Part shown: positions 1 through 64,000 of the stretch, one piece after another
Layout: every line of letters starts with the position of its first letter
Numbering within the stretch: position 1 is the stretch's first letter
Origin: Chrysophaeum taylorii
Lineage: Eukaryota; Sar; Pelagophyceae; Pelagomonadales; Pelagomonadaceae
Direction of reading: 5' to 3'
DNA length: 64,000 nt
Assembly (NCBI GenBank): GCA_029834535.1
Contig: JAQMWT010000055.1
Location: forward strand, 1 to 64,000
Program-made: the position numbers and the translations under genes
The notes under the pieces: generated by a model
What the model was told of the DNA's origin: nothing
The model's input: the letters and a program-made list of their open reading frames with translations, nothing else
Database searches by the model: none

Positions 1-1910
1 TATACCAGCCTGTGTTCCCGCTATCTTTACCCCGCTGCGATCCTCAGTGGCAACAATCGCTTAACGCAAGTCTCCCCAGCACTTTTGTCGCTATTGTTCT
101 TCAGACCTCGATTTTGCTGACAGTTTCACTTACCCGATTTCCTGCAAGTGTCACCAGATCCGCGGACGAAGCCACAGTCATTGACGAGAAAGCGTGCCAA
201 ATAAAGCCACCAATTGCGACAAGCTTGTTTGCAACCATACCAAGAGCGACGGAGCGTGTAAATGATTTTGAAACCATCGGTGGGTTGGCGAGGAGCATAA
301 CCTTCGGGTGGCCAGACATAGATGTCTTCGTCAATGGGAGCTTGGATAAAAGCGGAGCTGACATCCAACTTATGCAAATCCCAGTCGTGAACAGCAACGC
401 CAGACAGGGGCAAAGATGTGGCTTCGTCCGCGGATCTGGTGACACTTGCAGCTACACACTCATGCTTAAGTCTACTGTCGTTCAGGGCCTTGTTCTCGTC
501 GTTGATGATCTTCTTGTGGTGCACCCCCGTTCTTGCATTGGCCATTACCAAGCTCCCTTTTTTGCGTTTTTCAAAGCCTTCCCACTTCCGTTGGTCTCCG
601 CCATACGCGTGCTCGCGCACGTCGCAAGCTCGCTATCTACCAATCCCATGCTATCCGTGAAATCCTTACCGAACATCGCTTCTAACTAACTAACTAACTT
701 CAGACCTCTCCCGAGCATGGGAGCCAGGCCGGACCGACAGGAGCCAGTCCGGAATCACGGGCATCGCTTCATCAACAGTAAACCAGAATTTACTCCCGCT
801 CCCAATGGCTCTTCCTCTTTCTGCGGCTGATTCTCCTGCACCTGGCTCCCCTACTCACGTCTTCATGGCACGCATCCCTTTTCGTCGTATTCTCCGTTGT
901 GTCTTGTTTCCTTCTGTTATGCCTCGCCCTGATATCACTTGGTCCGCCAATCAGTGTGCGCGTTTTTTACACAATCCTGGTAAACCCCACTGGCACGCTT
1001 TATCCCGCACTCTTCGTTACCTCAATGGTTCTCCGGATCTTGCCCTTATTCTTGGTCGCGCTTCTACCCTTCGTCTCTGTGGCTATTCCGACTCCAGCTG
1101 GGCCGACGACCCTGATGACCGCCACTCCACTACTGGCTTTTGTTTTCTCCTTGCTGGCTCTATGATAGCCTGCTGCTCACGCTCGCAGTACCTCCTCGCC
1201 CGCTCCTCTTTTGAAGCTGAATTGCTCGCTCATTACGCCGCTACTGCTAAGCTCTCTTGGCTTCTCAAACTTTTTGATGACTTTGCTCTCCCTCGTCACA
1301 CGGTACCAATGTATGTCGATAACAGAACCACCGTCACCCAAGTCCGTCTCCAATGTCTCACGCGGCGCACCCGCCATATTGATATTCGTTTTTACAGCAC
1401 CGCCGAATATCATCGCAACCACATCATTGACCTCCAACATAGCGATATCTTCACCCGCAGTACGGAAGCTCCTTCCTTCCTCCGGCTTCGTGCTCGTTAC
1501 CTCACCTCGTGGCTTCGCTCTGCCACACTGCCTCTCCTAACGTCCTTAAATGTCGACTGCTAAGAGGGGGGTGTGTGTGGGGAGCATGAAGGATGTGGGT
1601 GGGTTTGTGGGGTATGAGGGATGTGCCTGACGGGCGGAGATAAGTACGCGGGACCTAGTCAGGGTCAACGTCTTCCTTCAAGCTTCTCCTCTGTGAGCGT
1701 CTCACTTACACCTTTTTTCCTTTTCTTTCTTTTCCAGCACCTGTGTGAGGACCTCACTTACCCCTTTTCCTTCTCTTTCTTTTCCAGCACCTGTGTGTGT
1801 GTGTGAGGAAGCAATGACACTTACCCCTGCACCACGTCCCCATTATAGTTCTCACATCTCCATTTCAGTTCTCACAGTAAAGATCAATCGGGCATTACAA
1901 CAACCACACA
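1..1910. mobile_element. Ty1/copia LTR-retrotransposon fossil (rearranged pol remnant plus probable LTR piece)
   Basis: A copia-type reverse transcriptase segment is readable on the minus strand at about 126-445 (LDVSSAFIQAPIDEDIYVWP and a YGCKQA motif). A copia-type RNase H segment is readable on the plus strand at 805-1563 (YSDSSWADDPDDRHSTTG, SSFEAELLA, YVDNRT, RRTRHIDI). The two parts face opposite ways, so the copy is rearranged as well as broken. A purine-rich tract at about 1560-1571 is followed by a TG-starting stretch that may be a 3' LTR piece running to roughly 1910. It contains a degenerate tandem duplication of a pyrimidine-rich segment (about 1698-1803). It is a dead fossil with several breaks; age not estimated beyond 'old'. 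The outer boundary to the left is outside the window. Confidence 0.75.
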
Positions 1911-2024
1911 TGTCGCTTTATGTATAGGCTGCTCGGGCTGAAAAAAATTAGTTTGCCGCATCGCTACGATTCCCCACCACTGCCAGCCTCGTGTCTCACA
2001 TAACTATGTCAAGAGCAACTCGGA

Positions 2025-2525
2025 TCATTTTTGATGGTTATTTTGTGGCAAATCGCCGTCTTCTTCGACGTTTTCATTGAGAGGAATGATCTCAGACTTG
2101 AACTTCTTGAGGATGTGGCCGTACTTGTTTCGAGCTGACTTAATAATTAACTCCCTGTTCATGCGCAGGGTCACAAGCATGTCCTCCAGCTCCTCGTCGC
2201 TCAGGAGGGTGTTGCCCTCGGTCATAACGATGTTGGCAGCTGAGATGATGCGCTCGCAGAACCTCTCAGCAGGCAGCGCGCCGATACTGCCCTTCGAACT
2301 TTGTGCCACGTCCGGAAGGTAGCCGTACTCCTGGTTGCCTTCGATTTGCGTGTAGAACTCGCCGACGTTGAGCATCATCAGGTCCCAGAGCTTGGGGATT
2401 CTTGAGGTTTTGGAGAAATCCGAGAGGTCAGTCATCAGGAAACTCCTCGGGCCAATCGATGCTGCGAGCGTACTGGGGACCCAGTACGCGAAGACGTGTT
2501 CGAACTCCAGATTGAAGTCCGGCAT
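2025..2525 (-). mobile_element. hAT transposase C-terminal fragment
   Basis: A 166-codon open stretch carries the hAT C-terminal dimerisation signature: a conserved block around AERFCERIISAANIVMTEGN, followed by a leucine-rich helix (LLSDEELEDMLVTLRMNREL). It aligns along its length with the end of the hAT transposase at 12,092-12,536 (both begin MPDFN and share the TEGNTLL block). This is only the terminal portion; I see no BED finger or catalytic core upstream. The flank at 2,820-2,940 is rich in GTAAAGTAAA-like repeats, comparable to the TTCACTTCA subterminal repeats of the element at 10 kb. That hints at a second, diverged hAT family whose ends are lost. Not expected to be functional. Confidence 0.7.
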
Positions 2526-3171
2526 CGCCCCCTCCGAATACCCTGTTTGCTGCTGCTCTTCGGGCTGAGGAATTGACGTTGCCCTCCTTTCTTGTCCGTC
2601 CGGTACGTCACCCTAGTACCATGTAGACGATGTCTGTGTTACGGACCCCGCATGCGACGGCCAGGCCGGCCGACGCGGAGCAGTCGCCTCCGGTGGCGTG
2701 CCTCAACGTGGAGGATGAGAGCGAGGGTGGTGCTGATGACGACGGTGAGGAGGAGGAGGAGGACGGCAACGCCTTCGTGCCAGTACGTCGGCGACAAACA
2801 CGCCTCGTAAAAGTTTTACTTGTGTAGGAGTTCTACTTTATCATCGCCATCTTTTCGAACCACAGTAAAGCAATTGTAAAGTAAAGTAAAAAATGGGTAA
2901 AGTAAACAAATCAGGGAATTTTTTTTTACTAACGCTTGAGCAATATTCGTCAATTCAAGTGGCTATAGCTTCTGTCGAAACTTTTGTTTGAAGAACTAAA
3001 ACAAATCTCGAGAATTCCCACAAAACCTGAAATCTGGTATATACCCATCTGCTTTTTTCTCTCGCAGGCTGGTTGCGGTTTTGTTGGCGGTATCGTCGCA
3101 GGGAATTTGCCGGACTTGAACACGCAGAAGAGAGAGCGAACATGACCTGGTCGTGGAATTTCACTTCGGCC
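2526..3171. other. Intergenic, AT-rich flank of the hAT fragment
   Basis: A short acidic open stretch (2,630-2,827, plus strand, with a run of glutamate codons) is present but has no recognisable domain. Downstream is AT-rich DNA with repeated GTAAAGTAAA-like motifs. No supported gene. Confidence 0.4.
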
Positions 3172-3290
3172 CTAATTAATGTTGGCGAAACCGTTGTCGC
3201 CAGCTCAGTACATGAGTATATTGCATACTAAACGGATCTCTAAAAACGGGAAGTTCAATGTGCGTCCCGTCTGTTTGTCTTTAACCCGTC
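3172..3290 (+). repeat. Dispersed repeat, inverted copy at 19,560-19,660
   Basis: The stretch starting GTTGGCGAAACCGTTGTCG and continuing through CAGCTCAGTA, ACTAAACGGATC and GGGAAGTTCAATGTGCG reappears, with mismatches, as its reverse complement at about 19,560-19,660. In that copy it directly adjoins a sequence matching the end of the copia internal region. It is therefore probably mobile-element derived. Confidence 0.6.
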
Positions 3291-3378
3291 TGTTTGTCCC
3301 CTGCGTCTGGTCAGTCTTCCGTATATATCAAAGGCCCTGCCGCGCCGGCCCTAATTTGAGGCCATTATGGGCGGCTGC

Positions 3379-4131
3379 TTAGCGGGTATCAGGTGGCGAG
3401 GATTCGGAGACGCCGAAGCAGCAGCCCGAGCCCGAGGCACTGCTCGCCGCCGCTTTGTCGTCCCGCTCGTCCATGCACATGGCGACAATGACTTCACCGC
3501 GCTCGGCGAGGTCGACCTCCACGCCCTCTTGGGCGATGGCGCAGGGCGACATAAAGGTGTGGTCGACACAATCGATTACGGGCGCGCACGGGCCATCGTC
3601 GATGCCGTACTTGCGCCGGATGAGCACGCGCACCCAGCAACAAACGGCGACCTGGGCTCAACGTTGTTGTTCTTTTCATGCGATATTATCGACGCTGGTT
3701 GGAACGTAAGCGGGCACCGCCATGTACCAGGTGCCGCACCACGGAAGCATAACTTGAGTTCCCCATTTGGGATTCGTCAAGGGCCAACATCCCGAACACC
3801 AAGGCCACAGAAACGGCGACCACACGATGAGCGTCGTCATGCTCACAACAGCAATCCATCCGCGGAAGCCGAGCTCGGGCTCGACTTTGGCACGCGCGGC
3901 TGACTGGGCGACGCGCGCGCAGGGACCTGGGCCACTATCACTCACTCTAGCAAAGCCTCAGGACTCGGCTCGAGCCCAACGAGCTTTCTGATGACTCGGG
4001 AACTCACAACAACATGCCATGACGAAGTTCCACGGATACTCCACACACTGTTCGCAGATTCCCACGCGCCACGACCTCGGCCCGTCGTCCACCGCCTTCG
4101 CGAGCAGCGGCAGCGCGACCTCCTTCGCCAT
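3379..4131 (-). CDS. PLAC8-family (cysteine-rich) membrane protein, copy 1, three exons
   Basis: Spliced by eye as complement(3379..3651, 3706..3926, 4008..4131), 205 residues. The introns are 81 bp (GTGAGT...CAG) and 54 bp (GTTCCA...CAG); the joins restore the frame exactly and reproduce the sequence of the neighbouring paralogue. Motifs are CCPCARVAQSAARAK near residue 40, hydrophobic stretches around FLWPWCSG, then CCWVRVLIRRKYGI and SPCAIAQEGVEVDLAE, the order seen in PLAC8/DUF614 proteins. PLAC8 proteins are small membrane-associated proteins linked in plants and algae to metal handling or organ-size control; the function here is unknown. The start at 4131 gives MAKEVALPLL, aligning with MATPLL in the neighbour. 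It is a tandem duplicate of the gene at 4469-5095. Confidence 0.75.
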
Positions 4132-4468
4132 GTCGTGACGTCACTTGTTCAAAAAAAAATTGTGGAAAGAAACGCACCCCAATTCGTTCCCAATCGACGT
4201 CTGACGCTTACCCTGCAGTCGCGTTTCCATCGCTGCTGAAGAAAGAAAGGTCCCACGACCCGACGCCGCGACCGGAACCAGACCAATTACCAACCAACCC
4301 CCGCGGGAGGGAGGGGTTTCGGCACGCACGCCCCCAGTCAGACACAACCTATCGATTGTGTGGTGGCATTTATTTTTAGCGCCACCTATCCGAAGCTAAT
4401 TAGGCCACCCGTCGTCACATGTCGATTGGCACTGACTAGAACCGCCGTCACACGCGACATGATGATCA

Positions 4469-5095
4469 TTAATTTTCCTCTTGGAATTCATCGCCGTCGC
4501 CCTCGCGACAACATGCCTGGCAGAGATCCGAGCCAACGACTCCCGCTTTGTCGTCCCGCTCATCCATGCACATGGCGACAATTACTTCGCCGCGCTCAGC
4601 GAGGTCGACCTCGATTCCCTCTTGGGCGATGGCGCATGGAGACACAAAAGTATGTTCGATGCAGTCGACCACGGGTGTAAAAGGGCCACCGTCGATGCCG
4701 TACTTGCGTCGAATGAGCGTGCGAACCCAACAACAGACGCCAACGTAGGCGGGGATCGCCAGATACCACGTGGCGCACCACGGCAGCCACACTTGGATGG
4801 TGTAGCTGTGAGTCACGTACAAGGGCCACGCACCGCTGCACCACGGCCAAAGAAACGGGTTGAAGACGATGAGCGTCGCCAGGCTCACGACGAGAAGCCA
4901 GCCGCCGTAGCCGAGCTCGGGTTTGAGCTTGGCGCGCGCGGCTGACTGGGCGACGCGCGCACAGGGGCAGCAGCACGCCATGGCAAAATTCTCGGGAAAT
5001 AATAGGCATTGCTCCCAGAGACCCACGCGCCACGACCTCGGCCCGACGTCCTCCGCCTTGCGCCGCCCCGCGTCTTTCAGCAACGGCGTGGCCAT
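4469..5095 (-). CDS. PLAC8-family (cysteine-rich) membrane protein, copy 2, intronless
   Basis: An uninterrupted 208-codon reading frame from the MATPLL methionine; an upstream in-frame ATG at 5146 would add 17 residues. CCCPCARVAQSAARAK, two hydrophobic stretches (LLVVSLATLIVFNPFLW and WYLAIPAYVGVCCW), RRKYGI and SPCAIAQEGIEVDLAE mark the PLAC8/DUF614 fold. The sequence is closely similar to the gene immediately downstream (3379-4131) but lacks both of its introns. I prefer the internal start because it matches the paralogue's start. The C-terminus has extra cysteines (DLCQACCREG). Function unknown; probably membrane-associated. Confidence 0.75.
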   Translation of the reverse strand: MATPLLKDAGRRKAEDVGPRSWRVGLWEQCLLFPENFAMACCCPCARVAQSAARAKLKPELGYGGWLLVVSLATLIVFNPFLWPWCSGAWPLYVTHSYTIQVWLPWCATWYLAIPAYVGVCCWVRTLIRRKYGIDGGPFTPVVDCIEHTFVSPCAIAQEGIEVDLAERGEVIVAMCMDERDDKAGVVGSDLCQACCREGDGDEFQEEN

Positions 5096-5523
5096 TGCCG
5101 CGTTCCTATTCGAAAACATCGCTTTCGACTGTTTCGTTTTCAACACTCATACACGACGACGTGGCTGTGGAAAAAAAAAAATCCCCAAGGAGGAAATTCG
5201 ATTTGACGACGGCAGGTGGAAAAGAGGGTTTCGAGATTGTAAGAAATCCTATGGTTAAATCCCACATAAAACGACGACGACGACGACGACTGCCTTATTT
5301 GTTTATTTATTACAAGGGAGACACACACACACACAATCCGCGGAATAATAATACGCGAGGAGATCCGCAGCTAGGTCGTGTGGTTAAGGGGCCATGGTGG
5401 TGGGGGAGTTTGTGTCTGTCTCCTTCAAAAGAGAAAGAGAGAACGCAATAATATTTCGGGGAGCGGTGGTAGCCGTAGAGAAGGTGCATGAAAAAGAGAG
5501 TCGAAAGAAGAAGAAGAAGAAGA
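5096..5523. other. Intergenic with simple repeats
   Basis: Contains an ACG trinucleotide run near 5,271-5,290, a CA dinucleotide run near 5,322-5,335 and a GAA run near 5,507-5,523. It is the 3' flank of the ATAD2-like gene and the 5' flank of the PLAC8 gene. No further gene seen. Confidence 0.5.
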
Positions 5524-8500
5524 CTAGGGATCGTTGTCGCGAGTGGCCTCCTCGTCCTCCTCGACTAAGTCCGCGACGCGGCGGAGCGCGCGTTGGAGGT
5601 TAGGGAGCTCGGGGAGCGGGTCGTCGGTCGCGAGGACGTCCTCCGCGGAACGCCACACGGCGTCCGCCATGCGGTCGAGGTGTCGAGGATCTGGGAAGCG
5701 GAGGGAGGCTTTCGCGAGAAAGGCGGAGAGGTCGAGGATGCTGGGGAGCGCGTCGTCGACTTCGCAGTTCCGGCGGCGCGAGCGGTCGGCTCTCGCGTCG
5801 GCGGCGCGCGCGTCTCTGACGGCCGCGCGCGCGAGATCCTCCTCGGGCTCTCTTGGCTCTTCTTCTCGTCTAGGGTGGCACGCGAGTTGGCGGTCTTGCA
5901 TGCGGTCGCAGCGGGCGACGAGGTCCCAGCCGAGCTTTCGCTCGAAGCGGTGGGCCATGGAGCGCACGAGATCTTCGGCGTGTGCGGCGGCGTGCGCGTT
6001 GTCGTCGGCGCGCGCGTCGCCGGGCATGACCGTGGCGAGGGTCCTAGCGTTGCGGCGGATCGAGGCGAGATCGTCGAGGAAAGCCCGGAGGGTCGCGTAG
6101 CGGCGAGCGTCGACGCGGGCGCGGACGACGGAGAGATCGAGGGGGTCGTCCGCTACTTGGTAGAACTCGGGGCATTCGTCGGGGTCGATCGGGCGCCAGA
6201 GGGCTGCCATCGCGCGGTCGTTGCGGAGCTCGCGAAGCGCCGCGCGGAAGAAGACGCGGAGCTCGCGCAGGCAGTGCTCGTCGCGCGCGCGCTCCTCGGG
6301 GTCTTCTTTTCGAGCCGGTTTCGGGGCGGGCGGGGGAGGGGGAGGGGCGACGCGGGGTTGGTCGGCCGCGTCGGCGGCGTCGGCGGCAGCCTCGACGGCC
6401 GCGCGCACGGCGTCGCCGACGTCGCCCAGCACGCACTCGAAGAAGGCCGCGCGGTCTTCGAGTTTGGGGATCTCGATCGGGACCCTCGAAACGCGCGCGC
6501 CTTCCGTTTCGAGGAAGCGGGCCCACTCGTCGTCGCCGCCGCCGTCGTCGTCGTCGACTTTGCCGGTCGTTACGAGGACGACGGGCGCGGCCTCGCGGAG
6601 GATGGCGCGCGTCGCGAGGCGGAGCGCGTCGGGCGCGGCGGCCCACCAGTCGCGCGCGTCGGGCAGGAAGAGCGTGGCGGGTCCCGTTTTCGCCCGGGCC
6701 TCGCGCGCGCGCGCGGCGAGGGCTGCCTCGAGCGAGGGGTGGGTGCGCGCCTCGCGCAGGAGCGCGCCGAGGCCGACGTCGACGTGCTCGCCGCGGCCCG
6801 GTTGCGCGTCGAGCTCGTGCAGCACGGCGGCCGCCTGAGAGGAGGAGGGTCCGAAACGAAAAGAAAACAAAACCACGCACCACGAGCGAGAGCTCGCGGT
6901 CGCGGTCGCGCTCGGAGGAAATAGCGACGACGTCGAGGCGGGCCTCGGGCCGGCGGCGGTAGGCGGCCGAGCGCGCTCTGACGGCCGCGCGCGCGGCGGC
7001 CGTCGCGGCCCTCTCGCGCGGAATCGCCGGCGCCGCGACCCGCGTCGCGGCCGCCGCCGCGGCGGCCACGACGCGGCCGTAGAGCGCGCGGTGGTGCGCG
7101 GCGAGCGGCGCGGGCGCGAGGGCGCCGTGGTTGATGGACTTGGCGCGCCGCGAAGAGGCCGCTGCTTTTAGAGCGCCGAGAGCGAGGTCGAAATCCTGGG
7201 CGTGGACGACCACGTCCCCCGCCAAAGGCAGGGCCTCCGCCTCTGCCCGCTCGCGGAAGAGGTCGGGCCGGTGGCGGCGGAGCGCGGCGATAGCCGCCTC
7301 GGCGCAGAGCTGCTTGAGGTCGGCGCCGCAGAGGCCGTCGGCGCGGCGCGCGACGTCCAAGACCAGCCCGTCCGACGGCCTCCGCTTCCAGTGGCGCGAG
7401 TGGAGCTTGACGATGGCCGCCCGGTCATCGAGGTCCGGCGGCGAGAACTCGAGCTCGCGGTCGAAGCGGCCCGGCCGCCGGAGCGCGGGGTCGACCGCGT
7501 CGGGCCTGTTCGTCGAACCGATGACCACGACGTCGCCCCGGTCGTCGAGGCCGTCCATCAGCGCCAGCAAGGTCGCCACCACGCTGTCCTGATTAGCCTG
7601 ATCGTTGTCGACCGTCCGGTTCCGGCAGGGCGCGAGGCCGTCGATCTCGTCGAAGAAGATGATGGAGGGCGCGCCGCGTCGCGCCTCCTCGAACAGCGTC
7701 GTCAGCGCCCTTTCGGCCTCTCCCACGTACTTGTTCAGCAGGTCGCCGCCTTTGCGCGCGAAGAACGACACCTTGGTGCTCTCGCGCGCGCACGCCCGCG
7801 CCACCTCCCTTGCCAGCGCCGTCTTCCCAGTTCCGGGAGGCCCGTGGAACAGCACGCCGCGCGGCGGACCGACCCCCAAGCTCTCGAACAGCCCGGGGTG
7901 TCGCAGCGGCAAAAGCACCATCTCCTCGAGCGCCGCGCGCTGGGCCGCCAGTCCGGCGATGCCGTCGAACGGCGACGCCGCGGCAGACACCTCCGCCCGC
8001 CGCGGGGGGTCCTCCTGCCGCGCCTCGCTTTTCGACCGACGAGACCCCCCAAACAGCGCCGCCGCCTCGCTCTCCGACTCCTCGTCGCTCTCCTTCGTTG
8101 CCCTCTTTCGCGGCGATTTCGCGTAGTAGTAGTCGAAGAATTCGTCGTCTTCCTTGGCCATGGCTAGGTACGCGTCGGCGGTCTCCGCGTTCGCCGCGCC
8201 TTCGTTCGACCGCGCGCGACGCGACCGCTTCGGGTACCGCGGCTTGTCGTCCCAACTCTCCTCCTCGCGACGACCGCGGCGTCGAGGGTACCGCCGCCGA
8301 GGCACGATCACCTCTTCCTCCTCCACCTCTTCTTCATCTTCATCATCCTCCTCCTCCTCCTCCTCCTCCTCCTCATCCTCCTCCTGCTCCTCCTCCTCCT
8401 CGCGTTGCTCGCCGCGCCTCGGGTTGCGCCGTCGCGGCGCGTCGTCGTCTTCTTCAACGCCCCGACGCCTCGGAGTTCGCGCTCGAGTTTCCTCCTGGGC

Positions 8501-8845
8501 GCGCCGAATCGCCTCTTTGTCGTGAGCGCCGCGCCGCGGGTTCCGACGTAAATTCGGCTTCTCTTCCTCCTTCGACCCGCGCCTGGTGCTCCTCGGCGAC
8601 CGACGAGGGCTTGGGGCCGCTTCCTCGCCCTTACGCCGTGCGGGGGCCTCGGCATTCTCGTCGTCCTCGGCCCTGCGCTTCCGGAGCCGCCGCTTCCCCT
8701 CCGAACCCTCCGGCGCCTGCACGCGCCGCAAAGGGTACCGTTCGTCCCGCTCTCCGCGCCGCGAAAACACCCGCGGACTCAGACGCGTCAACGAGTCCAT
8801 TTCGAATGTCGCGTACAACAACGGCTTACCAACGGACGCGACCAC
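5524..8845 (-). CDS. ATAD2/Yta7-type AAA ATPase with bromodomain
   Basis: Two exons, complement(5524..6834, 6881..8845), with a 46-bp intron (GTGCGT...CTCAG, pyrimidine-rich) that joins in phase; 1091 residues. The N-terminal ~280 residues are highly charged, with repeated RRNPRR/YPLRR motifs and a long Glu/Asp run. AAA1 has Walker A GPPGTGKT (about 335-342), Walker B IIFFDEIDG (about 395-403) and RRPGRFDRE. After the intron comes a degenerate second AAA-like region (ATLFLPDARDWW) without a Walker A, then a bromodomain (FYQVADDPLDLSVVRARVD). This order is that of human ATAD2 and yeast Yta7, chromatin-bound ATPases acting on nucleosomes and histone H3-H4. The alternative start is Met16 (8800). 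The usual acetyl-lysine-reading Asn of the bromodomain seems replaced (NARTLATV). Confidence 0.85.
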
Positions 8846-8855
8846 CTTTTTGAGT

Positions 8856-9890
8856 CCTAACTACTAATCGACAGATGTTTGTCTGTCTGTTTGTCTGTCT
8901 GTTTGTTTGTCCCTCGACTTAGGTTAAGGATCATGTGGGCCCGCGAGCCACACATTGATCCTCCAAGCCGTCTACGGCGACCTCGCAGACTATTTCCACG
9001 ACCCGCGGCGGCTCTTTCAGCGCGCCATTCTCACGCCCCGTCGAAACGATGTTGTCGATGCTGACAACGCGCGCATGACCGCGGCCTTTTTTTCCCGGAG
9101 ACGAGGCGTCGGAGTTCTTTTCGACCGACTAGGTTGGGTCGGAAGACGACGCCGCGCTCTCAAGAGTCGAGTTTTGAACTCCCTGACAACCAACGGCATG
9201 CTGACTTTGATCGCGAGCTTAAAGTCTTCGCAACCTCGACCCGTCGCACGGCCACTGCAACGGTACCAAATACATGATCGATCGTGTCGTTGTCACCGAG
9301 GCTCCTCCAACCTGTATCCCGTAAGGCCCGCCGACGCCAAACGATCACCAAGAGCCAGGGCCAGACGCCCCGCGAGGTCGGCGTCCTCTTGGCGAAGCCC
9401 GTCTTCTGCCACGTCCAGCTCTACGTGGCTCTCTGTCGATCGGCAACCCCGAGGATATCCTCTTCTGAGTCGACGACTCCACCCTACCCCACACGTGCTG
9501 CGCAATACCGATAAGCCCCCTCCCGGCGTGTACACGCGCACTGTAGTTGAACTTACTGGGACCAGGTGAACTTACTGGGGTTTGAGATTGGGACTAGGTG
9601 AACTTAGTGACCAGGTGAACTTACTGGGACCAAGTGAACTTACTGGGGTTTTTAGAGTGAACGCAAAGGCTAGCGGCGTGTACGGATCAAAGCAGCTTAG
9701 ATTGGCGGAGGTGAGAGCGACGAGCTCGAAGGAGAGTGGGGTGAGTGGATGTGAGCACGAGTGGGCTTACGCCGAACTTACTGGGGTTAGAGATTGGGAC
9801 TAGGTGAACTTACTGGGACCAGGTGAACTTACTGGGGTTAGAGATTGGGACCAGGTGAACTTACTGGCGAACTTACTGGCCTGCACTTGT
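8856..9890 (+). mobile_element. Helitron/PIF1-type helicase C-terminal fragment, unit 1
   Basis: Broken reading frames contain the end of a Helitron-like PIF1 helicase: RAILTPRRNDVVDADN, FLNSLTTNGM, a NLDPS...CNGT-like block, ITKSQGQTPREVGVLL, then KPVFCHVQLYVALCRSATP. These are the last conserved helicase blocks. The unit starts at TCCTAACTACTAATCGACAG and ends at TTACTGGCCTGCACTTGT; both boundaries are shared with the inverted copy at 45,326-46,332. Nothing of the Rep or the N-terminal helicase is present, so it is a truncated non-autonomous remnant. Its left end lies only about 10 bp from the ATAD2-like start codon, so it may affect that gene's promoter. Confidence 0.7.
9545..9890 (+). repeat. 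Minisatellite-like array of GGTGAACTTACTGGGACC motifs
   Basis: Within the 3' part of the helicase unit, the motif GGTGAACTTACTGGGACCA or close variants recurs many times, separated by GGGGTTTGAGATTGGGACTA-like spacers. The same motifs, reverse-complemented, occur at 45,330-45,630, 46,340-46,680 and 46,920-47,120, so they belong to the 3' region of the element. Confidence 0.8.
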
Positions 9891-10006
9891 CTGTCTTTAA
9901 ATGTCGACGCTTTGAGTTGAGGTAGTTTCTTTCAACCGACCGGTCATTTAATCTTTAACCCTATTTTTTTGGGGGCGTCGTCACGGCTTATTTATTTATT
10001 AGGCTC

Positions 10007-12883
10007 CAGCGTTGGGAGTTCACTGGGCTCACTTCATTAGGTTCACTGAATTTGGTTCACTTCACTTCACTTCATTTCACCCCGACATTTTTTCGTCCGA
10101 AGTCCAATGTTCACTTCACGTTCATTCACTTTGCCAGACGGCCTGACCCCGTCTGATGAGCCAAGTCGAGCCGCGCTACCTGGAGGTGGAGGATAGTGTT
10201 GATGATGAGGAAGAATTTAAACGCGGAACAGAAGGAGGAAGTTCACAACAACGAGCCGATGTCGATGTCGTGACGTGGAACACACCCGACAAAAGTGGAC
10301 GATCAACCAGGTTTTTCCAAGGTGTGGGACTGCGCGCGTCGACCGAAGAAAGGCGACGCATGTGTGTATCCGGTGCTGGGAGCGCCTGAAGGTGGTGACG
10401 AGAGACTTCAAGAAAGGCACGTGGCAGACGACCAAGCCCTCTTGGGGCCCACTTCAAGGCTGCTGCGCATCCGGAGGAGGATTCGACGAGCTGGGACGTG
10501 AAGAGCTCACCAAGAAACAGAAGACAGACCAAGAAAAGGAGGGCGTTATGACGGCCGTGGGCGTTGTGGCAGCCTCGAAGGGTAAATCGGATATTACGAG
10601 ATACGTCATGGCCATGCCCAGCCGGGCAAAGCACTCTTCCCTGATGGCGTTCTCGGCTCGGCACTACGTGCACACGTCGCAGCGGATTTCCAAGCGCACC
10701 TTTGACGACGAAGATCATCGCAACCTAATTGAGGCGTATTACCGCGGTGGTGGCGGGAAAGGCAAGCGCCCTCGTTCATGACTCGAAAGGCGCTGTTTGA
10801 ATGGGCGGACGCTGAATATCGTTGCTTTGTTCGAATTTCAAAGCACGTCGTGACGGAGTGTTATCAAGCGGCGGCTTTCGACAATCCATTCGCCCAGATG
10901 CTGCATGACGGCGGGACATTCAAGGATAAGTTCAAGTGACGGGCCATTGGCCTATCCTTCATCTGGCCCGATTGGAGTGGCGTTGAGACGGTGTGCGCGG
11001 GCCTCGTTCCAGCTGACGACGGAACCGATTCCGGCACGGCTTCTCTGCTCCGTTCCGTGGTCGCGGAGCGTGCGGGAATCGATATCGATTTGGCGGCCGC
11101 AACCATTGTTCAAGACCGGGCTGCAATTGACGTCGCCGAAGAATTTTTTGTTGAGGTCGAAGCGTGTGACATGCATGATATCTCAAAGCTAGCTCTCGGT
11201 AGCGACATGTGGCGACTTGACACGATCCAGAGGCAAGCAGGTGATCAATCCATTCCCAGCTGGCCAGGAGCTGCTGAACAGTGCCCACGATGGAGCCAAG
11301 TACTTTCCTTACGGCACACGTTTGAAGGATCTGCAAGCGTTTTTGCCATTACAGCCGGGGAAATCGCCGAAGCTCGAGCTCGACCTCAATAAGACGAGGT
11401 TCCGGGCGCGCTACCAGCTTATTTGTTCCTTGCTGCGTATGCACCACCACGTGCTCAAACTGTACACGGCTACCCACATAGGACTCTCTTGGACAATCAG
11501 TAATGAGCAGTGGGTGGCGTTGGCTGAATTCGAGGCGATTTTTGCTATAACGGATGCGGCCGTTGTTTTCGTGCAACATGAACATTTAAACCTGGGGGCT
11601 TGCGCCGCATTGATCAAGCACAACATGATCGAGTCTCTGCGAGCTGGGACGCTAGAAGTCATTGATCTCCCGAACATAACTGCGAAATCGATGCCACGTA
11701 AGACTGTCGATGTTGACGACCTCAGCGAGACCGGAAAAATCTGTCTTGAGCGGGCTATACTCGAATATGAGCGTCGGTTGGCGGGAATAATGAAGACTAC
11801 GTGCGTCACTTCAACTACGACTTCAACGATCGCGACTTGATTGCCTTCCTTCTTGCCTTTCGGACTATCAACTGCCGGCACCTGTCGTTCAATCAGAGAG
11901 CTCGGGCCAGGAAGTTGCTTCCTCAAGGAAGAATATGTGATTTACGCACGGACTGCATTCCACCACGAAAAGGCAAAGACTTCCTCCGAGCCTGCGCCTG
12001 CCCGCAATCTCTTGGCGGCACTCGACGCACCCGATTTTTGGGACAACGACATTCGTGGCGATGAGCTTTCTTTTGCTATGCCTGAGAACCAGATGCCCGA
12101 TTTCAATGTGGAGTTTGAACAGGCCTTCACTCAATGGATCAGGCTCTCGAGATCGCTCAACTGGAAAGAGCATCATCATGAGCTTGAGAAGAAGGGTGAA
12201 GTCGGCTTCACAGATCTGGCTTTGCTCGATGTTGGAAATCTGTATCGACCGCTCACCAAGGGGCAGTATGGGTTCCTTCCGGACATGGCGAGAGCCTCTA
12301 AGGGTTATTTCAATTGGTACACATGGCGCGCAGAGCTACTGTGAGCGCGGCCTGAGCATTGGAAATCCTGTCCTGACCGAGGGAAATACGTTGCTCGGCG
12401 CGGACGAGACGGACAAAGTTGCCAGTATACTGCGCACAAAAAAGAATTTCTTCATTGCGGCGGCCCGGATCAAGTACAGGGACCTCGGACACAAGACCGA
12501 GTTTTTCAAAAACGCCGAGATCACCACACATCCGTGAAGACTCTTTGGAGATGGAGGTTGATGGGGAAGCACCAGACGAAGATACCGAGGTCGGTCGTTC
12601 ACATCGCCTATAGTAAGAAACACTGAACCCCATCCACGGTAACTCCTCCTTCGCCCCAAAACGCGAATGAATCTAAGAGCACCAGACCTAGGAGGCGCGC
12701 GGGGGGCGCGGAACTGACGGGGCGCGGCAGGGACCGGCGCTGGCGTAAAAAAAAGTGGCGTTCACTTCACAAAGATTCACGATAGCCACGTAGGGTGACG
12801 TGTTCACTTCAAATGACTTCACCAATATTGCGTGGCTGGTGAAGTGGTTCACGTTCACCTGCTGAAGTGAATTCCCAACGCTG
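10007..12883 (+). mobile_element. hAT DNA transposon, degenerate copy with terminal inverted repeats
   Basis: The element is bounded by an 18-bp imperfect inverted repeat, CAGCGTTGGGAGTTCACT at 10,007 and its near complement ending at 12,883. The CAGNG start is typical of hAT elements. Subterminal TTCACTTCA repeats are dense at both ends (10,020-10,130 and 12,755-12,870). The interior encodes, left to right, an acidic N-terminus, a BED-like cysteine cluster (HVCIRCW near 10,350), core segments (about 10,990-11,840) and the C-terminal dimerisation domain (12,092-12,536, with NPVLTEGNTLL). The coding sequence shifts frame at least four times (near 10,780-10,990, 11,200, 11,840 and 12,330), so the copy is dead unless some shifts are introns. 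I could not find a clean 8-bp target duplication. Confidence 0.8.
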
Positions 12884-13415
12884 TTGTTAACCCTCCTGAG
12901 ATCGCACAACCTCTTAGAATGATGATGATTTGCCCCCGCGTGAGCGCGTAGTGCCTCGCATTTCCATCATTCGAACGTGTGCCGTCGCACATGATAATAA
13001 TAATATGCGTTATGATCACGAAGAAGGCGTCCACCGTGTTCATCCACTCTCCGTTTGCCAGCAAACGTAACGAAACGCGTCCGTTGGGTGGTCTACGCAA
13101 TCGTTCACACACGCGCTGAAGCTACATACTATCCGGATCGTCCATCGATAGGAGGAGGGGGGATATCATTTTTATCAATTCAAAGAAAAACGGTGAGAGA
13201 GAGAGATAATAAAACATTAAAAAAAAACACTGTACGTCTCATATGATGATGATGACATTGGCATCGCCATCGCCAATGTCATTACCAGTTGGGGGATTTC
13301 GATTTCCTTCTCGTGTGGAAGCGAATATTTTTTTTCCGGCGCACTAACATCGAATATGCGAGGAACGAAAAAGAAGATACGGAGGCGGCCGTGCTCGACC
13401 GGTGACGGGAGCAAA
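12884..13415. other. Intergenic, right of the hAT element
   Basis: No supported gene. Contains short AT-rich repeats (ATAATAATAAT near 12,990) and the 3' flank of the chlP-like gene. Confidence 0.4.
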
Positions 13416-14789
13416 CTACAGGCGCTTGAGAGACTCGACGGGGTTCGAGAAGGCTTTGTCGGGGGTCGCGATCGCAGCGCCGCGGAGGAGCGAGCCAAAG
13501 GTGCCGAAAAGAAGCTTAATGTCGTCGATGGGGTTGTTTCCTTGGACCTTTTTGTAGAGATACGAGTCAAAGGTAACCTGCTGGACGTATTTGGATTGGC
13601 ACATGTCGACGAAGGCCTCGCGCGCGGCGTTGGAGCTGTAAAAGACCTTTTGGAGGATGTCGAGGACGGTGTAGGTGGGGCCGTACAAGGCATCGTAGGG
13701 CTTGATGTACTCAGAAATTAAGTCCTTTTCGGTCGGCAGAACGGACCCGCCCTTCATGCACTTGACGACGGCCTGGGCGGCCATACGGCCCGACTTTGCC
13801 GCGAAGTAGATGCCCTCGCCCGAGCACTTGGTAACGTAGCCGGCGGCGTCCCCCACGAGTACAGCGCGGTTCCGGACGCGTCGCGGGCGGTAGTGCTCGG
13901 GGATGGGATGGGCCTCGACCTTGATGATCTTACCCCCCTCGATCTTGCTTCCGGCGCGCTCGCGGATCGCATCCTGGTACTCCTTGATCGCGGGACGGTT
14001 AAGGACGGTGCCGGTTCCGACACCAACGTGGTCGTACTTGGGGAAGACCCAGCCGTAAAAGTCCGGGGAGACGTCGTCCCCAACGTACATCTCGGCGAGC
14101 TCCTCGTAGAACTTCATCTGCTCGTCGGAAATCTTGATCCGCTCCTGAAAAGCAATGGCAAAATTGTACTCGCCCGCGTCTATCGCCTTGGCGAGGCGCG
14201 AATTCGCGCCGTCGGCCCCAATGATGACGTCGACCTCCAGAGACCTCGAGGGCGCCTTGCGGCCCTCGTCGTTGGGCGAGTAGTGGATGGTGTATCTGCC
14301 GTTCGCGTCCGCGTCTTCCGGCACGTCGATCTTCGTAACCAACGCGTTGATCGGCTTGGCGCCGTAGTCGATCGCGCGGTCGCGGAGGTACCCGTCCAAA
14401 ACCTCGCGCCGTGTCATCCCAATATACTCGTCGTCTTTGAGCGTCGATCCGATGTCGACCTCGCGGTTCGACGGACTGATCATCTTCATCTTCCGCACCT
14501 TGCGGTCGATGATCGACGCCGGCAGGTCGAACTCTTCCACCATGCACAGCGGGATTGCGCCACCGCACGGCTTGGCGTTGTTCATCTTGCGCTCGATGAT
14601 GTACGTCTCGATGTTGGGCTCCTGGGCGAGCACCTCCGCCGCACACGCCCCCGAAGGCCCGCCGCCAATCACGGCGACGCGGTACTTCATCTCGATGCTC
14701 GCCGCCTGCCGTCGTCGCACCGGGGCGAGCCGATTGTGGCTCATGTATGCGAATGCGGCGGGCGCCACAAGCAGGAGGATCGCGTGCAT
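13416..14789 (-). CDS. chlP: Geranylgeranyl diphosphate/chlorophyll reductase, plastid-targeted
   Basis: Single exon, 457 residues. It reduces the geranylgeranyl chain (as diphosphate or on chlorophyllide) to phytyl for chlorophyll and tocopherol synthesis, using NADPH and FAD. A Rossmann FAD motif (VAVIGGGPSGACAAE) lies at about 38-52. Family blocks follow: NNAKPCGGAIP, GADGANSRLAKA, and GDAAGYVTKCSGEGIYFAAKSG near residues 320-345. The first ~34 residues form a signal peptide (MHAILLLVAPAA) followed by FAYMSHNRLAPVRRRQ. The Ala|Phe cleavage and basic, hydroxylated-residue-bearing transit region are typical of plastid precursors in algae with red secondary plastids. Length matches the family. 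The next gene upstream on the same strand ends 161 bp away, leaving a short promoter space. Confidence 0.92.
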   Translation of the reverse strand: MHAILLLVAPAAFAYMSHNRLAPVRRRQAASIEMKYRVAVIGGGPSGACAAEVLAQEPNIETYIIERKMNNAKPCGGAIPLCMVEEFDLPASIIDRKVRKMKMISPSNREVDIGSTLKDDEYIGMTRREVLDGYLRDRAIDYGAKPINALVTKIDVPEDADANGRYTIHYSPNDEGRKAPSRSLEVDVIIGADGANSRLAKAIDAGEYNFAIAFQERIKISDEQMKFYEELAEMYVGDDVSPDFYGWVFPKYDHVGVGTGTVLNRPAIKEYQDAIRERAGSKIEGGKIIKVEAHPIPEHYRPRRVRNRAVLVGDAAGYVTKCSGEGIYFAAKSGRMAAQAVVKCMKGGSVLPTEKDLISEYIKPYDALYGPTYTVLDILQKVFYSSNAAREAFVDMCQSKYVQQVTFDSYLYKKVQGNNPIDDIKLLFGTFGSLLRGAAIATPDKAFSNPVESLKRL

Positions 14790-14950
14790 GCTGCTGCTTC
14801 TCGTTTTGTTTTGATAGCGATTTTCTTCGCGGCACGTTGGGATTGCACTTGGATTTGGATTTGTCCCAAATCTGCCTCAAGTAGACGCTTACGTCAAGCC
14901 TCGGAATGTATGTGCTGACACCCCCCGGCCCCATAAAAGGGGAAAGGGGG

Positions 14951-16681
14951 TTATGATGTTGTTGTCTCCCCCGAATCGAAGAGGGCTTCGAAGTTGGAGA
15001 TCGTCTCCGTGCCGAAATGTCGCTCGCTCCAAGCCTCCGCCTCCCTGTTGACAACCAACGGCACGGCACCTTCGGCGACGGAGGTCCGAGTAGGAGGAGG
15101 CCGCTTCGGCGGCACTCGTATTGGTGGCGGGATGGGTGTCGTCGTCGTCGTCGGACTGCGTGGACGCCGCCTTTTTTTCCCACCAAAGCGGGAGGACGAC
15201 CTCGCCTCAGAGAGGCGTCCCCGCTGCTGGGTATCAACGAACGCCTCCTCGGTTGCATTTGGGTCCTTCGCTAAACCTCGGAGCTGGACCTTGGCGACCG
15301 CTGTGAACTCGACTAGTCTTCTCGCGTCGATCGCGTACCGCACGAGTTCCGAGGCGGGGGCGAGGTCAAAGTAGCCCTGGTACATGCGAGACACGTTCCC
15401 GACGGCGTCGGGGTTGGTCGGCTCGACGAGCGCCTTGCCGACGTCGCAAATGTGGCGGAGCGTACCGGGCACGCCGGCGTGGACGTAGACGTAGACGCGA
15501 TCGCCGCGTCGGACGATCCCGTCGACCGGATGGTCGTTTATCTCCCCCTTTACACCAAAGGCCGACACAAGCGGCGCGGGCGACGAGAACGTACGGCCGT
15601 CGAGAGTGGCCGCGATCAGGATGGCGCCGCGCTCGTGATCGGTCTCGTTTCTGACGAGCGTCGGAAAGAGGCCGAGGAGCGTCTCGTTATCGACGGGGTT
15701 GGCGTTGACCGCGGCGAAGTAGATGTTGGCACGCGCGGCCGCGGCCTCGCGGTCGGCGAGGACGCGCGCGAAGAGGTTGTCGCGGGCCGGCGCGAACCTC
15801 GAGTTCTCGCTGGGTGGCGCGAACCTCACGACGTCCGTCGGCGACGTCCGTCGCGAGATCGTCTCGGAATTGGCGGGCAAGCGCAATTCGACGGTGGCGA
15901 CCGAGACGTGGCGGCCGCCACCGCGCGGGTGCAGATTCGCCCTCGCGTACAGCAGCGTGCTATCTCTCAACCGCGCGAGCGAGAAGCGGCCGTCAAAGTT
16001 GCATCGCGAGCGATACCACTCGCGACGCTCGATGCATCCCGACCTCGATGACCGATCCATGCCATCGAGCGCCTCGATCTTGTGCAACCCGCGCGCAATC
16101 AACTTGGTCCGGTCCCGTAGAGCGCCGAGGACCCACACCCTCGCGTCGCGCCGGGACCAGTGCCTCGAGAGGTAGCCGCCGACGCCGACCATCGCGTTAT
16201 CCAGAGCCAGCAGCCCGAGGTTGTGATCGAGCGATCTGTCGGAGTGCACCGCCACGGGCTTTGCCGTGCACGGTTCGCCGTTGTCCTCGCGCAGGGCCGC
16301 GTCGCACCCGAAGAATGCCAGCGTAACCGACTGCGCGCGACAACTCGGAAACTCGCACGTCTTGGCTGTCAGCCACACGTCGTCGTCGTCGTGGTGCATT
16401 TTCTTGCGTCGATGGGGCAACGACGCCACGTCAAACACCGAAAAGTAACGCAGGGGATCGCCCGCGGAGAACGAGGCCAACGTCTCGACCTCACCAGCAT
16501 TTATCAACGGCGACAGCGCCCGCGCGGCAGGCGGTTGCATCGCATATGTCGTGTTGACGCACTCTCCGAGAAGCTTCTTCTGAAACCGCGCCTCGCCGCT
16601 CTCCTCGACGACTCCCCGTCCAAGGGACGATAGGAAGGCGATGGCCACGACTGTTACACAAGGCAGGCCACGACAGACCAT
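14951..16681 (-). CDS. Secreted protein, probable beta-propeller (glycosidase-like fold), function unknown
   Basis: Single exon, 576 residues from the ATG at 16,681. An in-frame ATG at 16,768 would place 29 polar residues before the signal peptide, so I prefer the inner one (MVCRGLPCVTVVAIAFLSS). The body has short blade-like repeats: DHNLGLLALDNAMVGVGG, FSLARLRDSTLLYARANL, HVSVATVELRLP, YFAAVNANPVDNETLLGL and ILIAATLDGRTFSSPAPLVS. This resembles five-bladed propeller proteins of the GH43/sialidase type and uncharacterised algal secreted proteins, but I cannot assign catalytic residues. The C-terminus is a Pro/Arg/Thr-rich, low-complexity tail. Several potential N-glycosylation sites (NTT, NET) fit secretion. 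The 5' flank contains a repeat shared with the gene at 19,762. Confidence 0.6.
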   Translation of the reverse strand: MVCRGLPCVTVVAIAFLSSLGRGVVEESGEARFQKKLLGECVNTTYAMQPPAARALSPLINAGEVETLASFSAGDPLRYFSVFDVASLPHRRKKMHHDDDDVWLTAKTCEFPSCRAQSVTLAFFGCDAALREDNGEPCTAKPVAVHSDRSLDHNLGLLALDNAMVGVGGYLSRHWSRRDARVWVLGALRDRTKLIARGLHKIEALDGMDRSSRSGCIERREWYRSRCNFDGRFSLARLRDSTLLYARANLHPRGGGRHVSVATVELRLPANSETISRRTSPTDVVRFAPPSENSRFAPARDNLFARVLADREAAAARANIYFAAVNANPVDNETLLGLFPTLVRNETDHERGAILIAATLDGRTFSSPAPLVSAFGVKGEINDHPVDGIVRRGDRVYVYVHAGVPGTLRHICDVGKALVEPTNPDAVGNVSRMYQGYFDLAPASELVRYAIDARRLVEFTAVAKVQLRGLAKDPNATEEAFVDTQQRGRLSEARSSSRFGGKKRRRPRSPTTTTTPIPPPIRVPPKRPPPTRTSVAEGAVPLVVNREAEAWSERHFGTETISNFEALFDSGETTTS

Positions 16682-16741
16682 CAACAATGCATGCAATTGA
16701 TAAAAACAAAGGGGGGAACTCGTTAGCGTATTCTTTTGGTT

Positions 16742-16855
16742 TTTTGAACTGCCAGTACACTTCACCACGTCAACGGATTATTTCATAGGATGAAAATATG
16801 TATAGCTGATTTTTAGGGTACAGAGATGAACCTCTGTCTGATACGGTCTAATGTA
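16742..16855 (+). pseudogene. Fragment duplicating the 5' end of the gene at 19,762
   Basis: ACTGCCAGTAC, CAACGGATT, ATAGGATG and AGGGTACAGAGATGAACCT occur here in the same order and orientation as in 19,690-19,775, where they form the upstream region and start codon of an EF-hand-like membrane protein gene. Similarity ends just past the start codon, so only a 5' scrap is present. Confidence 0.55.
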
Positions 16856-17712
16856 GGAAGAGCGCGGTTATGATCCGGTGAAAAATGTTGTGATCCCTAA
16901 CCGCACTTTTGCGATGGAGGACGGTGCCTCCTGAAGGCGCCTTGCGAGAGCATCCGTCCTCCCAGTTTAGGTTGGCACACTGGGACGGCTTATGGCCTCG
17001 GGACGCAGAAGGAAAAGTTGTCGACGAGATGGATGTTAGTCAAATCGCGGTCTCCGTGTCGCATGGCGACAGGCGTCAACTCTACCCCGACGCTCCTTTC
17101 AGCGTCCCTCGTCTGTTTTGCCCTGTGATTCTGCTCCTAAACCCTGCGATCGCTAACCGTACGGTTGCGACGGAGGACGGCGCCTAACACGCTTGCTCCC
17201 TGCGGCGGCCCCGGCCGTCCCGGAGTGAGACGGTGCCTGCTCGCTTCCCGGGCTGGCCGGTTAGCACCCGGAAAGTCCGCGCTGGGATGGGGTTCGCTCG
17301 GTTGGGCAAAACGCGACGGACAGGTCGATTGTTCGTGGACCAACACGTCCGCGGCCTGCTACGCTTTTGCACGACCTCGCACAAGACCGCGCGCAGTGGC
17401 GGTCCGCCATCAACAAGTCCGTCCTCGTCCCTCGCCTCTGCCCCAACTGCGTGATTTTCCTCTGAGATCCCGTACCGGCTCCTTCCGGGCCTGGCTCCCA
17501 TGCTCGGGAGAGGTCTGAAGTTAATTAGTTAGTTAGTTCTGATCCTACGCGCTACAGCGTGTGGACCGTCCCATGCGCTGGGCTGGCCTGTAGTAAGTTT
17601 AGTTAGTTAGAAAAAAAAACATGTCACCCGCGACGGTGGCCTTTGTCACCTGTACTGCGGGTCCACTCTTACAAGGGGTCGGTGCCTTCGACCGCAGGAC
17701 ATGTACGAGTCA
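16856..17712. other. Intergenic with internal duplication and inverted-repeat segment
   Basis: A block near 16,890-16,930 (CTAACCGCAC, TTGCGATGGAGGACGGTGCC) recurs diverged at about 17,150-17,190 (CTAACCGTACGGTTGCGACG). The segment 17,450-17,545 is a diverged inverted copy of 685-765 (GGCCTGGCTCCCATGCTCGG followed by GAGAGGTCTGAAGTTA and TTAG repeats), linking this stretch to the copia-bearing left end. No gene supported. Confidence 0.5.
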
Positions 17713-18969
17713 TTATGTAATCGGGGGTGGGTACTCGGCACCGCGGGCGACAAGGAAGCTGACGAGCATTTCGTCGTCGGCCTCCCTGGCGGCGAGCAGG
17801 GGCGAGCCGAGCAAGGTGTGGGATTGTTGGAGGGCGGGGTTGGTGTTGGCGCCGCGACGCACCATGTTGATCGCGAGGTCGCGGAAGCCGTGCCTGCAGG
17901 CATGAAAGAGTGGTGTGAGGCCGTCGACGTCGGCCGCTGAAACGTCTGCGCCGCGGTCGACGAGAAGCGCGGACATTGCAGCATCGCCGTTCTCGATTGC
18001 TTTGCACACGAGGTCGCCTCGCCCCGACACGTCGGCCCCGCAATCGAGGAGGAGCGTGACAAGGTTGAGGTCGCCGGTCCGGAACGCTGCCTCAAGGACG
18101 TCGCCGCTGTTGACCCCACAGTCCAGCGGGAGGGTCGCGAGATCCATGCCGTATGCCCGGAACGCCATTGCGAGCGCTCCCATGGGGTTGGCACCCAAGT
18201 CGAGCAAGAGGCGGACAATGTTCGTATCGCCACGTTTGAGTGCGTGGTATAACGCCTCCTCGAGGGGCGCGCCCGCTTCCGCGAGGACGCGCAGGACGCC
18301 CTCTCGGCCAAACGCAGCGGCGACTACAGCGGGTCGCGCGAAGAGTGGCATCCCGCTGTCCGTCTCGAGAGACTCGTGGAGCTTAAACCGCCCAGCCTCG
18401 TTCGAGTACCATCCCACCACGTTTCGTGTAGCCTTCCCCTCCCACCATTCGCCATTGGAGTCTAGCAAAAATGCCATCACCTCGTCGTCCGTCACTTCGA
18501 TTATCGTGGCCGTCTTGAGCCACGAACCGGCAGGCACATGGAACCTTCCATCCACAAACAACCCGTCATTCTCCAACCCGAGGCAAGCGCCCCGCGAGAC
18601 GACGGCCGCGATTCTTTGGTCCGTCGGCCGCTCGATGCACACGGCCACGTGCGTCTCGTTGAACTTCACCACCTTCGCGCTCTTGACCCGCGAGAGGTCG
18701 TCAAGCCACGACCCGCCGGGCCACGGGGTAGCCTCCAACGCAGGCCCGCACGCCTTGGCCCCAGCTTGCAGCAACCGCTCGACCACACCAACGTGACCAA
18801 ACTTTGCGGCGACGCTCAACGGCACCATACCCTCCGCGTCAAATGCCTCGAGATCGCACCGCCCCACCTCGCGCTCCACGCCTTCGAGGTCGCCGGCGCG
18901 ACACGCTGCGCTCAAAGGACTCTCCACGCACATCTCGGCGCGCAGAGCGCTCAACAAGACGATCCACAT
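17713..18969 (-). CDS. Ankyrin-repeat protein with an internal cyanovirin-N-like segment
   Basis: Single exon, 418 residues from the ATG at 18,969. A TATATATATA box about 56 bp upstream supports this start over an in-frame ATG at 19,104, which would put the TATA box inside the coding region. Ankyrin repeats are clear at the start (SPLSAACRAGDLEGVEREV, VPLSVAAKFGHVGVVERLL) and in the second half (LYHALKRGDTNIVRLLLDLG, LEAAFRTGDLNLVTLLLDCG, DGLTPLFHACRHGF). Between them is a two-part segment, GGSWLDDLSRVK...CIERP...LGLENDGLF then AGSWLKTATIIEVTDD...DSNGEWWEG. Its GSW/C-x/GxW pattern recalls the cyanovirin-N homology (CVNH) lectin fold. Likely cytoplasmic scaffold; partner unknown. Confidence 0.75.
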   Translation of the reverse strand: MWIVLLSALRAEMCVESPLSAACRAGDLEGVEREVGRCDLEAFDAEGMVPLSVAAKFGHVGVVERLLQAGAKACGPALEATPWPGGSWLDDLSRVKSAKVVKFNETHVAVCIERPTDQRIAAVVSRGACLGLENDGLFVDGRFHVPAGSWLKTATIIEVTDDEVMAFLLDSNGEWWEGKATRNVVGWYSNEAGRFKLHESLETDSGMPLFARPAVVAAAFGREGVLRVLAEAGAPLEEALYHALKRGDTNIVRLLLDLGANPMGALAMAFRAYGMDLATLPLDCGVNSGDVLEAAFRTGDLNLVTLLLDCGADVSGRGDLVCKAIENGDAAMSALLVDRGADVSAADVDGLTPLFHACRHGFRDLAINMVRRGANTNPALQQSHTLLGSPLLAAREADDEMLVSFLVARGAEYPPPIT

Positions 18970-19024
18970 GAATTCCTTTGGTAATAGGATTAGTGGCCGG
19001 CGCAGCAGGGCCTTTGCACAGGGG

Positions 19025-19034
19025 TATATATATA
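19025..19034 (-). promoter_or_regulatory. TATA box of the ankyrin gene
   Basis: TATATATATA flanked by GC-rich sequence, about 56 bp upstream of the ATG at 18,969 on the minus strand. The position suits a core promoter and decides the start codon. Confidence 0.55.
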
Positions 19035-19104
19035 GCCCCTTGCACTCGCACACACCAGGCATTCCTACCCTCACCTTTTGTTTTGGTTGAAACTCTAGAA
19101 ACAA

Positions 19105-19761
19105 CTATATAACACGTCAGAACGCAGCGTTCAAGTCAGAAGCGCTTCGAGGTCAAGGTTCGCCCGCGCGGGCGATGGCGACGCCTCCGGCGTGGCGGAG
19201 CACACGCGGGACGGCGAGGCGCGGGTTCGGGTCGGCGATGGGCGGCGAGTGGTCTCCCGCCTCGCCGACCGCCGGATGGTTTGTCTCGTCATCCCGAGCC
19301 GCGCGGCGGTCCGCCGTCGCTCGCCACCAAGGCGAGAGCCATGAAGCGGTTTATCGCGAGAAAAATCGGAAGACGTCCTAAGCATCTTGCGTTCTATAGG
19401 TAATTTCTCTTTCTAGCAAGTAAGTTAGTACGCCTTATCTTTTTTCTTCTAGTGCAGCTCGTAAAAAGAAAATACGGAAGACTGAAGACACTACAGGGGA
19501 CAGGCTTCATGCCCCCCACACACACCCCCCTCTTAGCAGTCGACATTTAAAGACAGACAGACGCACATTGAACTTCCCGTCGTTCTTGCGATCCGTTTAG
19601 TATCGAACATCCAGAAATACTGAGCTGGCGACGACGGTTTCGCCAACGCATTAATAATCACCCAAGTTTACCAATTATTATTTTCGGTTTTAAATTATAC
19701 TGCCAGTACCACGCCAACGGATTTTATAGGATGCCATCATTATCGTACTTAGGGTACAGAT
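19105..19761. other. Intergenic with element-derived inverted repeats
   Basis: A short minus-strand open stretch (19,131-19,385, ending DLEALLT) has no recognisable domain and is not called. The segment 19,505-19,560 is the reverse complement of the copia polypurine-tract region at about 1,545-1,600. It is followed at 19,560-19,660 by the inverted copy of the repeat at 3,172. The 19,690-19,761 stretch is the promoter region shared with 16,742. Confidence 0.5.
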
Positions 19762-21014
19762 ATGAACCTATGGTACGAGGTCATGCCGCCGGTCGTCGTG
19801 ACGCTGCTGCTGCTGGCTAACATCTCTATCGGCCCGTGCACTATCACGCACAACTTGTTGCGGCTCATCCCACGTTGCGCCTCAGCGAGGCTCGTCGTTC
19901 ACATTGATGACACGGCCTGGGCTTCAACACTGTTGCTCGACCCATTGCCCTTGGCTCTTTTCGCCCTCCTCGTCATCGTCGTCGGCCAAGCCCTCGTTTT
20001 TGGGGGCGGCAGTTCGTGCGATGCGGTCGCCGCGGCTCTCGGCGCCGCGATTGTAGTTGCCTACGTGTTTCTCTTTGTTTACGCGTGGGCGTTCCTCGGT
20101 CACTCAGACGACGACTTGCACCGATGGCTCACAGTGCCGCCGTTTTCCGACTTGGGTTTCTTGGCTCTGTGTTACCTCGACCTTGCTTTAGCGGCCTTGG
20201 TTGTCATGATTATGCTCGCCAATGCCGTCTCCTCCTCGGTGCGCGTAAACTGCTTCGATGACCGCGACTGATGACGTTGCGTGTCTCGCTTAGGCGAGCG
20301 ACTGCGACGCGCGCGCCTTGCAGGGGTTCGCCATCTTCGTTCTGGTGATCTTCTGGACCGGATTGTTTGCCTTCGCCTGCAGGTTGTTTCGGATGTTTCT
20401 TGGGCGCCGCATCCTCGACGGCGCGGCGACCGCGCGGACCCGCTACAGGCCGTCAAAAAAACCACGCCAGACCGGTGCAGCCGGACTCTTCGAGGAGCAC
20501 GCCGTTCGCGGTCCGTGTGTGATTCGGTCGTCGCTGACCCGCCGCGCTCAGGAAAATTCAAAGCCGTCGCCGGAGACCACGACACTATTACCGCGGCCGA
20601 CGTCGAGACCCTCCTGGGCGATCTTAACGTACGTACGCGTGTCTTCGTCTAACGCAGCAGCAGCAGCAGCAAGGTGTCGCGCGAACGCAGGTCACGGGCC
20701 CGTCGCTTGCGGAGCAGGCGATGGCGTTAGCCGCGACCGACGGCGGCGGCCGAATACATATCGATTCGTTCTGGGAGTGGTACCAAGAAGCCTTGCGATC
20801 ACCTCCCACCGGCGTCATCTTAGACGACGAGGACGACGCAGTCGCTGCTCACACACGACCCCGGCATGCACGGGTGGGAAGTTTTAACGACACGTCACTC
20901 CAGGCCAAGGGGGCCCCGAGGAGGGCCGAAAATGATGACGCCGAAGAGGAGAGTGCACAACAAAGAAAATCAATCAGCAGGGCAAAGGCACTCCCTCGCA
21001 ATAATAATAAGTAA
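19762..21014 (+). CDS. Multi-pass membrane protein with C-terminal EF-hand-like pair
   Basis: Four exons, joined by eye as 19762..20238, 20294..20510, 20552..20628 and 20691..21014 (introns 55, 41, 62 bp, all GT...AG and in phase), 364 residues. Exon 1 encodes about four hydrophobic helices (VVVTLLLLANISIG, LALFALLVIVVGQALVF, AAIVVAYVFLFVYAWAFLG, LDLALAALVVMIMLANAV). Exon 2 adds one more (FAIFVLVIFWTGLFAF) and a basic loop. The tail has two helix-loop-helix segments (KFKAVAGDHDTITAADVETL and ATDGGGRIHIDSFWEWYQEA) resembling degenerate EF-hands. It could be a calcium-influenced membrane protein, but I do not recognise the family. It converges on the next gene with only 43 bp between stop codons. 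Confidence 0.65.
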
Positions 21015-21057
21015 CAAAAAGAAGACGCCCAACAAAAAAAACAAAAACAAAAGCGCG

Positions 21058-22248
21058 CTAGGCAGAAAAGCTTGAAGCGGCGGCGGGCCCGATGTTAGGA
21101 GTCTCGGTGAACTTGGTGGCGGCCACGGCGAAAAGGTTGGCCTTGCCGTAGCGGCGCCAGAGGTCGAGGCAGCAGAAAACGAGCTTGATGTTGTGTTCCT
21201 CTTGTTGGTAAATGGCGGCGCGGCTGACGTCGGCCCAATTCGGGGGATCGTCCGCGTCAACCCGCTCGGCGACAGCGTCCAACTCGGCCGCCGAGGGCAG
21301 GCCGGCGGCGCTCGTGGCAAGGAGCGCGAGGAGCATGACCCAAAAGCAGCGATAGGCGTGGCGCGCAAAGGCGTCGTCGGCCTTCATCGCCCGGAGCGTT
21401 CGATCGAGGCCCCAGAGACTGGTGATCGCGTGGAGTACGAGAAAATTTCCGTCGTAGACGACGTGCAGAAGGGCGACGAGGTCGTAGAGGTGGCGGAGCA
21501 GGTCGTCGAGGGGTTCATCAAGCCAGGCTGGGCGCTTGTAGAAGAACGGGTGGCCCTCCTCCAGAACTTTGGCGACTTGCCACTGGAACCCAGAGGCGAC
21601 GATTTCGGGGTGGAAATCCGTTTCTGAATACTTGGTGCTCTTCTTCACCTCGTCGCGGAACTCGCCGAGGTCGGGGAGCGCTCGAAGCGTCTCGAGGGGT
21701 GTCGTCCCTTCTACCGTCTCTTCCCCGAACCTGCCGGGGTGGACCGAGACGTGGGCAAACGCGAGGTACGCTAGGCCCTCGACGGTCATCCAGCGGTTCC
21801 CGGCGGCGAGGGCCCACCCGAGGTGAATGATTCCGTGCGTCAGGGCCCCTGGAATGCCGTCGACCAGCACCGGCATCCACTTCTGCAGCGTTGCCTCGAC
21901 CCCGGCGTCGAGCTCGCGATCGAACGAGCAGCAGAGCGACGCGAAGTCCTTCTTGAGACCGATCAACGCGCGCGCGCCGGCCTCGTCGAGGGTCGGCGGT
22001 CCCGCCGCTATAGCTCTCGCGCTCTCGCTCACGGGGTCCAACTTGATCCCGTACGGCGTCTCCAACGTGTACTCGTCCCAGTACTCTTGTATCCGCTCGT
22101 CCTTGGCCCCGAGCCCGGCGAGGGCGATGATCGCGTGCTTCACGTGATTCGAAAGGTACCCGTTGAACTCGATGTCGTACTGGAAATTCGACAGCAGACT
22201 CTGCACCTGCGCCGTCCCCAACGCCTTGATGTCGATCGCCGCGGCCAT
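21058..22248 (-). CDS. Questin-oxidase-like family protein (AflY/GedK type, DUF4243)
   Basis: Single exon, 396 residues. The N-terminus (DIEFNGYLSNHVKHAIIALAGLGAKDERIQEY) matches the fnGhlsNHa...ALaaLGa signature of questin oxidase-like proteins. His-rich blocks follow: THGIIHLGWALAAGNRWMTVEGLAYLAFAH and the C-terminal part around ALLHVVYDGNFLVLHAITSLWGL. In fungi such enzymes perform Baeyer-Villiger-type oxidative ring cleavage of anthraquinones; homologues also occur in bacteria and algae with unknown substrates. No polyketide gene cluster surrounds it, so a housekeeping or detoxifying role is as likely. Length is typical. No targeting signal seen, so probably cytosolic. Confidence 0.8.
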   Translation of the reverse strand: MAAAIDIKALGTAQVQSLLSNFQYDIEFNGYLSNHVKHAIIALAGLGAKDERIQEYWDEYTLETPYGIKLDPVSESARAIAAGPPTLDEAGARALIGLKKDFASLCCSFDRELDAGVEATLQKWMPVLVDGIPGALTHGIIHLGWALAAGNRWMTVEGLAYLAFAHVSVHPGRFGEETVEGTTPLETLRALPDLGEFRDEVKKSTKYSETDFHPEIVASGFQWQVAKVLEEGHPFFYKRPAWLDEPLDDLLRHLYDLVALLHVVYDGNFLVLHAITSLWGLDRTLRAMKADDAFARHAYRCFWVMLLALLATSAAGLPSAAELDAVAERVDADDPPNWADVSRAAIYQQEEHNIKLVFCCLDLWRRYGKANLFAVAATKFTETPNIGPAAASSFSA

Positions 22249-22364
22249 CAATCAATCAGGTCGAAATAGATTCAAGATAGATATTCTTTCGGCACCTTCG
22301 ACGAACGGTTCTGCTGATGATCATGCACTTGCTTACCCGCAAGCAAGCAAGCAAGCATCAAAGG

Positions 22365-24037
22365 ATGGCCAAACTCGTCAAAGCCCTTCGCACCGACGTC
22401 CACGGGGCGCTCCTTGCGTGGTCGGGTCGCGAATGCAGCGCCGATTTCGACGATTGGAAGTCTTTCTGGCGCGAGCGCGAGCTCTCCCTGTGCGTGGCTT
22501 GTGGCCCGCCTCCCACCCTGCCCCGCAGGCTGCACCACGTGCGCCTCCCTCCTGATGGCGCGACAAACGTCTCTGCCGCAGCAGGCCCCGTACCGCCTCG
22601 AGAACTGCCCGTGCGTCGTCGTCGGAGTCAAAATCCACACCCCGCGCGCGCAGGCCGCGCAAGGAGTGGACAGAAATGCTGTTCGAGACGGCACGCGCGT
22701 ACGCCCTCGTCGTGATCATCGCTCAGGTCCTCGCCGAGCTCACGACGCCCCTCGAGGGTCTCGACGACGCGGGTATGGCGGTCGGTCGTCATGATTCGCG
22801 CGACGCGCGGCAGGTCGGCTCAAGTTCCGCGTTGGCGTCGTCTTCGTGAGGCCCGACGACGCTACCCCTTTCATCACTCGTCCGTCGCAGGCTCTCTACA
22901 CGTTCTACAACACGCAACCCGAGCCCGTCGCCGCCACCAAGGTGCTGCTGCGTTCCGCTTTTCGTTCGAAGGACTTTTATTCTTCAGGAGCGGGCACGGC
23001 GGGCGGGCGAGAACGAGAACGAGAAGGACGACGAGCCGCCCGCGTGGCGCGTTCCAGTCCCCGTGCGTCGCGACCCGCTTTGCCTCGACGATCCCCCTCA
23101 GATCACGCCGGGTACCGCCTTCCGGCTGATGGCGCTGCGCCGCGAGCTCGTCGACGCCAAGGTGTGATGATTAATGAAATAAGAAACCCGCCGCAGCACC
23201 TCGACGGTCTTCGAGCGATGCGCGGCCTCCTCGACCTCGACGCGCGCGCCGTCGAGCTTCTGTGTGCCGACGACGCGCCCCCGGCTTGGACGTCTTTGGT
23301 GCGCGCCCCGATCCCCCGCGAGCTCGTCGCCATCCCGCGCCTCGAATCGGTGCGTCCGCGTCTCTTCCCCGCGACCTAACGCCCGGCAGCTCGCGAGCGA
23401 CTACGAACGCGCGCTCGCCCGCCTCGACGGCCCAGCGCTCCGACCAACCTCTCGCGCCGCCGGCCTCGCCGCCGACCTCGACCGCATCTTGATTCTCCAC
23501 GACCGCGGCGCCGTCCAGAGGCGAGACTTTCTTTCGGGGACCCGACGACTTCCCCTAGGAACGAACGCCCCCCTCAGGCGCGCGCCCGACGAGCGACGAA
23601 GACTCCGCGCCGCGCCGGCCAGGGCCGGCCGCCGCGGCCTCCTGCAGGCCCTCCTCGCCGACGACGACCACCTCCTCGACGTTCCGCTCCCCGACGACGA
23701 CCGAAGACCTTCGAATTCGAATCCCCTCGCGCCGCCCCCCGAGAGGCCCCTCGTTCGGACGTCGTCTCCCAGCGGTGGCAGCGTCGAGGAAAACGCGGCG
23801 CAACCGGTCACGCGGCAGAGGAGATCACCCCGAAACCAATCCCACCAGCCACCCGCCAAGCGACGACGACGCCAGCGACAGCAACAACGGGTCGTCGCCA
23901 ATAACGCCCCTCCCCGACCAGTCGAGACGACGACGACGACCCAACCAGCGACCCCTCAAACTCCAATGGCAGCTCCGCCCGCGACTGCCGAGGCTGCCCT
24001 CCTCGACCTCGAGGCTTTGTTGGGCCCAGCTCCCTAA
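22365..24037 (+). CDS. SNAPC1/SNAP43-like subunit of the snRNA-activating complex (multi-exon)
   Basis: The start at 22,365 (MAKLVKAL) leads into DFDDWKSFWRERELSL, matching the SNAPC1 'F..W....F...F' start. After further short exons, a 32-bp exon (22,814-22,845, RLKFRVGVVF) joins one at 22,891-22,941 (ALYTFYNTQPEPVAATK). Together they reproduce the family block 'RxGxLYxLYxLYxTQPxxP' of human SNAPC1 and plant SRD2. Downstream exons encode AFRLMALRRELVDAK and HLDGLRAMRGLLDLDARAVELL, then a charged, disordered tail ending ALLDLEALLGPAP. SNAPc binds the proximal element of snRNA promoters in the nucleus. Most exon borders are not fixed; the given span is start to last stop. Introns are about 35-60 bp, and exons of this size would be missed by standard gene callers. 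Confidence 0.6.
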
Positions 24038-24344
24038 TGATTTTATGATCCTTACCCTTCAGGCACCCAACTTTTTAAGAGAAAAAAGAAGAAAGAAAGT
24101 TACGGAGCGTTATGTTTTTTTCGAGTCAGTGGGAATGTTCACGACAACTCCCGCCCGACACCAAATAAATAAATAAATAACTAAATAAATAAGTGGTGAC
24201 CGTCGCCCATGTACCAACCACCAAGCTCTTCACTGAACGTCGTCAGGAATTCGTCAACAGTCATCATCAAGTAGAGGCCGGCCTATCTCCAATTGATTGA
24301 TGGTCGCCCGTCGTTCGCTCGACCCTCTCCGGCACGAAAAAAAA

Positions 24345-25463
24345 ATGGGGGTGTTGTCCAAGGTCACGACATTGTCGGTCGTCGGATTGGCGGCGGCGGC
24401 GGCGGCGGCGGAGACGACTGTCAAGGAGGAGTTGCGAGCCAAAGTATGCCCGCAATCGAGCCTCGAGATTCGATACGGGAGCCACGTCCTCCCGAAGACG
24501 GTGTTCTACACAGGCAAGTCCGACGGCCACTTGCGTAACTTGACGTACGGTCCTCGGGGCGAATGGCCGGACGACTACCAATACGTATTTTTCGACAACG
24601 AAGCGCTCGACGAGAGCATGCACCAACTCGCAGCATTGCTCGAGGACGAGATCGACGGGGTCTACGAGGCATTTTCGCTGCTGCGCCCCTGGGCCTACAA
24701 GGCCGACCTGTGGCGCTATTGCATCCTGTGGGCGTGCGGCGGCGTCTACGTCGACTCCAAGCTCGCCCTCGCCGAGCCGTTTGACGACTTTGTTTGGAAC
24801 GTGGGCTTCAATCCGGACGACCTCGACCGAGACGTGTCGCCACAATTATATTCCTGTCGCGACGACCTCGCCTCCGATACCATGCATCCCAAGTCGCGTG
24901 TCACGTGTCTGTGGCAGGGTATCCTCGTCGCCGAGCGCGGGAGCCGCGCGCTCTTGCAAACCATTTACTTCGTCGTCAACAAGGTGCGCGCGCGATGGTA
25001 TCCGCCCTACGAGCTCACCAAGATGCCGTGGCTCTTTCTCACGGGACCGGGTGCGATCGCTTTGGCGACACAAGCCTCGCCCTCGTGGCGCGACCACATC
25101 AAACTCCGCTGTCGCATGACGTACACGCCCCGCACCGACGGTCTCACCGGCCTGCAAAACCCCCACCTCGTCGGCGACTGGAATGTCATGCCCGGCGAGA
25201 ACGTGACTGTCTACGACGACAATCTGACGCACGCCAGCTTCATCGCGGATGCCGGCCTGCACGAGACGCAGCGAACCAACAATTACGGCAAGCTCTTCAA
25301 AACGCACCTCATCTACACGGACGAAGAGCGGGCGCAAAACATGACGTGGTACCTGCATACCCGAGCGAGGCTCCCCAAGGCGCCGTCCCACCGGCAACTC
25401 TCGGGAGGAGATGTCGTCGCCGCAGATGGTGATTTTGCACCGAGCGCGAGCCAAGCGAGCTGA
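24345..25463 (+). CDS. Secretory-pathway glycosyltransferase of the DXD sugar-binding (Och1/alpha-1,4-GalT-like) type
   Basis: Single exon, 372 residues from the ATG at 24,345. It begins with a signal peptide or anchor (MGVLSKVTTLSVVGLAAAAAAA), which decides against the upstream in-frame ATG at 24,297. The catalytic region has VLPKTVFYTGKSDG, then YKADLWRYCILWACGGVYVDSK near residues 115-138, the hallmark of Gly_transf_sug family enzymes (GT32-like). The metal-binding motif reads VDSK rather than the usual D-x-D. NMTWYLHTRARLP is near the end. It probably acts in the Golgi on N- or O-linked glycans. NVT and NLT sites suggest luminal exposure. Confidence 0.8.
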   Translation: MGVLSKVTTLSVVGLAAAAAAAETTVKEELRAKVCPQSSLEIRYGSHVLPKTVFYTGKSDGHLRNLTYGPRGEWPDDYQYVFFDNEALDESMHQLAALLEDEIDGVYEAFSLLRPWAYKADLWRYCILWACGGVYVDSKLALAEPFDDFVWNVGFNPDDLDRDVSPQLYSCRDDLASDTMHPKSRVTCLWQGILVAERGSRALLQTIYFVVNKVRARWYPPYELTKMPWLFLTGPGAIALATQASPSWRDHIKLRCRMTYTPRTDGLTGLQNPHLVGDWNVMPGENVTVYDDNLTHASFIADAGLHETQRTNNYGKLFKTHLIYTDEERAQNMTWYLHTRARLPKAPSHRQLSGGDVVAADGDFAPSASQAS

Positions 25464-26145
25464 TGACCGACGTTTTCCCGGGACTGCGCTGCCGAGCGTT
25501 CAATATCTCTCGGAACAACAACACGATGCCGATTTATTTATTCTTTTCACGGCGAGATTGACCACCGTACACTACGACCGGCTACTTGCTTTTTCCGCTC
25601 TGCATGTTAACGAAGCGAATTACCACCACCACCACCATATCACCAAAGCCCAGGGAAAACCCGTGACCGCACGATCCCTCCCTCTCTCCAGAGAGAGAGC
25701 TATTTAACTTACCACCACCACCACCACCACCACCACTCCAAGGGCCTTGAATATATTCACATCGATTATTCTCGACTACGGGTCTCGACGATTTCCGAGT
25801 TGCTGCCGCGTGCCCCCCAGCAGCCGTGAAGAAAACGATCTCGAGCCTCCACACCCCCCTCCCCTGACTGTTCTCTGATCTTTTGGTCTTGTGCTTGAGC
25901 ACCCTCCGCGCGTGGCTGTCGTCGCCCACCTCACGGCGACTGCTGTGACGGACATGCTTCGGAGCGGTCGTGATGTAGTGTAGACTTCTTGCGTGTGTTC
26001 TACGATAACTAGCGTCGTCGTCTTTCGTTCGTTCGTTCGTTCGTTTGTTTGCGCATGATAAACTGATAATAAGATCTGCTTTTTTCGGCGCGTAGTGACT
26101 GGTCTCCGTCCGTCCGTCCGTCCGTCCGTCCATAAAATTATAAAA
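25464..26145. other. Intergenic with several microsatellites
   Basis: Contains ACC runs (about 25,621-25,640 and 25,711-25,737), GTTC tetranucleotide repeats (26,025-26,045) and CCGT tetranucleotide repeats (26,104-26,131). It lies between a plus-strand and a minus-strand gene that end towards each other. No gene supported. Confidence 0.5.
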
Positions 26146-29100
26146 TTAATGATGTTTACGTCGTCGCAGCCCACGCTCAGGTCGCGAGTAGTCGTCCTCC
26201 TCCTCCGTTCTTCGGCGCTTGGCAGACGCATCTTTGTCGTCGTTCGTCTTGCCGGAGCGTATGCGGTCAATATCTGCCGCGAGATGGGTAATCTTGGTTT
26301 TGAGCGTACGCGCGCGTTGTTTCGCCAGATCGACGTTATCGTCGATTTGTCGCAGGTCTCGGCACGCCGCGGCGACGCGGGCGGGGGCCTCGACGAGGGG
26401 GAAGGAATAATCGAGGGCTTTGATTTTGATGGGCTCGTCGAGACCATCGAGCCATTCGCCCAGCTTGGCGTAGGTACTCTTCGGGTGGTCGAGGGGGATT
26501 TTTTTTCGGAAGATGGCCCGGTTAGTAGCACGAGCAAAGCTGCCGCAGGGTCCACCCCGGCTTCCGTCTGCCTTGATTCTCTCGCCATCGAGGGTGAGCA
26601 AGGTGAGGTTGTGGCTGGATTTCTGTTTCTCGAAGATTGTGTCGTATGCTGTCGCGTCGTTTATATTTTCAAAGAAGACGATGCTGCCGAAGAGGGCGTC
26701 GCGGACGCGATCGGCCGCGGGGTCCAAGGAGAAGACTCTGTCCGAGGCGCGAAACGCGCGGGCCCAGATTAAGCTAGCTGCCTCGCCGTAACGTCTGAGG
26801 CGGGCGTGCGGCGGCGTGTCGAGGTTGTCGCTCGAACCCCTGTACCTGTCAACGGGCTTCGTCTGGTACCGGCGGTTCATGAGGTCTGTCGCCGCCTTGG
26901 ACGTTTTCGTGACGAGGGTTTCGAGCACCCGGTCGCCGAGGTGCCACGAGAGAAGATCGGCGAGCCGGTCATTTTCGACGACGAACAACTCCTTTACAAA
27001 ACCGACGACCGCGTCCTGATTGTTGTTTAGCCGCTGATCGCGTCGCCACTCGTCGGCCCTGGTTGGTCCCGCGCGACGATCCAGGTCGACGAGCTTCGTT
27101 TTGACGCGGCGTCCATTTGCCTCGAGGGAGTTATGGTCGTCGTCGTCTTCGACGCAGCAGCAATCGGGCGCGAGTTCCCGGAGTCTCTCCTTGTGGTCTC
27201 CGACCCACTTTACAACCCGGTCAATATCCTTGCGCGTCCGCTCGGCCGCCTGCTCCATTTTCTTGAGTTCTCTTCGCTCGGCGCTCAATTCCTCTTCGAG
27301 CGCGACGCGCCGCCAGACGCGCGACCTCGGGTCGCATACCTTAAAACGCACTTCGGCGGCGGCGGAATAGTCGTCGTCCTCGGAGTCGCGCAGCCGGAAC
27401 GCGACGGTCAGTTCCGCGACGCCCTCGACCACCAACTCGCTGTCTTTGTCGTTGTTCGAGGCTCTTACGACGAACAACTTGCCGCGCCACTTGCCGTCGT
27501 CGCTGCTCAGCACCCTCTGTTTCGAGGGGACGCCGCGTCGAAGGGTGCCCGACGAAGTCCCGAGCTCCCACGAGACTCCGAGGTTTGGCTCGTCCTTCGA
27601 AGATATGGCGAGCGTCGCGTCCAAGTCCAAACCCGTATCGCGCGCCGGGTTACCGAACTCGTCGCACCCTAGGACCTCGAACTGCTCGACCTCGAATCGC
27701 TCGAGGTCGTCGTCGACCAAGACGCACGGCAACTCGAGGCTTTTCTCGAACGAGTTCCTACTATTCTTCGCGAGCACCGCGAGGTGCGACGCTCGCGACG
27801 GCACGACCTCGAAACTATGCGAAACCTCGAGGGGTTCCGCCGCGGGGCCTCGGCCGTCGCTCGAGACGGCGACGTCGTACGATCCCGCGACGCGCAACGG
27901 TCCCAAGCTGCTGCTGCTGCTGCCGTCGTCGAGGACCTCCCCGACCTCGACGACGCCGTCGTCAGCGACGCGCGCCCGAACTTCGACGCACGACGGCGGC
28001 GACGTCACGGTGATGTTTCTCTCGCGGGGGGCGCACGGCGCCTCCTCCCGGGCTTCGTCGACCTCGAGCACGCGGAAGCGTTGGACCGCCATACCCGCGA
28101 CGACGACGACCCCCGTCAACACCACCACCTTGAGTTCGACTGGCGCCGGGGTGTCCATCATCGCAAAGGCGGGGACGACGTCCGACGAGCACACGACTTC
28201 TTCCTCCTGAACGCAGCGGCGGCGGCGGTCGGCGACCGATAAGCTGCGTCTGTCCGTCGAGCGCACGAGCTCCGCCTTTGCCGAGAAGGTGTCGCCGTAG
28301 GGCCCCCAGACCCAGAAATCGTCCAGCTCGAAGCCCCTCTCGCTTCGATTCCAGCGCGAACCGCGAACCTCCGGCAACAATCCACCACCGCTAGCATCGT
28401 CGTAAAACGCGCCCTCGCCCGTTTTGATCAAGCGGACGAAGGCGTCGCGCGGCGAGACAGCCAAAATATTCCCGCCGAGGTCGGCAGCCCTGACCACCAC
28501 CGACTTGTAGAGCCCTCGAGCATCGACCGAGCGGGAGAGGGTCAGCTCGGTGCGAGCGTCGAGGACGCCCTCTCTCATTTTGTACTCGAGCTTCTCGTTC
28601 TCGCCGAGGAGTTCGAGGTGGACGCGTCCCTTCGGCCCGACGATCGAGGCGGTCGTCGTGAAGCTCTCGTCGCCCGGCGACCAGACGAGCTCGATGAGCC
28701 GCGGTTTCTCGTTTAAGATCCCGGTCGTGGTGGTGGTGGAAAAAAAGCAGGAATCATCATCATCGTCATCACCTTCTTCTGCAACAAGAATCTTCAAGCG
28801 CGGCGCGGCGAGCGCCGTCGCCGCGTTCCCAAACTCGTCGATAGGTACCGCGAAGAGACCGTGGGCGTCGAGGGGCGTGTTGCAGACGTAGACGTTCGGC
28901 CCCTTCTCCACGCGCCAGGCGGCGTGGGCGAGGGCCGTCGCTCTCACCTCGAGCGCGAGCTTCGAGCCGGTCTCCGAATCGGAGATCTCGTAGACGGCCG
29001 TGCCAGTCTGCGGGGCCTCGACGATCAGCTTCTCATCCCGCGCTATTACCACGGGTTCTTCTTCGTCGCGCGTCGCCGTTATTGTCGCGGTCGTCGACGC

Positions 29101-32100
29101 GACGACGTCGCGACCCGCGTCGTCGAGGCGCCGCACGCGCAACTCCTTGGTCGACGCGGCTGGAATCTCGAGAACCATCGGGAGGAGGTGGTGGTGGTGG
29201 TGGTTATTGAGGCCTAAGTCGTCGCCGTCGTCGTCGTCCAAGGCGATGCGGCGCGGGCGCGTCGACGGGATCACGTTTACTTCGAACAACGTCTCGGAGA
29301 ACGAGGCCGCGCGCGCCGCGGAGAAGCACGCGACGCGCACCGCGATCTTTTTCGACCCGGCCGACGGGTTCGCGAGGTCGACGCGAAACCGTCCTCGAGC
29401 GATGCCTTCGTCGTCCAAACCGAGCTCCAACTCGCTGCCCAAACACGAATCGGCCGTCACGACGACGTACCGGGATAACTCGTCGTCGCGTTCGACCGGT
29501 TCGCCCTCGGCGTCGACGAGCTGGAGGACGAGATCGACCTCCGTCCGGTTCTCCATCTCGGCCGGGGGGGTGGATTCCAACAAGCAGAACCCCGCGGCCT
29601 TTGGAGGGAGAATCCGCAGCGGCACCCTCACTTCTCCGCTCGAAGAAGAAAGGACCACGCCGTCTTCGCCTTTCTTCTTGGGAATCCGGAGATTCATTTG
29701 GCCGTTTGGAGACACCCCAACCAACCAGCTCCGCGGTCTCAAGGCAACTCGACGACCGTCCTGGGTCGTCGGGTTCCCGCACTCGTCGACCCAGACGTAC
29801 TTCAACGAGATCGCGTCGCCGCGTCGCGCCTCCTCGACGCGCCGGCCGTTCAGGACAAAATAAGCGTCGCGGATCTCGCGCGGGTCGCCCGGGACGCACT
29901 CGATCTTGACCTTCTTCGGCGCCACGCCGTGCGGTGGAGTGCTCCAAACATCACCTCGGAGGCCAAACGCCAGCTCGTAAGTCCCAACTTTGCCGCCCTC
30001 GAGCACGCGTTCTTCGATCCAGCGCGACGAGTACCCGAAGACGGCGGCCTGTTCGGTCGGGTCTTGGCACCCGTTCGCGAGCGCGTACGGTCGCCACGGA
30101 AACTCCTTCTCCCCCACGGTCAGCACGGGGTTGAACGCGGTGACCTGTTGAGGACGGAAGCACCACCCGAGCATCCGATTAGCGTCGCCGTCGAGGATCG
30201 ACACCTCTAGGCTGGCGCGGGTCTGGCCAGCCTTCCACCGCAACGACGCGATACCGTCTTCTTCTTCTTCTTCTTCTGCGGTACTGTCTTTTCGCCGCCG
30301 CCGCCGCCGCCGCCGCGGCGGCCGCTCGGGAGGAGATTTCGCCGACGACCCCTTCTCGCGCCGCGGCGGCGTTTGCACCTCGTCTTCTTCTTCTTCTTCT
30401 TCGAACCTCGCGACCACTCGGAGCCGAGACGGCGCGCGCTCGAGGATCTTGTCGATCGCTTTCTTCGCGTCGGCCAGCGGGTCGATCTTGAAGATTGAGA
30501 CGGCGCGATTATTAGTATCTCTGAACAACGTCGCCGGCTCGCGCTCGACGTGCATCACGCAGTTCCTAAAACACGAGTTGTTGTTTTCGGTCGTTTCGTC
30601 GTCCGGCGGCAAAATTGCCGATATTTTCGCGACGAAGCTAATCATGGAGTCGCCCCGCCTGCCCTCGTTGCTCGAGAGGCGTACCTTTTCTTTGACCACG
30701 ACGCGGTCGCCGACCGAGTACCTGCGATGCCCGAGCGACGCCGTCCGAAACGTCGTCGTGGATTCGCGACCGCTCAGCACGACGCTCTCGTCGTAGGCGC
30801 GAGAAACCTCCTTCAACCAACGCGAAAACGAAGGTCCGATTCGGCTCGACTTTATCTTGTCCTCCGAGGAGGAGGAAAAGGAGGAAGAGGTTTTTTTCTT
30901 GCCTTGCTCCAAGGAGGCGGCTGGAAAGAAGTATACGTGAGACCACTTGGAATGGTCCGAGACGGCAATCGACGCGTCCGGGTCCTCGCCCGCGAGGAGC
31001 TTGGTAACCCCCTCGCCGAATTTGCTCTTCAAGGGGTCGACGTGCGCGTTGGCCCCAAACTGCAAGATCCCCGCGATCGACGACAACCGCTGCTTGCTTT
31101 TTTTCTCGTGCTGCTTGATGAACTCCAACGTGTCGACCGCGTAGTCGTACAACAGCTGGCCTTTCCAGTAGCACTGGAACCGCCTCTCCAACCCTCCGGT
31201 AGAGGAAAATTTCGTCCACGCGGTCCGAATCGGCATCTCCTCGCCGTCGCTCCAGCACGTCAGCTCGCGACCCTGCCGCCACGGAAGAAAAAACAGCCGA
31301 GCATGAATAGTCCCGAGATCGTGAACGCGTCCGTTCTTCTGGAATTGAAAACTAAAATCAAACCACGGCGCCGCCGTATCTCGCCGCGATATCTTCCGAA
31401 GCTGGCGCGTCAACGACCGCAGAGGATCCAGCCGCACCTCCCGCCGGCGGTTTAACGCACCACCACCACCACCACCACCACAAACCCGCCCCGTCTCGTA
31501 TACACTATCCGCATCGTCGACGTTGTTGTTGGTGTTGTTTAGGTAGACTCGAAAAGGCTCCTTCTGCTCGAAACACAGCTCGCAAACTATTTCCGGCGTA
31601 AATTTCAGGCAATTGTATTCGGGCTCGAGATAGACCGCAAAATTCCTCGAAACCTCCTCGGCCGCCAGCAAAAAGGGACGCACATCGTTCGGGCTCAGCG
31701 CCATTTCGCGCCGTACACCTTCGTAAATGGAATCCCCCACGACAAAGCACGCGAAGCTGTCCGGCGGATTCTCCGCGAGCTCTCGAGCGAGCAACCCCTT
31801 CAACGCCGGCGGACACTTTTCGAATCGATCCAACACCTTCTCGGGCTCGCGTTTGCTCCACGACAATATCTCGTTCCGGCTCCACTCCTCGCCCCGCGCC
31901 TCGCGCTCCATCGCGCGTTTCTTGTCGACGCGCATGAAGTGCACCATATCGCTTTTCTGAGGCCGCGAAACCGCGCAAATCGACTCGCCAGCGCTAAACC
32001 CCGCGGCCTTGCCGCCTCGTCCGAAAAAACCAAGCTCCCCGTCTGCAAACGAGTCGATACCTAGCGTCTCCTCGCCTTCCCGATCCACCGCTTTCCCGAA

Positions 32101-32652
32101 CACCTTCTCGTCCCGGTCCGCCAGCTTGGACCAACGCGTCAACGTCTCGGGCGTCATCCCCGCGCCGTGATCCAAGAACACAAAATACGAGAACTCGCCA
32201 CGCGCGTACACGTGGCAAATCTTTATCGTCTTCGACGCCGTCCCCTTGACCGCCCGAATCGAATTCGACACGAACTCTATGTGACTCAAGAAACCCTGCT
32301 TCCGCCCGTCGATGAACTGCACCCGGTCGTAAAGCACCCCCGACGCGGGCGCCGAATCCACCTCTTGGCGCACTATCCCCTCCACCTCCTCCTCCGACCT
32401 CCCAAGAAGCGCGAACTCGATCTCCTTGAACGACCCACCATCGTACCGGTACCCGCTGTGCGTGAACAGCGACACCCCTTCCTGGAACGGGATACCAAAG
32501 CGCCCACACGCCCGAATCACAAACTCGTCGTAACTCTCGCCATCCTCCACCTCGAACACCTCCTCGCCGCCGCCGCCGCCCCGGATCAGCCTTTTCGGCC
32601 GCACCCTCACTCTACGCCTGCTCACGCTTTCCCTCCCATGGCGGCAGGCCAT
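26146..32652 (-). CDS. SMCHD1-like protein: GHKL ATPase plus C-terminal SMC hinge
   Basis: A single uninterrupted frame of 2168 codons. The N-terminal GHKL ATPase has an N-box (FLSHIEFVSNSIRAV, about 121-135), FLDHGAGMTPETL (about 159-171) and the glycine-rich lid GFFGRGGKAAGFSAG (about 208-222). The long middle consists of repeated beta-rich Ig-like segments (for example ASHLAVLAK, DEFGNPARD, DEFGNAAT), as in SMCHD1. A coiled coil (AERRELKKMEQAAERTRKDI) precedes the hinge (FGSIVFFENINDATAYDTIF, LTLDGERIKADGSRGG, about residues 1,920-2,060), and a Lys/Arg tail follows. Human SMCHD1 (2005 aa) is a chromatin-silencing, chromosome-folding ATPase; plant GMI1/DMS11-type relatives act in repair and silencing. 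A nuclear chromatin role is inferred. The absence of introns in 6.5 kb is notable. Confidence 0.85.
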   Translation of the reverse strand: MACRHGRESVSRRRVRVRPKRLIRGGGGGEEVFEVEDGESYDEFVIRACGRFGIPFQEGVSLFTHSGYRYDGGSFKEIEFALLGRSEEEVEGIVRQEVDSAPASGVLYDRVQFIDGRKQGFLSHIEFVSNSIRAVKGTASKTIKICHVYARGEFSYFVFLDHGAGMTPETLTRWSKLADRDEKVFGKAVDREGEETLGIDSFADGELGFFGRGGKAAGFSAGESICAVSRPQKSDMVHFMRVDKKRAMEREARGEEWSRNEILSWSKREPEKVLDRFEKCPPALKGLLARELAENPPDSFACFVVGDSIYEGVRREMALSPNDVRPFLLAAEEVSRNFAVYLEPEYNCLKFTPEIVCELCFEQKEPFRVYLNNTNNNVDDADSVYETGRVCGGGGGGGALNRRREVRLDPLRSLTRQLRKISRRDTAAPWFDFSFQFQKNGRVHDLGTIHARLFFLPWRQGRELTCWSDGEEMPIRTAWTKFSSTGGLERRFQCYWKGQLLYDYAVDTLEFIKQHEKKSKQRLSSIAGILQFGANAHVDPLKSKFGEGVTKLLAGEDPDASIAVSDHSKWSHVYFFPAASLEQGKKKTSSSFSSSSEDKIKSSRIGPSFSRWLKEVSRAYDESVVLSGRESTTTFRTASLGHRRYSVGDRVVVKEKVRLSSNEGRRGDSMISFVAKISAILPPDDETTENNNSCFRNCVMHVEREPATLFRDTNNRAVSIFKIDPLADAKKAIDKILERAPSRLRVVARFEEEEEEDEVQTPPRREKGSSAKSPPERPPRRRRRRRRKDSTAEEEEEEDGIASLRWKAGQTRASLEVSILDGDANRMLGWCFRPQQVTAFNPVLTVGEKEFPWRPYALANGCQDPTEQAAVFGYSSRWIEERVLEGGKVGTYELAFGLRGDVWSTPPHGVAPKKVKIECVPGDPREIRDAYFVLNGRRVEEARRGDAISLKYVWVDECGNPTTQDGRRVALRPRSWLVGVSPNGQMNLRIPKKKGEDGVVLSSSSGEVRVPLRILPPKAAGFCLLESTPPAEMENRTEVDLVLQLVDAEGEPVERDDELSRYVVVTADSCLGSELELGLDDEGIARGRFRVDLANPSAGSKKIAVRVACFSAARAASFSETLFEVNVIPSTRPRRIALDDDDGDDLGLNNHHHHHLLPMVLEIPAASTKELRVRRLDDAGRDVVASTTATITATRDEEEPVVIARDEKLIVEAPQTGTAVYEISDSETGSKLALEVRATALAHAAWRVEKGPNVYVCNTPLDAHGLFAVPIDEFGNAATALAAPRLKILVAEEGDDDDDDSCFFSTTTTTGILNEKPRLIELVWSPGDESFTTTASIVGPKGRVHLELLGENEKLEYKMREGVLDARTELTLSRSVDARGLYKSVVVRAADLGGNILAVSPRDAFVRLIKTGEGAFYDDASGGGLLPEVRGSRWNRSERGFELDDFWVWGPYGDTFSAKAELVRSTDRRSLSVADRRRRCVQEEEVVCSSDVVPAFAMMDTPAPVELKVVVLTGVVVVAGMAVQRFRVLEVDEAREEAPCAPRERNITVTSPPSCVEVRARVADDGVVEVGEVLDDGSSSSSLGPLRVAGSYDVAVSSDGRGPAAEPLEVSHSFEVVPSRASHLAVLAKNSRNSFEKSLELPCVLVDDDLERFEVEQFEVLGCDEFGNPARDTGLDLDATLAISSKDEPNLGVSWELGTSSGTLRRGVPSKQRVLSSDDGKWRGKLFVVRASNNDKDSELVVEGVAELTVAFRLRDSEDDDYSAAAEVRFKVCDPRSRVWRRVALEEELSAERRELKKMEQAAERTRKDIDRVVKWVGDHKERLRELAPDCCCVEDDDDHNSLEANGRRVKTKLVDLDRRAGPTRADEWRRDQRLNNNQDAVVGFVKELFVVENDRLADLLSWHLGDRVLETLVTKTSKAATDLMNRRYQTKPVDRYRGSSDNLDTPPHARLRRYGEAASLIWARAFRASDRVFSLDPAADRVRDALFGSIVFFENINDATAYDTIFEKQKSSHNLTLLTLDGERIKADGSRGGPCGSFARATNRAIFRKKIPLDHPKSTYAKLGEWLDGLDEPIKIKALDYSFPLVEAPARVAAACRDLRQIDDNVDLAKQRARTLKTKITHLAADIDRIRSGKTNDDKDASAKRRRTEEEDDYSRPERGLRRRKHH

Positions 32653-32871
32653 ATACTGCTTGCTGGAAGAGTGGACCCGAGAAGGGTTTAGGATTGGGGG
32701 GGGGTTCTTGTGTGGTCGACTTGAACACGCTTTGCCTTTGGGGGCGTCGCGGTCCGGAGCTGGTCGACTTGACGTCGTCGTGCACCTGCGAGCGTGGTAA
32801 ATTTATGATGGAAGAGCGGCGGCTTGAGGAAGGAAGGAAGGAAGGAAGCACGGGCAAGGTGGGGTTTTTGT
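32653..32871. other. Short intergenic region with GGAA microsatellite
   Basis: GGAAGGAAGG repeats near 32,831-32,848; between the start of the SMCHD1-like gene and the end of the Fanzor remnant. Confidence 0.4.
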
Positions 32872-35816
32872 TTAAGCGTCGGCCGTGGTGGATCGGCGGG
32901 ATGCTCTCGCAACCAAGGCCTCCTCGACAGACTTTCTTCGTTCTTTGGCAATATTGCGACGTTTGGTCGATAAGTATTTCCCGAGGCCCTTGTCCTTATT
33001 CACGTCGACGTATGGTTCGTTTCCGTTGCCGTCACCACGAAGCGCGTAGTCGGTGTCGTGCGATTGTGGTCGCTGGGTGTTCGACCAGCGTCGTTGGACG
33101 CCCGTCGCGTTCGCGAGACCAGTCTGCGCCAGGATCCGAGACGCGAGCACGTCGCGTCGATGCATCACGTGGCACGACGTGCAGTAGGAAGTGCCGCGTG
33201 CCTTCCACGACCCGTGGACGTGCTGCTTCACAACCCCCCCACAAAAACAGCAGGTCCAGTTGGACCGGTGTTCGTCGGTGTATGCCGACGAGACGTTCTC
33301 GCGCTGGGTGATCTCCTTGGCCACCTGCTTCTCGGGCCGCGCTGTCAACGCTGACTTTGATTGCTTGCTTCGGCCCGAGAAACTTCGCGGCACGGTCGCC
33401 GTACCCGAGGCTTACCCGCATTCGCGGCGGCGCGACGCGGTTTGCCACGCCCGCCCGCCACGACTGCTTGCGCCGGATCAGCGCCATGCGCTGGCGCTTG
33501 GACCTGTTGCTGTTCTCGATGATGTTACCTCGGTCGTGGTTATTGAGGTACGTCTTGAACGCGTCGAGCACATCCTCCTTTGTCCGGGGGTTGCGGCGCC
33601 GCTCGTCGTCGATGTCAATTTCCAACGGCGCTTGCATATCGTCTTTCCGAGCTTCTTGCTCCCTTGCCAGGCGGCTGTTGCGCCTCCTGACGTGATTCTC
33701 GATTCGGGCTTTGCTGCGCGTGTCCCTCGCAGAAACCCGCAACGTCGTCCACAACGCGTTCTGGTCCCGCGGGTCGCGGAAGTGCGAGCGTATGCGTCGC
33801 GAAGTGCGAGCGTATGCGTCGCGATCGACGTCCTTCGGCTTGGGTCTTTTCGTGCAGACGCGCACGTTTCGAGTTGAGCTCGCAATCGGCTTGCAGGCCA
33901 ACACCCTCGGCCTTGCCGCGATCGACCACGTGCATGCAGACGGGGTACTTGATCCCCGGGTCAATCGCCCCGAAGATGTCGCAGTCGTCGAGGTTCAAGC
34001 CGCCATCGCCGTCCGCTTCCGGCGGTGGCTGTTCGGGCGGCCGGGGTCGCATGGGCGGCTGGAGCAGTGGGCGTCCCAAATGGGGGCGTTGCGCTGACAG
34101 TCGCTCCGCGAGCAACTGGTGTTGCGCGATTTGCTCGTGCATCGGCGTTCTTGCGCCTGCTCGAGGACTCTCGGACTCGCCGGCGTCGGCGTGCGTGTCG
34201 TCCAAGGCTTCTGCTGCCTCCTCGGGCTCTTATTCGACGGCGACCCCGTCGTCGCTCTCTTGGTCGCCGCTCTCGTGCCCAACGCGACGACGACGATCCC
34301 TCCGACGACCGACGGGGATCCGGACGCCGATGCCGTCCGTGAAGATAATCGTCTTCATAGTCGGCGCACGGTTCGGGGACTTGTACGCCTTCCGTAGGTC
34401 GTACAGGTCGTCAACGCCAACGGTCGGAAGCGAGTCCAAGTCCACGTCTATGCCCAACCATCTCACTATAAACCGTAAGCCCTCCTGTACGATGGCGTCG
34501 GTAACGGGCATGTAGCTGTCTTTGTGCCCTCGCATGAGCGGAAACAGGGCGCCCGGGTCGTACGCCTTGGCGATGACCAACGGATCGTCGGCCGGATCGA
34601 CGCCCGCGCCGTCGTCGCCTATAGATTGCTGTCGCGCAGCCACGCGACTGTACTCGAGAATCTCGAGGGTCGCCTTGATTTTTTGCCGCAGTATTTCCAG
34701 CAACCGCTGGAGGTCTTCTTTTCGGCCTCTAGCAACTTTGCCGATTTTTTTTTTTCTCTTCGCGGCTCGCGAACCTCGTAGCATGTTCGATCGCGTAGAG
34801 CTTGACGACGAACTGGTAGAGCGGCGAAAGGGCAACACGCAAGTAGTCGCGCTTGTCGGGGTCCCACGAGGCCTGGCCGTAGGCCTCGGCCAACATTCGC
34901 GCCGCCTGACGGTGGCTCACGGGCCTATTGCCAGTAAGCTTCATCGGCACGTCGTAGGGGTTCGGAGGATCCCTCTCTTGGGTTTTTTTTGGGTGGGGGT
35001 GGATAGCGAAGCCGATCTGCCTCCACCCCGTCTCGTCGAAGTCTAATGCGTCTCACAGCCTCGCGCCTTCCGACGTGCTTTCCTGCACCATGCTCCATTT
35101 TTGCCTGATGATCTCCGGCTGCGTCATGAAGCGAAAGTGCGCGACGCGCTCTTGGTAGTCGTGCACCACCACCGTCTGTTTTTGGTTTTGCGCTACATTT
35201 ATAGCGATCTCGGCGTCGATGGGCGCAAAGTCCATCTTCGCTTCGGCAGCGCACGTCCTGAGCTCGTCGAAGGTCGTCGGATTCGCGTTTAGAACAGACG
35301 TGATGGCTTCGACCGTGCCTTGGGATAAAGACGGGCGACAGCGTGAAGTACTCGCGCTGTTACCGTCGAACGCCGCATCGAGGGCCCTGCATGCCCCGAC
35401 GTACGCACGTGGCGTCGAATATTTCGAATCCGCGTTGTCGACATCCGCCAGCACGTCGTACGCGAGGGCATGCATGGCGATGTTTCGCCGAGTGTGCGAG
35501 AGGTGGACCAACGAATTCAACCCGTGTCGCCAGATGCCGATCACCGAGTGCGATTTGCCCAGGTTGTCCTCGAAGACGGGTCCGCTTTCGCGGTAAAACG
35601 ACGAGACGTAGCCAATGTGCGTGCGGGCCTCGTACGCCGAGTGCCATGCCGCGAAGCGCTTGCTCTGGGCATTTCCTGTGTCATACCACATTACACGACG
35701 CGCGATGATGCGACTCTACCTTTTCGCTTTGGCGGGTCGTCCTCTCCTTCCGACACCGTTGGACTCGAACCTGCCGTGAGGTTGCCCCCCTTAGTTCTCG
35801 GGCGCCCGCTCGCCAT
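32872..35816 (-). pseudogene. Fanzor (eukaryotic TnpB-like RNA-guided nuclease), apparently decayed
   Basis: Reading the minus strand: exon 1 35,816-35,720 (MASGRPRTKGG), 44-bp intron, exon 2 35,675-34,775, 46-bp intron, then a long exon to 32,872. Order of landmarks: helical N-terminal region; FTDGIGVRI just before the nuclease core; RuvC-I DIFGAIDPGIKYPVCMHVVD (about 34,020-33,950); a helical insert (ENSNRSKRQRMALIRRKQSW); GYGDRAAKFLGPK; DEHRSNWTCCFCGG; a CxxC...CxxC zinc ribbon ending YCTSCHVMHRRDVLASRIL (RuvC-III). This is the TnpB/Fanzor arrangement with both RuvC aspartates present. Two in-frame stops (TGA near 35,055, TAA near 34,230), a 22-bp tandem duplication (33,779-33,822) that shifts frame and another shift near 33,330-33,390 suggest a pseudogene. 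Unrecognised introns could remove some of these. Confidence 0.72.
33779..33822. repeat. 22-bp exact tandem duplication inside the Fanzor remnant
   Basis: GAAGTGCGAGCGTATGCGTC plus GC occurs twice head to tail (33,779-33,800 and 33,801-33,822). Because 22 is not a multiple of three it moves the reading frame; the protein sequence on either side is continuous if only one copy is counted. Confidence 0.85.
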
Positions 35817-35918
35817 CGGTACTTCTTCTTCTCGCCTTGCGCCCGTCGACGTGATTCTTTTGAGGCATTCGAGGATCTGCGCAATGAACAGTCGGTGAGT
35901 ATGATCGTGGTCAATAAG

Positions 35919-38900
35919 CTACTGTAGACGCGCCTCTGATTGATTCGCAAGGAGCTTGTTTTTCATTTCATTGCTTTCGTCCTGCAAGGCTATCACACTG
36001 GCGTTCAAGTCGCTGTGATTCTGCTCGAGGATCGCTAATCTTTCTTGTTCGCCGTCGCGCCGTCCTTCAGCTCCCTCTTCCTCCTCGTCGTACTCCCTGT
36101 GGGCGAGGTCGATCTCCTCAAACGAGCTTATTTGCCCGTCGTCGTTCTCGTCTATCCATAAACTGGGCACGCGCAATCCACATTGCTTGCGCAGCGTGTA
36201 GATCTTGTTCTCCCAGCGGCGCGGTGAGGCCGGCACTTTCGGCAACTCGTGCCTTTTTTGCGCGTCCCGTATGGTCTGCGTGAGGTTGAGACCATATTCG
36301 CGATCGTAAATGACGAGCTCGACGTTGGGAGCGAGTGATTCGAGGAGCAGGGCCGACCAGCCAGCGTCGTCAGTTTTCGAGAGCGCGCCGTTGTCGTGCA
36401 TGTAGATCGCGCCGCCTTTGTCTTTGTAATAACATTTGGAGCCCCATAGACCCCCCACCGTCACGGATCGCAGCTTGAATTTTTTTGCCGGTGCGTTGCC
36501 GACGGTGGTGAATTCCTCGTTGATCACCAATTTTGGAGTCGCCGAGGGCTCCATGTTCTCGTCGACGGCGTCTTCTTGATCTTCCTCCTCTCCCACAGCG
36601 CTGTGTGTGATGCTCACACACAGCGCCCCTTCGGGCCACTCTTTGATCTCGAGATCTTCCATAGCAATGGTGCTCTCGCTCTCGCCGCAGAAGGCGAACT
36701 CGTAGGACACGTCGTCTCGATGTGGTACACTTCGATGGGTGAGCAATTGCGAGAGTGGCACGCCTCCATCGCGGGGAGCAACTACGGGGAAGCACGCCAC
36801 GCGCTGAATGCACCCGGATCTTTTCTCACACAGCTCGCACCTGCCGCCACTTGAAGCGCAATTTCGACGACAATTGACGCGTATCTCCACCGTTGAGTGG
36901 AAAAAGCGCGCGAGCGGCGAATGACGCCCGTTTTCGAAATTCACCGAGCGCGTGTCTCTGATCACGCGGGTGAGCGCGTGCTGGCACAGCGCGCCGGCGT
37001 GGGCGGAACCTTTGGGCGTCACGACGAAACGAGCGCCCCTTTGCGACCCCATCGATAGCGCGATGAGCGCGTCGACAAAGTCCGTGCCGTCGGCTGGGGA
37101 AACCGGTCGTCCGAAGGGCAGAGGCGCTACCATTCTTGACATGACCTTGGTCAGGAAGGCCGCGGCCACACCCGCGCAGGTCGCTTTTGAGCCTTCGAAC
37201 GGCAGTTTAGGGTTGTGTGAACCTGTCTTTAAGAGCAGCAAAAATTGGTTAGTGTTCGCTGCGGCAAAAAATTCTGGGACGCTCGCCAAAGCGACAAGCA
37301 CGTTATCGGCACGATGATTGCCGCGCCTGTTGGTGATGCCCGTGTTGATAGGCCCCAGGGGCTTGATATAGACGTGCTCGCAAAAAAACCTCTCCGAACT
37401 GTTTCGAGGTCGCAGCCGAAAGCGCCGCGAGTTGCGCTTTGTTTTCCGACTCTCGAGGGGATCCATCTTGAATCCCGCGGCCTGTAGGACCTCGCGCACA
37501 TTGCCGTAGGTCGCCCCAGGAGCGACGCGGGCGAGCGCGTTTCGAGCGTTGCGATTGCGGGGACTCTGGGCCTCGTATACGACGAGGTGGGCGTCGCGAC
37601 GATCGACATCGACAGCATCTGCGGAGATGCGGACGACGCCGTGGCAAGTTGGCGTCAACCGAATCTGCTGCTCGCACGCTGACAACGGGCCCGGGTCGAT
37701 GATGGACGCCGGCAGGCCGATGTCGTATCGCACCCATTCGCCACCCACTCTGGCCCGCCCGACGAGGGCGTACTTCCGCGGGCCAAAAATGTCGTTGGTT
37801 TTAGCGTCACCGAGCTTCCCTTCCAAACGGCGAAGCGCCTCATTCCGCGCTTCTACGTCGATGTCATCAGTCGCCTGCTCCCGCGCGTTCGTATCGCCGG
37901 CGTTCGTTCTGTCCGTGTAGAACATCGGCACGACGACGCACTTGAGCTTGTAATCCGTGCGGCGCTGGTCGTGCCGCATGTCGCCGCGGGCTTGGAGCGT
38001 GAGGGTGAGAGGTAGACGCACGCTCTGGGCAGCCTGCCCGGGCACCGTCGGCTCGTATTCGACAAACAACGCCCCGCCCGATGGCTCGAGCAGGGTCCGC
38101 CTCGTCTCACAATTCGCGCACTGCCCGACGAGCGCGGCCGCGATTTTTGCGGCCTCGTCTCCGCCCGGATTCTCGCCAGGCACTGGTAGTGGGACGGTGA
38201 CCCGGTGGACGTACTCGTGTGTCCGCCCGGTCACGTGCTGGCCACCCTGCCCGCATTGACATGAATTCCCCACGCGCGAGCCACAGAGCACGTCGTGCGG
38301 TTTTCGAGGTCCCATCCCGAAACTGAGGGCGGTCTGCATGGAGGCGATTGTCGTTTTCAGAACGTCCTTCGGAGTTGTGTGGTCCCGGAAGGCTTTGTAC
38401 AAAGGGCCCCCGTCTATCGGGCTTGCTGCGTTGTAGCGACCGATGACGTTGAGAATGGTCGCGAGGACCACGGCCGTCACGGTCCGCGCGTTGAGACCAC
38501 GTTCGTCTCGAAAGTAGGGCACCAGCGACCCAAGATGGTAGCCCCATTTCATGCGCCGGCTGTAGAACTGGAAGATCTCGGAATGCGCGAGCGCCAGCAC
38601 CGCCGCCGCCGCACATGGCACGCTGTCACCCTGCGAGGCCAAAGCGATGCCCACAAAGCCCTGCTCGGGTGGGAGCGCGGCGGGGTTCTTGTCTCGTCTT
38701 CTATTCCTCGCTGAGTCGCGTCGTCTTGTTGTCGGAGTGCCGTCTGCTTCCGAAACGGTGCGGGGATCACCCCTCGGAGCACCCCTCGGCCCGCCGCACG
38801 CATCCTCGACGGATGCAAGGGCGTAATAGAAACGCATTTCGCCACGCCAGGGCACGTCGCCCCACGTTTCATAGCTCTCCGGCCCTTTTTTCTCGAGCGT

Positions 38901-39470
38901 CGACCCGCTACTGCTCCTCATCCAATCGACTCGAACGTCTTGCCCGTCGCGCACGGCGACGCGAACGTCGTTGTTGTTGGTGACCATTCGCACGGCCTTG
39001 AGATCGTATGCCCGCTTACCTTGTTCGTCGGAGAACACGAGGCGCTCGCTTGGGGCGAGACCCTGCCCCTCCTCGCGACTGCACTCCAGGGCAAAGGTCA
39101 GCGCCGGCGGCGGAGACCCCCCGTTCATTCTGGTCGGCAACACCATCTGGACGTAGGCGAGTCCCGAGGTCTTGCACCCAGCACACTGCCGCCGGACGAG
39201 AGCGCGCCCCGTAAAGAGGTCAGCGACCTTTGCGTCTTCGGGATGTGTGTCGTGCAGCAGTGGAATTGTCGCGGCACAGCGCTCCACTTGCCGCACGACG
39301 CATACGTCATCATCACGGTCTGTGGGCTCGCGAGATGCAACATCGCGGGTGGTGGCGGGGCTTGGGAATGCTCCCTGTTCTGAATGATGTATTCGTACAG
39401 AGTCATTTGTTTCTTTAGCTCGAAGGCAACCTGCCGCCTCCCCTTGCTGGTGAGCTCGTCTGTCGTCCAC
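35919..39470 (-). CDS. Tandem USP-like (C19 ubiquitin-peptidase-fold) domains, C-terminal segment of a large locus
   Basis: One open frame of up to 1183 codons, entered from upstream by splicing; the first supported residues are about at DDDVCVVRQVERC, near 39,325. At least two and a half USP-like units are seen. Unit one has VADLFTGRALVRRQCAGCKT and AYDLKAVRMVTNN...MRFYYALA. Unit two has PEQGFVGIALASQGDSVPCA, YKLKCVVVPM, YALVGRARVGGEWVRYD and DAHLVVYEAQ. Unit three has INTGITNRRGNHRADNVLVA, where the Cys-box cysteine is replaced (GNHRADN against GNTCYxN), then FVDALIALSMGSQ, CxxC fingers (RCELCEKRSGC) and VELVIYDREYGL. These look like mostly inactive ubiquitin-peptidase folds, perhaps ubiquitin-binding. 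The tail is acidic and coiled. The stop lies 103 bp before the Fanzor start. Confidence 0.55.
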   Translation of the reverse strand: MDDRRAHQQGEAAGCLRAKETNDSVRIHHSEQGAFPSPATTRDVASREPTDRDDDVCVVRQVERCAATIPLLHDTHPEDAKVADLFTGRALVRRQCAGCKTSGLAYVQMVLPTRMNGGSPPPALTFALECSREEGQGLAPSERLVFSDEQGKRAYDLKAVRMVTNNNDVRVAVRDGQDVRVDWMRSSSGSTLEKKGPESYETWGDVPWRGEMRFYYALASVEDACGGPRGAPRGDPRTVSEADGTPTTRRRDSARNRRRDKNPAALPPEQGFVGIALASQGDSVPCAAAAVLALAHSEIFQFYSRRMKWGYHLGSLVPYFRDERGLNARTVTAVVLATILNVIGRYNAASPIDGGPLYKAFRDHTTPKDVLKTTIASMQTALSFGMGPRKPHDVLCGSRVGNSCQCGQGGQHVTGRTHEYVHRVTVPLPVPGENPGGDEAAKIAAALVGQCANCETRRTLLEPSGGALFVEYEPTVPGQAAQSVRLPLTLTLQARGDMRHDQRRTDYKLKCVVVPMFYTDRTNAGDTNAREQATDDIDVEARNEALRRLEGKLGDAKTNDIFGPRKYALVGRARVGGEWVRYDIGLPASIIDPGPLSACEQQIRLTPTCHGVVRISADAVDVDRRDAHLVVYEAQSPRNRNARNALARVAPGATYGNVREVLQAAGFKMDPLESRKTKRNSRRFRLRPRNSSERFFCEHVYIKPLGPINTGITNRRGNHRADNVLVALASVPEFFAAANTNQFLLLLKTGSHNPKLPFEGSKATCAGVAAAFLTKVMSRMVAPLPFGRPVSPADGTDFVDALIALSMGSQRGARFVVTPKGSAHAGALCQHALTRVIRDTRSVNFENGRHSPLARFFHSTVEIRVNCRRNCASSGGRCELCEKRSGCIQRVACFPVVAPRDGGVPLSQLLTHRSVPHRDDVSYEFAFCGESESTIAMEDLEIKEWPEGALCVSITHSAVGEEEDQEDAVDENMEPSATPKLVINEEFTTVGNAPAKKFKLRSVTVGGLWGSKCYYKDKGGAIYMHDNGALSKTDDAGWSALLLESLAPNVELVIYDREYGLNLTQTIRDAQKRHELPKVPASPRRWENKIYTLRKQCGLRVPSLWIDENDDGQISSFEEIDLAHREYDEEEEGAEGRRDGEQERLAILEQNHSDLNASVIALQDESNEMKNKLLANQSEARLQ

Positions 39471-41188
39471 GACGGTTCGATGCCAATCGAACGAGCGTCG
39501 AGCGTTTTGATGACCGCGACGCCACAGTCTTGATAAGCCTGACGCACCACGTGTTGAGGATGGCTGCCCAATAGTGGGTTATACCCACCATCCTCGACGG
39601 TTACATTGAGTTCTGGTTCAGGCGACCCTGGTTCCCGTCTCCTCCTTTTCGGGGCTGGGTTCCCATCGGGCGAGGCATCCCTGCGGAGACAAAGGCCGGT
39701 GGCCAAGCCACGACCTTGACTGTGTTGACCAAGTCTGAGTCTATTGGCGACTCGTTGTGGTGCCGCGCCGAGTCCCAGCACGTAAGGTGCCATTCCCACG
39801 TCTCTCCTCGGTTAGTTGGGAGAGGAGGAATGTCCATTTCCAGGAGGGTCCAATGCTCATCTCGACATCTCGCCACAAGTACTTTCACTGGACCGTCTTC
39901 GGTGCGAAGAAAATCAAGCAGGCCACATAAGTGGTTCATATGGCCATATCGGATCTGCCCGTTGGCTTTATCGAGCTCGTTTGTCACGTTTTCTAAAAAA
40001 AGGCGGATATGTAATCGCGTTCTCCACAAGGGCCCAATTGTAGAGAATATCGATGATGTAGGTCCCTTCCCCGAGATCGAGTTGCTCGTTGCGCCTTTGA
40101 ATGAGTTTGGCGCATTCGACGATAATGACGTCGACGAGATAGTTCTGGTTGCTGAGAATGTCCCGAAGTTCACCACGATGACTTCTGAGGTACTCGTGAT
40201 CTATACCGTCGTTTATCACCGATGAGACGACGGTCCGCATCGTTTCGGTTGCTTCGGTGTTGCGCCAAAAATTGGCGATTGTAACCGTGTCTTGGGCATC
40301 GCGGGTCGCCGATAACTCCCTGTGCCCGTCGTCACGGTTGTTGTTGGCGATGTCTTGAAGAACGTTAAAGGGATTTTCGCCCGGGATGAAGCGCCCAAAA
40401 TTTCGCGCATGGGCTGCCACGTCACTTCCTTTTTTTTTTGTCGCAGGAACATCCACAAGCAGTGCCTTAGCAAGTGGACTCAGACCACTTTCGTTTTCCA
40501 CATGGCCGAGCGCGCTGGAAATTCCGACGACGTCTGCCCACGAGCGGGCCTCTTGCATGGTGGTCACGACATCAGACAACCGTTGACTCAGCGCATTCGA
40601 ACCCGACGCCGTGTATGTCAAAGCCCGACGTCGACACTGGGGCTGCCCCGTGTTCGTCGGAATCGGTGCTACTAGCACGAGTTTTTTGTATTCGTCGACG
40701 CTGTTACCCAAGCCCGGGTCGTCGGTAACTTCCCCGTTGTCTAAAAAGCGGCACGTTCGCCAGTTGTTCACCGCCGTGGCGACTGCGGCGCCACCTATCC
40801 GCACATTTGCACGATGGCCATCTTCGTCAATGTCGAGGAGAATCCAGTTCGCGTTTCCACAGTTCGCGTTTCCGCAAAGCAGCACCGAAATTGTGGACCA
40901 TAATTTTCGTCTATTTCCTTCGAAAGACTCGGATGGGGGTGGGTGCGTCGGGCAATTTCGGAGACCAACGATCTTTTCTGTGTGGAAGATGCACGTCTCG
41001 ACGCGACGTTCAGTACGTGCATCTTCATTTAGCATTCCGTTGAGTTCACCTTCATCATCGCCCATCGTCCCAGTCCACGGGAGCACGACGACGTTCTCCG
41101 GTTCCCCTCTTGACTCGATGTCGTGTTCGAGATGACAGGCGCAGTCAACTTGGAGCTCCATTCTTTGAACTTGGGTTTTTTTGGACAA
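39125..41188 (-). CDS. Ulp1-like (C48) SUMO-protease-fold segments, central part of the same locus
   Basis: Coding potential passes through three frames (41,188-39,968, 40,176-39,601, 39,799-39,125), presumably linked by short introns I could not place. The second half carries a full C48 triad in order: His in CRDEHWTLLEMD, Asp in CWDSARHH, then Gln and Cys in VRQAYQDCGVAVIKTLD, as in Ulp1/SENP peptidases that process SUMO. The first half has a related, weaker copy (GNANWILLDIDEDGHRANVR) in which the His is replaced, so it is probably dead. The segment overlaps the ends of both neighbours in different frames by a few dozen to a few hundred bases, which in a eukaryote argues for one spliced gene from 45,135 to 35,919 rather than three genes. 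Confidence 0.5.
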
Positions 41189-44100
41189 TTGACTTTTTTG
41201 CCATATTCGTAGTTTTGATTTCCTGGCAAAGAGTCCAAATCAACTCGACGGCATGGGCACGTTCAAATAGGTGCATGGACATCTCGAAAAGTTCCTTCAC
41301 ACGCTCAGGTATGTTTTTTGGTTGCTCGCCACTTTTTGACGACACGAGTCCCCAATGCCGAGAGCCTGAAATTTGCCCTCGATCATCCTTCCTATTGGGC
41401 CATTGCCCCTCTTCGTCAGTTGAGCCTGTAAAACCCGGTGCGCCACTGGGTGGAGTCCCAGTACGCAAGAGGGCGGATCGCCTGTCTTGCTTGGCGACAA
41501 GTTCATCGCTCGCGCGCGTATTTGGTTCTGGCGCGACTATGTATTCGAGGTGAGCGATGTCGAGCACGTTGTTTGGCGAAAGTGCCTCGTCGCGGCCCCG
41601 CCAAGAGCGCGAGCCCGGCGTCCCCTTTGGTTCATGGGCCTCAACGAGCACGGCGTGTACGAGGCATTCGGCGGAATTGGCGCCCGAGGCACATTCGTCG
41701 CACACGTCGGCGTTTTCATTGAAGAATATGTCGCTCAGCGTTGCTTTAGGACCGCTGGATGTCCCGCCTCTGCCGTCGATCACCCGCCACCCGTCTTGGT
41801 CGCGGCATAACGCTACGTTGTGGGCGCCAGTGACTGTCGGGCGGTGCACGATGACTCCACGGGTAGCATATGTCACATCGCAAAAATCGACAGTCTGAGG
41901 CACGCTTATTGCGTGGTTGGTGCTCTCGGAAAAATGTGATTGCCCAACCGCACATCGGCGTTCGAGGACGAGCAATGCGACATCCCCAGCGTTGACGAGA
42001 CTCGCCTTGTTGACGCACTCTTCCAATGATCCCAGCAGCCCCGATTCATTGCGCACGGGGAGGTTGATCGTGTACCGTATGCGAAGGGTCGACGGCTCGC
42101 CGATCAGCGACGCACCCTGCAGCACGCGCAGGTGGCCGTCCTCGTCCGCAGCCACGCACACAGGTGACGCTTGGTTATCGTCGTCCGCCCGCTTGTTGTT
42201 TAGCACGTACGCGTGATGATACCAGCACGCATCGAGCATCTTGACCACGTAGCAGCGATCCCTCGCAAGAGTGACGTGCTCGTACTCGAGCTTCCCGTTG
42301 TTGCTTTTCCTGGCAAGAAGGGCTCTGAGCAGCACGTTGCGTCTTCGTCCTTGGTCGGGTTCGAGCGCATACGCGAACTTCGCGACCTCGTCCTCGACGT
42401 CCTCGGCATTTTCGAAAACTTCATCGCCGTCATCGTCGAAGCGGTTGTTGTCGGGCAATTTGGCAAACGTGAGACCTGTAGTCGCATCGTTGCCCTCGCC
42501 CTCCGGCATAAGCAAAGCAGGCGTCACGAGGCGACCAAGCCCGTAGGCAGTGCTGGGTTTTCTGCCAGACAGCTCGCACTGCACGAGAGCGATAAGCGTG
42601 TGGAGCAATAGCCCGCAACACCCGGGCCCTGATTTGGGTACTTGGTCGCGCTCGTCCACTCGCACTGCCAGTGGCAGCTGTCCCTGCTTGGCGACCACAA
42701 CAGCGCGGAGCGTCGAAACGAGCGAGCGCGTATTCGAGTCGTCGAGGATTTTCTTGTTCTCTCGAGCGGCCAATTCAATCTTCTTGAAGATGTGATAGAG
42801 CACGCCGCTGACAGTCAGGCGCTGGGCATCCCAACTGCGCGGTATATCGGAGAGGAAAGCGCCGTCGTCTCGGAAAAAATTGCGCACGAGCGTCGAGCAT
42901 GCGAGAAGCTCGAGGGTCGTCACGAGGAAGCAATCCTCGCCCGAGACGTTGGGCAGCGCTACCGGGCTCGGCGACGACGACGGACTCGTCCCCGCGCACG
43001 GCCATCGTGGCACCCCTTTCCCCCCCCTCTCCGGCACCAGCTTTTTGCACAGGGTGAGCGCTGAGCTCACCCGTGTCTCAAGCACCCGAAGCTCCCGGAT
43101 GACCCTTCCGGCAGTAACGTCGTCCCCTTGCTCAAGCGCACGCTGGCCCTCGGCAGCCAGCACGTCGTGGCTACCGATGAGCGATTTTACTAGGGAGGAT
43201 TTCAGTTCCTGCTTTTGCTCGTCTGGCACGCCGCCGGCCTCGATGATTACGGGCTGTGGTCGCTGCTCGATGTTCCCGCCCGCGCGTCCGTCGGCACACA
43301 ACCCCTGGGCCTCCCGCCGGCGCACCAAACTTTCGCGGTCAAATTCGTCCTCGTCTGTGTCGTCAACGAGGGAAGCAACTTCGGAGTCGTTGTCTGAGAT
43401 CAGACTCGCGGCTCCCGCACATGCCTCGCCACGCTTGGTCGTCCCGGGCGATGCGGTGCCCCAGTGGACAGCAATCTCCCGCCACTGGTCGTTAAAAATC
43501 TCGTCATCATCGACGACGGTTCTTGCTTCATCGTCGCCGTCTGGCAAATGCATGTCGTCGTCGTTCGGGTCATCTTCGCCCTGGTGGACAGCCTCGTCGC
43601 CTACCGCGGTGAACGAGGCTTGTCTTTCCAAGTCATCGGCGCCCGGAACAACGTCGCCACCCGACCCGTTCCCGTCGAGGACCGAGTCACTCGTCGACGA
43701 CGCACGATCCGCGTGACCCACGCTTGATGGCGCCTCGCGGCCACCGCCCGCACTGCATGTTGCCTCGGCAAGGTTGGGGGCATGCTCGTCCCCGAGTGCG
43801 CTGAAAAGCGGCCTGGCCGGCGAACTCCGGCCACGTGCGACGTCGCTCAGAACGTCGGTACTGCTCGGCATCCCGTCGCTCGACACTTGCAACGTGTCGT
43901 TGCTAGATCGCGCAGAATTTTCTTGGAAGGTGGACACCGTGCACGACGGCGGCTGGTCTGACGAACCCACCTGCTTCGGTCGACCACGAGCCGTGTCGAG
44001 GTCTTCGTCGACGGAAGCAGGTGCTTTCCGACAGGCACGCCGTCCCTCGAGCGCGGACTCGACGATTTTGATCCGGCGAAACAGTCGAGGTCTGAGATGG

Positions 44101-45135
44101 GCCGCGATGCGCTTCTCCACAAGCAAAGGGACCCAACGCCAAGACGGCAACAAAGCACAACGGCGGACGCGTGACGGGTGCTCGGAACGCATCGCTCGGA
44201 GCGCTGGCTGACCGATTGGTTCCTTGGGCCACTGTCTGTTCTGCACGCACGGCGAGGTGACCCCAGTCAAGGTTCGTGGACTGCGCCAGCTCTGTCGTCG
44301 ACATGCAGCGACGCGGCGCCCCTTCCTCGCCCGTCGAGACAGCGTCATCCGCAGTTGAGCATCGAACACGACTCCTGATTTCCTTTCGGCGACGGCGAAC
44401 ATCGCGCTCATGACGCATAATCCCCCAGCGCGCTGCGTAGAGCCAGAAAACAACAAAGTATCCTGAGAGCGCGAGGACGGAGGCGCAAATTGTGAGGGAC
44501 TCGATGAGCACGGCGATGGTGAAGAGACCCCTCCATACGTCCGTGCCTCGCGAAATGACTGCGTGATATCGCGAGCCAGTCTGCGCCGCCAATGCAGGTG
44601 ATGCTGGTGTTGTGTGCAGACTTTCGCAAGCCAAAACCGCGATCGCGCAAGCGACGATCACCACCTTGCTCGCCGTCGACGCCCACGCGGCCCTGCACAT
44701 CGCAAACCACATCGCCGCCCAGCGGGCCTCCAGCACCGCGTCCAAACGCCCGGCCGCCTCCTTGTGCACGGAGGCCTTGCGCTTACGGGAGGGCCTTGTT
44801 CTCCGCCGCTTGCACTTCTTCTTTTTCTTCTTCTTCATCCTCTGCTTTGCTGCCAACATCTCGCTCGACAGCCGTTCGCTAGCGACCACATCGGCGCCCG
44901 ACTCGCCCATCTCACCGCGACCAGCCGCAGACCCCGTTGCCACGTCTTCCGTCACACGTGCTAAACCGGCGCGCTTCTTGTTCTCGCCGCCCCCTTGACG
45001 TCGACGCCGACGCCGGCGGCGACGACCGCGGCGACGGCGGCGAGGCTTGGCAACCGTTTCTTCCGCGGGGTGTGCCGTAGTGAGGCACTTGCGCTCATGA
45101 CACTCATCAACATCCGCTACAGCCTCCGTGTCCAT
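41145..45135 (-). CDS. N-terminal part of the locus: basic region, two membrane helices, USP-like domain with catalytic residues
   Basis: Starts at 45,135 (MDTEAVADVDECHERK). It first reads an Arg/Lys-rich region, then two hydrophobic helices (KVVIVACAIAVLAC and GLFTIAVLIESLTICASVLALSGYF). A frame change near 44,100-44,180, probably an intron, leads into a long acidic disordered region. The USP-like part follows: a Cys-box VALPNVSGEDCFLVTTLELL (about 42,960-42,900) with cysteine in the expected place, CYVVKMLDACWYHHAYVL, and a His-box ATRGVIVHRPTVTGAHNVAL with GWRVIDGRGG (about 41,880-41,780). Cys, His and Asp may all be present, so this unit could be an active deubiquitinase-like enzyme anchored in a membrane. 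Exon limits are approximate; continues into the C48 segment. Confidence 0.5.
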
Positions 45136-45325
45136 CAGCCTTCTTTTTCAACGAGCACGGCGTTCTTGTGCCTTGAAGGAGAATAGCTCCTTCTGTGGCA
45201 TTCGAAACGCACTTTAAACGGACCGTTTTTGACCCAACGGCATTAGAGGCCGACGGAACAATCCGGAACAAGGGTTTCGGGTTATCTCTTGACGCTAGTA
45301 AAATAGCATGCCATTTTATTGTACA
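45136..45325. other. Short upstream region of the USP/Ulp locus
   Basis: Candidate promoter space between the start at 45,135 and the inverted helicase unit ending at 45,326. No clear TATA box recognised; sequence is less GC-rich. Confidence 0.35.
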
Positions 45326-46332
45326 ACAAGTGCAGGCCAGTAAGTTCACCTAGTCCCAATCTCTAACCCCAGTAAGTACGGCGCAAACCCACTCGTGCTC
45401 ACACCCACTCACCCCACTCTCCTTTGAGCTCGTCGCTCTCACCCCCGCCAATCCAAGCTGCTTTGATCCGCACGCGCCGCCAACCCTTGAGTTTACTCTA
45501 AACACCCCAGTAAATTCACCTGGTCCCAGTTAGTTCACCTGGTCCCAGTTTGTTCACCTGGGCACTCAGCTCACCTAGTCCCAATCTCAAACCCCAGTAA
45601 GTACACCTGGTCCCAGTAAGTTCACCTACAGTGCGCGTGTAGACGCCGGAAAGGGGGCTTATCGGTATTGCGCAGCACGTGTGGGGTAGGGTGGAGTCGT
45701 CGACCCAGATGAGTATATCCTCGGGGATGCCGATCGACAGAGAGCCACGTAGAGCTGGACGTGGCAGAAGACGGGCTTGTGGGCAAGAGGACGCCGACCT
45801 CGCGGGGCGTCTGGTCCTGGCTCTTGTTGATCGTTTGGCGTAGGCGGGCCTTAAGGGATACAGGTTGGAGGAGCCTCGGTGACAACGACACGATCGATCA
45901 TGTATCTGGTACCGTTGCAGTGGCCGTGCGAGACGGGTCGAGGTTGCGAAGACTTTAAGCTCGCGATCAAAGTCAACATGCCGTTGGTTGTCAGGGAGTT
46001 CAAAACTCGACTGTAAAGAGCGAGGCGTCGGCTTCCGACCCAACCTAGTCGGCCGAAAAGAACTCCGACGCCTCGTCTTCGGGAAAAAAAGGCCGCGGTC
46101 ATGCGCGCGTTGTCAGCATCGACAACATCGTTTCGACGGGGCGTGAGAATGGCGCGCCGAAAGAGCCGCCGCGGCTCGTGGAAATAGTCTGCGAGGTCGC
46201 CGTAGACGGCTTGGAGGGTCACTGTCTGGCTCTCGCGCCTACCTGATCCTTACTCTCGCGCCTACCTGATCCTTACCCTAAATCGAGGGACAGACAAACA
46301 GACAAACAAACATCTGTCGATTAGTAGTTAGG
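45326..46332 (-). mobile_element. Helitron/PIF1-type helicase C-terminal fragment, unit 2 (inverted copy of unit 1)
   Basis: Same content as 8,856-9,890 but on the minus strand: it starts (minus sense) TCCTAACTACTAATCGACAG at 46,332 and ends CTGGCCTGCACTTGT at 45,326. Helicase blocks are again recognisable (RAILTPRRNDVVDADN, FLNSLTTNGM, INKSQDQTPREVGVLL). Similarity to unit 1 is high but not perfect, with the GTGAACTTACTGG motif array at its 3' end. Truncated and non-autonomous. It lies directly upstream of the USP/Ulp locus, so it may have supplied promoter sequence. Confidence 0.7.
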
Positions 46333-47140
46333 ACAAGTGCAGGCCAGTAAGTTCGCCAGTAAGTTCACCTGGTCCCAATCTCTAACCCCAGTAAGTTCAC
46401 CTGGCCCCAGTAAGTTCACCTAGTCCCAATCTCTAACCCCAGTAAGTTCGGTGTAAGCCCACTCGTGCTCACATCCACTCACCCCACTCTCCTTCGAGCT
46501 CGTCGCTCTCACCTCCGCCAATCTAAGCTGCTTTGATCCGTACACGCCGCTCGCCTTTGCGTTCACTCTAAAAACCCCTGTAAGTTCACTTGGTCTCAGT
46601 AAGTTCACCTGGTCACCAAGTTCACCTTGTCCCAATCTCAAACCCCAGTAAGTTCACCTGGTCCCAGTAAGTTCACCTACCGTGCGCGTGTAGACGCCGG
46701 GAGGGGGCTTATCGGTATTGCGCAGCAGGTGTGGGGTAGGGTGGAGTCGTCGACTCAGAAGAGGATATCCTCGGGGTTGCCGATCGACAGAGAGCTACGT
46801 AGAGCTGGACGTGGCAGAAGACGGGCTTGGGCAAGAGGACGCCGACCTTGCGGGGCGTCTGCCTCTGGCTCTTGTTGATCGTTTGGCGTCGGTGGGGCTT
46901 GAGGGATACAGGTTGGAGGAGGTCCCAGTAAGTTTCATATAAGTTCACCTGGTCAGTAAGTTCACCTAGCTCATACCCACTCCTTTGAGCTCGTCGCTCT
47001 CGCCTCCGCCTATCTAAGCTGCTTTGATCCGCACACGCCGCAAACCTTTGAGTTTGCTCTAAAACCCCCCGTAAGTTCACCTGGTCCCAGTAAGATCAGG
47101 TCACTAAATTCACCTAGTCCCAATCTCTAACCTTGGTATA
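46333..47140 (-). mobile_element. Helitron/PIF1-type helicase fragment, unit 3 (shorter, diverged, tandem to unit 2)
   Basis: Ends (minus sense) with the same CTGGCCTGCACTTGT terminus exactly where unit 2 begins, so the two lie head to tail. It retains only the last helicase blocks (RRQTINKSQRQTPRKVGVLL, KPVFCHVQLYVALCRSATP, about 46,720-46,920) plus motif arrays on both sides. The outer boundary near 47,120-47,140 is approximate. Confidence 0.6.
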
Positions 47141-48600
47141 TAAGCAATTGCCCAAGGGGTTGATAACCCCCTTGTTATCGAAACATACAGGCTTAGGAGT
47201 ACGAATCATCACTGCGGCATGCTCGATCGATGGTGACGGGTGCCAGAGAAGCGCGGGGGACGACGCCAAGTCGAGCTCTTTGATGAGGGCCGCGCAGATC
47301 TCGTCTCGGTTCATCTGGCGCGTTTTGCCATTCTTGTCGGAACTTGTTTGCGTCCTTGAGGAGTTCGTTCTCCTTGGCTAGGTGTGATAGGCCGCCGGTG
47401 GGGTGGGGGTATTGACAATCTTGAGGGTGGCGGTGGGTTGGCGAGCAGGCGCCGGCGCCGGTGCATCCTCCGCGCGTCTCTTGGCCGGCGGGTTAGCGAG
47501 CAGGCGCCGGTGCCTCCTCCGCGCGTCTCTTGGCCGGCGTCGGATGCGCGCGTTGATTCTCCCCAGCTTTGCCGATGGCAGAGGACCATTCTTGCTTCGG
47601 CGCAGGAGCGGCGCCGCAGGTGAAGGTTGACGCAACGACACCCTTAGCGTCTGTTTCTTCGGTCGCCGCCGAGATGACGAACCCCTCCGGCGGAAGTCCC
47701 AGTATGGGCAGGCGAGACAGCGGTCTTTAGCAAGACTGCCGCGAGGCAAGGCACGCGCGCAGCCACCGCGACTGGGGCGACTCTGATACTTGGAGGGGTT
47801 GCTGATGTAGTTCCAGTGCTGGTGTCCTTCGGGCTGTGTCGTGGTGCTGCCTTATGATGGTGGTACTGGCTGTGTTCTTGAAGTCCAGGTTGAGCTCCAA
47901 GCGAGAGATGAGCTTCGGCATGAGCTCGGAGACGCGGGTCGCGAAAACCGAATCACAGACCCAGTGTCCCGCCGTGCAATCTTGTGACGCGGCCTCTTCG
48001 CGAATTTGATCATTTTGGTGCCTCGCAGCCATTCTGACAGGGCGCGTGACATCGCGTCCCTCGGGACTCCCCGCTTCCTCTTCCGACTCGAGGGCAATGG
48101 CTCGGCCGTCAAATGAGGTGTCCAAGGGTCGAGAGACGCGGCGATTAAGCGGAGGACCACCGAGAACTCACGCGAGATGCCGGCGAAGTTGGTGTTCGTC
48201 GTCAAAAAGAGGGCTTTGCTCTTTTTTTTGCGGTGACTCATTCAATTGTGGGAACATGATCGAAAGCTGACTGATATTAACATAGAAATCAAATAAGCAC
48301 GAGGCTCAGGCTTTCAAAGGCACGGAACAGCAAGCTGACTGAGATGGAACAGCCGAAGCTGCCATGGGCACTGAAGTTGTTACTTAGACGCACTGCAATA
48401 GACTTGTAGTACGAAGGTGACTTGGACACGCACAACAAAACACAAAGGTGCTATGGAACCGAGATGTAAGAGCGCAAAGCTGCCATATGGACAGATGAGG
48501 CTCTGGGTGGGTGCTCATGTAAGGACGGACCTAAAAGGTGACGAAGGAAGTAAGGAGCGCGAACTTCGGATCTCGACAGCTCGACCCCCTGCGCGAGTCG
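47141..48600. other. Mostly non-coding, low-confidence coding traces
   Basis: About 47,440-47,535 contains a tandem duplication of a ~53-bp block around GCGCGTCTCTTGGCCGGCG. A minus-strand stretch 47,852-48,241 (starting MSHRKKKSKALFLTTNTNFAG) might be an exon or pseudogene; it has no recognisable domain and loses frame after about 90 residues, so it is not called a gene. Nothing else supported. Confidence 0.35.
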
Positions 48601-48757
48601 CACCGTCGCACCGTCGCACCGTCGCACCGTCGCACCGTCGCACCGTCGCACCGTCGCACCGTCGCACCGTCGCACCGTCGCACCGTCGCACCGTCGCACC
48701 GTCGCACCGTCGCACCGTCGCACCGTCGCACCGTCGCACCGTCGCACCGTCGCACCG
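48601..48757. repeat. Octamer satellite (CACCGTCG)19.6
   Basis: CACCGTCG is repeated perfectly about 19.6 times. Because 8 is not a multiple of 3, all frames are open and each encodes a period-8 peptide on either strand, which produces several spurious open frames here. Confidence 0.97.
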
Positions 48758-49103
48758 CCAATGTTAGTTAGCAGGCCGTTCGCGCCCCTAATACGCAATG
48801 ACCACAGGCCGATGTCGACGGCAGACCCACACACCAAGGCTCGTCACCCTCTCGTCGCAGGCAGGCCAGGCCCCCACAGTACGCGGTTGTCCCATCGTGC
48901 GTTAAGTTAATTATGGACACGAGCGACACCGTCGGCTCTTTTTTTTTTCCCTGGCGGAGGGCTCTTTTGTGATCGATTGCGAGGCGATGAATTCGTGATC
49001 GAGATGCGATGCAATGCCGCGCTTAGAGACCGATCAGCGGTGGCGCGCCGGAACTCTCGAGGTACGCGTGGTTGTTGTTGCGGCGGGCGGGCTTTATGCA
49101 TTA

Positions 49104-50733
49104 TTACGTCGATTGGAGTGGATATTGTGCATTTTTCAACGAGGTAGGCGTCTGACAATCGGGTTCGTACGGGAGGTAGTCTGTGTTCGCGAGCCAGGCT
49201 GCCAGGAACTGAAACGAAGCCTGAGGCTTGTACCTGCGCCGAGAGAAATCAAATCGCCAATTTCTTCTGAACAAGCGCGTCCACAAATTGATTGTTAGTT
49301 TCGACGCTGTAGCCGTTTACTCCGGCACCATGTGGCCTGATCCTCGGATCGTGAGGAAGTCCTGCGAGCTTTTACGGCCGTAAAAAAAGTTATTACTCAC
49401 GAAATTTCCTTCGTAGCGCGTCACGTAGCCTCCCATGAGCTTGCAACTATCGAGGGTCCAGGGGCGCCAGGGCTGCGTGACGTTGAAGCCAATGGAGGCA
49501 GTCCAGTTTTGGGCCGCGAACGAATTAATGCTCGGGTCTGCATCCCCTGCGTTTTTTTTGGCGAGCAAATCCCGTCAGCACCACCGCACCGTTGTAGACG
49601 AGGATGCGGAGACCCTCCGCGGAAGCACGGCGATATATGGGCATGACGTTCGTTTCGGTAAGCGTATACACGCTGTCGTCGCCATCTTCTTCGAAGAAGA
49701 CGGAGTCTACCGGGACGTGCAGAGCGCGACGGACGGCGGACTGATTGACCCAAACGTCGAGGGCGGGGCCGCCGCCGCACGGGTAGTCGTTCAGAGCCCC
49801 TCGCATATTTACCGATGCCGCCCTAGAATGCAAGCGTCGTCGTCGGAGGCCGTCCTCGTAGATGCACGCGTCGTAGAGAGAGTACTCGTAGTATCCCCCG
49901 ATAGCCCGGTCCATGTCGTCGAGAATATCGTCGCAGCCGTCCGGGGGTACGCCGCCGTGTTTGAGATAGGAGAGGCCGCAGGTGTCGACGATGGCGTCGA
50001 AGAGCAGGTTGGAGACCTGGCCGTGACCGAAGAAAAAAATCACGTCCCACCATCTCGGAGAGTTCAAGTTTCCGCAGAGCACGTCGGTGCCCGCGCAGGC
50101 GTCGCCGACGGCAAAGCCCTTGAGCTGCAGGTCGTCGTCGTCGTCGTCGAGGATCTGTTCCACAAGCCTCGGTACGTAGACACCAGCGTAGCTCTCGCCG
50201 ACGAGATACAATTCGTTGGAACGTCGCTCGGGAAAAAGCGCGTAGAAGCCTCGGAGTGCGGCGTGCGCGAGGACGGCCATCGAGTCGTCGTTCCAGGTCC
50301 CGCACGCCGATGTGTTGGAGGGCTCGCCGGCGCAATAGCTAAACCCCACAGGCGGCGGCCAGTCGAACATCAAAACGCTTCCGAGCTTCGTCCAGGCGTA
50401 GTCGTTGCGGAAAAGACTCGGCACGCCAGTCTTCTCGAAGGCGGGCGTTAAGAGCGAGGTCTCGTCGACCCGCAGCGGACCGAGTTCGACCATAATCCCG
50501 AACATCGAGCTCGCCATCGGCCCGCCGTTGGTCCACACGAGTGTCGGATCGATGCTGGGCTCGGACTCGGACTCGATGTACCAGTAGTGGACCTTGGCAG
50601 GACCGACGTCGACGAACCCGCTGTACATGCGACTCGGAAGGGGAAGCTCCCACCCGGGGAGCGACGTTACCTCGTCCGCGATCGGCGCGCCGCCGACGAC
50701 GACGACCAAAGCGGAAATAATCAACAAGACCAT
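49104..50733 (-). CDS. Serine carboxypeptidase (peptidase family S10), secreted/vacuolar
   Basis: Three exons, complement(49104..49233, 49321..49546, 49590..50733), introns 87 and 42 bp, 499 residues; all joins are in phase and restore family motifs. Signal peptide MVLLIISALVVVVGGAPIA, then the substrate-binding loop WTNGGPMASSM (family consensus WLNGGPGCSS, so G and C are replaced), catalytic Ser in GESYAGVYVP (about residue 178), catalytic Asp in YNGDADPSIN (rebuilt across the second exon join) and catalytic His in RGSGHMVPEYKPQ (rebuilt across the last join). It releases C-terminal amino acids from peptides in the vacuole, lysosome or outside the cell. Length is typical of S10 enzymes. The start codon is 23 bp from that of the divergent TMCO4-like gene. 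Confidence 0.9.
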
Positions 50734-50756
50734 AACATATATAAGAAGAAGAAACT
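50734..50756. promoter_or_regulatory. 23-bp bidirectional spacer between two start codons
   Basis: The whole space between the carboxypeptidase ATG (50,733, minus) and the TMCO4-like ATG (50,757, plus) is AACATATATAAGAAGAAGAAACT, containing a TATATA-like core. Both signal peptide and N-terminal homology suggest the starts are right, so the promoters must lie within or across the opposite gene's 5' end. Confidence 0.5.
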
Positions 50757-53700
50757 ATGTTCGGAGGCTCGGAGGAGAGCGTGTTCGAGAGTTTAGAGAA
50801 GGGCGGGTACGTGAGCGGACCGAGGGTCCGGGAGTGGGTGCTGTCGACGAAACCGTGGGGGGTCGACTTTGGGAACGACGAGTTGGTCGGGGCCTGGGAC
50901 GCGGCGGACGTATCGAAAATGGGGAAGCTCGATGTGCGGGGATTTGGGGTTTTCGTGCGCGAGCTCGACGCGTGCGCGCGGCGACGACGGGCGAAGGCTG
51001 CCGGGGTGGCCGTGTTTTTCCGGGCGGAGGACGAGGCGCCGCCGCCGCGGTGTGATGAGACTGAAACCGCAACCGAAACCGAAACCGAAACCGAAACGGC
51101 GGCGGTTCCGCCGTCCACGACGGCGTCGTCGACGGCGTCGTCGACGCTGGTGGTGCTGATCGCCGCGTGCCTGCGGCGCGAGGACGGCGAAGGCGGGGTT
51201 TGGAACAAAAAACACATCGCGCGGTCGGCGCGGGCCTTGGGGCTCGCGGACGACGACGAGGAGCAGCTCTCGGCGCTCGGACGGCTGTCGTTCTCGCGGG
51301 CGCGGGGCGAGGACGACGCGTTTCTGGGGCCGCTCCTCGCGGCACCTTTGCGCGGGGTCGCGGGCGTGGATGCCCTCGTGACGCGGAGCTGCGTGGCGAG
51401 CCACGTCGCCGCGTCGGCGTACGACAGCCGCGCGCGGCGGTGCGCGGCGCGCGTCGCCTCGGCGCTCGAGTATCGGCGGGACTGGCTCGCGCGGGTCGAG
51501 GCGGCGGTCGCGGCCGCGATGAGCGGCGGCGGCGCCGAAACGAAGCGCCTCCAGCACACGCACCGGGATACCTCCTCGAGTCTCGCGAAGTACGCGAAGA
51601 TCGGGGGGGTCGGTTTGGCGGCCGGCGCGGCCGTCGCCTTGACGGCAGGCCTCGCCGCGCCCGTGGTCGCGGCCGCGCTCGCGACTTCGACGGCCTTTGG
51701 CGCCTCGGCCCTCGTCACCTTCGCCGGCACCTACTCGGTCATGTTCGCGCTGACCTTTGGGGCGGCCGGGGGGGGTCTCGCGGGGTACCGCATGCAGCGG
51801 CGCGTCGCGGGCGTGACGGACTTCGAGTTCAAGGACGACGACGACGACGGCGGAAACGCGCGAGGTCTCGCGCTCGCGATCGGGGTTTCGGGATCGATGC
51901 GGGACGCGACGGACTTTGCGACCGCCTACGGCCTCCCGCCGCCGCCCGACGAGCACAACCTCGCAGCCCGCACGCGCCGCGCCATCGCCCAGCTCTTCAA
52001 CACCGCCGACGCCGACTGGATTTCGCGGCGCGCGAACGAGATTTTGACGGCTTCGGACGTCCCGAACGACGTCCGCGCTACCGAGCGCCGCGTCGCGTCG
52101 CACCTCTTCGGGGACCCCAGCGCCAAGGTCGACGCGCGCCCGCCGCCCCCGCGCGTCCTCGACACTGCGACGGCGAATTTGGCCGCCGCGGCCCTCGCCG
52201 ACGCCGTCGCCTCGATGGACGAGGCCGTCGCCGCGTCTATGGTCGACCAGCAGCAGCAGCAGCAGCAGCAGGGAAAGCGCGGGACCCCGCGCCTCGTCTC
52301 GCCGATCGACCCGCGCGTCCTCGAGTCGGCCCTGGCGCTGCGAGGCACCGCCGACAAAGACGACGACGACGACGACGACGACAAACTGCCGACGACGAGG
52401 ACGAACGTTGGTCCGGAGGCGGCGGATCTGGTCTCGCGCGCCTCGGCGCTCTTCGACCAGGCCTTCTCCAGAGCAGCAGCAGTGGCAGCGGAGGAAGAAG
52501 AGGGAAACGACGCCAAAGCAACCGATGACGTCGGCGCGTCGTGGTCATCGCGGTTGTTTCTTCTTTCCACCACCCCCCCCAAAAAAAAAAAGGAAAAGAG
52601 AGAGCCGTCGGCCAAAGACGACGACGTGCCGCTGTGGTGGTGGCGCGCGGAATTTGGCGAGCGCACCGGGAGCGACATGCACGTCCTCGTGTGGGAGCGC
52701 GAAATGCTGGTAGAGGTGACCGAGTCGATGGAGTCGATGGCCAGGAGCCTGGCGGCGAGCGGCGCCCAGGAGACGATCATTCTCGGGGCGTCGGCGTCGG
52801 CCGCGGCCGTCGTGCTCACGACGCTCGCCGTCCCGATTTACCTGATCCGAGCGACAAAGTACATCGACTCCACCTGGACGGTGGCCGTCGAGCGCGCCAA
52901 GGCCGCGGGCGTCGCTCTGGCCGACGCCCTCTGCGACCGCGACCAGATCGGGTGTCGCCCCGTGACGCTCGTCGGCTACTCTCTCGGCGCGCGCGTCGTC
53001 TTCGAATGCCTCGATTCGCTCGCGCGCCGCGACGCCGAATTCCGCGAGGCGAAGGAAAAAAGAGAAGGCGCTTCTCTCGGGACGCTCTGGGTCACGGCGC
53101 TCGACGGGGTCCACTGGCTCGGCCGCGATCTCGAGCGCGCTCGCGTCGGCGTCCGCGTTCACGAGCGCTCGCCGGACTCGATGACGACGTCCAAACTCGC
53201 GCTCGCCGGCGAGCGGTGCAAGGCACCGGTCGGAGCGCCCGTCATCTGGTTCGATCGCACCAATACCGCCGCCGCGAAGGTCCCCGACATCAAGTTCGCC
53301 GGCGTCCCGGACGACGCCGTCGTCGAGGTCGTCCTCGTCGACGACGACTCCAACTTCCTCACCAAATCCGTTTCTCAGCTCGAGACGCTCTGCACGGCCG
53401 AATTCCAGGGGTGGGTCCTCGATGCGAGAAACCACGTCGGACCCGCGGGTATCCTCAAGCTCGCCCCCCTCTACGCCTCCGAACAACGCGCTCCCGACTC
53501 GTCGCCGGCCGCGACCGTACGCGTCGAGCTTCGATGGAGCGCCGACGACAAGCCGCCCGCCCGCGCGCACCGCGAGCCCCAAGGCTACGCCGGCATCGTC
53601 GAACACGCCCTCCTCCTCGGGGCACCCCTCAAAGGACCCGCGACGAGCTCCGCCGAGCGCGACCGCTGGAAGCGCGCCGCGAAACTCGTCTCCGGACAGT

Positions 53701-53918
53701 TCGTCAACGCCTACTCGAGCAACGACCTCATGCTCGCGATCATGTTCCGCTCCCAGAGCTGGGCCTCCAGCGTTGCGGGCCTTTCGCGCGCTAACATGCC
53801 CGGTTACGTCCGCGACCTCGACGTTTCCTCCCTCATCAACTCGCACGACGACTACCACAAAAACATCAAAAACATCCTCAATCTCCTCGACCTCGACAAC
53901 CCCGACCTCGAACCCTGA
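50757..53918 (+). CDS. TMCO4-like (DUF726) membrane-associated alpha/beta-hydrolase
   Basis: Single exon, 1053 residues. The N-terminus (VREWVLSTKPWGVDFGNDELVGAWDAADVSKMGKLD) resembles an EF-hand/EH-type module. A glycine/alanine-rich hydrophobic region follows (GLAAGAAVALTAGLAAPVVAAALATSTAFGASALVTFAGTY, about 281-335), typical of DUF726 proteins. Then come a further hydrophobic helix near 667-698 (ASAAAVVLTTLAVPIYLI) and the hydrolase nucleophile motif VTLVGYSLGARVVFECL (Ser about residue 742). Late blocks are YAGIVEHALLLGAPLKGP and GQFVNAYSSNDLMLAIMFRS. Human TMCO4 and the yeast/plant relatives are uncharacterised membrane hydrolases. An insert between the nucleophile and the late blocks (about 825-930) reads like a C2-type beta domain. 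Poly-Asp and poly-Gln tracts are present. Confidence 0.82.
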   Translation: MFGGSEESVFESLEKGGYVSGPRVREWVLSTKPWGVDFGNDELVGAWDAADVSKMGKLDVRGFGVFVRELDACARRRRAKAAGVAVFFRAEDEAPPPRCDETETATETETETETAAVPPSTTASSTASSTLVVLIAACLRREDGEGGVWNKKHIARSARALGLADDDEEQLSALGRLSFSRARGEDDAFLGPLLAAPLRGVAGVDALVTRSCVASHVAASAYDSRARRCAARVASALEYRRDWLARVEAAVAAAMSGGGAETKRLQHTHRDTSSSLAKYAKIGGVGLAAGAAVALTAGLAAPVVAAALATSTAFGASALVTFAGTYSVMFALTFGAAGGGLAGYRMQRRVAGVTDFEFKDDDDDGGNARGLALAIGVSGSMRDATDFATAYGLPPPPDEHNLAARTRRAIAQLFNTADADWISRRANEILTASDVPNDVRATERRVASHLFGDPSAKVDARPPPPRVLDTATANLAAAALADAVASMDEAVAASMVDQQQQQQQQGKRGTPRLVSPIDPRVLESALALRGTADKDDDDDDDDKLPTTRTNVGPEAADLVSRASALFDQAFSRAAAVAAEEEEGNDAKATDDVGASWSSRLFLLSTTPPKKKKEKREPSAKDDDVPLWWWRAEFGERTGSDMHVLVWEREMLVEVTESMESMARSLAASGAQETIILGASASAAAVVLTTLAVPIYLIRATKYIDSTWTVAVERAKAAGVALADALCDRDQIGCRPVTLVGYSLGARVVFECLDSLARRDAEFREAKEKREGASLGTLWVTALDGVHWLGRDLERARVGVRVHERSPDSMTTSKLALAGERCKAPVGAPVIWFDRTNTAAAKVPDIKFAGVPDDAVVEVVLVDDDSNFLTKSVSQLETLCTAEFQGWVLDARNHVGPAGILKLAPLYASEQRAPDSSPAATVRVELRWSADDKPPARAHREPQGYAGIVEHALLLGAPLKGPATSSAERDRWKRAAKLVSGQFVNAYSSNDLMLAIMFRSQSWASSVAGLSRANMPGYVRDLDVSSLINSHDDYHKNIKNILNLLDLDNPDLEP

Positions 53919-54037
53919 CCCGACCTTCAAACGAGGACGACGTCGGAGGACGACGACGTCGTCCAAGAAGAAAAAGAGAGCTCAACATCGCGTGTGCATA
54001 TATTTATTCTTCTGGTTTCACAAGAAAACCATCATAA

Positions 54038-54075
<38 letters not shown>

Positions 54076-54139
54076 GATGAGGGAGGACGGTCGATCGAGG
54101 TTTTTATAGTAGGGCGCCGTCAGAGTCTCGCTGCCTCTT
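53919..54139. other. Intergenic with TC microsatellite
   Basis: (TC)n at about 54,041-54,070 between two genes ending towards each other. No gene. Confidence 0.5.
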
Positions 54140-55148
54140 CTAAAATATTGTGGGCGTTTTGACCAAGAAGAGGCCGCCCGGGGCGCAAGACCACGCGTAG
54201 AGCCCCCAAGAGCGTCGTCGGCGAGCAAGCTCGGCGTGCACGCAGGCCTCGAGGAACGGCTCGTCCTTGACGAAGACATGGGCTTCGGCAGGGAGCGCGT
54301 CCCAGACGTCGAAGAAGATTGGGGCGACCGTCCTTCTGTCAACCTCGCCGAGCGACCTCGAGAAAAGGACGAGGTCGAGTATGTATGCGCTAATCGCTCG
54401 AGTTCCACGTTTTCCACGCGGTCGAGGGACGTCGAAAGGTCGCAGCCGCTCGAAGGTAACGGGCTGCCCGAGCGCGTCGCCGAGGAGATCGACGACGCCG
54501 GACCAACCGGGAAAGTTGTGGAACACAAACAGGTCGGTCGGGGCCGAGATGTTGTAGAGCCTTGACGCGACGACTGCACCGGCGACACAGCAGCCCGCCT
54601 CCCAGGCTCGCGACGCGCCGGGAGCGCCGCAACGCGGCGGCCAGGCGAGCGTCGCGATGACGCCGCGCCAAATACTTCGCGCTTTTGGAACACGCGCTCG
54701 CTGAACATCCGACGAACGTAGCCGCGCTGCGCCGCGGGCTCCATGTCGCACACCTTTTGGTCGCATTTGCCCATCTTCCCGAGGTGCGCGGCGCCAGACG
54801 CGAGGTCGTCGCTGCGGCTCGACCCCCCCCAGCAGGGGATCCACCACCCGCGGAATCAGTTCGGCGAGTGCCGCGCCGGCGCGAGACCGCAGTACTTGCC
54901 CGTCCTCGCTCGCCACGAGCGGGTGACGCTGCCGAGAATACCCTTGAACAACCCAACGAATTCCTTGAACCCTTCCTAGCACCCGGGGGTGGATAGGATG
55001 CTCTGGGCGACACTCGCGAAAGAAAGTAAGCAGCGTCGGCCCCTGCACTAAAATCCCCTGCGCCATGCCATGACACTTCGAAAAGCACGGCACATCCGCA
55101 CGACACGGTAGCGCCGTGCAGCAGCAGCAGCAGCACCAAAGTGCTGCG
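54140..55148 (-). CDS. Unrecognised multi-exon protein, possibly secreted
   Basis: Protein-like sequence continues through several frames on the minus strand, presumably separated by short introns I could not place. Pieces are a hydrophobic start (TLVLLLLLHGATVSCGC near 55,130), a middle piece GKCDQKVCDMEPAAQRGYVR with MFSERVFQKREVFG (about 54,770-54,660), and a long terminal piece from about 54,640 (WEAGCCVAGAVVASRLYNIS, DLFVFHNFPGWSGVVDLLGD, SAYILDLVLFSRSLGEVDRR) ending at 54,140 with VKTPTIF. I do not recognise the family. The start is not fixed and the upstream limit is approximate. Confidence 0.4.
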
Positions 55149-55660
55149 CGGCTCGGGCACAGACGTTGTTGTTCTTCGGTACGACGAAAATTGATAGGGC
55201 GCCCGCGTCGTGCGCGTGCTGGCTAGAAATAGTCGAGATACTCTTCGGGAATACCTTCGGGAAGTTCGTCGTTCGCCCCCAGGGGGGTCTCCGACGTGTT
55301 CAGGAGGCGCGCGCGCGCAGGTGGTACCCGTACTTCGCGCGCGCTCATTCGACACAGAAGTCGCTGTTCGTGCGGGCACGTCGAGCATATCTCGAGCTCT
55401 TCTTCGTCTCTGAGAAGCGCACGGACCTTGGAACATGACGACTACGCGGCACCGCACACGCCCGCCCACTTATCCTGAATTGCGGCACGGCGCGGCGCAC
55501 GGCACGTTTGACGCTCGCACGACCGCGCGCACGGCGGCGTCCTACTGTATTCTTCTTCGTAACATAAAAAAACACGAGCTCGCCGCCCCAAGACTCGTAC
55601 ACACGAGGGTCGCGAGCACGCAGACCCAACAAGCCCGCAGTCTGCTGGCTGAGGGTACCC
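55149..55660. other. Intergenic, nothing supported
   Basis: Open stretches on both strands here have no recognisable domains and alternate with stop codons. Probably flank/UTR of the neighbouring minus-strand genes. Confidence 0.4.
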
Positions 55661-56374
55661 TCAGGAGGAGGAGGACGCTGCACGGTTGTCAGAGAGCGAG
55701 GGCAGGTCGCCACGCAGTCGGAGCCAGCGAAGCTTGCGGTCGAGGGAGTTGGCGAGGCCGTCGAGGCCCTCGAGGGCGTCGGTGCTCGAGGGATCGACAG
55801 GGGCGTCAGACCAGGCGCGGCGCGCGAGGTCGTCGAGCTCGGGGGAGGGCGCCAATTCGAGAGGGACGTCGCGGAGCACGTTCGCGCCCGTCGCTGCCTT
55901 GTGGTGCGCGTAGCAACGCCACGCCGCGTAAAATATGGGAATGTTAGAGACGGGCGAGAGGACGAGCGGAAAGAGCAGCGGCGTCGCAACGCCCCAGATG
56001 AGCGACCAACAGCGATGCCGCTGTCCGTGCCGGGAAACGAGTCGCAGCCGTCGCCGTACGAGCTTAGCCGAAAGCGACGCCGGAAAGACCACTTGAATGC
56101 TGCTCGACCGCGGCGCGAGCGCCCCCAACAACGACTCTTCGGGCGACGCCTGATCGACGACCCGCTCGGCCACGCGTCGCAACAGGTCGCGAAAGGTCCC
56201 GGGTTTAGCTTTCTTCAGGGCTTGGTACTGCGCTGCCGACCGCTCCCAGATAACGTTCTGCACGCGCCCCAACCCACCGCTCGGTTTCGTCGACACCGGC
56301 TCAACCACTTTCGCGTGGAGAGCCCAGTGCCGCCGCCACAACGGCATGACGACGATCTTGAGGCGACGAGCCAT
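55661..56374 (-). CDS. Mitochondrial K+/H+ exchange-related protein (Mit_KHE1 family)
   Basis: Single exon, 237 residues. The diagnostic part is RHRCWSLIWGVATPLLFPLVLSPVSNIPIFYAAWRCYAHHKAATGANVL (about 137-185; quoted pieces RHRCWSLIWGVATPLL, SNIPIFYAAWRCYAHHKA). It matches the family pattern of a hydrophobic helix, 'PN(I/L)PFFY', then 'R.YSH..A..GA'. Yeast members are mitochondrial inner-membrane proteins implicated in K+/H+ exchange. The basic N-terminus (MARRLKIVVMPLWRRHWALHA) fits mitochondrial import. An LLRRVAERVVDQASPEESL segment precedes the core, also typical. Length agrees with the family. Confidence 0.72.
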   Translation of the reverse strand: MARRLKIVVMPLWRRHWALHAKVVEPVSTKPSGGLGRVQNVIWERSAAQYQALKKAKPGTFRDLLRRVAERVVDQASPEESLLGALAPRSSSIQVVFPASLSAKLVRRRLRLVSRHGQRHRCWSLIWGVATPLLFPLVLSPVSNIPIFYAAWRCYAHHKAATGANVLRDVPLELAPSPELDDLARRAWSDAPVDPSSTDALEGLDGLANSLDRKLRWLRLRGDLPSLSDNRAASSSS

Positions 56375-56753
56375 CGCCGGTGGCGAACCCTCTTCGTAAT
56401 AAGGTCTTAGCGTTGGTCCGGCCCCCAGAGCGCTTTTTATTGCCGCGCCGAACTTCTTCTGTGTAACCCTGATAATTGGGCTTCAGGAAGGGACGGTGTG
56501 ACGCCGCCGCCCAGTCGAATCGACGGCATTGTGGCGCATCACAACACCCCGCCCTTTCCATCGTTCGCGCTTTGAAACGCCGCCACAATTTTTTTTTATT
56601 ATGAGATCTCAATTGTGAAGGTTCTACGTATACGATGACGACGCTGTTCACGACGTCGTCGTCGTCGTCGTCGTCACGTGGATCACATCAAGCTCGGGGG
56701 GTCTCCAGATTTCAAGTGGGACGTCACGATGCCTGGAGCACGCGCTCTATAAG
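56375..56753. other. Intergenic with CGT trinucleotide repeat
   Basis: (GTC)n at about 56,655-56,678. Lies upstream of the Mit_KHE1-like gene and downstream of the PIH1 gene. No further gene supported. Confidence 0.45.
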
Positions 56754-58691
56754 TCAGACGTGCGTGAGGGTGAGAAATAGGGTTGATTGCTTCTTGGAGA
56801 ACTTGGCTTGGGCCAAGGCCGGGTCGGCGACGAAGCCCGAGAGTGGGATCTTGAGCTTGAAATCGGTGGGAGGATGATCGATTTTGACGACGCGCGTGGC
56901 GACATCGAGGGCGACGTCGACAAAGCTGTCAACATTTTGGAGCCGGATGGTGAGCATGAGCCGGCGACGGCCATCGGCATCCGGCTCAAGGCGAGCAATC
57001 TCATACCCGCGGTCCTCTTGATTCGTCGATTCGGGCGTCGTGGGCTGGTCGAGGAAGCCGGACTTGAAGCGAAAAGCTGAGTCGTCGTTCGGTGGAGACT
57101 GCGCGGGGGGGTCTGAGGAGGCCTGGGCGACAGCGTCCGGAGAGGGGTCGGTCGCTGGTGGCGATTGGCGAAAATCGTTGTAAGTCCTATCTTGGGCCTC
57201 GAGCTTGGAAGCAAACCGCCTGAGTTGGTCAAGGGTCTCTTCGACCTCGGGGTCGTTTTGCGCTTGCTTGGCGTTGTTTGCCGCGGTTCTGTACTCGGGG
57301 TCGGCCTCGGACGCGAGCCTGTCAAACTCGGGGTCCCAGACTGCGCTTGTCTTGGGCGGTATCTTTTTGGCCTTGTCGCTGCTGTCAAAGAAGCCTTTCG
57401 CGAACCCACTTCTCGATCCTTTCTTCTTTGTCGTCGTCGTGGTCGTCGTCGTCGAAGCCGGGGTCGTTGGCGACGTGCCGGCGTGTGCCTGTATCATCGC
57501 CTTCTGCTCATCTTTGCTCATCGTGGACGTATCGACCACTTTGCATTTGCCCATGAATCGGGAATACACACCCTCGCCTTGGCCCTGGTCGCTGCCCTTG
57601 GGATAGAGTGGCGCCTTCGAACCCTTCAAAAATCCCTTCTTGACCGAAGGCTTCGTCTTCTTCGCTGCCGTCCTTTTTTTCTTCGTCTTCTCCTCCGCAT
57701 TGGGCACCTCGTCGTCCTTCGTCTCGCTAATGTCGAACCCCCCTTCCTCGAGCTCGATCACCTCCTCGGTGATTTCTTCGATGAGCTTCTTTTTCGCTGG
57801 TGGTTGCTTCTCGGGCAGCCGGAGCTCTGCGGGAGGCTCTTCGGCCTCGGCGTCGCGCGTTTCGCGCATGCGGCGTAGCAGCGATTCGGGCGTCGCCGTG
57901 ACTCCCGTGGTGACCCCCGGCTCCGGCGCCTCGGCCTCTTTTGGCGGCGGCAGATCACTCGCGGCGTCGATCGGTAACGGAACGGGCGCGTCGCGACCCG
58001 GCCCGGTGCCCCCTTTGTACCTGGAATTGATGTACTTCCACTTGCCCAAGTCGAGACCCAGTCCGCGCTCCTTGGCGACCCATCGCAGGGCGAGGACTGA
58101 AACTTCATTCTTGAAGTCGCGGTCGCTGGTCGCTTTCTGGAGCACGCACGGGTTGAAGACGACGTCGACCGCCGTCCCGCGACCGCCGCCAGAGACTGTG
58201 CACGGCCGCGGCTCGCCCACCGCCATCGGCACGTGAAGCCCCTTGGCCGACGTCGGGTCCTCCACTTCTCTCCCCGAAGGCTCGATCGGTGGCTGCACTG
58301 CGGCGTGCGAGCAGCAGTTGATCATCGCCTTGTTCCTGTTTCCGAGGTCGCACTTGATGACAAACCCCGGCACGGGCGTCAGACTCTGCTGGGGGAGCAT
58401 CTTCTGCACGACCTTGGCCGCCTTGTCGCTCACCTTCTCGGGGGGTTCCCCTTTTTGCTGCTGCTTCATCTGCTTTGCGCTCTCCTTGGCGAGTTCCTTG
58501 TACCCCTCGGGGTCTGTCGTGTGGAGTTGGTTGAGCTTTCTCCAGATGACATCGGCCTCGGCCATCTCACCCGTCGAAATTCCCAATTGCCTCGCCATCG
58601 CCCTGACTTCGAGCGGCACGGCGCGAGCCTTGGCCGCGTGCTTCGGGTTCGCGCTGAATCGCACCCCTTCGTTCATCGCGCTTTGTCGCAA
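56754..58691 (-). CDS. PIH1-domain protein (R2TP / axonemal-dynein assembly co-chaperone type)
   Basis: Single exon, 645 residues. The PIH1 domain is at about 100-225: TPVPGFVIKCDLGNRNKAMI, NCCSHAAVQPPIEPS, GLHVPMAVGEPRPC and AVDVVFNPCVLQKA. These correspond to the family's 'PGFViK', 'NvChs..vp.P', 'ipMslg.pR', 'vDvvfnp'. A long charged linker with repeated KKGFLKGSKAPLYPKG, SRSGFAKGFFDSS and RFKSGFLDQP motifs follows. The end (YEIARLEPDADGRRRLMLTI, STLFLTLTHV) is a CS/PIH1-C-like beta domain. PIH proteins (Kintoun, PIH1D1-3) work with HSP90 and R2TP in assembling dyneins, snoRNPs and PIKKs. It suggests that the organism has motile cilia at some stage, but this is inference. Divergent from the UBA gene, 99 bp apart. 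Confidence 0.82.
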   Translation of the reverse strand: MRQSAMNEGVRFSANPKHAAKARAVPLEVRAMARQLGISTGEMAEADVIWRKLNQLHTTDPEGYKELAKESAKQMKQQQKGEPPEKVSDKAAKVVQKMLPQQSLTPVPGFVIKCDLGNRNKAMINCCSHAAVQPPIEPSGREVEDPTSAKGLHVPMAVGEPRPCTVSGGGRGTAVDVVFNPCVLQKATSDRDFKNEVSVLALRWVAKERGLGLDLGKWKYINSRYKGGTGPGRDAPVPLPIDAASDLPPPKEAEAPEPGVTTGVTATPESLLRRMRETRDAEAEEPPAELRLPEKQPPAKKKLIEEITEEVIELEEGGFDISETKDDEVPNAEEKTKKKRTAAKKTKPSVKKGFLKGSKAPLYPKGSDQGQGEGVYSRFMGKCKVVDTSTMSKDEQKAMIQAHAGTSPTTPASTTTTTTTTKKKGSRSGFAKGFFDSSDKAKKIPPKTSAVWDPEFDRLASEADPEYRTAANNAKQAQNDPEVEETLDQLRRFASKLEAQDRTYNDFRQSPPATDPSPDAVAQASSDPPAQSPPNDDSAFRFKSGFLDQPTTPESTNQEDRGYEIARLEPDADGRRRLMLTIRLQNVDSFVDVALDVATRVVKIDHPPTDFKLKIPLSGFVADPALAQAKFSKKQSTLFLTLTHV

Positions 58692-58790
58692 AGTCTAAAC
58701 CGTTGGAACGCTAAAGACAGACTTATTAATTATATTGCGGGTAATAAAACGTCAGGACCACGCGAAATCTCAACGAAATCGGCGCGCGTG

Positions 58791-61700
58791 ATGGGTACAG
58801 GCGCGTCCTCCGCCGACGTCTCGCTGAGCGTCGAGGAAGCGCGACGGTCGGGTGTTAGCGACCCGGAGATTCGCGAATATTGCCGGGTCAACAAGCTCTC
58901 CGTGCCCTCGGAGCTCCTGGACGACCCACCGGTGCCAACCCAGGACAAAAACGATTATCAACGGCAATTGGTTGCTATGGGCTTTCACCCCGACGCCGCG
59001 TGCGTGGCCTTGGTGAATAACGACGATCTCGAAGGTGCCATCCAGTGGCTTTGCGAAAATCCGGAAGCGGGCATAGCTGCCGAGAAGTTGAGCAGCTCGC
59101 AGCCTATTCCGGCCGCATCGACAAATCATAAGAGTAAGGAGGTTCTCATCGCGACGGCTGCCTCAATCTTGCAGCGACGGCGTGACCACGAGCTCAAAAA
59201 TGACGAGGTTGAGCTCGTACCGTGGGCGTCGGCGGTAAACGAGCTCCACCGTCGCGAGGCCACGAGCGGCAAGAAATATAAAAGGAAGAAGGAGTTCGAG
59301 CAGCGATGGCGGGAGCTTGGCGAGGAATACGCTGAGAGGAGCGAGCCAAAAGCGCCGCAGGCGCCGTGGATGTCGGCAATCAAGGAGATTCGGCACCCAG
59401 AGGCTGGGGAGTCAGCGGGAGAGCGCGAGCTGGCGTCGCTGCTGCGCCGCGCCGACGTGGCCAACGTCGACGCCAAGGCACGGCGCGAGGACGCCATGGC
59501 GTACTGTCGCACGGCCGTGATCGGCACCACAGCACTCGAGAAAGTATACCTGTATCTCAAGGACAAGGTCCACAACAATGAGGAGTTGTCGGAGAACGAT
59601 GTCCGCAGCACAATTTTTGGGTCGTTCGGAATCGAGGAGTCCGCGCAAGATCTCGTGCCAAAATTGCTGGAGCTTATCCTCATAGAAGAAGATGAGCTCC
59701 TGTTGAAGCGTTTGATCAATCGAGTCTTCGCAGCAAAAAAGACCAACGACGAAAAACAGTGCGCGAAACAAACAGCGACGACAGTCGCGAGAACCACCGA
59801 TGATGCTGCCGCAGCCTCCGCGGCGAACGGGGAAGTTCCGAGTGTCGATTCGAACGGTGATAGACCTGCACTGGTGGTCGACGAGACGGCTCTTCGGGCA
59901 CAGTTGGCGGCGGAGCGAAATAAGGCACGGGTGGCTCTCGAGGGGCGCCTGGCACGACGCAAGAAGCGTGTGCGGGCAGACGTCGAAGCTAGCGGCGGGG
60001 ATGTTGACGCGGCGATGCGAAAAAGCGACGAAGAAGCTGCTGACGCTATTCGAGCATTCGATGACGAGTGCGCGACTCTACGTGCAGACCAGGCGGCAGC
60101 AGAGGCCGCGGTGAGATCAAAGCTCGCAGGTGAGCGCGACCGAGCACGCGCCGTGCTCGAGGAACGGCTTCGGCGACTAAAGGAGACGCGTCGAGACGAG
60201 CTGAGTGGGCTGCCAAGCGCAGAAATCGAGGCCGCGATGCAAGAGATGGACGCTTCAGCAGCGCAGCGACTCGACGCGGTCGAAGATCACTTCGATGCGC
60301 TCGTACGCACAGCCCTCAACATTGGCGGCTACGAGGACGAGTCGTGCTCGGACGCGGCGCGGCGACTATGCTCGTCGAGCCGCGATATCGAGGCGAACCT
60401 GCAAGCTAACATGATTTCGGCGCGAGACAAAGCGCGCGAAGACCTTCGGGAACGCCTCGCACGACGCGGCGCCAAAGTCAGTGACGACGAGCTGGCGCGA
60501 ATGACTGGGAGTTTCGAAGCGCTACTCGAGCACGCGTCCATCGGCGTTAAGGCGCTCGTCGACTGCTGCGGCGACGCGAAATGCGAGGCCGATGCCGAGG
60601 CGGGGATGCGTGGCGCAGCGTCGAGCATGTTGACACGGCTCACCGCCCACCAGACCGAGCTCGAGCGTCACTTCGCGCTCGAGCGCGCACGAAAGGCTGC
60701 AGCCCTGCAGCGGAGACTCGAGGGACGCGTCGGCGGAAAGGCCGACGCGGAGTGGGCTGCCATGGATCGCGAATCAAACGTCGAGGAGCTCGCTGCGACG
60801 GCCGACGTGCACGCACGCTTCTGTGGTGCTGCACTTGGCTGGTCGGTGGCGGCAGGCGAACCCTACGACGCTGCGGCAATCGCCGCTCTTATCGATAGGC
60901 ACGACGACGCGCGCCGAACGCTATCAGACCGTCTCGCGGCGAGCGCCGCCAGCCGACGCAAAGCGCTTCTAGACCGACTCGGCGAAACAGGCGCCTCCGA
61001 AGACGAAACTCGAGTTGCTTTGGCCACGCTCGACCGCGAGTCCCACGAGCATCGGTGGCGCGAGCTCGATTCGCTCGTCGCGGAACAACGCGTCGCCGCG
61101 TTGGAGGCTGTCGAGGTGCGGACGATTCTTAGCGAACGACAGAGCGCGGTCGGCGGCGCGACCGACCTCAAGCAAGCTTATGAGCTCCTCGATGGTGCGG
61201 AGGACGAGCTCGCGGCGGGGATGCGCGCCGGCCTCCGCCACAAAGCCGTAGCCGAGGTAAATCCTTCGGGCGACGACCTCGTGAGGGCCTCGGCGGCGGC
61301 GCTCATTCGGAGACAGGCGGGCGAGCAGATCGATGTCGAGGACGCGCTTTTGAGTGAACGGGCTCGCCAGCAGGCGGCGCTCCGCCAGCGTTTGCGCGCG
61401 CGGTGCGCCGCGGCGCAATCTATATCTGCCGAGGACGAGCTCGACGACTGGGCGGCGGTCGAGGAGGACATGGACACGCGGGAGCTTGAAACGCTCTCAA
61501 AAGCGCACGCGAGATTCTGCGGCGAGGCAATCGGCCTCGTCACACCGCAGGCGGACGAGCTCGAGGCGGTGTCGCAGCTCGTGAACGACCACGAGAGCGC
61601 GACGCGGAGGCTCGCGAGCGAGATTTCGGCCGACCACGCGCGCCGCCGAGCTGCCCTCATGGCGCAGGTGCAAAAAAAGACTCGAGAAAAAACAACCACC

Positions 61701-62210
61701 CAGAGCATTGGCGACGAAATCGAGGCCGCCTTTGCACGCCTTGATGGCGAGCTCCGCGACGACCGCCGCCAGCGATTACGCGCCCTCATAAAAAAGCATC
61801 AATCTGCGGTGCTCGAGGCGCTGGGCACCATCGTCGACAAGAAGGAAGAATATTTGAAAAATTCTACGTCCGGCCGCAAGCCGCAAGCCGACCAAGCCGC
61901 CAACCTGCGCGATTTTTTCGTCTCGCTGTGCGCCGACGAGACGGCTGCTGCCGAGGTGCGGCGCAAACAGGAGGAGACAAATGTTCAGCGCCAGCGCGAC
62001 GCCATCGAACGGCGCCTCGCGAAGCGCAAGAGGGCCAAGGAGGCGGCCAACCTGGTCGGCTCGGCGAGCGAGCCCGAACTAAATCTTTTCGCGGAGACGC
62101 GCGAGGGAACCACGCTCGTGGGCCGTATCGAGGAAGCGCGACGGCGCCAGCTCGTGACGCACCAGCTCCACACCAAGCGCGAAAAGCGGCTGCAGATCGG
62201 TACTAACTAA
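58791..62210 (+). CDS. UBA-domain, long coiled-coil protein with possible N-myristoylation
   Basis: Single exon, 1139 residues from the ATG at 58,791. The frame is open further 5', but that part is antisense to the PIH1 gene, and MGTGASSADVS is a good N-myristoylation signal. A UBA domain is at about 56-92 (QRQLVAMGFHPDAACVALVN, DLEGAIQWLCENPEAG), so ubiquitin binding is likely. A second helical domain (CRTAVIGTTALEKVYLYLKD, about 240-330) follows. From about 370 to the end the chain is a long charged helix with repeats of the type 'RxxARxxLxxRLxxR', for example RDRARAVLEERLRRLKETR, KAREDLRERLARRGAKVS and RKAALQRRLEGRVGGKAD. No family identified; perhaps a structural or cilium/cytoskeleton-associated protein. 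Ends 151 bp before the convergent oxidase gene. Confidence 0.75.
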   Translation: MGTGASSADVSLSVEEARRSGVSDPEIREYCRVNKLSVPSELLDDPPVPTQDKNDYQRQLVAMGFHPDAACVALVNNDDLEGAIQWLCENPEAGIAAEKLSSSQPIPAASTNHKSKEVLIATAASILQRRRDHELKNDEVELVPWASAVNELHRREATSGKKYKRKKEFEQRWRELGEEYAERSEPKAPQAPWMSAIKEIRHPEAGESAGERELASLLRRADVANVDAKARREDAMAYCRTAVIGTTALEKVYLYLKDKVHNNEELSENDVRSTIFGSFGIEESAQDLVPKLLELILIEEDELLLKRLINRVFAAKKTNDEKQCAKQTATTVARTTDDAAAASAANGEVPSVDSNGDRPALVVDETALRAQLAAERNKARVALEGRLARRKKRVRADVEASGGDVDAAMRKSDEEAADAIRAFDDECATLRADQAAAEAAVRSKLAGERDRARAVLEERLRRLKETRRDELSGLPSAEIEAAMQEMDASAAQRLDAVEDHFDALVRTALNIGGYEDESCSDAARRLCSSSRDIEANLQANMISARDKAREDLRERLARRGAKVSDDELARMTGSFEALLEHASIGVKALVDCCGDAKCEADAEAGMRGAASSMLTRLTAHQTELERHFALERARKAAALQRRLEGRVGGKADAEWAAMDRESNVEELAATADVHARFCGAALGWSVAAGEPYDAAAIAALIDRHDDARRTLSDRLAASAASRRKALLDRLGETGASEDETRVALATLDRESHEHRWRELDSLVAEQRVAALEAVEVRTILSERQSAVGGATDLKQAYELLDGAEDELAAGMRAGLRHKAVAEVNPSGDDLVRASAAALIRRQAGEQIDVEDALLSERARQQAALRQRLRARCAAAQSISAEDELDDWAAVEEDMDTRELETLSKAHARFCGEAIGLVTPQADELEAVSQLVNDHESATRRLASEISADHARRRAALMAQVQKKTREKTTTQSIGDEIEAAFARLDGELRDDRRQRLRALIKKHQSAVLEALGTIVDKKEEYLKNSTSGRKPQADQAANLRDFFVSLCADETAAAEVRRKQEETNVQRQRDAIERRLAKRKRAKEAANLVGSASEPELNLFAETREGTTLVGRIEEARRRQLVTHQLHTKREKRLQIGTN

Positions 62211-62361
62211 CAATACCTAAAAGAGTGGCGTGAACTTCTTTTCGCCTGGCTGACGACGGGACGCCCGGAGACTGAACCCGACGAGAAGACCGAAGGACGA
62301 ACTGCCTTGGATTAAACGAAGCGACGATATCAAAACACACGACGAGGCGCAGCGAGAACCA

Positions 62362-63435
62362 TCAGGTGGGTCGTGGCTTGACGCGCCAGCCGGCGAGGGC
62401 GTCGGCGATGTCGTCCGCGCAGCCGCGGGAAATAGTCCAGCCCGAACCGCCGTGGCCATAGTTGTGGGCGATCGTGATTCCGTCGGAGGGCGAAGTGACC
62501 TCGACGCGGACGCCAGCCGCGCGGACGGGGCGAAGGCCTGCCCATGTTGAGAGGGGTTCGACGCCGGCGTCGATATCGTTCGGCGCGAACGCTGCCGCGT
62601 TGCGCTTGATGCGGTCAATCTCGACGGGCGTCGGAGTGAGCGAGAAGTCGCCCTCGTCGTACGAGCCGCCGAGGACGACGATGTCGCCGCGCGGGATGCA
62701 GTAGGCGGGCGTCGCTTCGTCTCCAAGCGGGCCTTCGACGGCAGTGCAGACGGCGCGGAGACGCCCGGCGGGGCGAGCGTACCGCAAGGTCGCGCCCCGG
62801 CCGGGGACAACGCCAGAGGGATCGTCGCCGGCAAGGCGGCCGCCCTCGAGGCCCGCGCAGTTGACGGCGGCATCGCAGTCGAACTCCCGCGCCGCAGCCG
62901 CGAGATCGCTCACCTCGAGGACTTTTATCTCGGCGCCGTCCGCGGCGATCCGCGCCTCGAGCGCCCGAAGATAGATCGGTGAATCGACGACGACCGTCTC
63001 GAAGCGCCAGGCGGATGCGTAGCCATCGGGTGCTGCGACACCGCACGTGCCCTCGAAGGCCTCGACCAGCGCCTCGCGACCCTCGACCGGAACCATATTG
63101 ACCAGGGGATGTGCCCCCCACTCGGGCATCGTCGGCGCGGTCTCGGCGGCGAAGATTTCAAACGCCGGCAGTTTCTCGATGCACTGGCCCAACTCGGGAT
63201 CGGCCGTCTCCTCGTGGTACGCCGCCAGCGAGGCATGCGCCCACCGCGTCACCGCAGCCATGGGCTCGCAATGAAACGGCATCCAGAACCCGCCCGCGCC
63301 GCTCGACGTCGTGTTGATCCCCTGAGTCCTGTACGCCAGTACAACCTTGACTCCGCGTTCTTGAAGGGCGCGCGCTGTTGTGAGCCCGACGATCCCGCCG
63401 CCCACGACGAGCGCACGTTCGCAAGCCAGAGCCAT
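62362..63435 (-). CDS. D-amino-acid (D-aspartate) oxidase
   Basis: Single exon, 357 residues. It oxidatively deaminates D-amino acids to 2-oxo acids, ammonia and H2O2, with FAD. The FAD motif ALVVGGGIVGLTTARALQERG is at the start. It is followed by NTTSSGAGGFWMPFH (family 'aG..W.P'), DAAVNCAGLEGGRLAG, LRYARPAGRLRAV, the signature WAGLRPVRAAGVRVE and the C-terminal flavin-binding HNYGHGGSGWTISRG, all in the right order and spacing. Length is typical. The C-terminus (VKPRPT) lacks a peroxisomal SKL-type signal, so cytosolic location or another route is possible. No introns. Confidence 0.9.
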   Translation of the reverse strand: MALACERALVVGGGIVGLTTARALQERGVKVVLAYRTQGINTTSSGAGGFWMPFHCEPMAAVTRWAHASLAAYHEETADPELGQCIEKLPAFEIFAAETAPTMPEWGAHPLVNMVPVEGREALVEAFEGTCGVAAPDGYASAWRFETVVVDSPIYLRALEARIAADGAEIKVLEVSDLAAAAREFDCDAAVNCAGLEGGRLAGDDPSGVVPGRGATLRYARPAGRLRAVCTAVEGPLGDEATPAYCIPRGDIVVLGGSYDEGDFSLTPTPVEIDRIKRNAAAFAPNDIDAGVEPLSTWAGLRPVRAAGVRVEVTSPSDGITIAHNYGHGGSGWTISRGCADDIADALAGWRVKPRPT

Positions 63436-63723
63436 TGCAAATGACTGCCTTCAACTTGAACCTCTCGGGCGGGAAAAACAACTAGGGTAAGAAATACATA
63501 ATTAAGCAGGTAGGTCGACTCGACGACTCCTCTCCTCCTAGGGGATGGGAACGAACCAACCAACTTTGGACCGTCGTTCTCGGGCGGCGAGGAAAACGCA
63601 TGTTTGTCGGTCGACAGCGCCGCCGACATCGGAGTAGAAAACAAGCCTCCCCGTCGTCGTCGTCGACTGGCGACAGATAGAAAACAGGCTCGACAATCAT
63701 TCATTCCCTCATTCCTTCTTGAT
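63436..63723. other. Short intergenic region
   Basis: Promoter space of the oxidase gene and 3' flank of the next gene. Small open stretches here have no recognisable features. Confidence 0.4.
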
Positions 63724-64000
63724 CTAAACTTTATCCGCACGGGCGCGGCGTTTTGCTGCCAGTTTTGCCCTCAATTGGCGTTTAACCTCGGCGCGTTCGT
63801 GGTCGTCGGGTCGTGGTCGTCGTCGTTTTTTTTTCGCGTCGTCCTCCGCATCTGTTCCGGCGGCGGCCGGAGTCGTCGTCGTGTCGGGTTTCTTCTTCGA
63901 TGTCGACGGCGAGGCGACCTTTGTCTTCTTTTTTTTCTTCTTTTTGAGGTTGAGGAGCCAGGCCGGAACTTTGGCGGGGGACCCGTCGCCGCGGCCGTCG
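63724..64000 (-). CDS. C-terminal part of a lysine/arginine-rich protein (truncated by window edge)
   Basis: An open frame without a start codon in the window runs from the edge to a TAG at 63,724-63,726, about 91 codons. Readable pieces are SPAKVPAWLLNLKKKKKKKT, then a Ser/Thr/Pro-rich stretch, then KKKRRRPRPDDHERAEVKRQ and a helical end RAKLAAKRRARADKV. The strong basic bias and clean frame through a low-complexity region support a real, probably nuclear or nucleolar, protein. Family unknown; the 5' end lies beyond 64,000. Confidence 0.5.
   Translation of the reverse strand, partial: DGRGDGSPAKVPAWLLNLKKKKKKKTKVASPSTSKKKPDTTTTPAAAGTDAEDDAKKKRRRPRPDDHERAEVKRQLRAKLAAKRRARADKV

Follow-up and report, generated by a model that had tools for sequence, protein, structure and literature searches.

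A decayed, very probably Fanzor1-type nuclease gene in a multicopy mobile element of about 13 kb in Chrysophaeum taylorii

In the Fanzor and TnpB systems studied so far, the nuclease is guided by an RNA from the end of its element and cuts target DNA. In the part of Yoon et al. (2023, PMC10711439) drawn on here, a DPG in RuvC-I and an alternative RuvC-II glutamate placed six residues ahead of the zinc finger are given as marks of Fanzors, and a TDG in the WED domain as the mark of Fanzor1; the Fanzor/TnpB motif published in the excerpted text of Bao and Jurka (2013, PMC3627910) reads D-X(125,275)-[TS]-[TS]-X-X-C4-X(5,50)-RD. The described elements that most resemble the one reported here are CRe-1, CRe-2 and CRe-3 of Chlamydomonas reinhardtii, which Bao and Jurka attribute to Helitron2 (PMC3627910, same excerpt): both they and the present element have a Fanzor1-type protein, no transposase recognised in the element, a 3′ end that is kept, 5′ truncation, internal deletion and, at a truncated copy, a target site duplication (TSD) of variable length. 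By contrast, the element described here is about 13 kb long and has three more long open reading frames (ORFs), a clear flank repeat was seen at only one of the 12 junction pairs of its family, and neither the TTTT target nor a pair of terminal repeats could be found. By motif, the gene shares with SpuFz1 and GtFz1 the RuvC/zinc-ribbon arrangement expected of an RNA-guided nuclease, whereas the element of SpuFz1 is 2.1 kb long, with a single ORF and inverted repeats (Saito et al., 2023, PMC10432273, as far as the excerpt goes). An intact protein was not seen among the present copies. Fanzors in algae are not new, since the species table in the excerpted part of PMC3627910 includes other algae, e.g., Volvox, Chlorella, Nannochloropsis and Ectocarpus. 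Fanzor1-type nucleases are thus already known, and the gene adds a diverged lineage to them; among the titles and abstracts listed from the open-licence literature on Fanzors in transposons or algae, none describes this element.

The window, i.e., the whole stretch of 64,000 nucleotides analyzed here (C55:1-64000), was compared with its own genome, of 70.8 Mb in 697 contigs. We consider it very probable that its minus strand holds a decayed Fanzor1-type nuclease gene, the last gene of a multicopy mobile element of approximately 13 kb (Table 1). The motifs named in the first-pass annotation were all found on the minus strand, in the order and at the places assigned there, and its family-size length was confirmed at approximately 950 codons from ATG to stop when the candidate intron and the extra bases are set aside. 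TDG lies upstream of DPG in the gene itself as well as in two of its copies, L012 and L018, and the sequence IDPGIKYPV was found in the gene and in copies. The zinc-ribbon stretch (DEHRSNWTCCFCG...YCTSC, at about 33276-33172 on the minus strand) includes, ahead of the C4, the alternative glutamate; when two copies, L012 and L018, were tested, six residues separated it from the first cysteine. In the same two copies the spacing from the aspartate to the first [TS] is 221 and 224 and both C4 and RD are present; the second [TS] of the motif of Bao and Jurka is an asparagine here (S-N-W-T-C). When the residues of a related open frame were shuffled 200,000 times, the ordered pattern DPG, E, C4 and RD never arose, as compared to 137 shuffles with a loose C4 plus RD. 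The proposal of a damaged Fanzor1-type copy is supported, with DPG, the glutamate six residues before C4 and TDG all present, with one [TS] replaced by asparagine and with profile scores below the curated cut-offs.

Table 1. Features on the window, in window coordinates. The lesions other than the TGA were compared in seven copies; for the three length changes, copies not counted were not scored as having a gap at the same place.
Feature	Position	Strand	Basis or remark
Nuclease pseudogene, very probably Fanzor1-type	32872..35816	-	ATG at 35816, stop 32874-32872; ordered motifs and genomic relatives
TDG motif (Fanzor1 WED signature)	34332..34340	-	sequence; signature from the excerpt of PMC10711439
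RuvC-I DPG	33954..33962	-	sequence; IDPGIKYPV from 33965; signature from the excerpt of PMC10711439
Alternative glutamate (GAA 33271-33273), then C4 zinc ribbon CxxC...CxxC	33172..33273	-	E-to-Cys spacing in L012 and L018; Pfam TNB match
RuvC-III aspartate of RRD	33151..33153	-	sequence (HRRDVLAS); pattern test in two copies
Lesion, in-frame TGA	35053..35055	-	the C546 copy has a sense codon here
Lesion, 1-bp length change in A-run	34745	-	extra base as compared to 3 of 7 copies
Lesion, in-frame TAA	34230..34232	-	GAA in 6 of 7 other copies; seventh deleted there
Lesion, 22-bp tandem duplication (frameshift)	33803..33824	-	extra as compared to 6 of 7 copies
Lesion, 1-bp insertion (frameshift)	33338	-	extra base as compared to 5 of 7 copies
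Candidate 44-nt GT..AG intron	35676..35719	-	joins two open frames; borders kept in most copies
Whole element copy, about 12.7 kb	32670..45326	-	5′ end about 170 bp shorter than in the copies on C317 and C460
3′ noncoding part up to shared 3′ terminus	32670..32871	-	expected place of an omega-RNA scaffold; 15 copies aligned
Element ORF P0001, 1219 aa	35922..39578	-	open in the window; no recognised function
Element ORF P0003, 423 aa	39971..41239	-	no recognised function
Element ORF P0002, 1170 aa	41148..44657	-	no recognised function; a 471-aa part of it is found on 8 contigs, C55 among them

The damage already suspected is real: the frame is interrupted by two stop codons, and a tandem duplication of 22 bp and two insertions of 1 bp each have been added, so that this copy of the gene is dead. 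L012 has 551 open codons down to the same stop as the window gene, and L018 has 681 open codons through TDG, DPG, the zinc ribbon and RRD, followed by a late frame change of its own, so a single frame runs on through the C-terminal half in these two; because these copies stay open there, the breaks in the window gene are best read as copy-specific lesions. A single frame across the whole gene was found in none of the 10 loci with frames listed. As for the two short introns that had been proposed, one, the 44-nt GT..AG interval, is plausible and is the sole plausible intron, whereas the other frame breaks look like lesions. The donor GT of this interval is kept in nine of ten aligned sequences, the window included (L022 reads GC), and its acceptor AG in all nine sequences that extend that far; L020 has four extra bases inside the interval.

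In the C-terminal half, the copies have diverged nearly as expected under neutrality. When 20 copies, divergent fragments included, were set against the L012 frame as common reference, in comparisons that are not independent, 1646 substitutions were distributed over the three codon positions as 556/504/586, with a small deficit at the second position (p 0.043 with the L012 frame and 0.00045 with the L018 frame). They comprised 448 synonymous, 1169 nonsynonymous and 29 stop changes, as compared to 27.3, 69.1 and 3.6 percent expected from random change, i.e., new stops were fewer than expected. The 257 N-terminal codons showed a modest synonymous excess (152 of 451 substitutions vs. 26.9 percent expected).

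Similarity between copies stops sharply at window position 32670, and the final bases of the element read ...CCTAAACCCTCCTCGGGTC, a few of them being variable. An SMCHD1-like ORF has its likely start (32652-32650) 17 bp beyond this position. At the other end, the copies on C317 and C460 have approximately 170 bp more sequence and both begin at CCCCCAGC, with different flanks. The first 111 bases of this 5′ end gave at least 41 matches on at least 35 contigs (from 40 of 60 scored candidates) and, in the loci read, they are part of another repeat when found elsewhere. A larger unit of 38 kb, with inverted repeats (8.9-9.9 kb and 45.3-47.1 kb) as its bounds, was considered and rejected: it encloses unrelated gene-like ORFs, and its arms are a separate repeat found elsewhere.

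The genome search for further copies that the first-pass annotation had called for was productive. The 179 C-terminal residues gave 46 matches on 23 contigs, C55 included, and a single stretch per contig was fetched from 20 of the other 22, all but C5 and C36. The 3′ 200 bases were found at 25 or more places on at least 24 contigs, six of the places being pieces of about 50-110 bases, the middle of the element (38000-39000) on at least seven contigs, and the 5′ kilobase as long matches on at least seven, the window's copy being counted each time, and as short matches of 35-47 bases on three more. In 14 of the 20 fetched loci the 3′ end is shared within about 15 bp, and in the other six similarity ends 80-400 bp earlier. 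All seven contigs holding the middle also hold the 3′ end. Three of the eight contigs with the recurring part of P0002 have no 3′ match: on C460 and C46 the contig ends before the 3′ end, and on C481 similarity stops at 32843. A counterexample to strict 3′ anchoring is C154, which has a 5′ part without a match to P0002, the middle or the 3′ end. Several copies have internal deletions and in one, L021, a 39-bp piece of the 5′ leader abuts the last 770 bases. There are thus some two dozen copies of the element, mostly shortened and decaying. The suggestion that the gene marks a multicopy transposon family is favored by the tests, with relatives on 23 contigs; the intact copies also suggested did not appear among the 10 loci with frames listed. 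No relatives were found on viral contigs, and the search found no second copy of the flank beside the window insertion or the C54 insertion that would represent an empty site.

As to how such an element moves, one serious possibility is a non-autonomous, Helitron2-like rolling-circle carrier similar to CRe-1/2/3, for which RepHel proteins from other loci of the genome would supply the mobility. The kept 3′ ends, 5′ truncation, internal deletions and TSD at truncated copies, as described for the Chlamydomonas elements (PMC3627910), speak for it, as do 44 Helitron_like_N matches in the genome, 39 of them over the cut-off. However, the 23 contigs with C-terminal protein relatives have no RepHel match; on C268 and C6 about 134 kb separates a 3′-end piece from a RepHel match, and among the matches listed only C48 is common to the RepHel contigs and the 5′-end-like places, at a distance of 24 kb. 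A possible 5′ hairpin (CCCCAGC/GCTGGGG) was the best fold in one of the two copies folded, but neither defined 5′ end is preceded by TTTT, the sequence after which Helitron2 inserts (the two ends follow ..CAGAG(C) and ..AAGCC(T)). Of a Helitron2 carrier one would also expect asymmetric terminal inverted repeats of 8-15 bp and a hairpin at either end; here the two ends share an inverted match of 7 bp, at chance level since 65 of 500 shuffles reach it, and the hairpins are weak or variable. The flanks point both ways: a truncated copy, L024, is flanked by a 12-bp direct repeat, which is convincing as compared to a maximum of 10 in 132 cross-pairs, but this was the only one of the 12 copies with both junctions to exceed all cross-pairs (copies with a junction outside the stretch or lost were left out). 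An 8-bp match at the window copy lies away from the junction.

An RNA element dependent on a LINE, truncated at its 5′ end and spread by target-primed reverse transcription, would also leave 3′-biased copies and a 12-bp duplication at a truncated copy, and the genome is rich in reverse transcriptase genes (at least 152 matches; 150 of 611 scored candidates). We nevertheless regard this as unlikely: the element ORFs gave no RVT match, and the candidate intron, if truly an intron, is retained in copies. Moreover, a DNA element fits better with the identical first 5′ base of the C317 and C460 copies, with the leader piece beside the last 770 bases in L021 and with the 5′ part lacking a 3′ end on C154.

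It is quite improbable that P0001, P0002 and P0003 serve to mobilise large transposons of a eukaryotic class not yet described, with the Fanzor nuclease as its retention factor; were the element to have its own machinery among these ORFs, RNA-guided nucleases of eukaryotes would have a new type of carrier. Parts of P0001 and P0002 recur together on five contigs, the window's included. Nothing above the cut-off was found for the three ORFs in Pfam, PHROGs and NCBIfam, where the sub-threshold Pfam matches were Thioredoxin_3 (0.037) and Cytochrom_C552 (0.23), P0001 and P0002 had no match in the PDB, and residues 300-1150 of P0001 gave nothing in the protein database at E ≤ 0.1 (about 8,000 scored candidates). 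P0001 resembles neither P0002 nor P0003, nor do its two halves resemble each other. A ubiquitin-protease reading of the upstream ORFs, made by eye, was dropped, as nothing of this sort came from Pfam, NCBIfam or PHROGs for P0001-P0003 nor from the PDB for P0001 and P0002. Neither a transposase nor a reverse transcriptase could be recognised among the element ORFs, and no recombinase was matched there either; the element was therefore probably mobilised in trans.

An intact ancestor of the gene would have encoded a RuvC/zinc-ribbon nuclease of approximately 950 residues. By analogy with studied Fanzors and TnpBs, this nuclease may have bound an RNA transcribed from the 3′ end of the element and running into flanking DNA and may have cut the matching empty site, whereby the element would be kept or copied back. 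The 3′ noncoding region is conserved across the 15 aligned copies. An omega-RNA at this end is not supported: compensatory changes were seen in none of 25 pairs in these copies, the folding-energy z-scores of the region are ordinary, none being significant (-1.00, -1.76 and -0.56), and Rfam gave no match in window positions 32600-33100.

The comparison with TnpB/Fanzor profiles, proposed earlier as a check, gave a partial answer, as the matches to TNB, PHROG and PDB entries agree with one another but none exceeds a curated cut-off. The window frame matched Pfam TNB (PF07282) with 17.8 bits (E 0.0038) as compared to a curated cut-off of 26.3 bits, which none of the scores printed for the window-gene family reaches. 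In trimmed form, all seven members of alignment A5, five from this family and two from a second family in the same genome, matched TNB at E ≤ 1 (best 3.3e-5), whereas the untrimmed 681-aa frame of L018 had no TNB match at this threshold; the eight places listed by a six-frame TNB search of the genome include none in the family. Two PHROG 'transposase' profiles match L012 at the zinc ribbon (E 0.009 and 0.017). The second family aligns over the same region (BLASTP E 4e-4, tblastn about 1e-5) and was the only one reached by a defence-model search, with a weak Cas12f match (E 0.0085). Against the PDB, the A5 profile reached 11 sequences at E ≤ 10. The top match was the mitoribosomal protein mS66 (E 5.9e-5), also first in single-sequence searches; three mS66 chains, a DNA glycosylase and a Rab protein make up five of the 11. 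The other six, a TnpB-like L79, two LaTranC, a TnpB, a Cas12 and one labelled 'Transposase', matched near their C-termini at E 0.06-0.38, none being significant alone. LaTranC and 8hr5 are presumably members of the TnpB/Fanzor superfamily. The profile case is made by the clustering of these six TnpB/Cas12-type matches together with the presence of the signature, and homology to TnpB/Fanzor is supported by the full signature together with the weak, concordant profile matches. Protein-database searches with the Fanzor frame and with alignment A2 returned nothing at E ≤ 0.1 (about 8,000 scored candidates each), and AlphaFold, run on L012 with a shallow 10-row alignment, gave no usable model (mean pLDDT 33.5, pTM 0.17). 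A rival view takes the cysteine-rich C-terminal region for an unrelated zinc ribbon that arose by convergence, which would make the nuclease reading wrong; mS66 as best PDB match, scores below the curated cut-offs and the full L018 frame without a TNB match might suggest this, but it is most improbable in view of TDG and DPG upstream at family spacing, the glutamate six residues before C4, the RRD, the six of 11 PDB sequences of TnpB/Cas12 type and the TNB matches of all seven trimmed A5 members.

Taken as a Fanzor1-type gene, the lineage has diverged to the point of falling below curated profile cut-offs while its catalytic signature is complete, and such genes may therefore be under-counted. 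Furthermore, the 3′-anchored, 5′-truncated pattern of the copies of Chlamydomonas Fanzor elements appears here again. L79 (PDB 9b0l), which we take to be a mimivirus Fanzor2, was the second-best PDB match of the A5 profile (E 0.062, not significant alone) and shares the C-terminal zinc ribbon and RD; the window family differs from it in having TDG, the Fanzor1 mark, and in that its element ORFs matched no recombinase. An algal nuclear location of the gene is plausible; the assembly size of 70.8 Mb and a geranylgeranyl-reductase-like ORF within the window bear on this location.

The 3' end of the Fanzor element was located 17 bp upstream of a likely start codon (32652-32650) of an SMCHD1-like open frame, and the promoter of this frame may therefore be affected by the insertion. 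At its 5' end, the window copy of the element is adjoined by a dispersed repeat, the two copies of which are spaced approximately 36 kb apart in the window. Another repeat family shares the first 111 bases at the element's 5' end (L036:1049-1159 and further places in the genome), and the similarity within that family runs on upstream of these bases at loci L039-L042 and L022; moreover, a frame resembling, by eye, a RAP-domain protein lies beside the shared bases in L040 and L042.

Further features of the window
Feature	Window position	Description
Dispersed repeat, two copies	8854-9891 and 45325-47132	opposite orientation; 89-98% alike in longer pieces
Open frame, 2218 codons	26146-32802	SMCHD1_S5 and HATPase_c_3 matches
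Tandem array, perfect	48597-48756	8-bp unit GTCGCACC

In a truncated copy of the element (L017, contig C110), approximately 1.5 kb corresponding to window positions 33192-34694 is inverted in place.

A second Fanzor-like family of the same genome, read at L029 (C29), L030 (C314) and L031 (C409), carries EFRSSMTCPNCG, with DPG upstream of it in L031. Its last catalytic position is GRE, not RD, in all three copies read, and the family is nearer to the Pfam TNB profile than that of the window, yet under the cut-off.

With regard to the assembly, near-identical matches at near-identical coordinates in the contig pairs C25/C521, C297/C10 and C268/C6 suggest that some regions of the genome were assembled twice, perhaps as two haplotypes.
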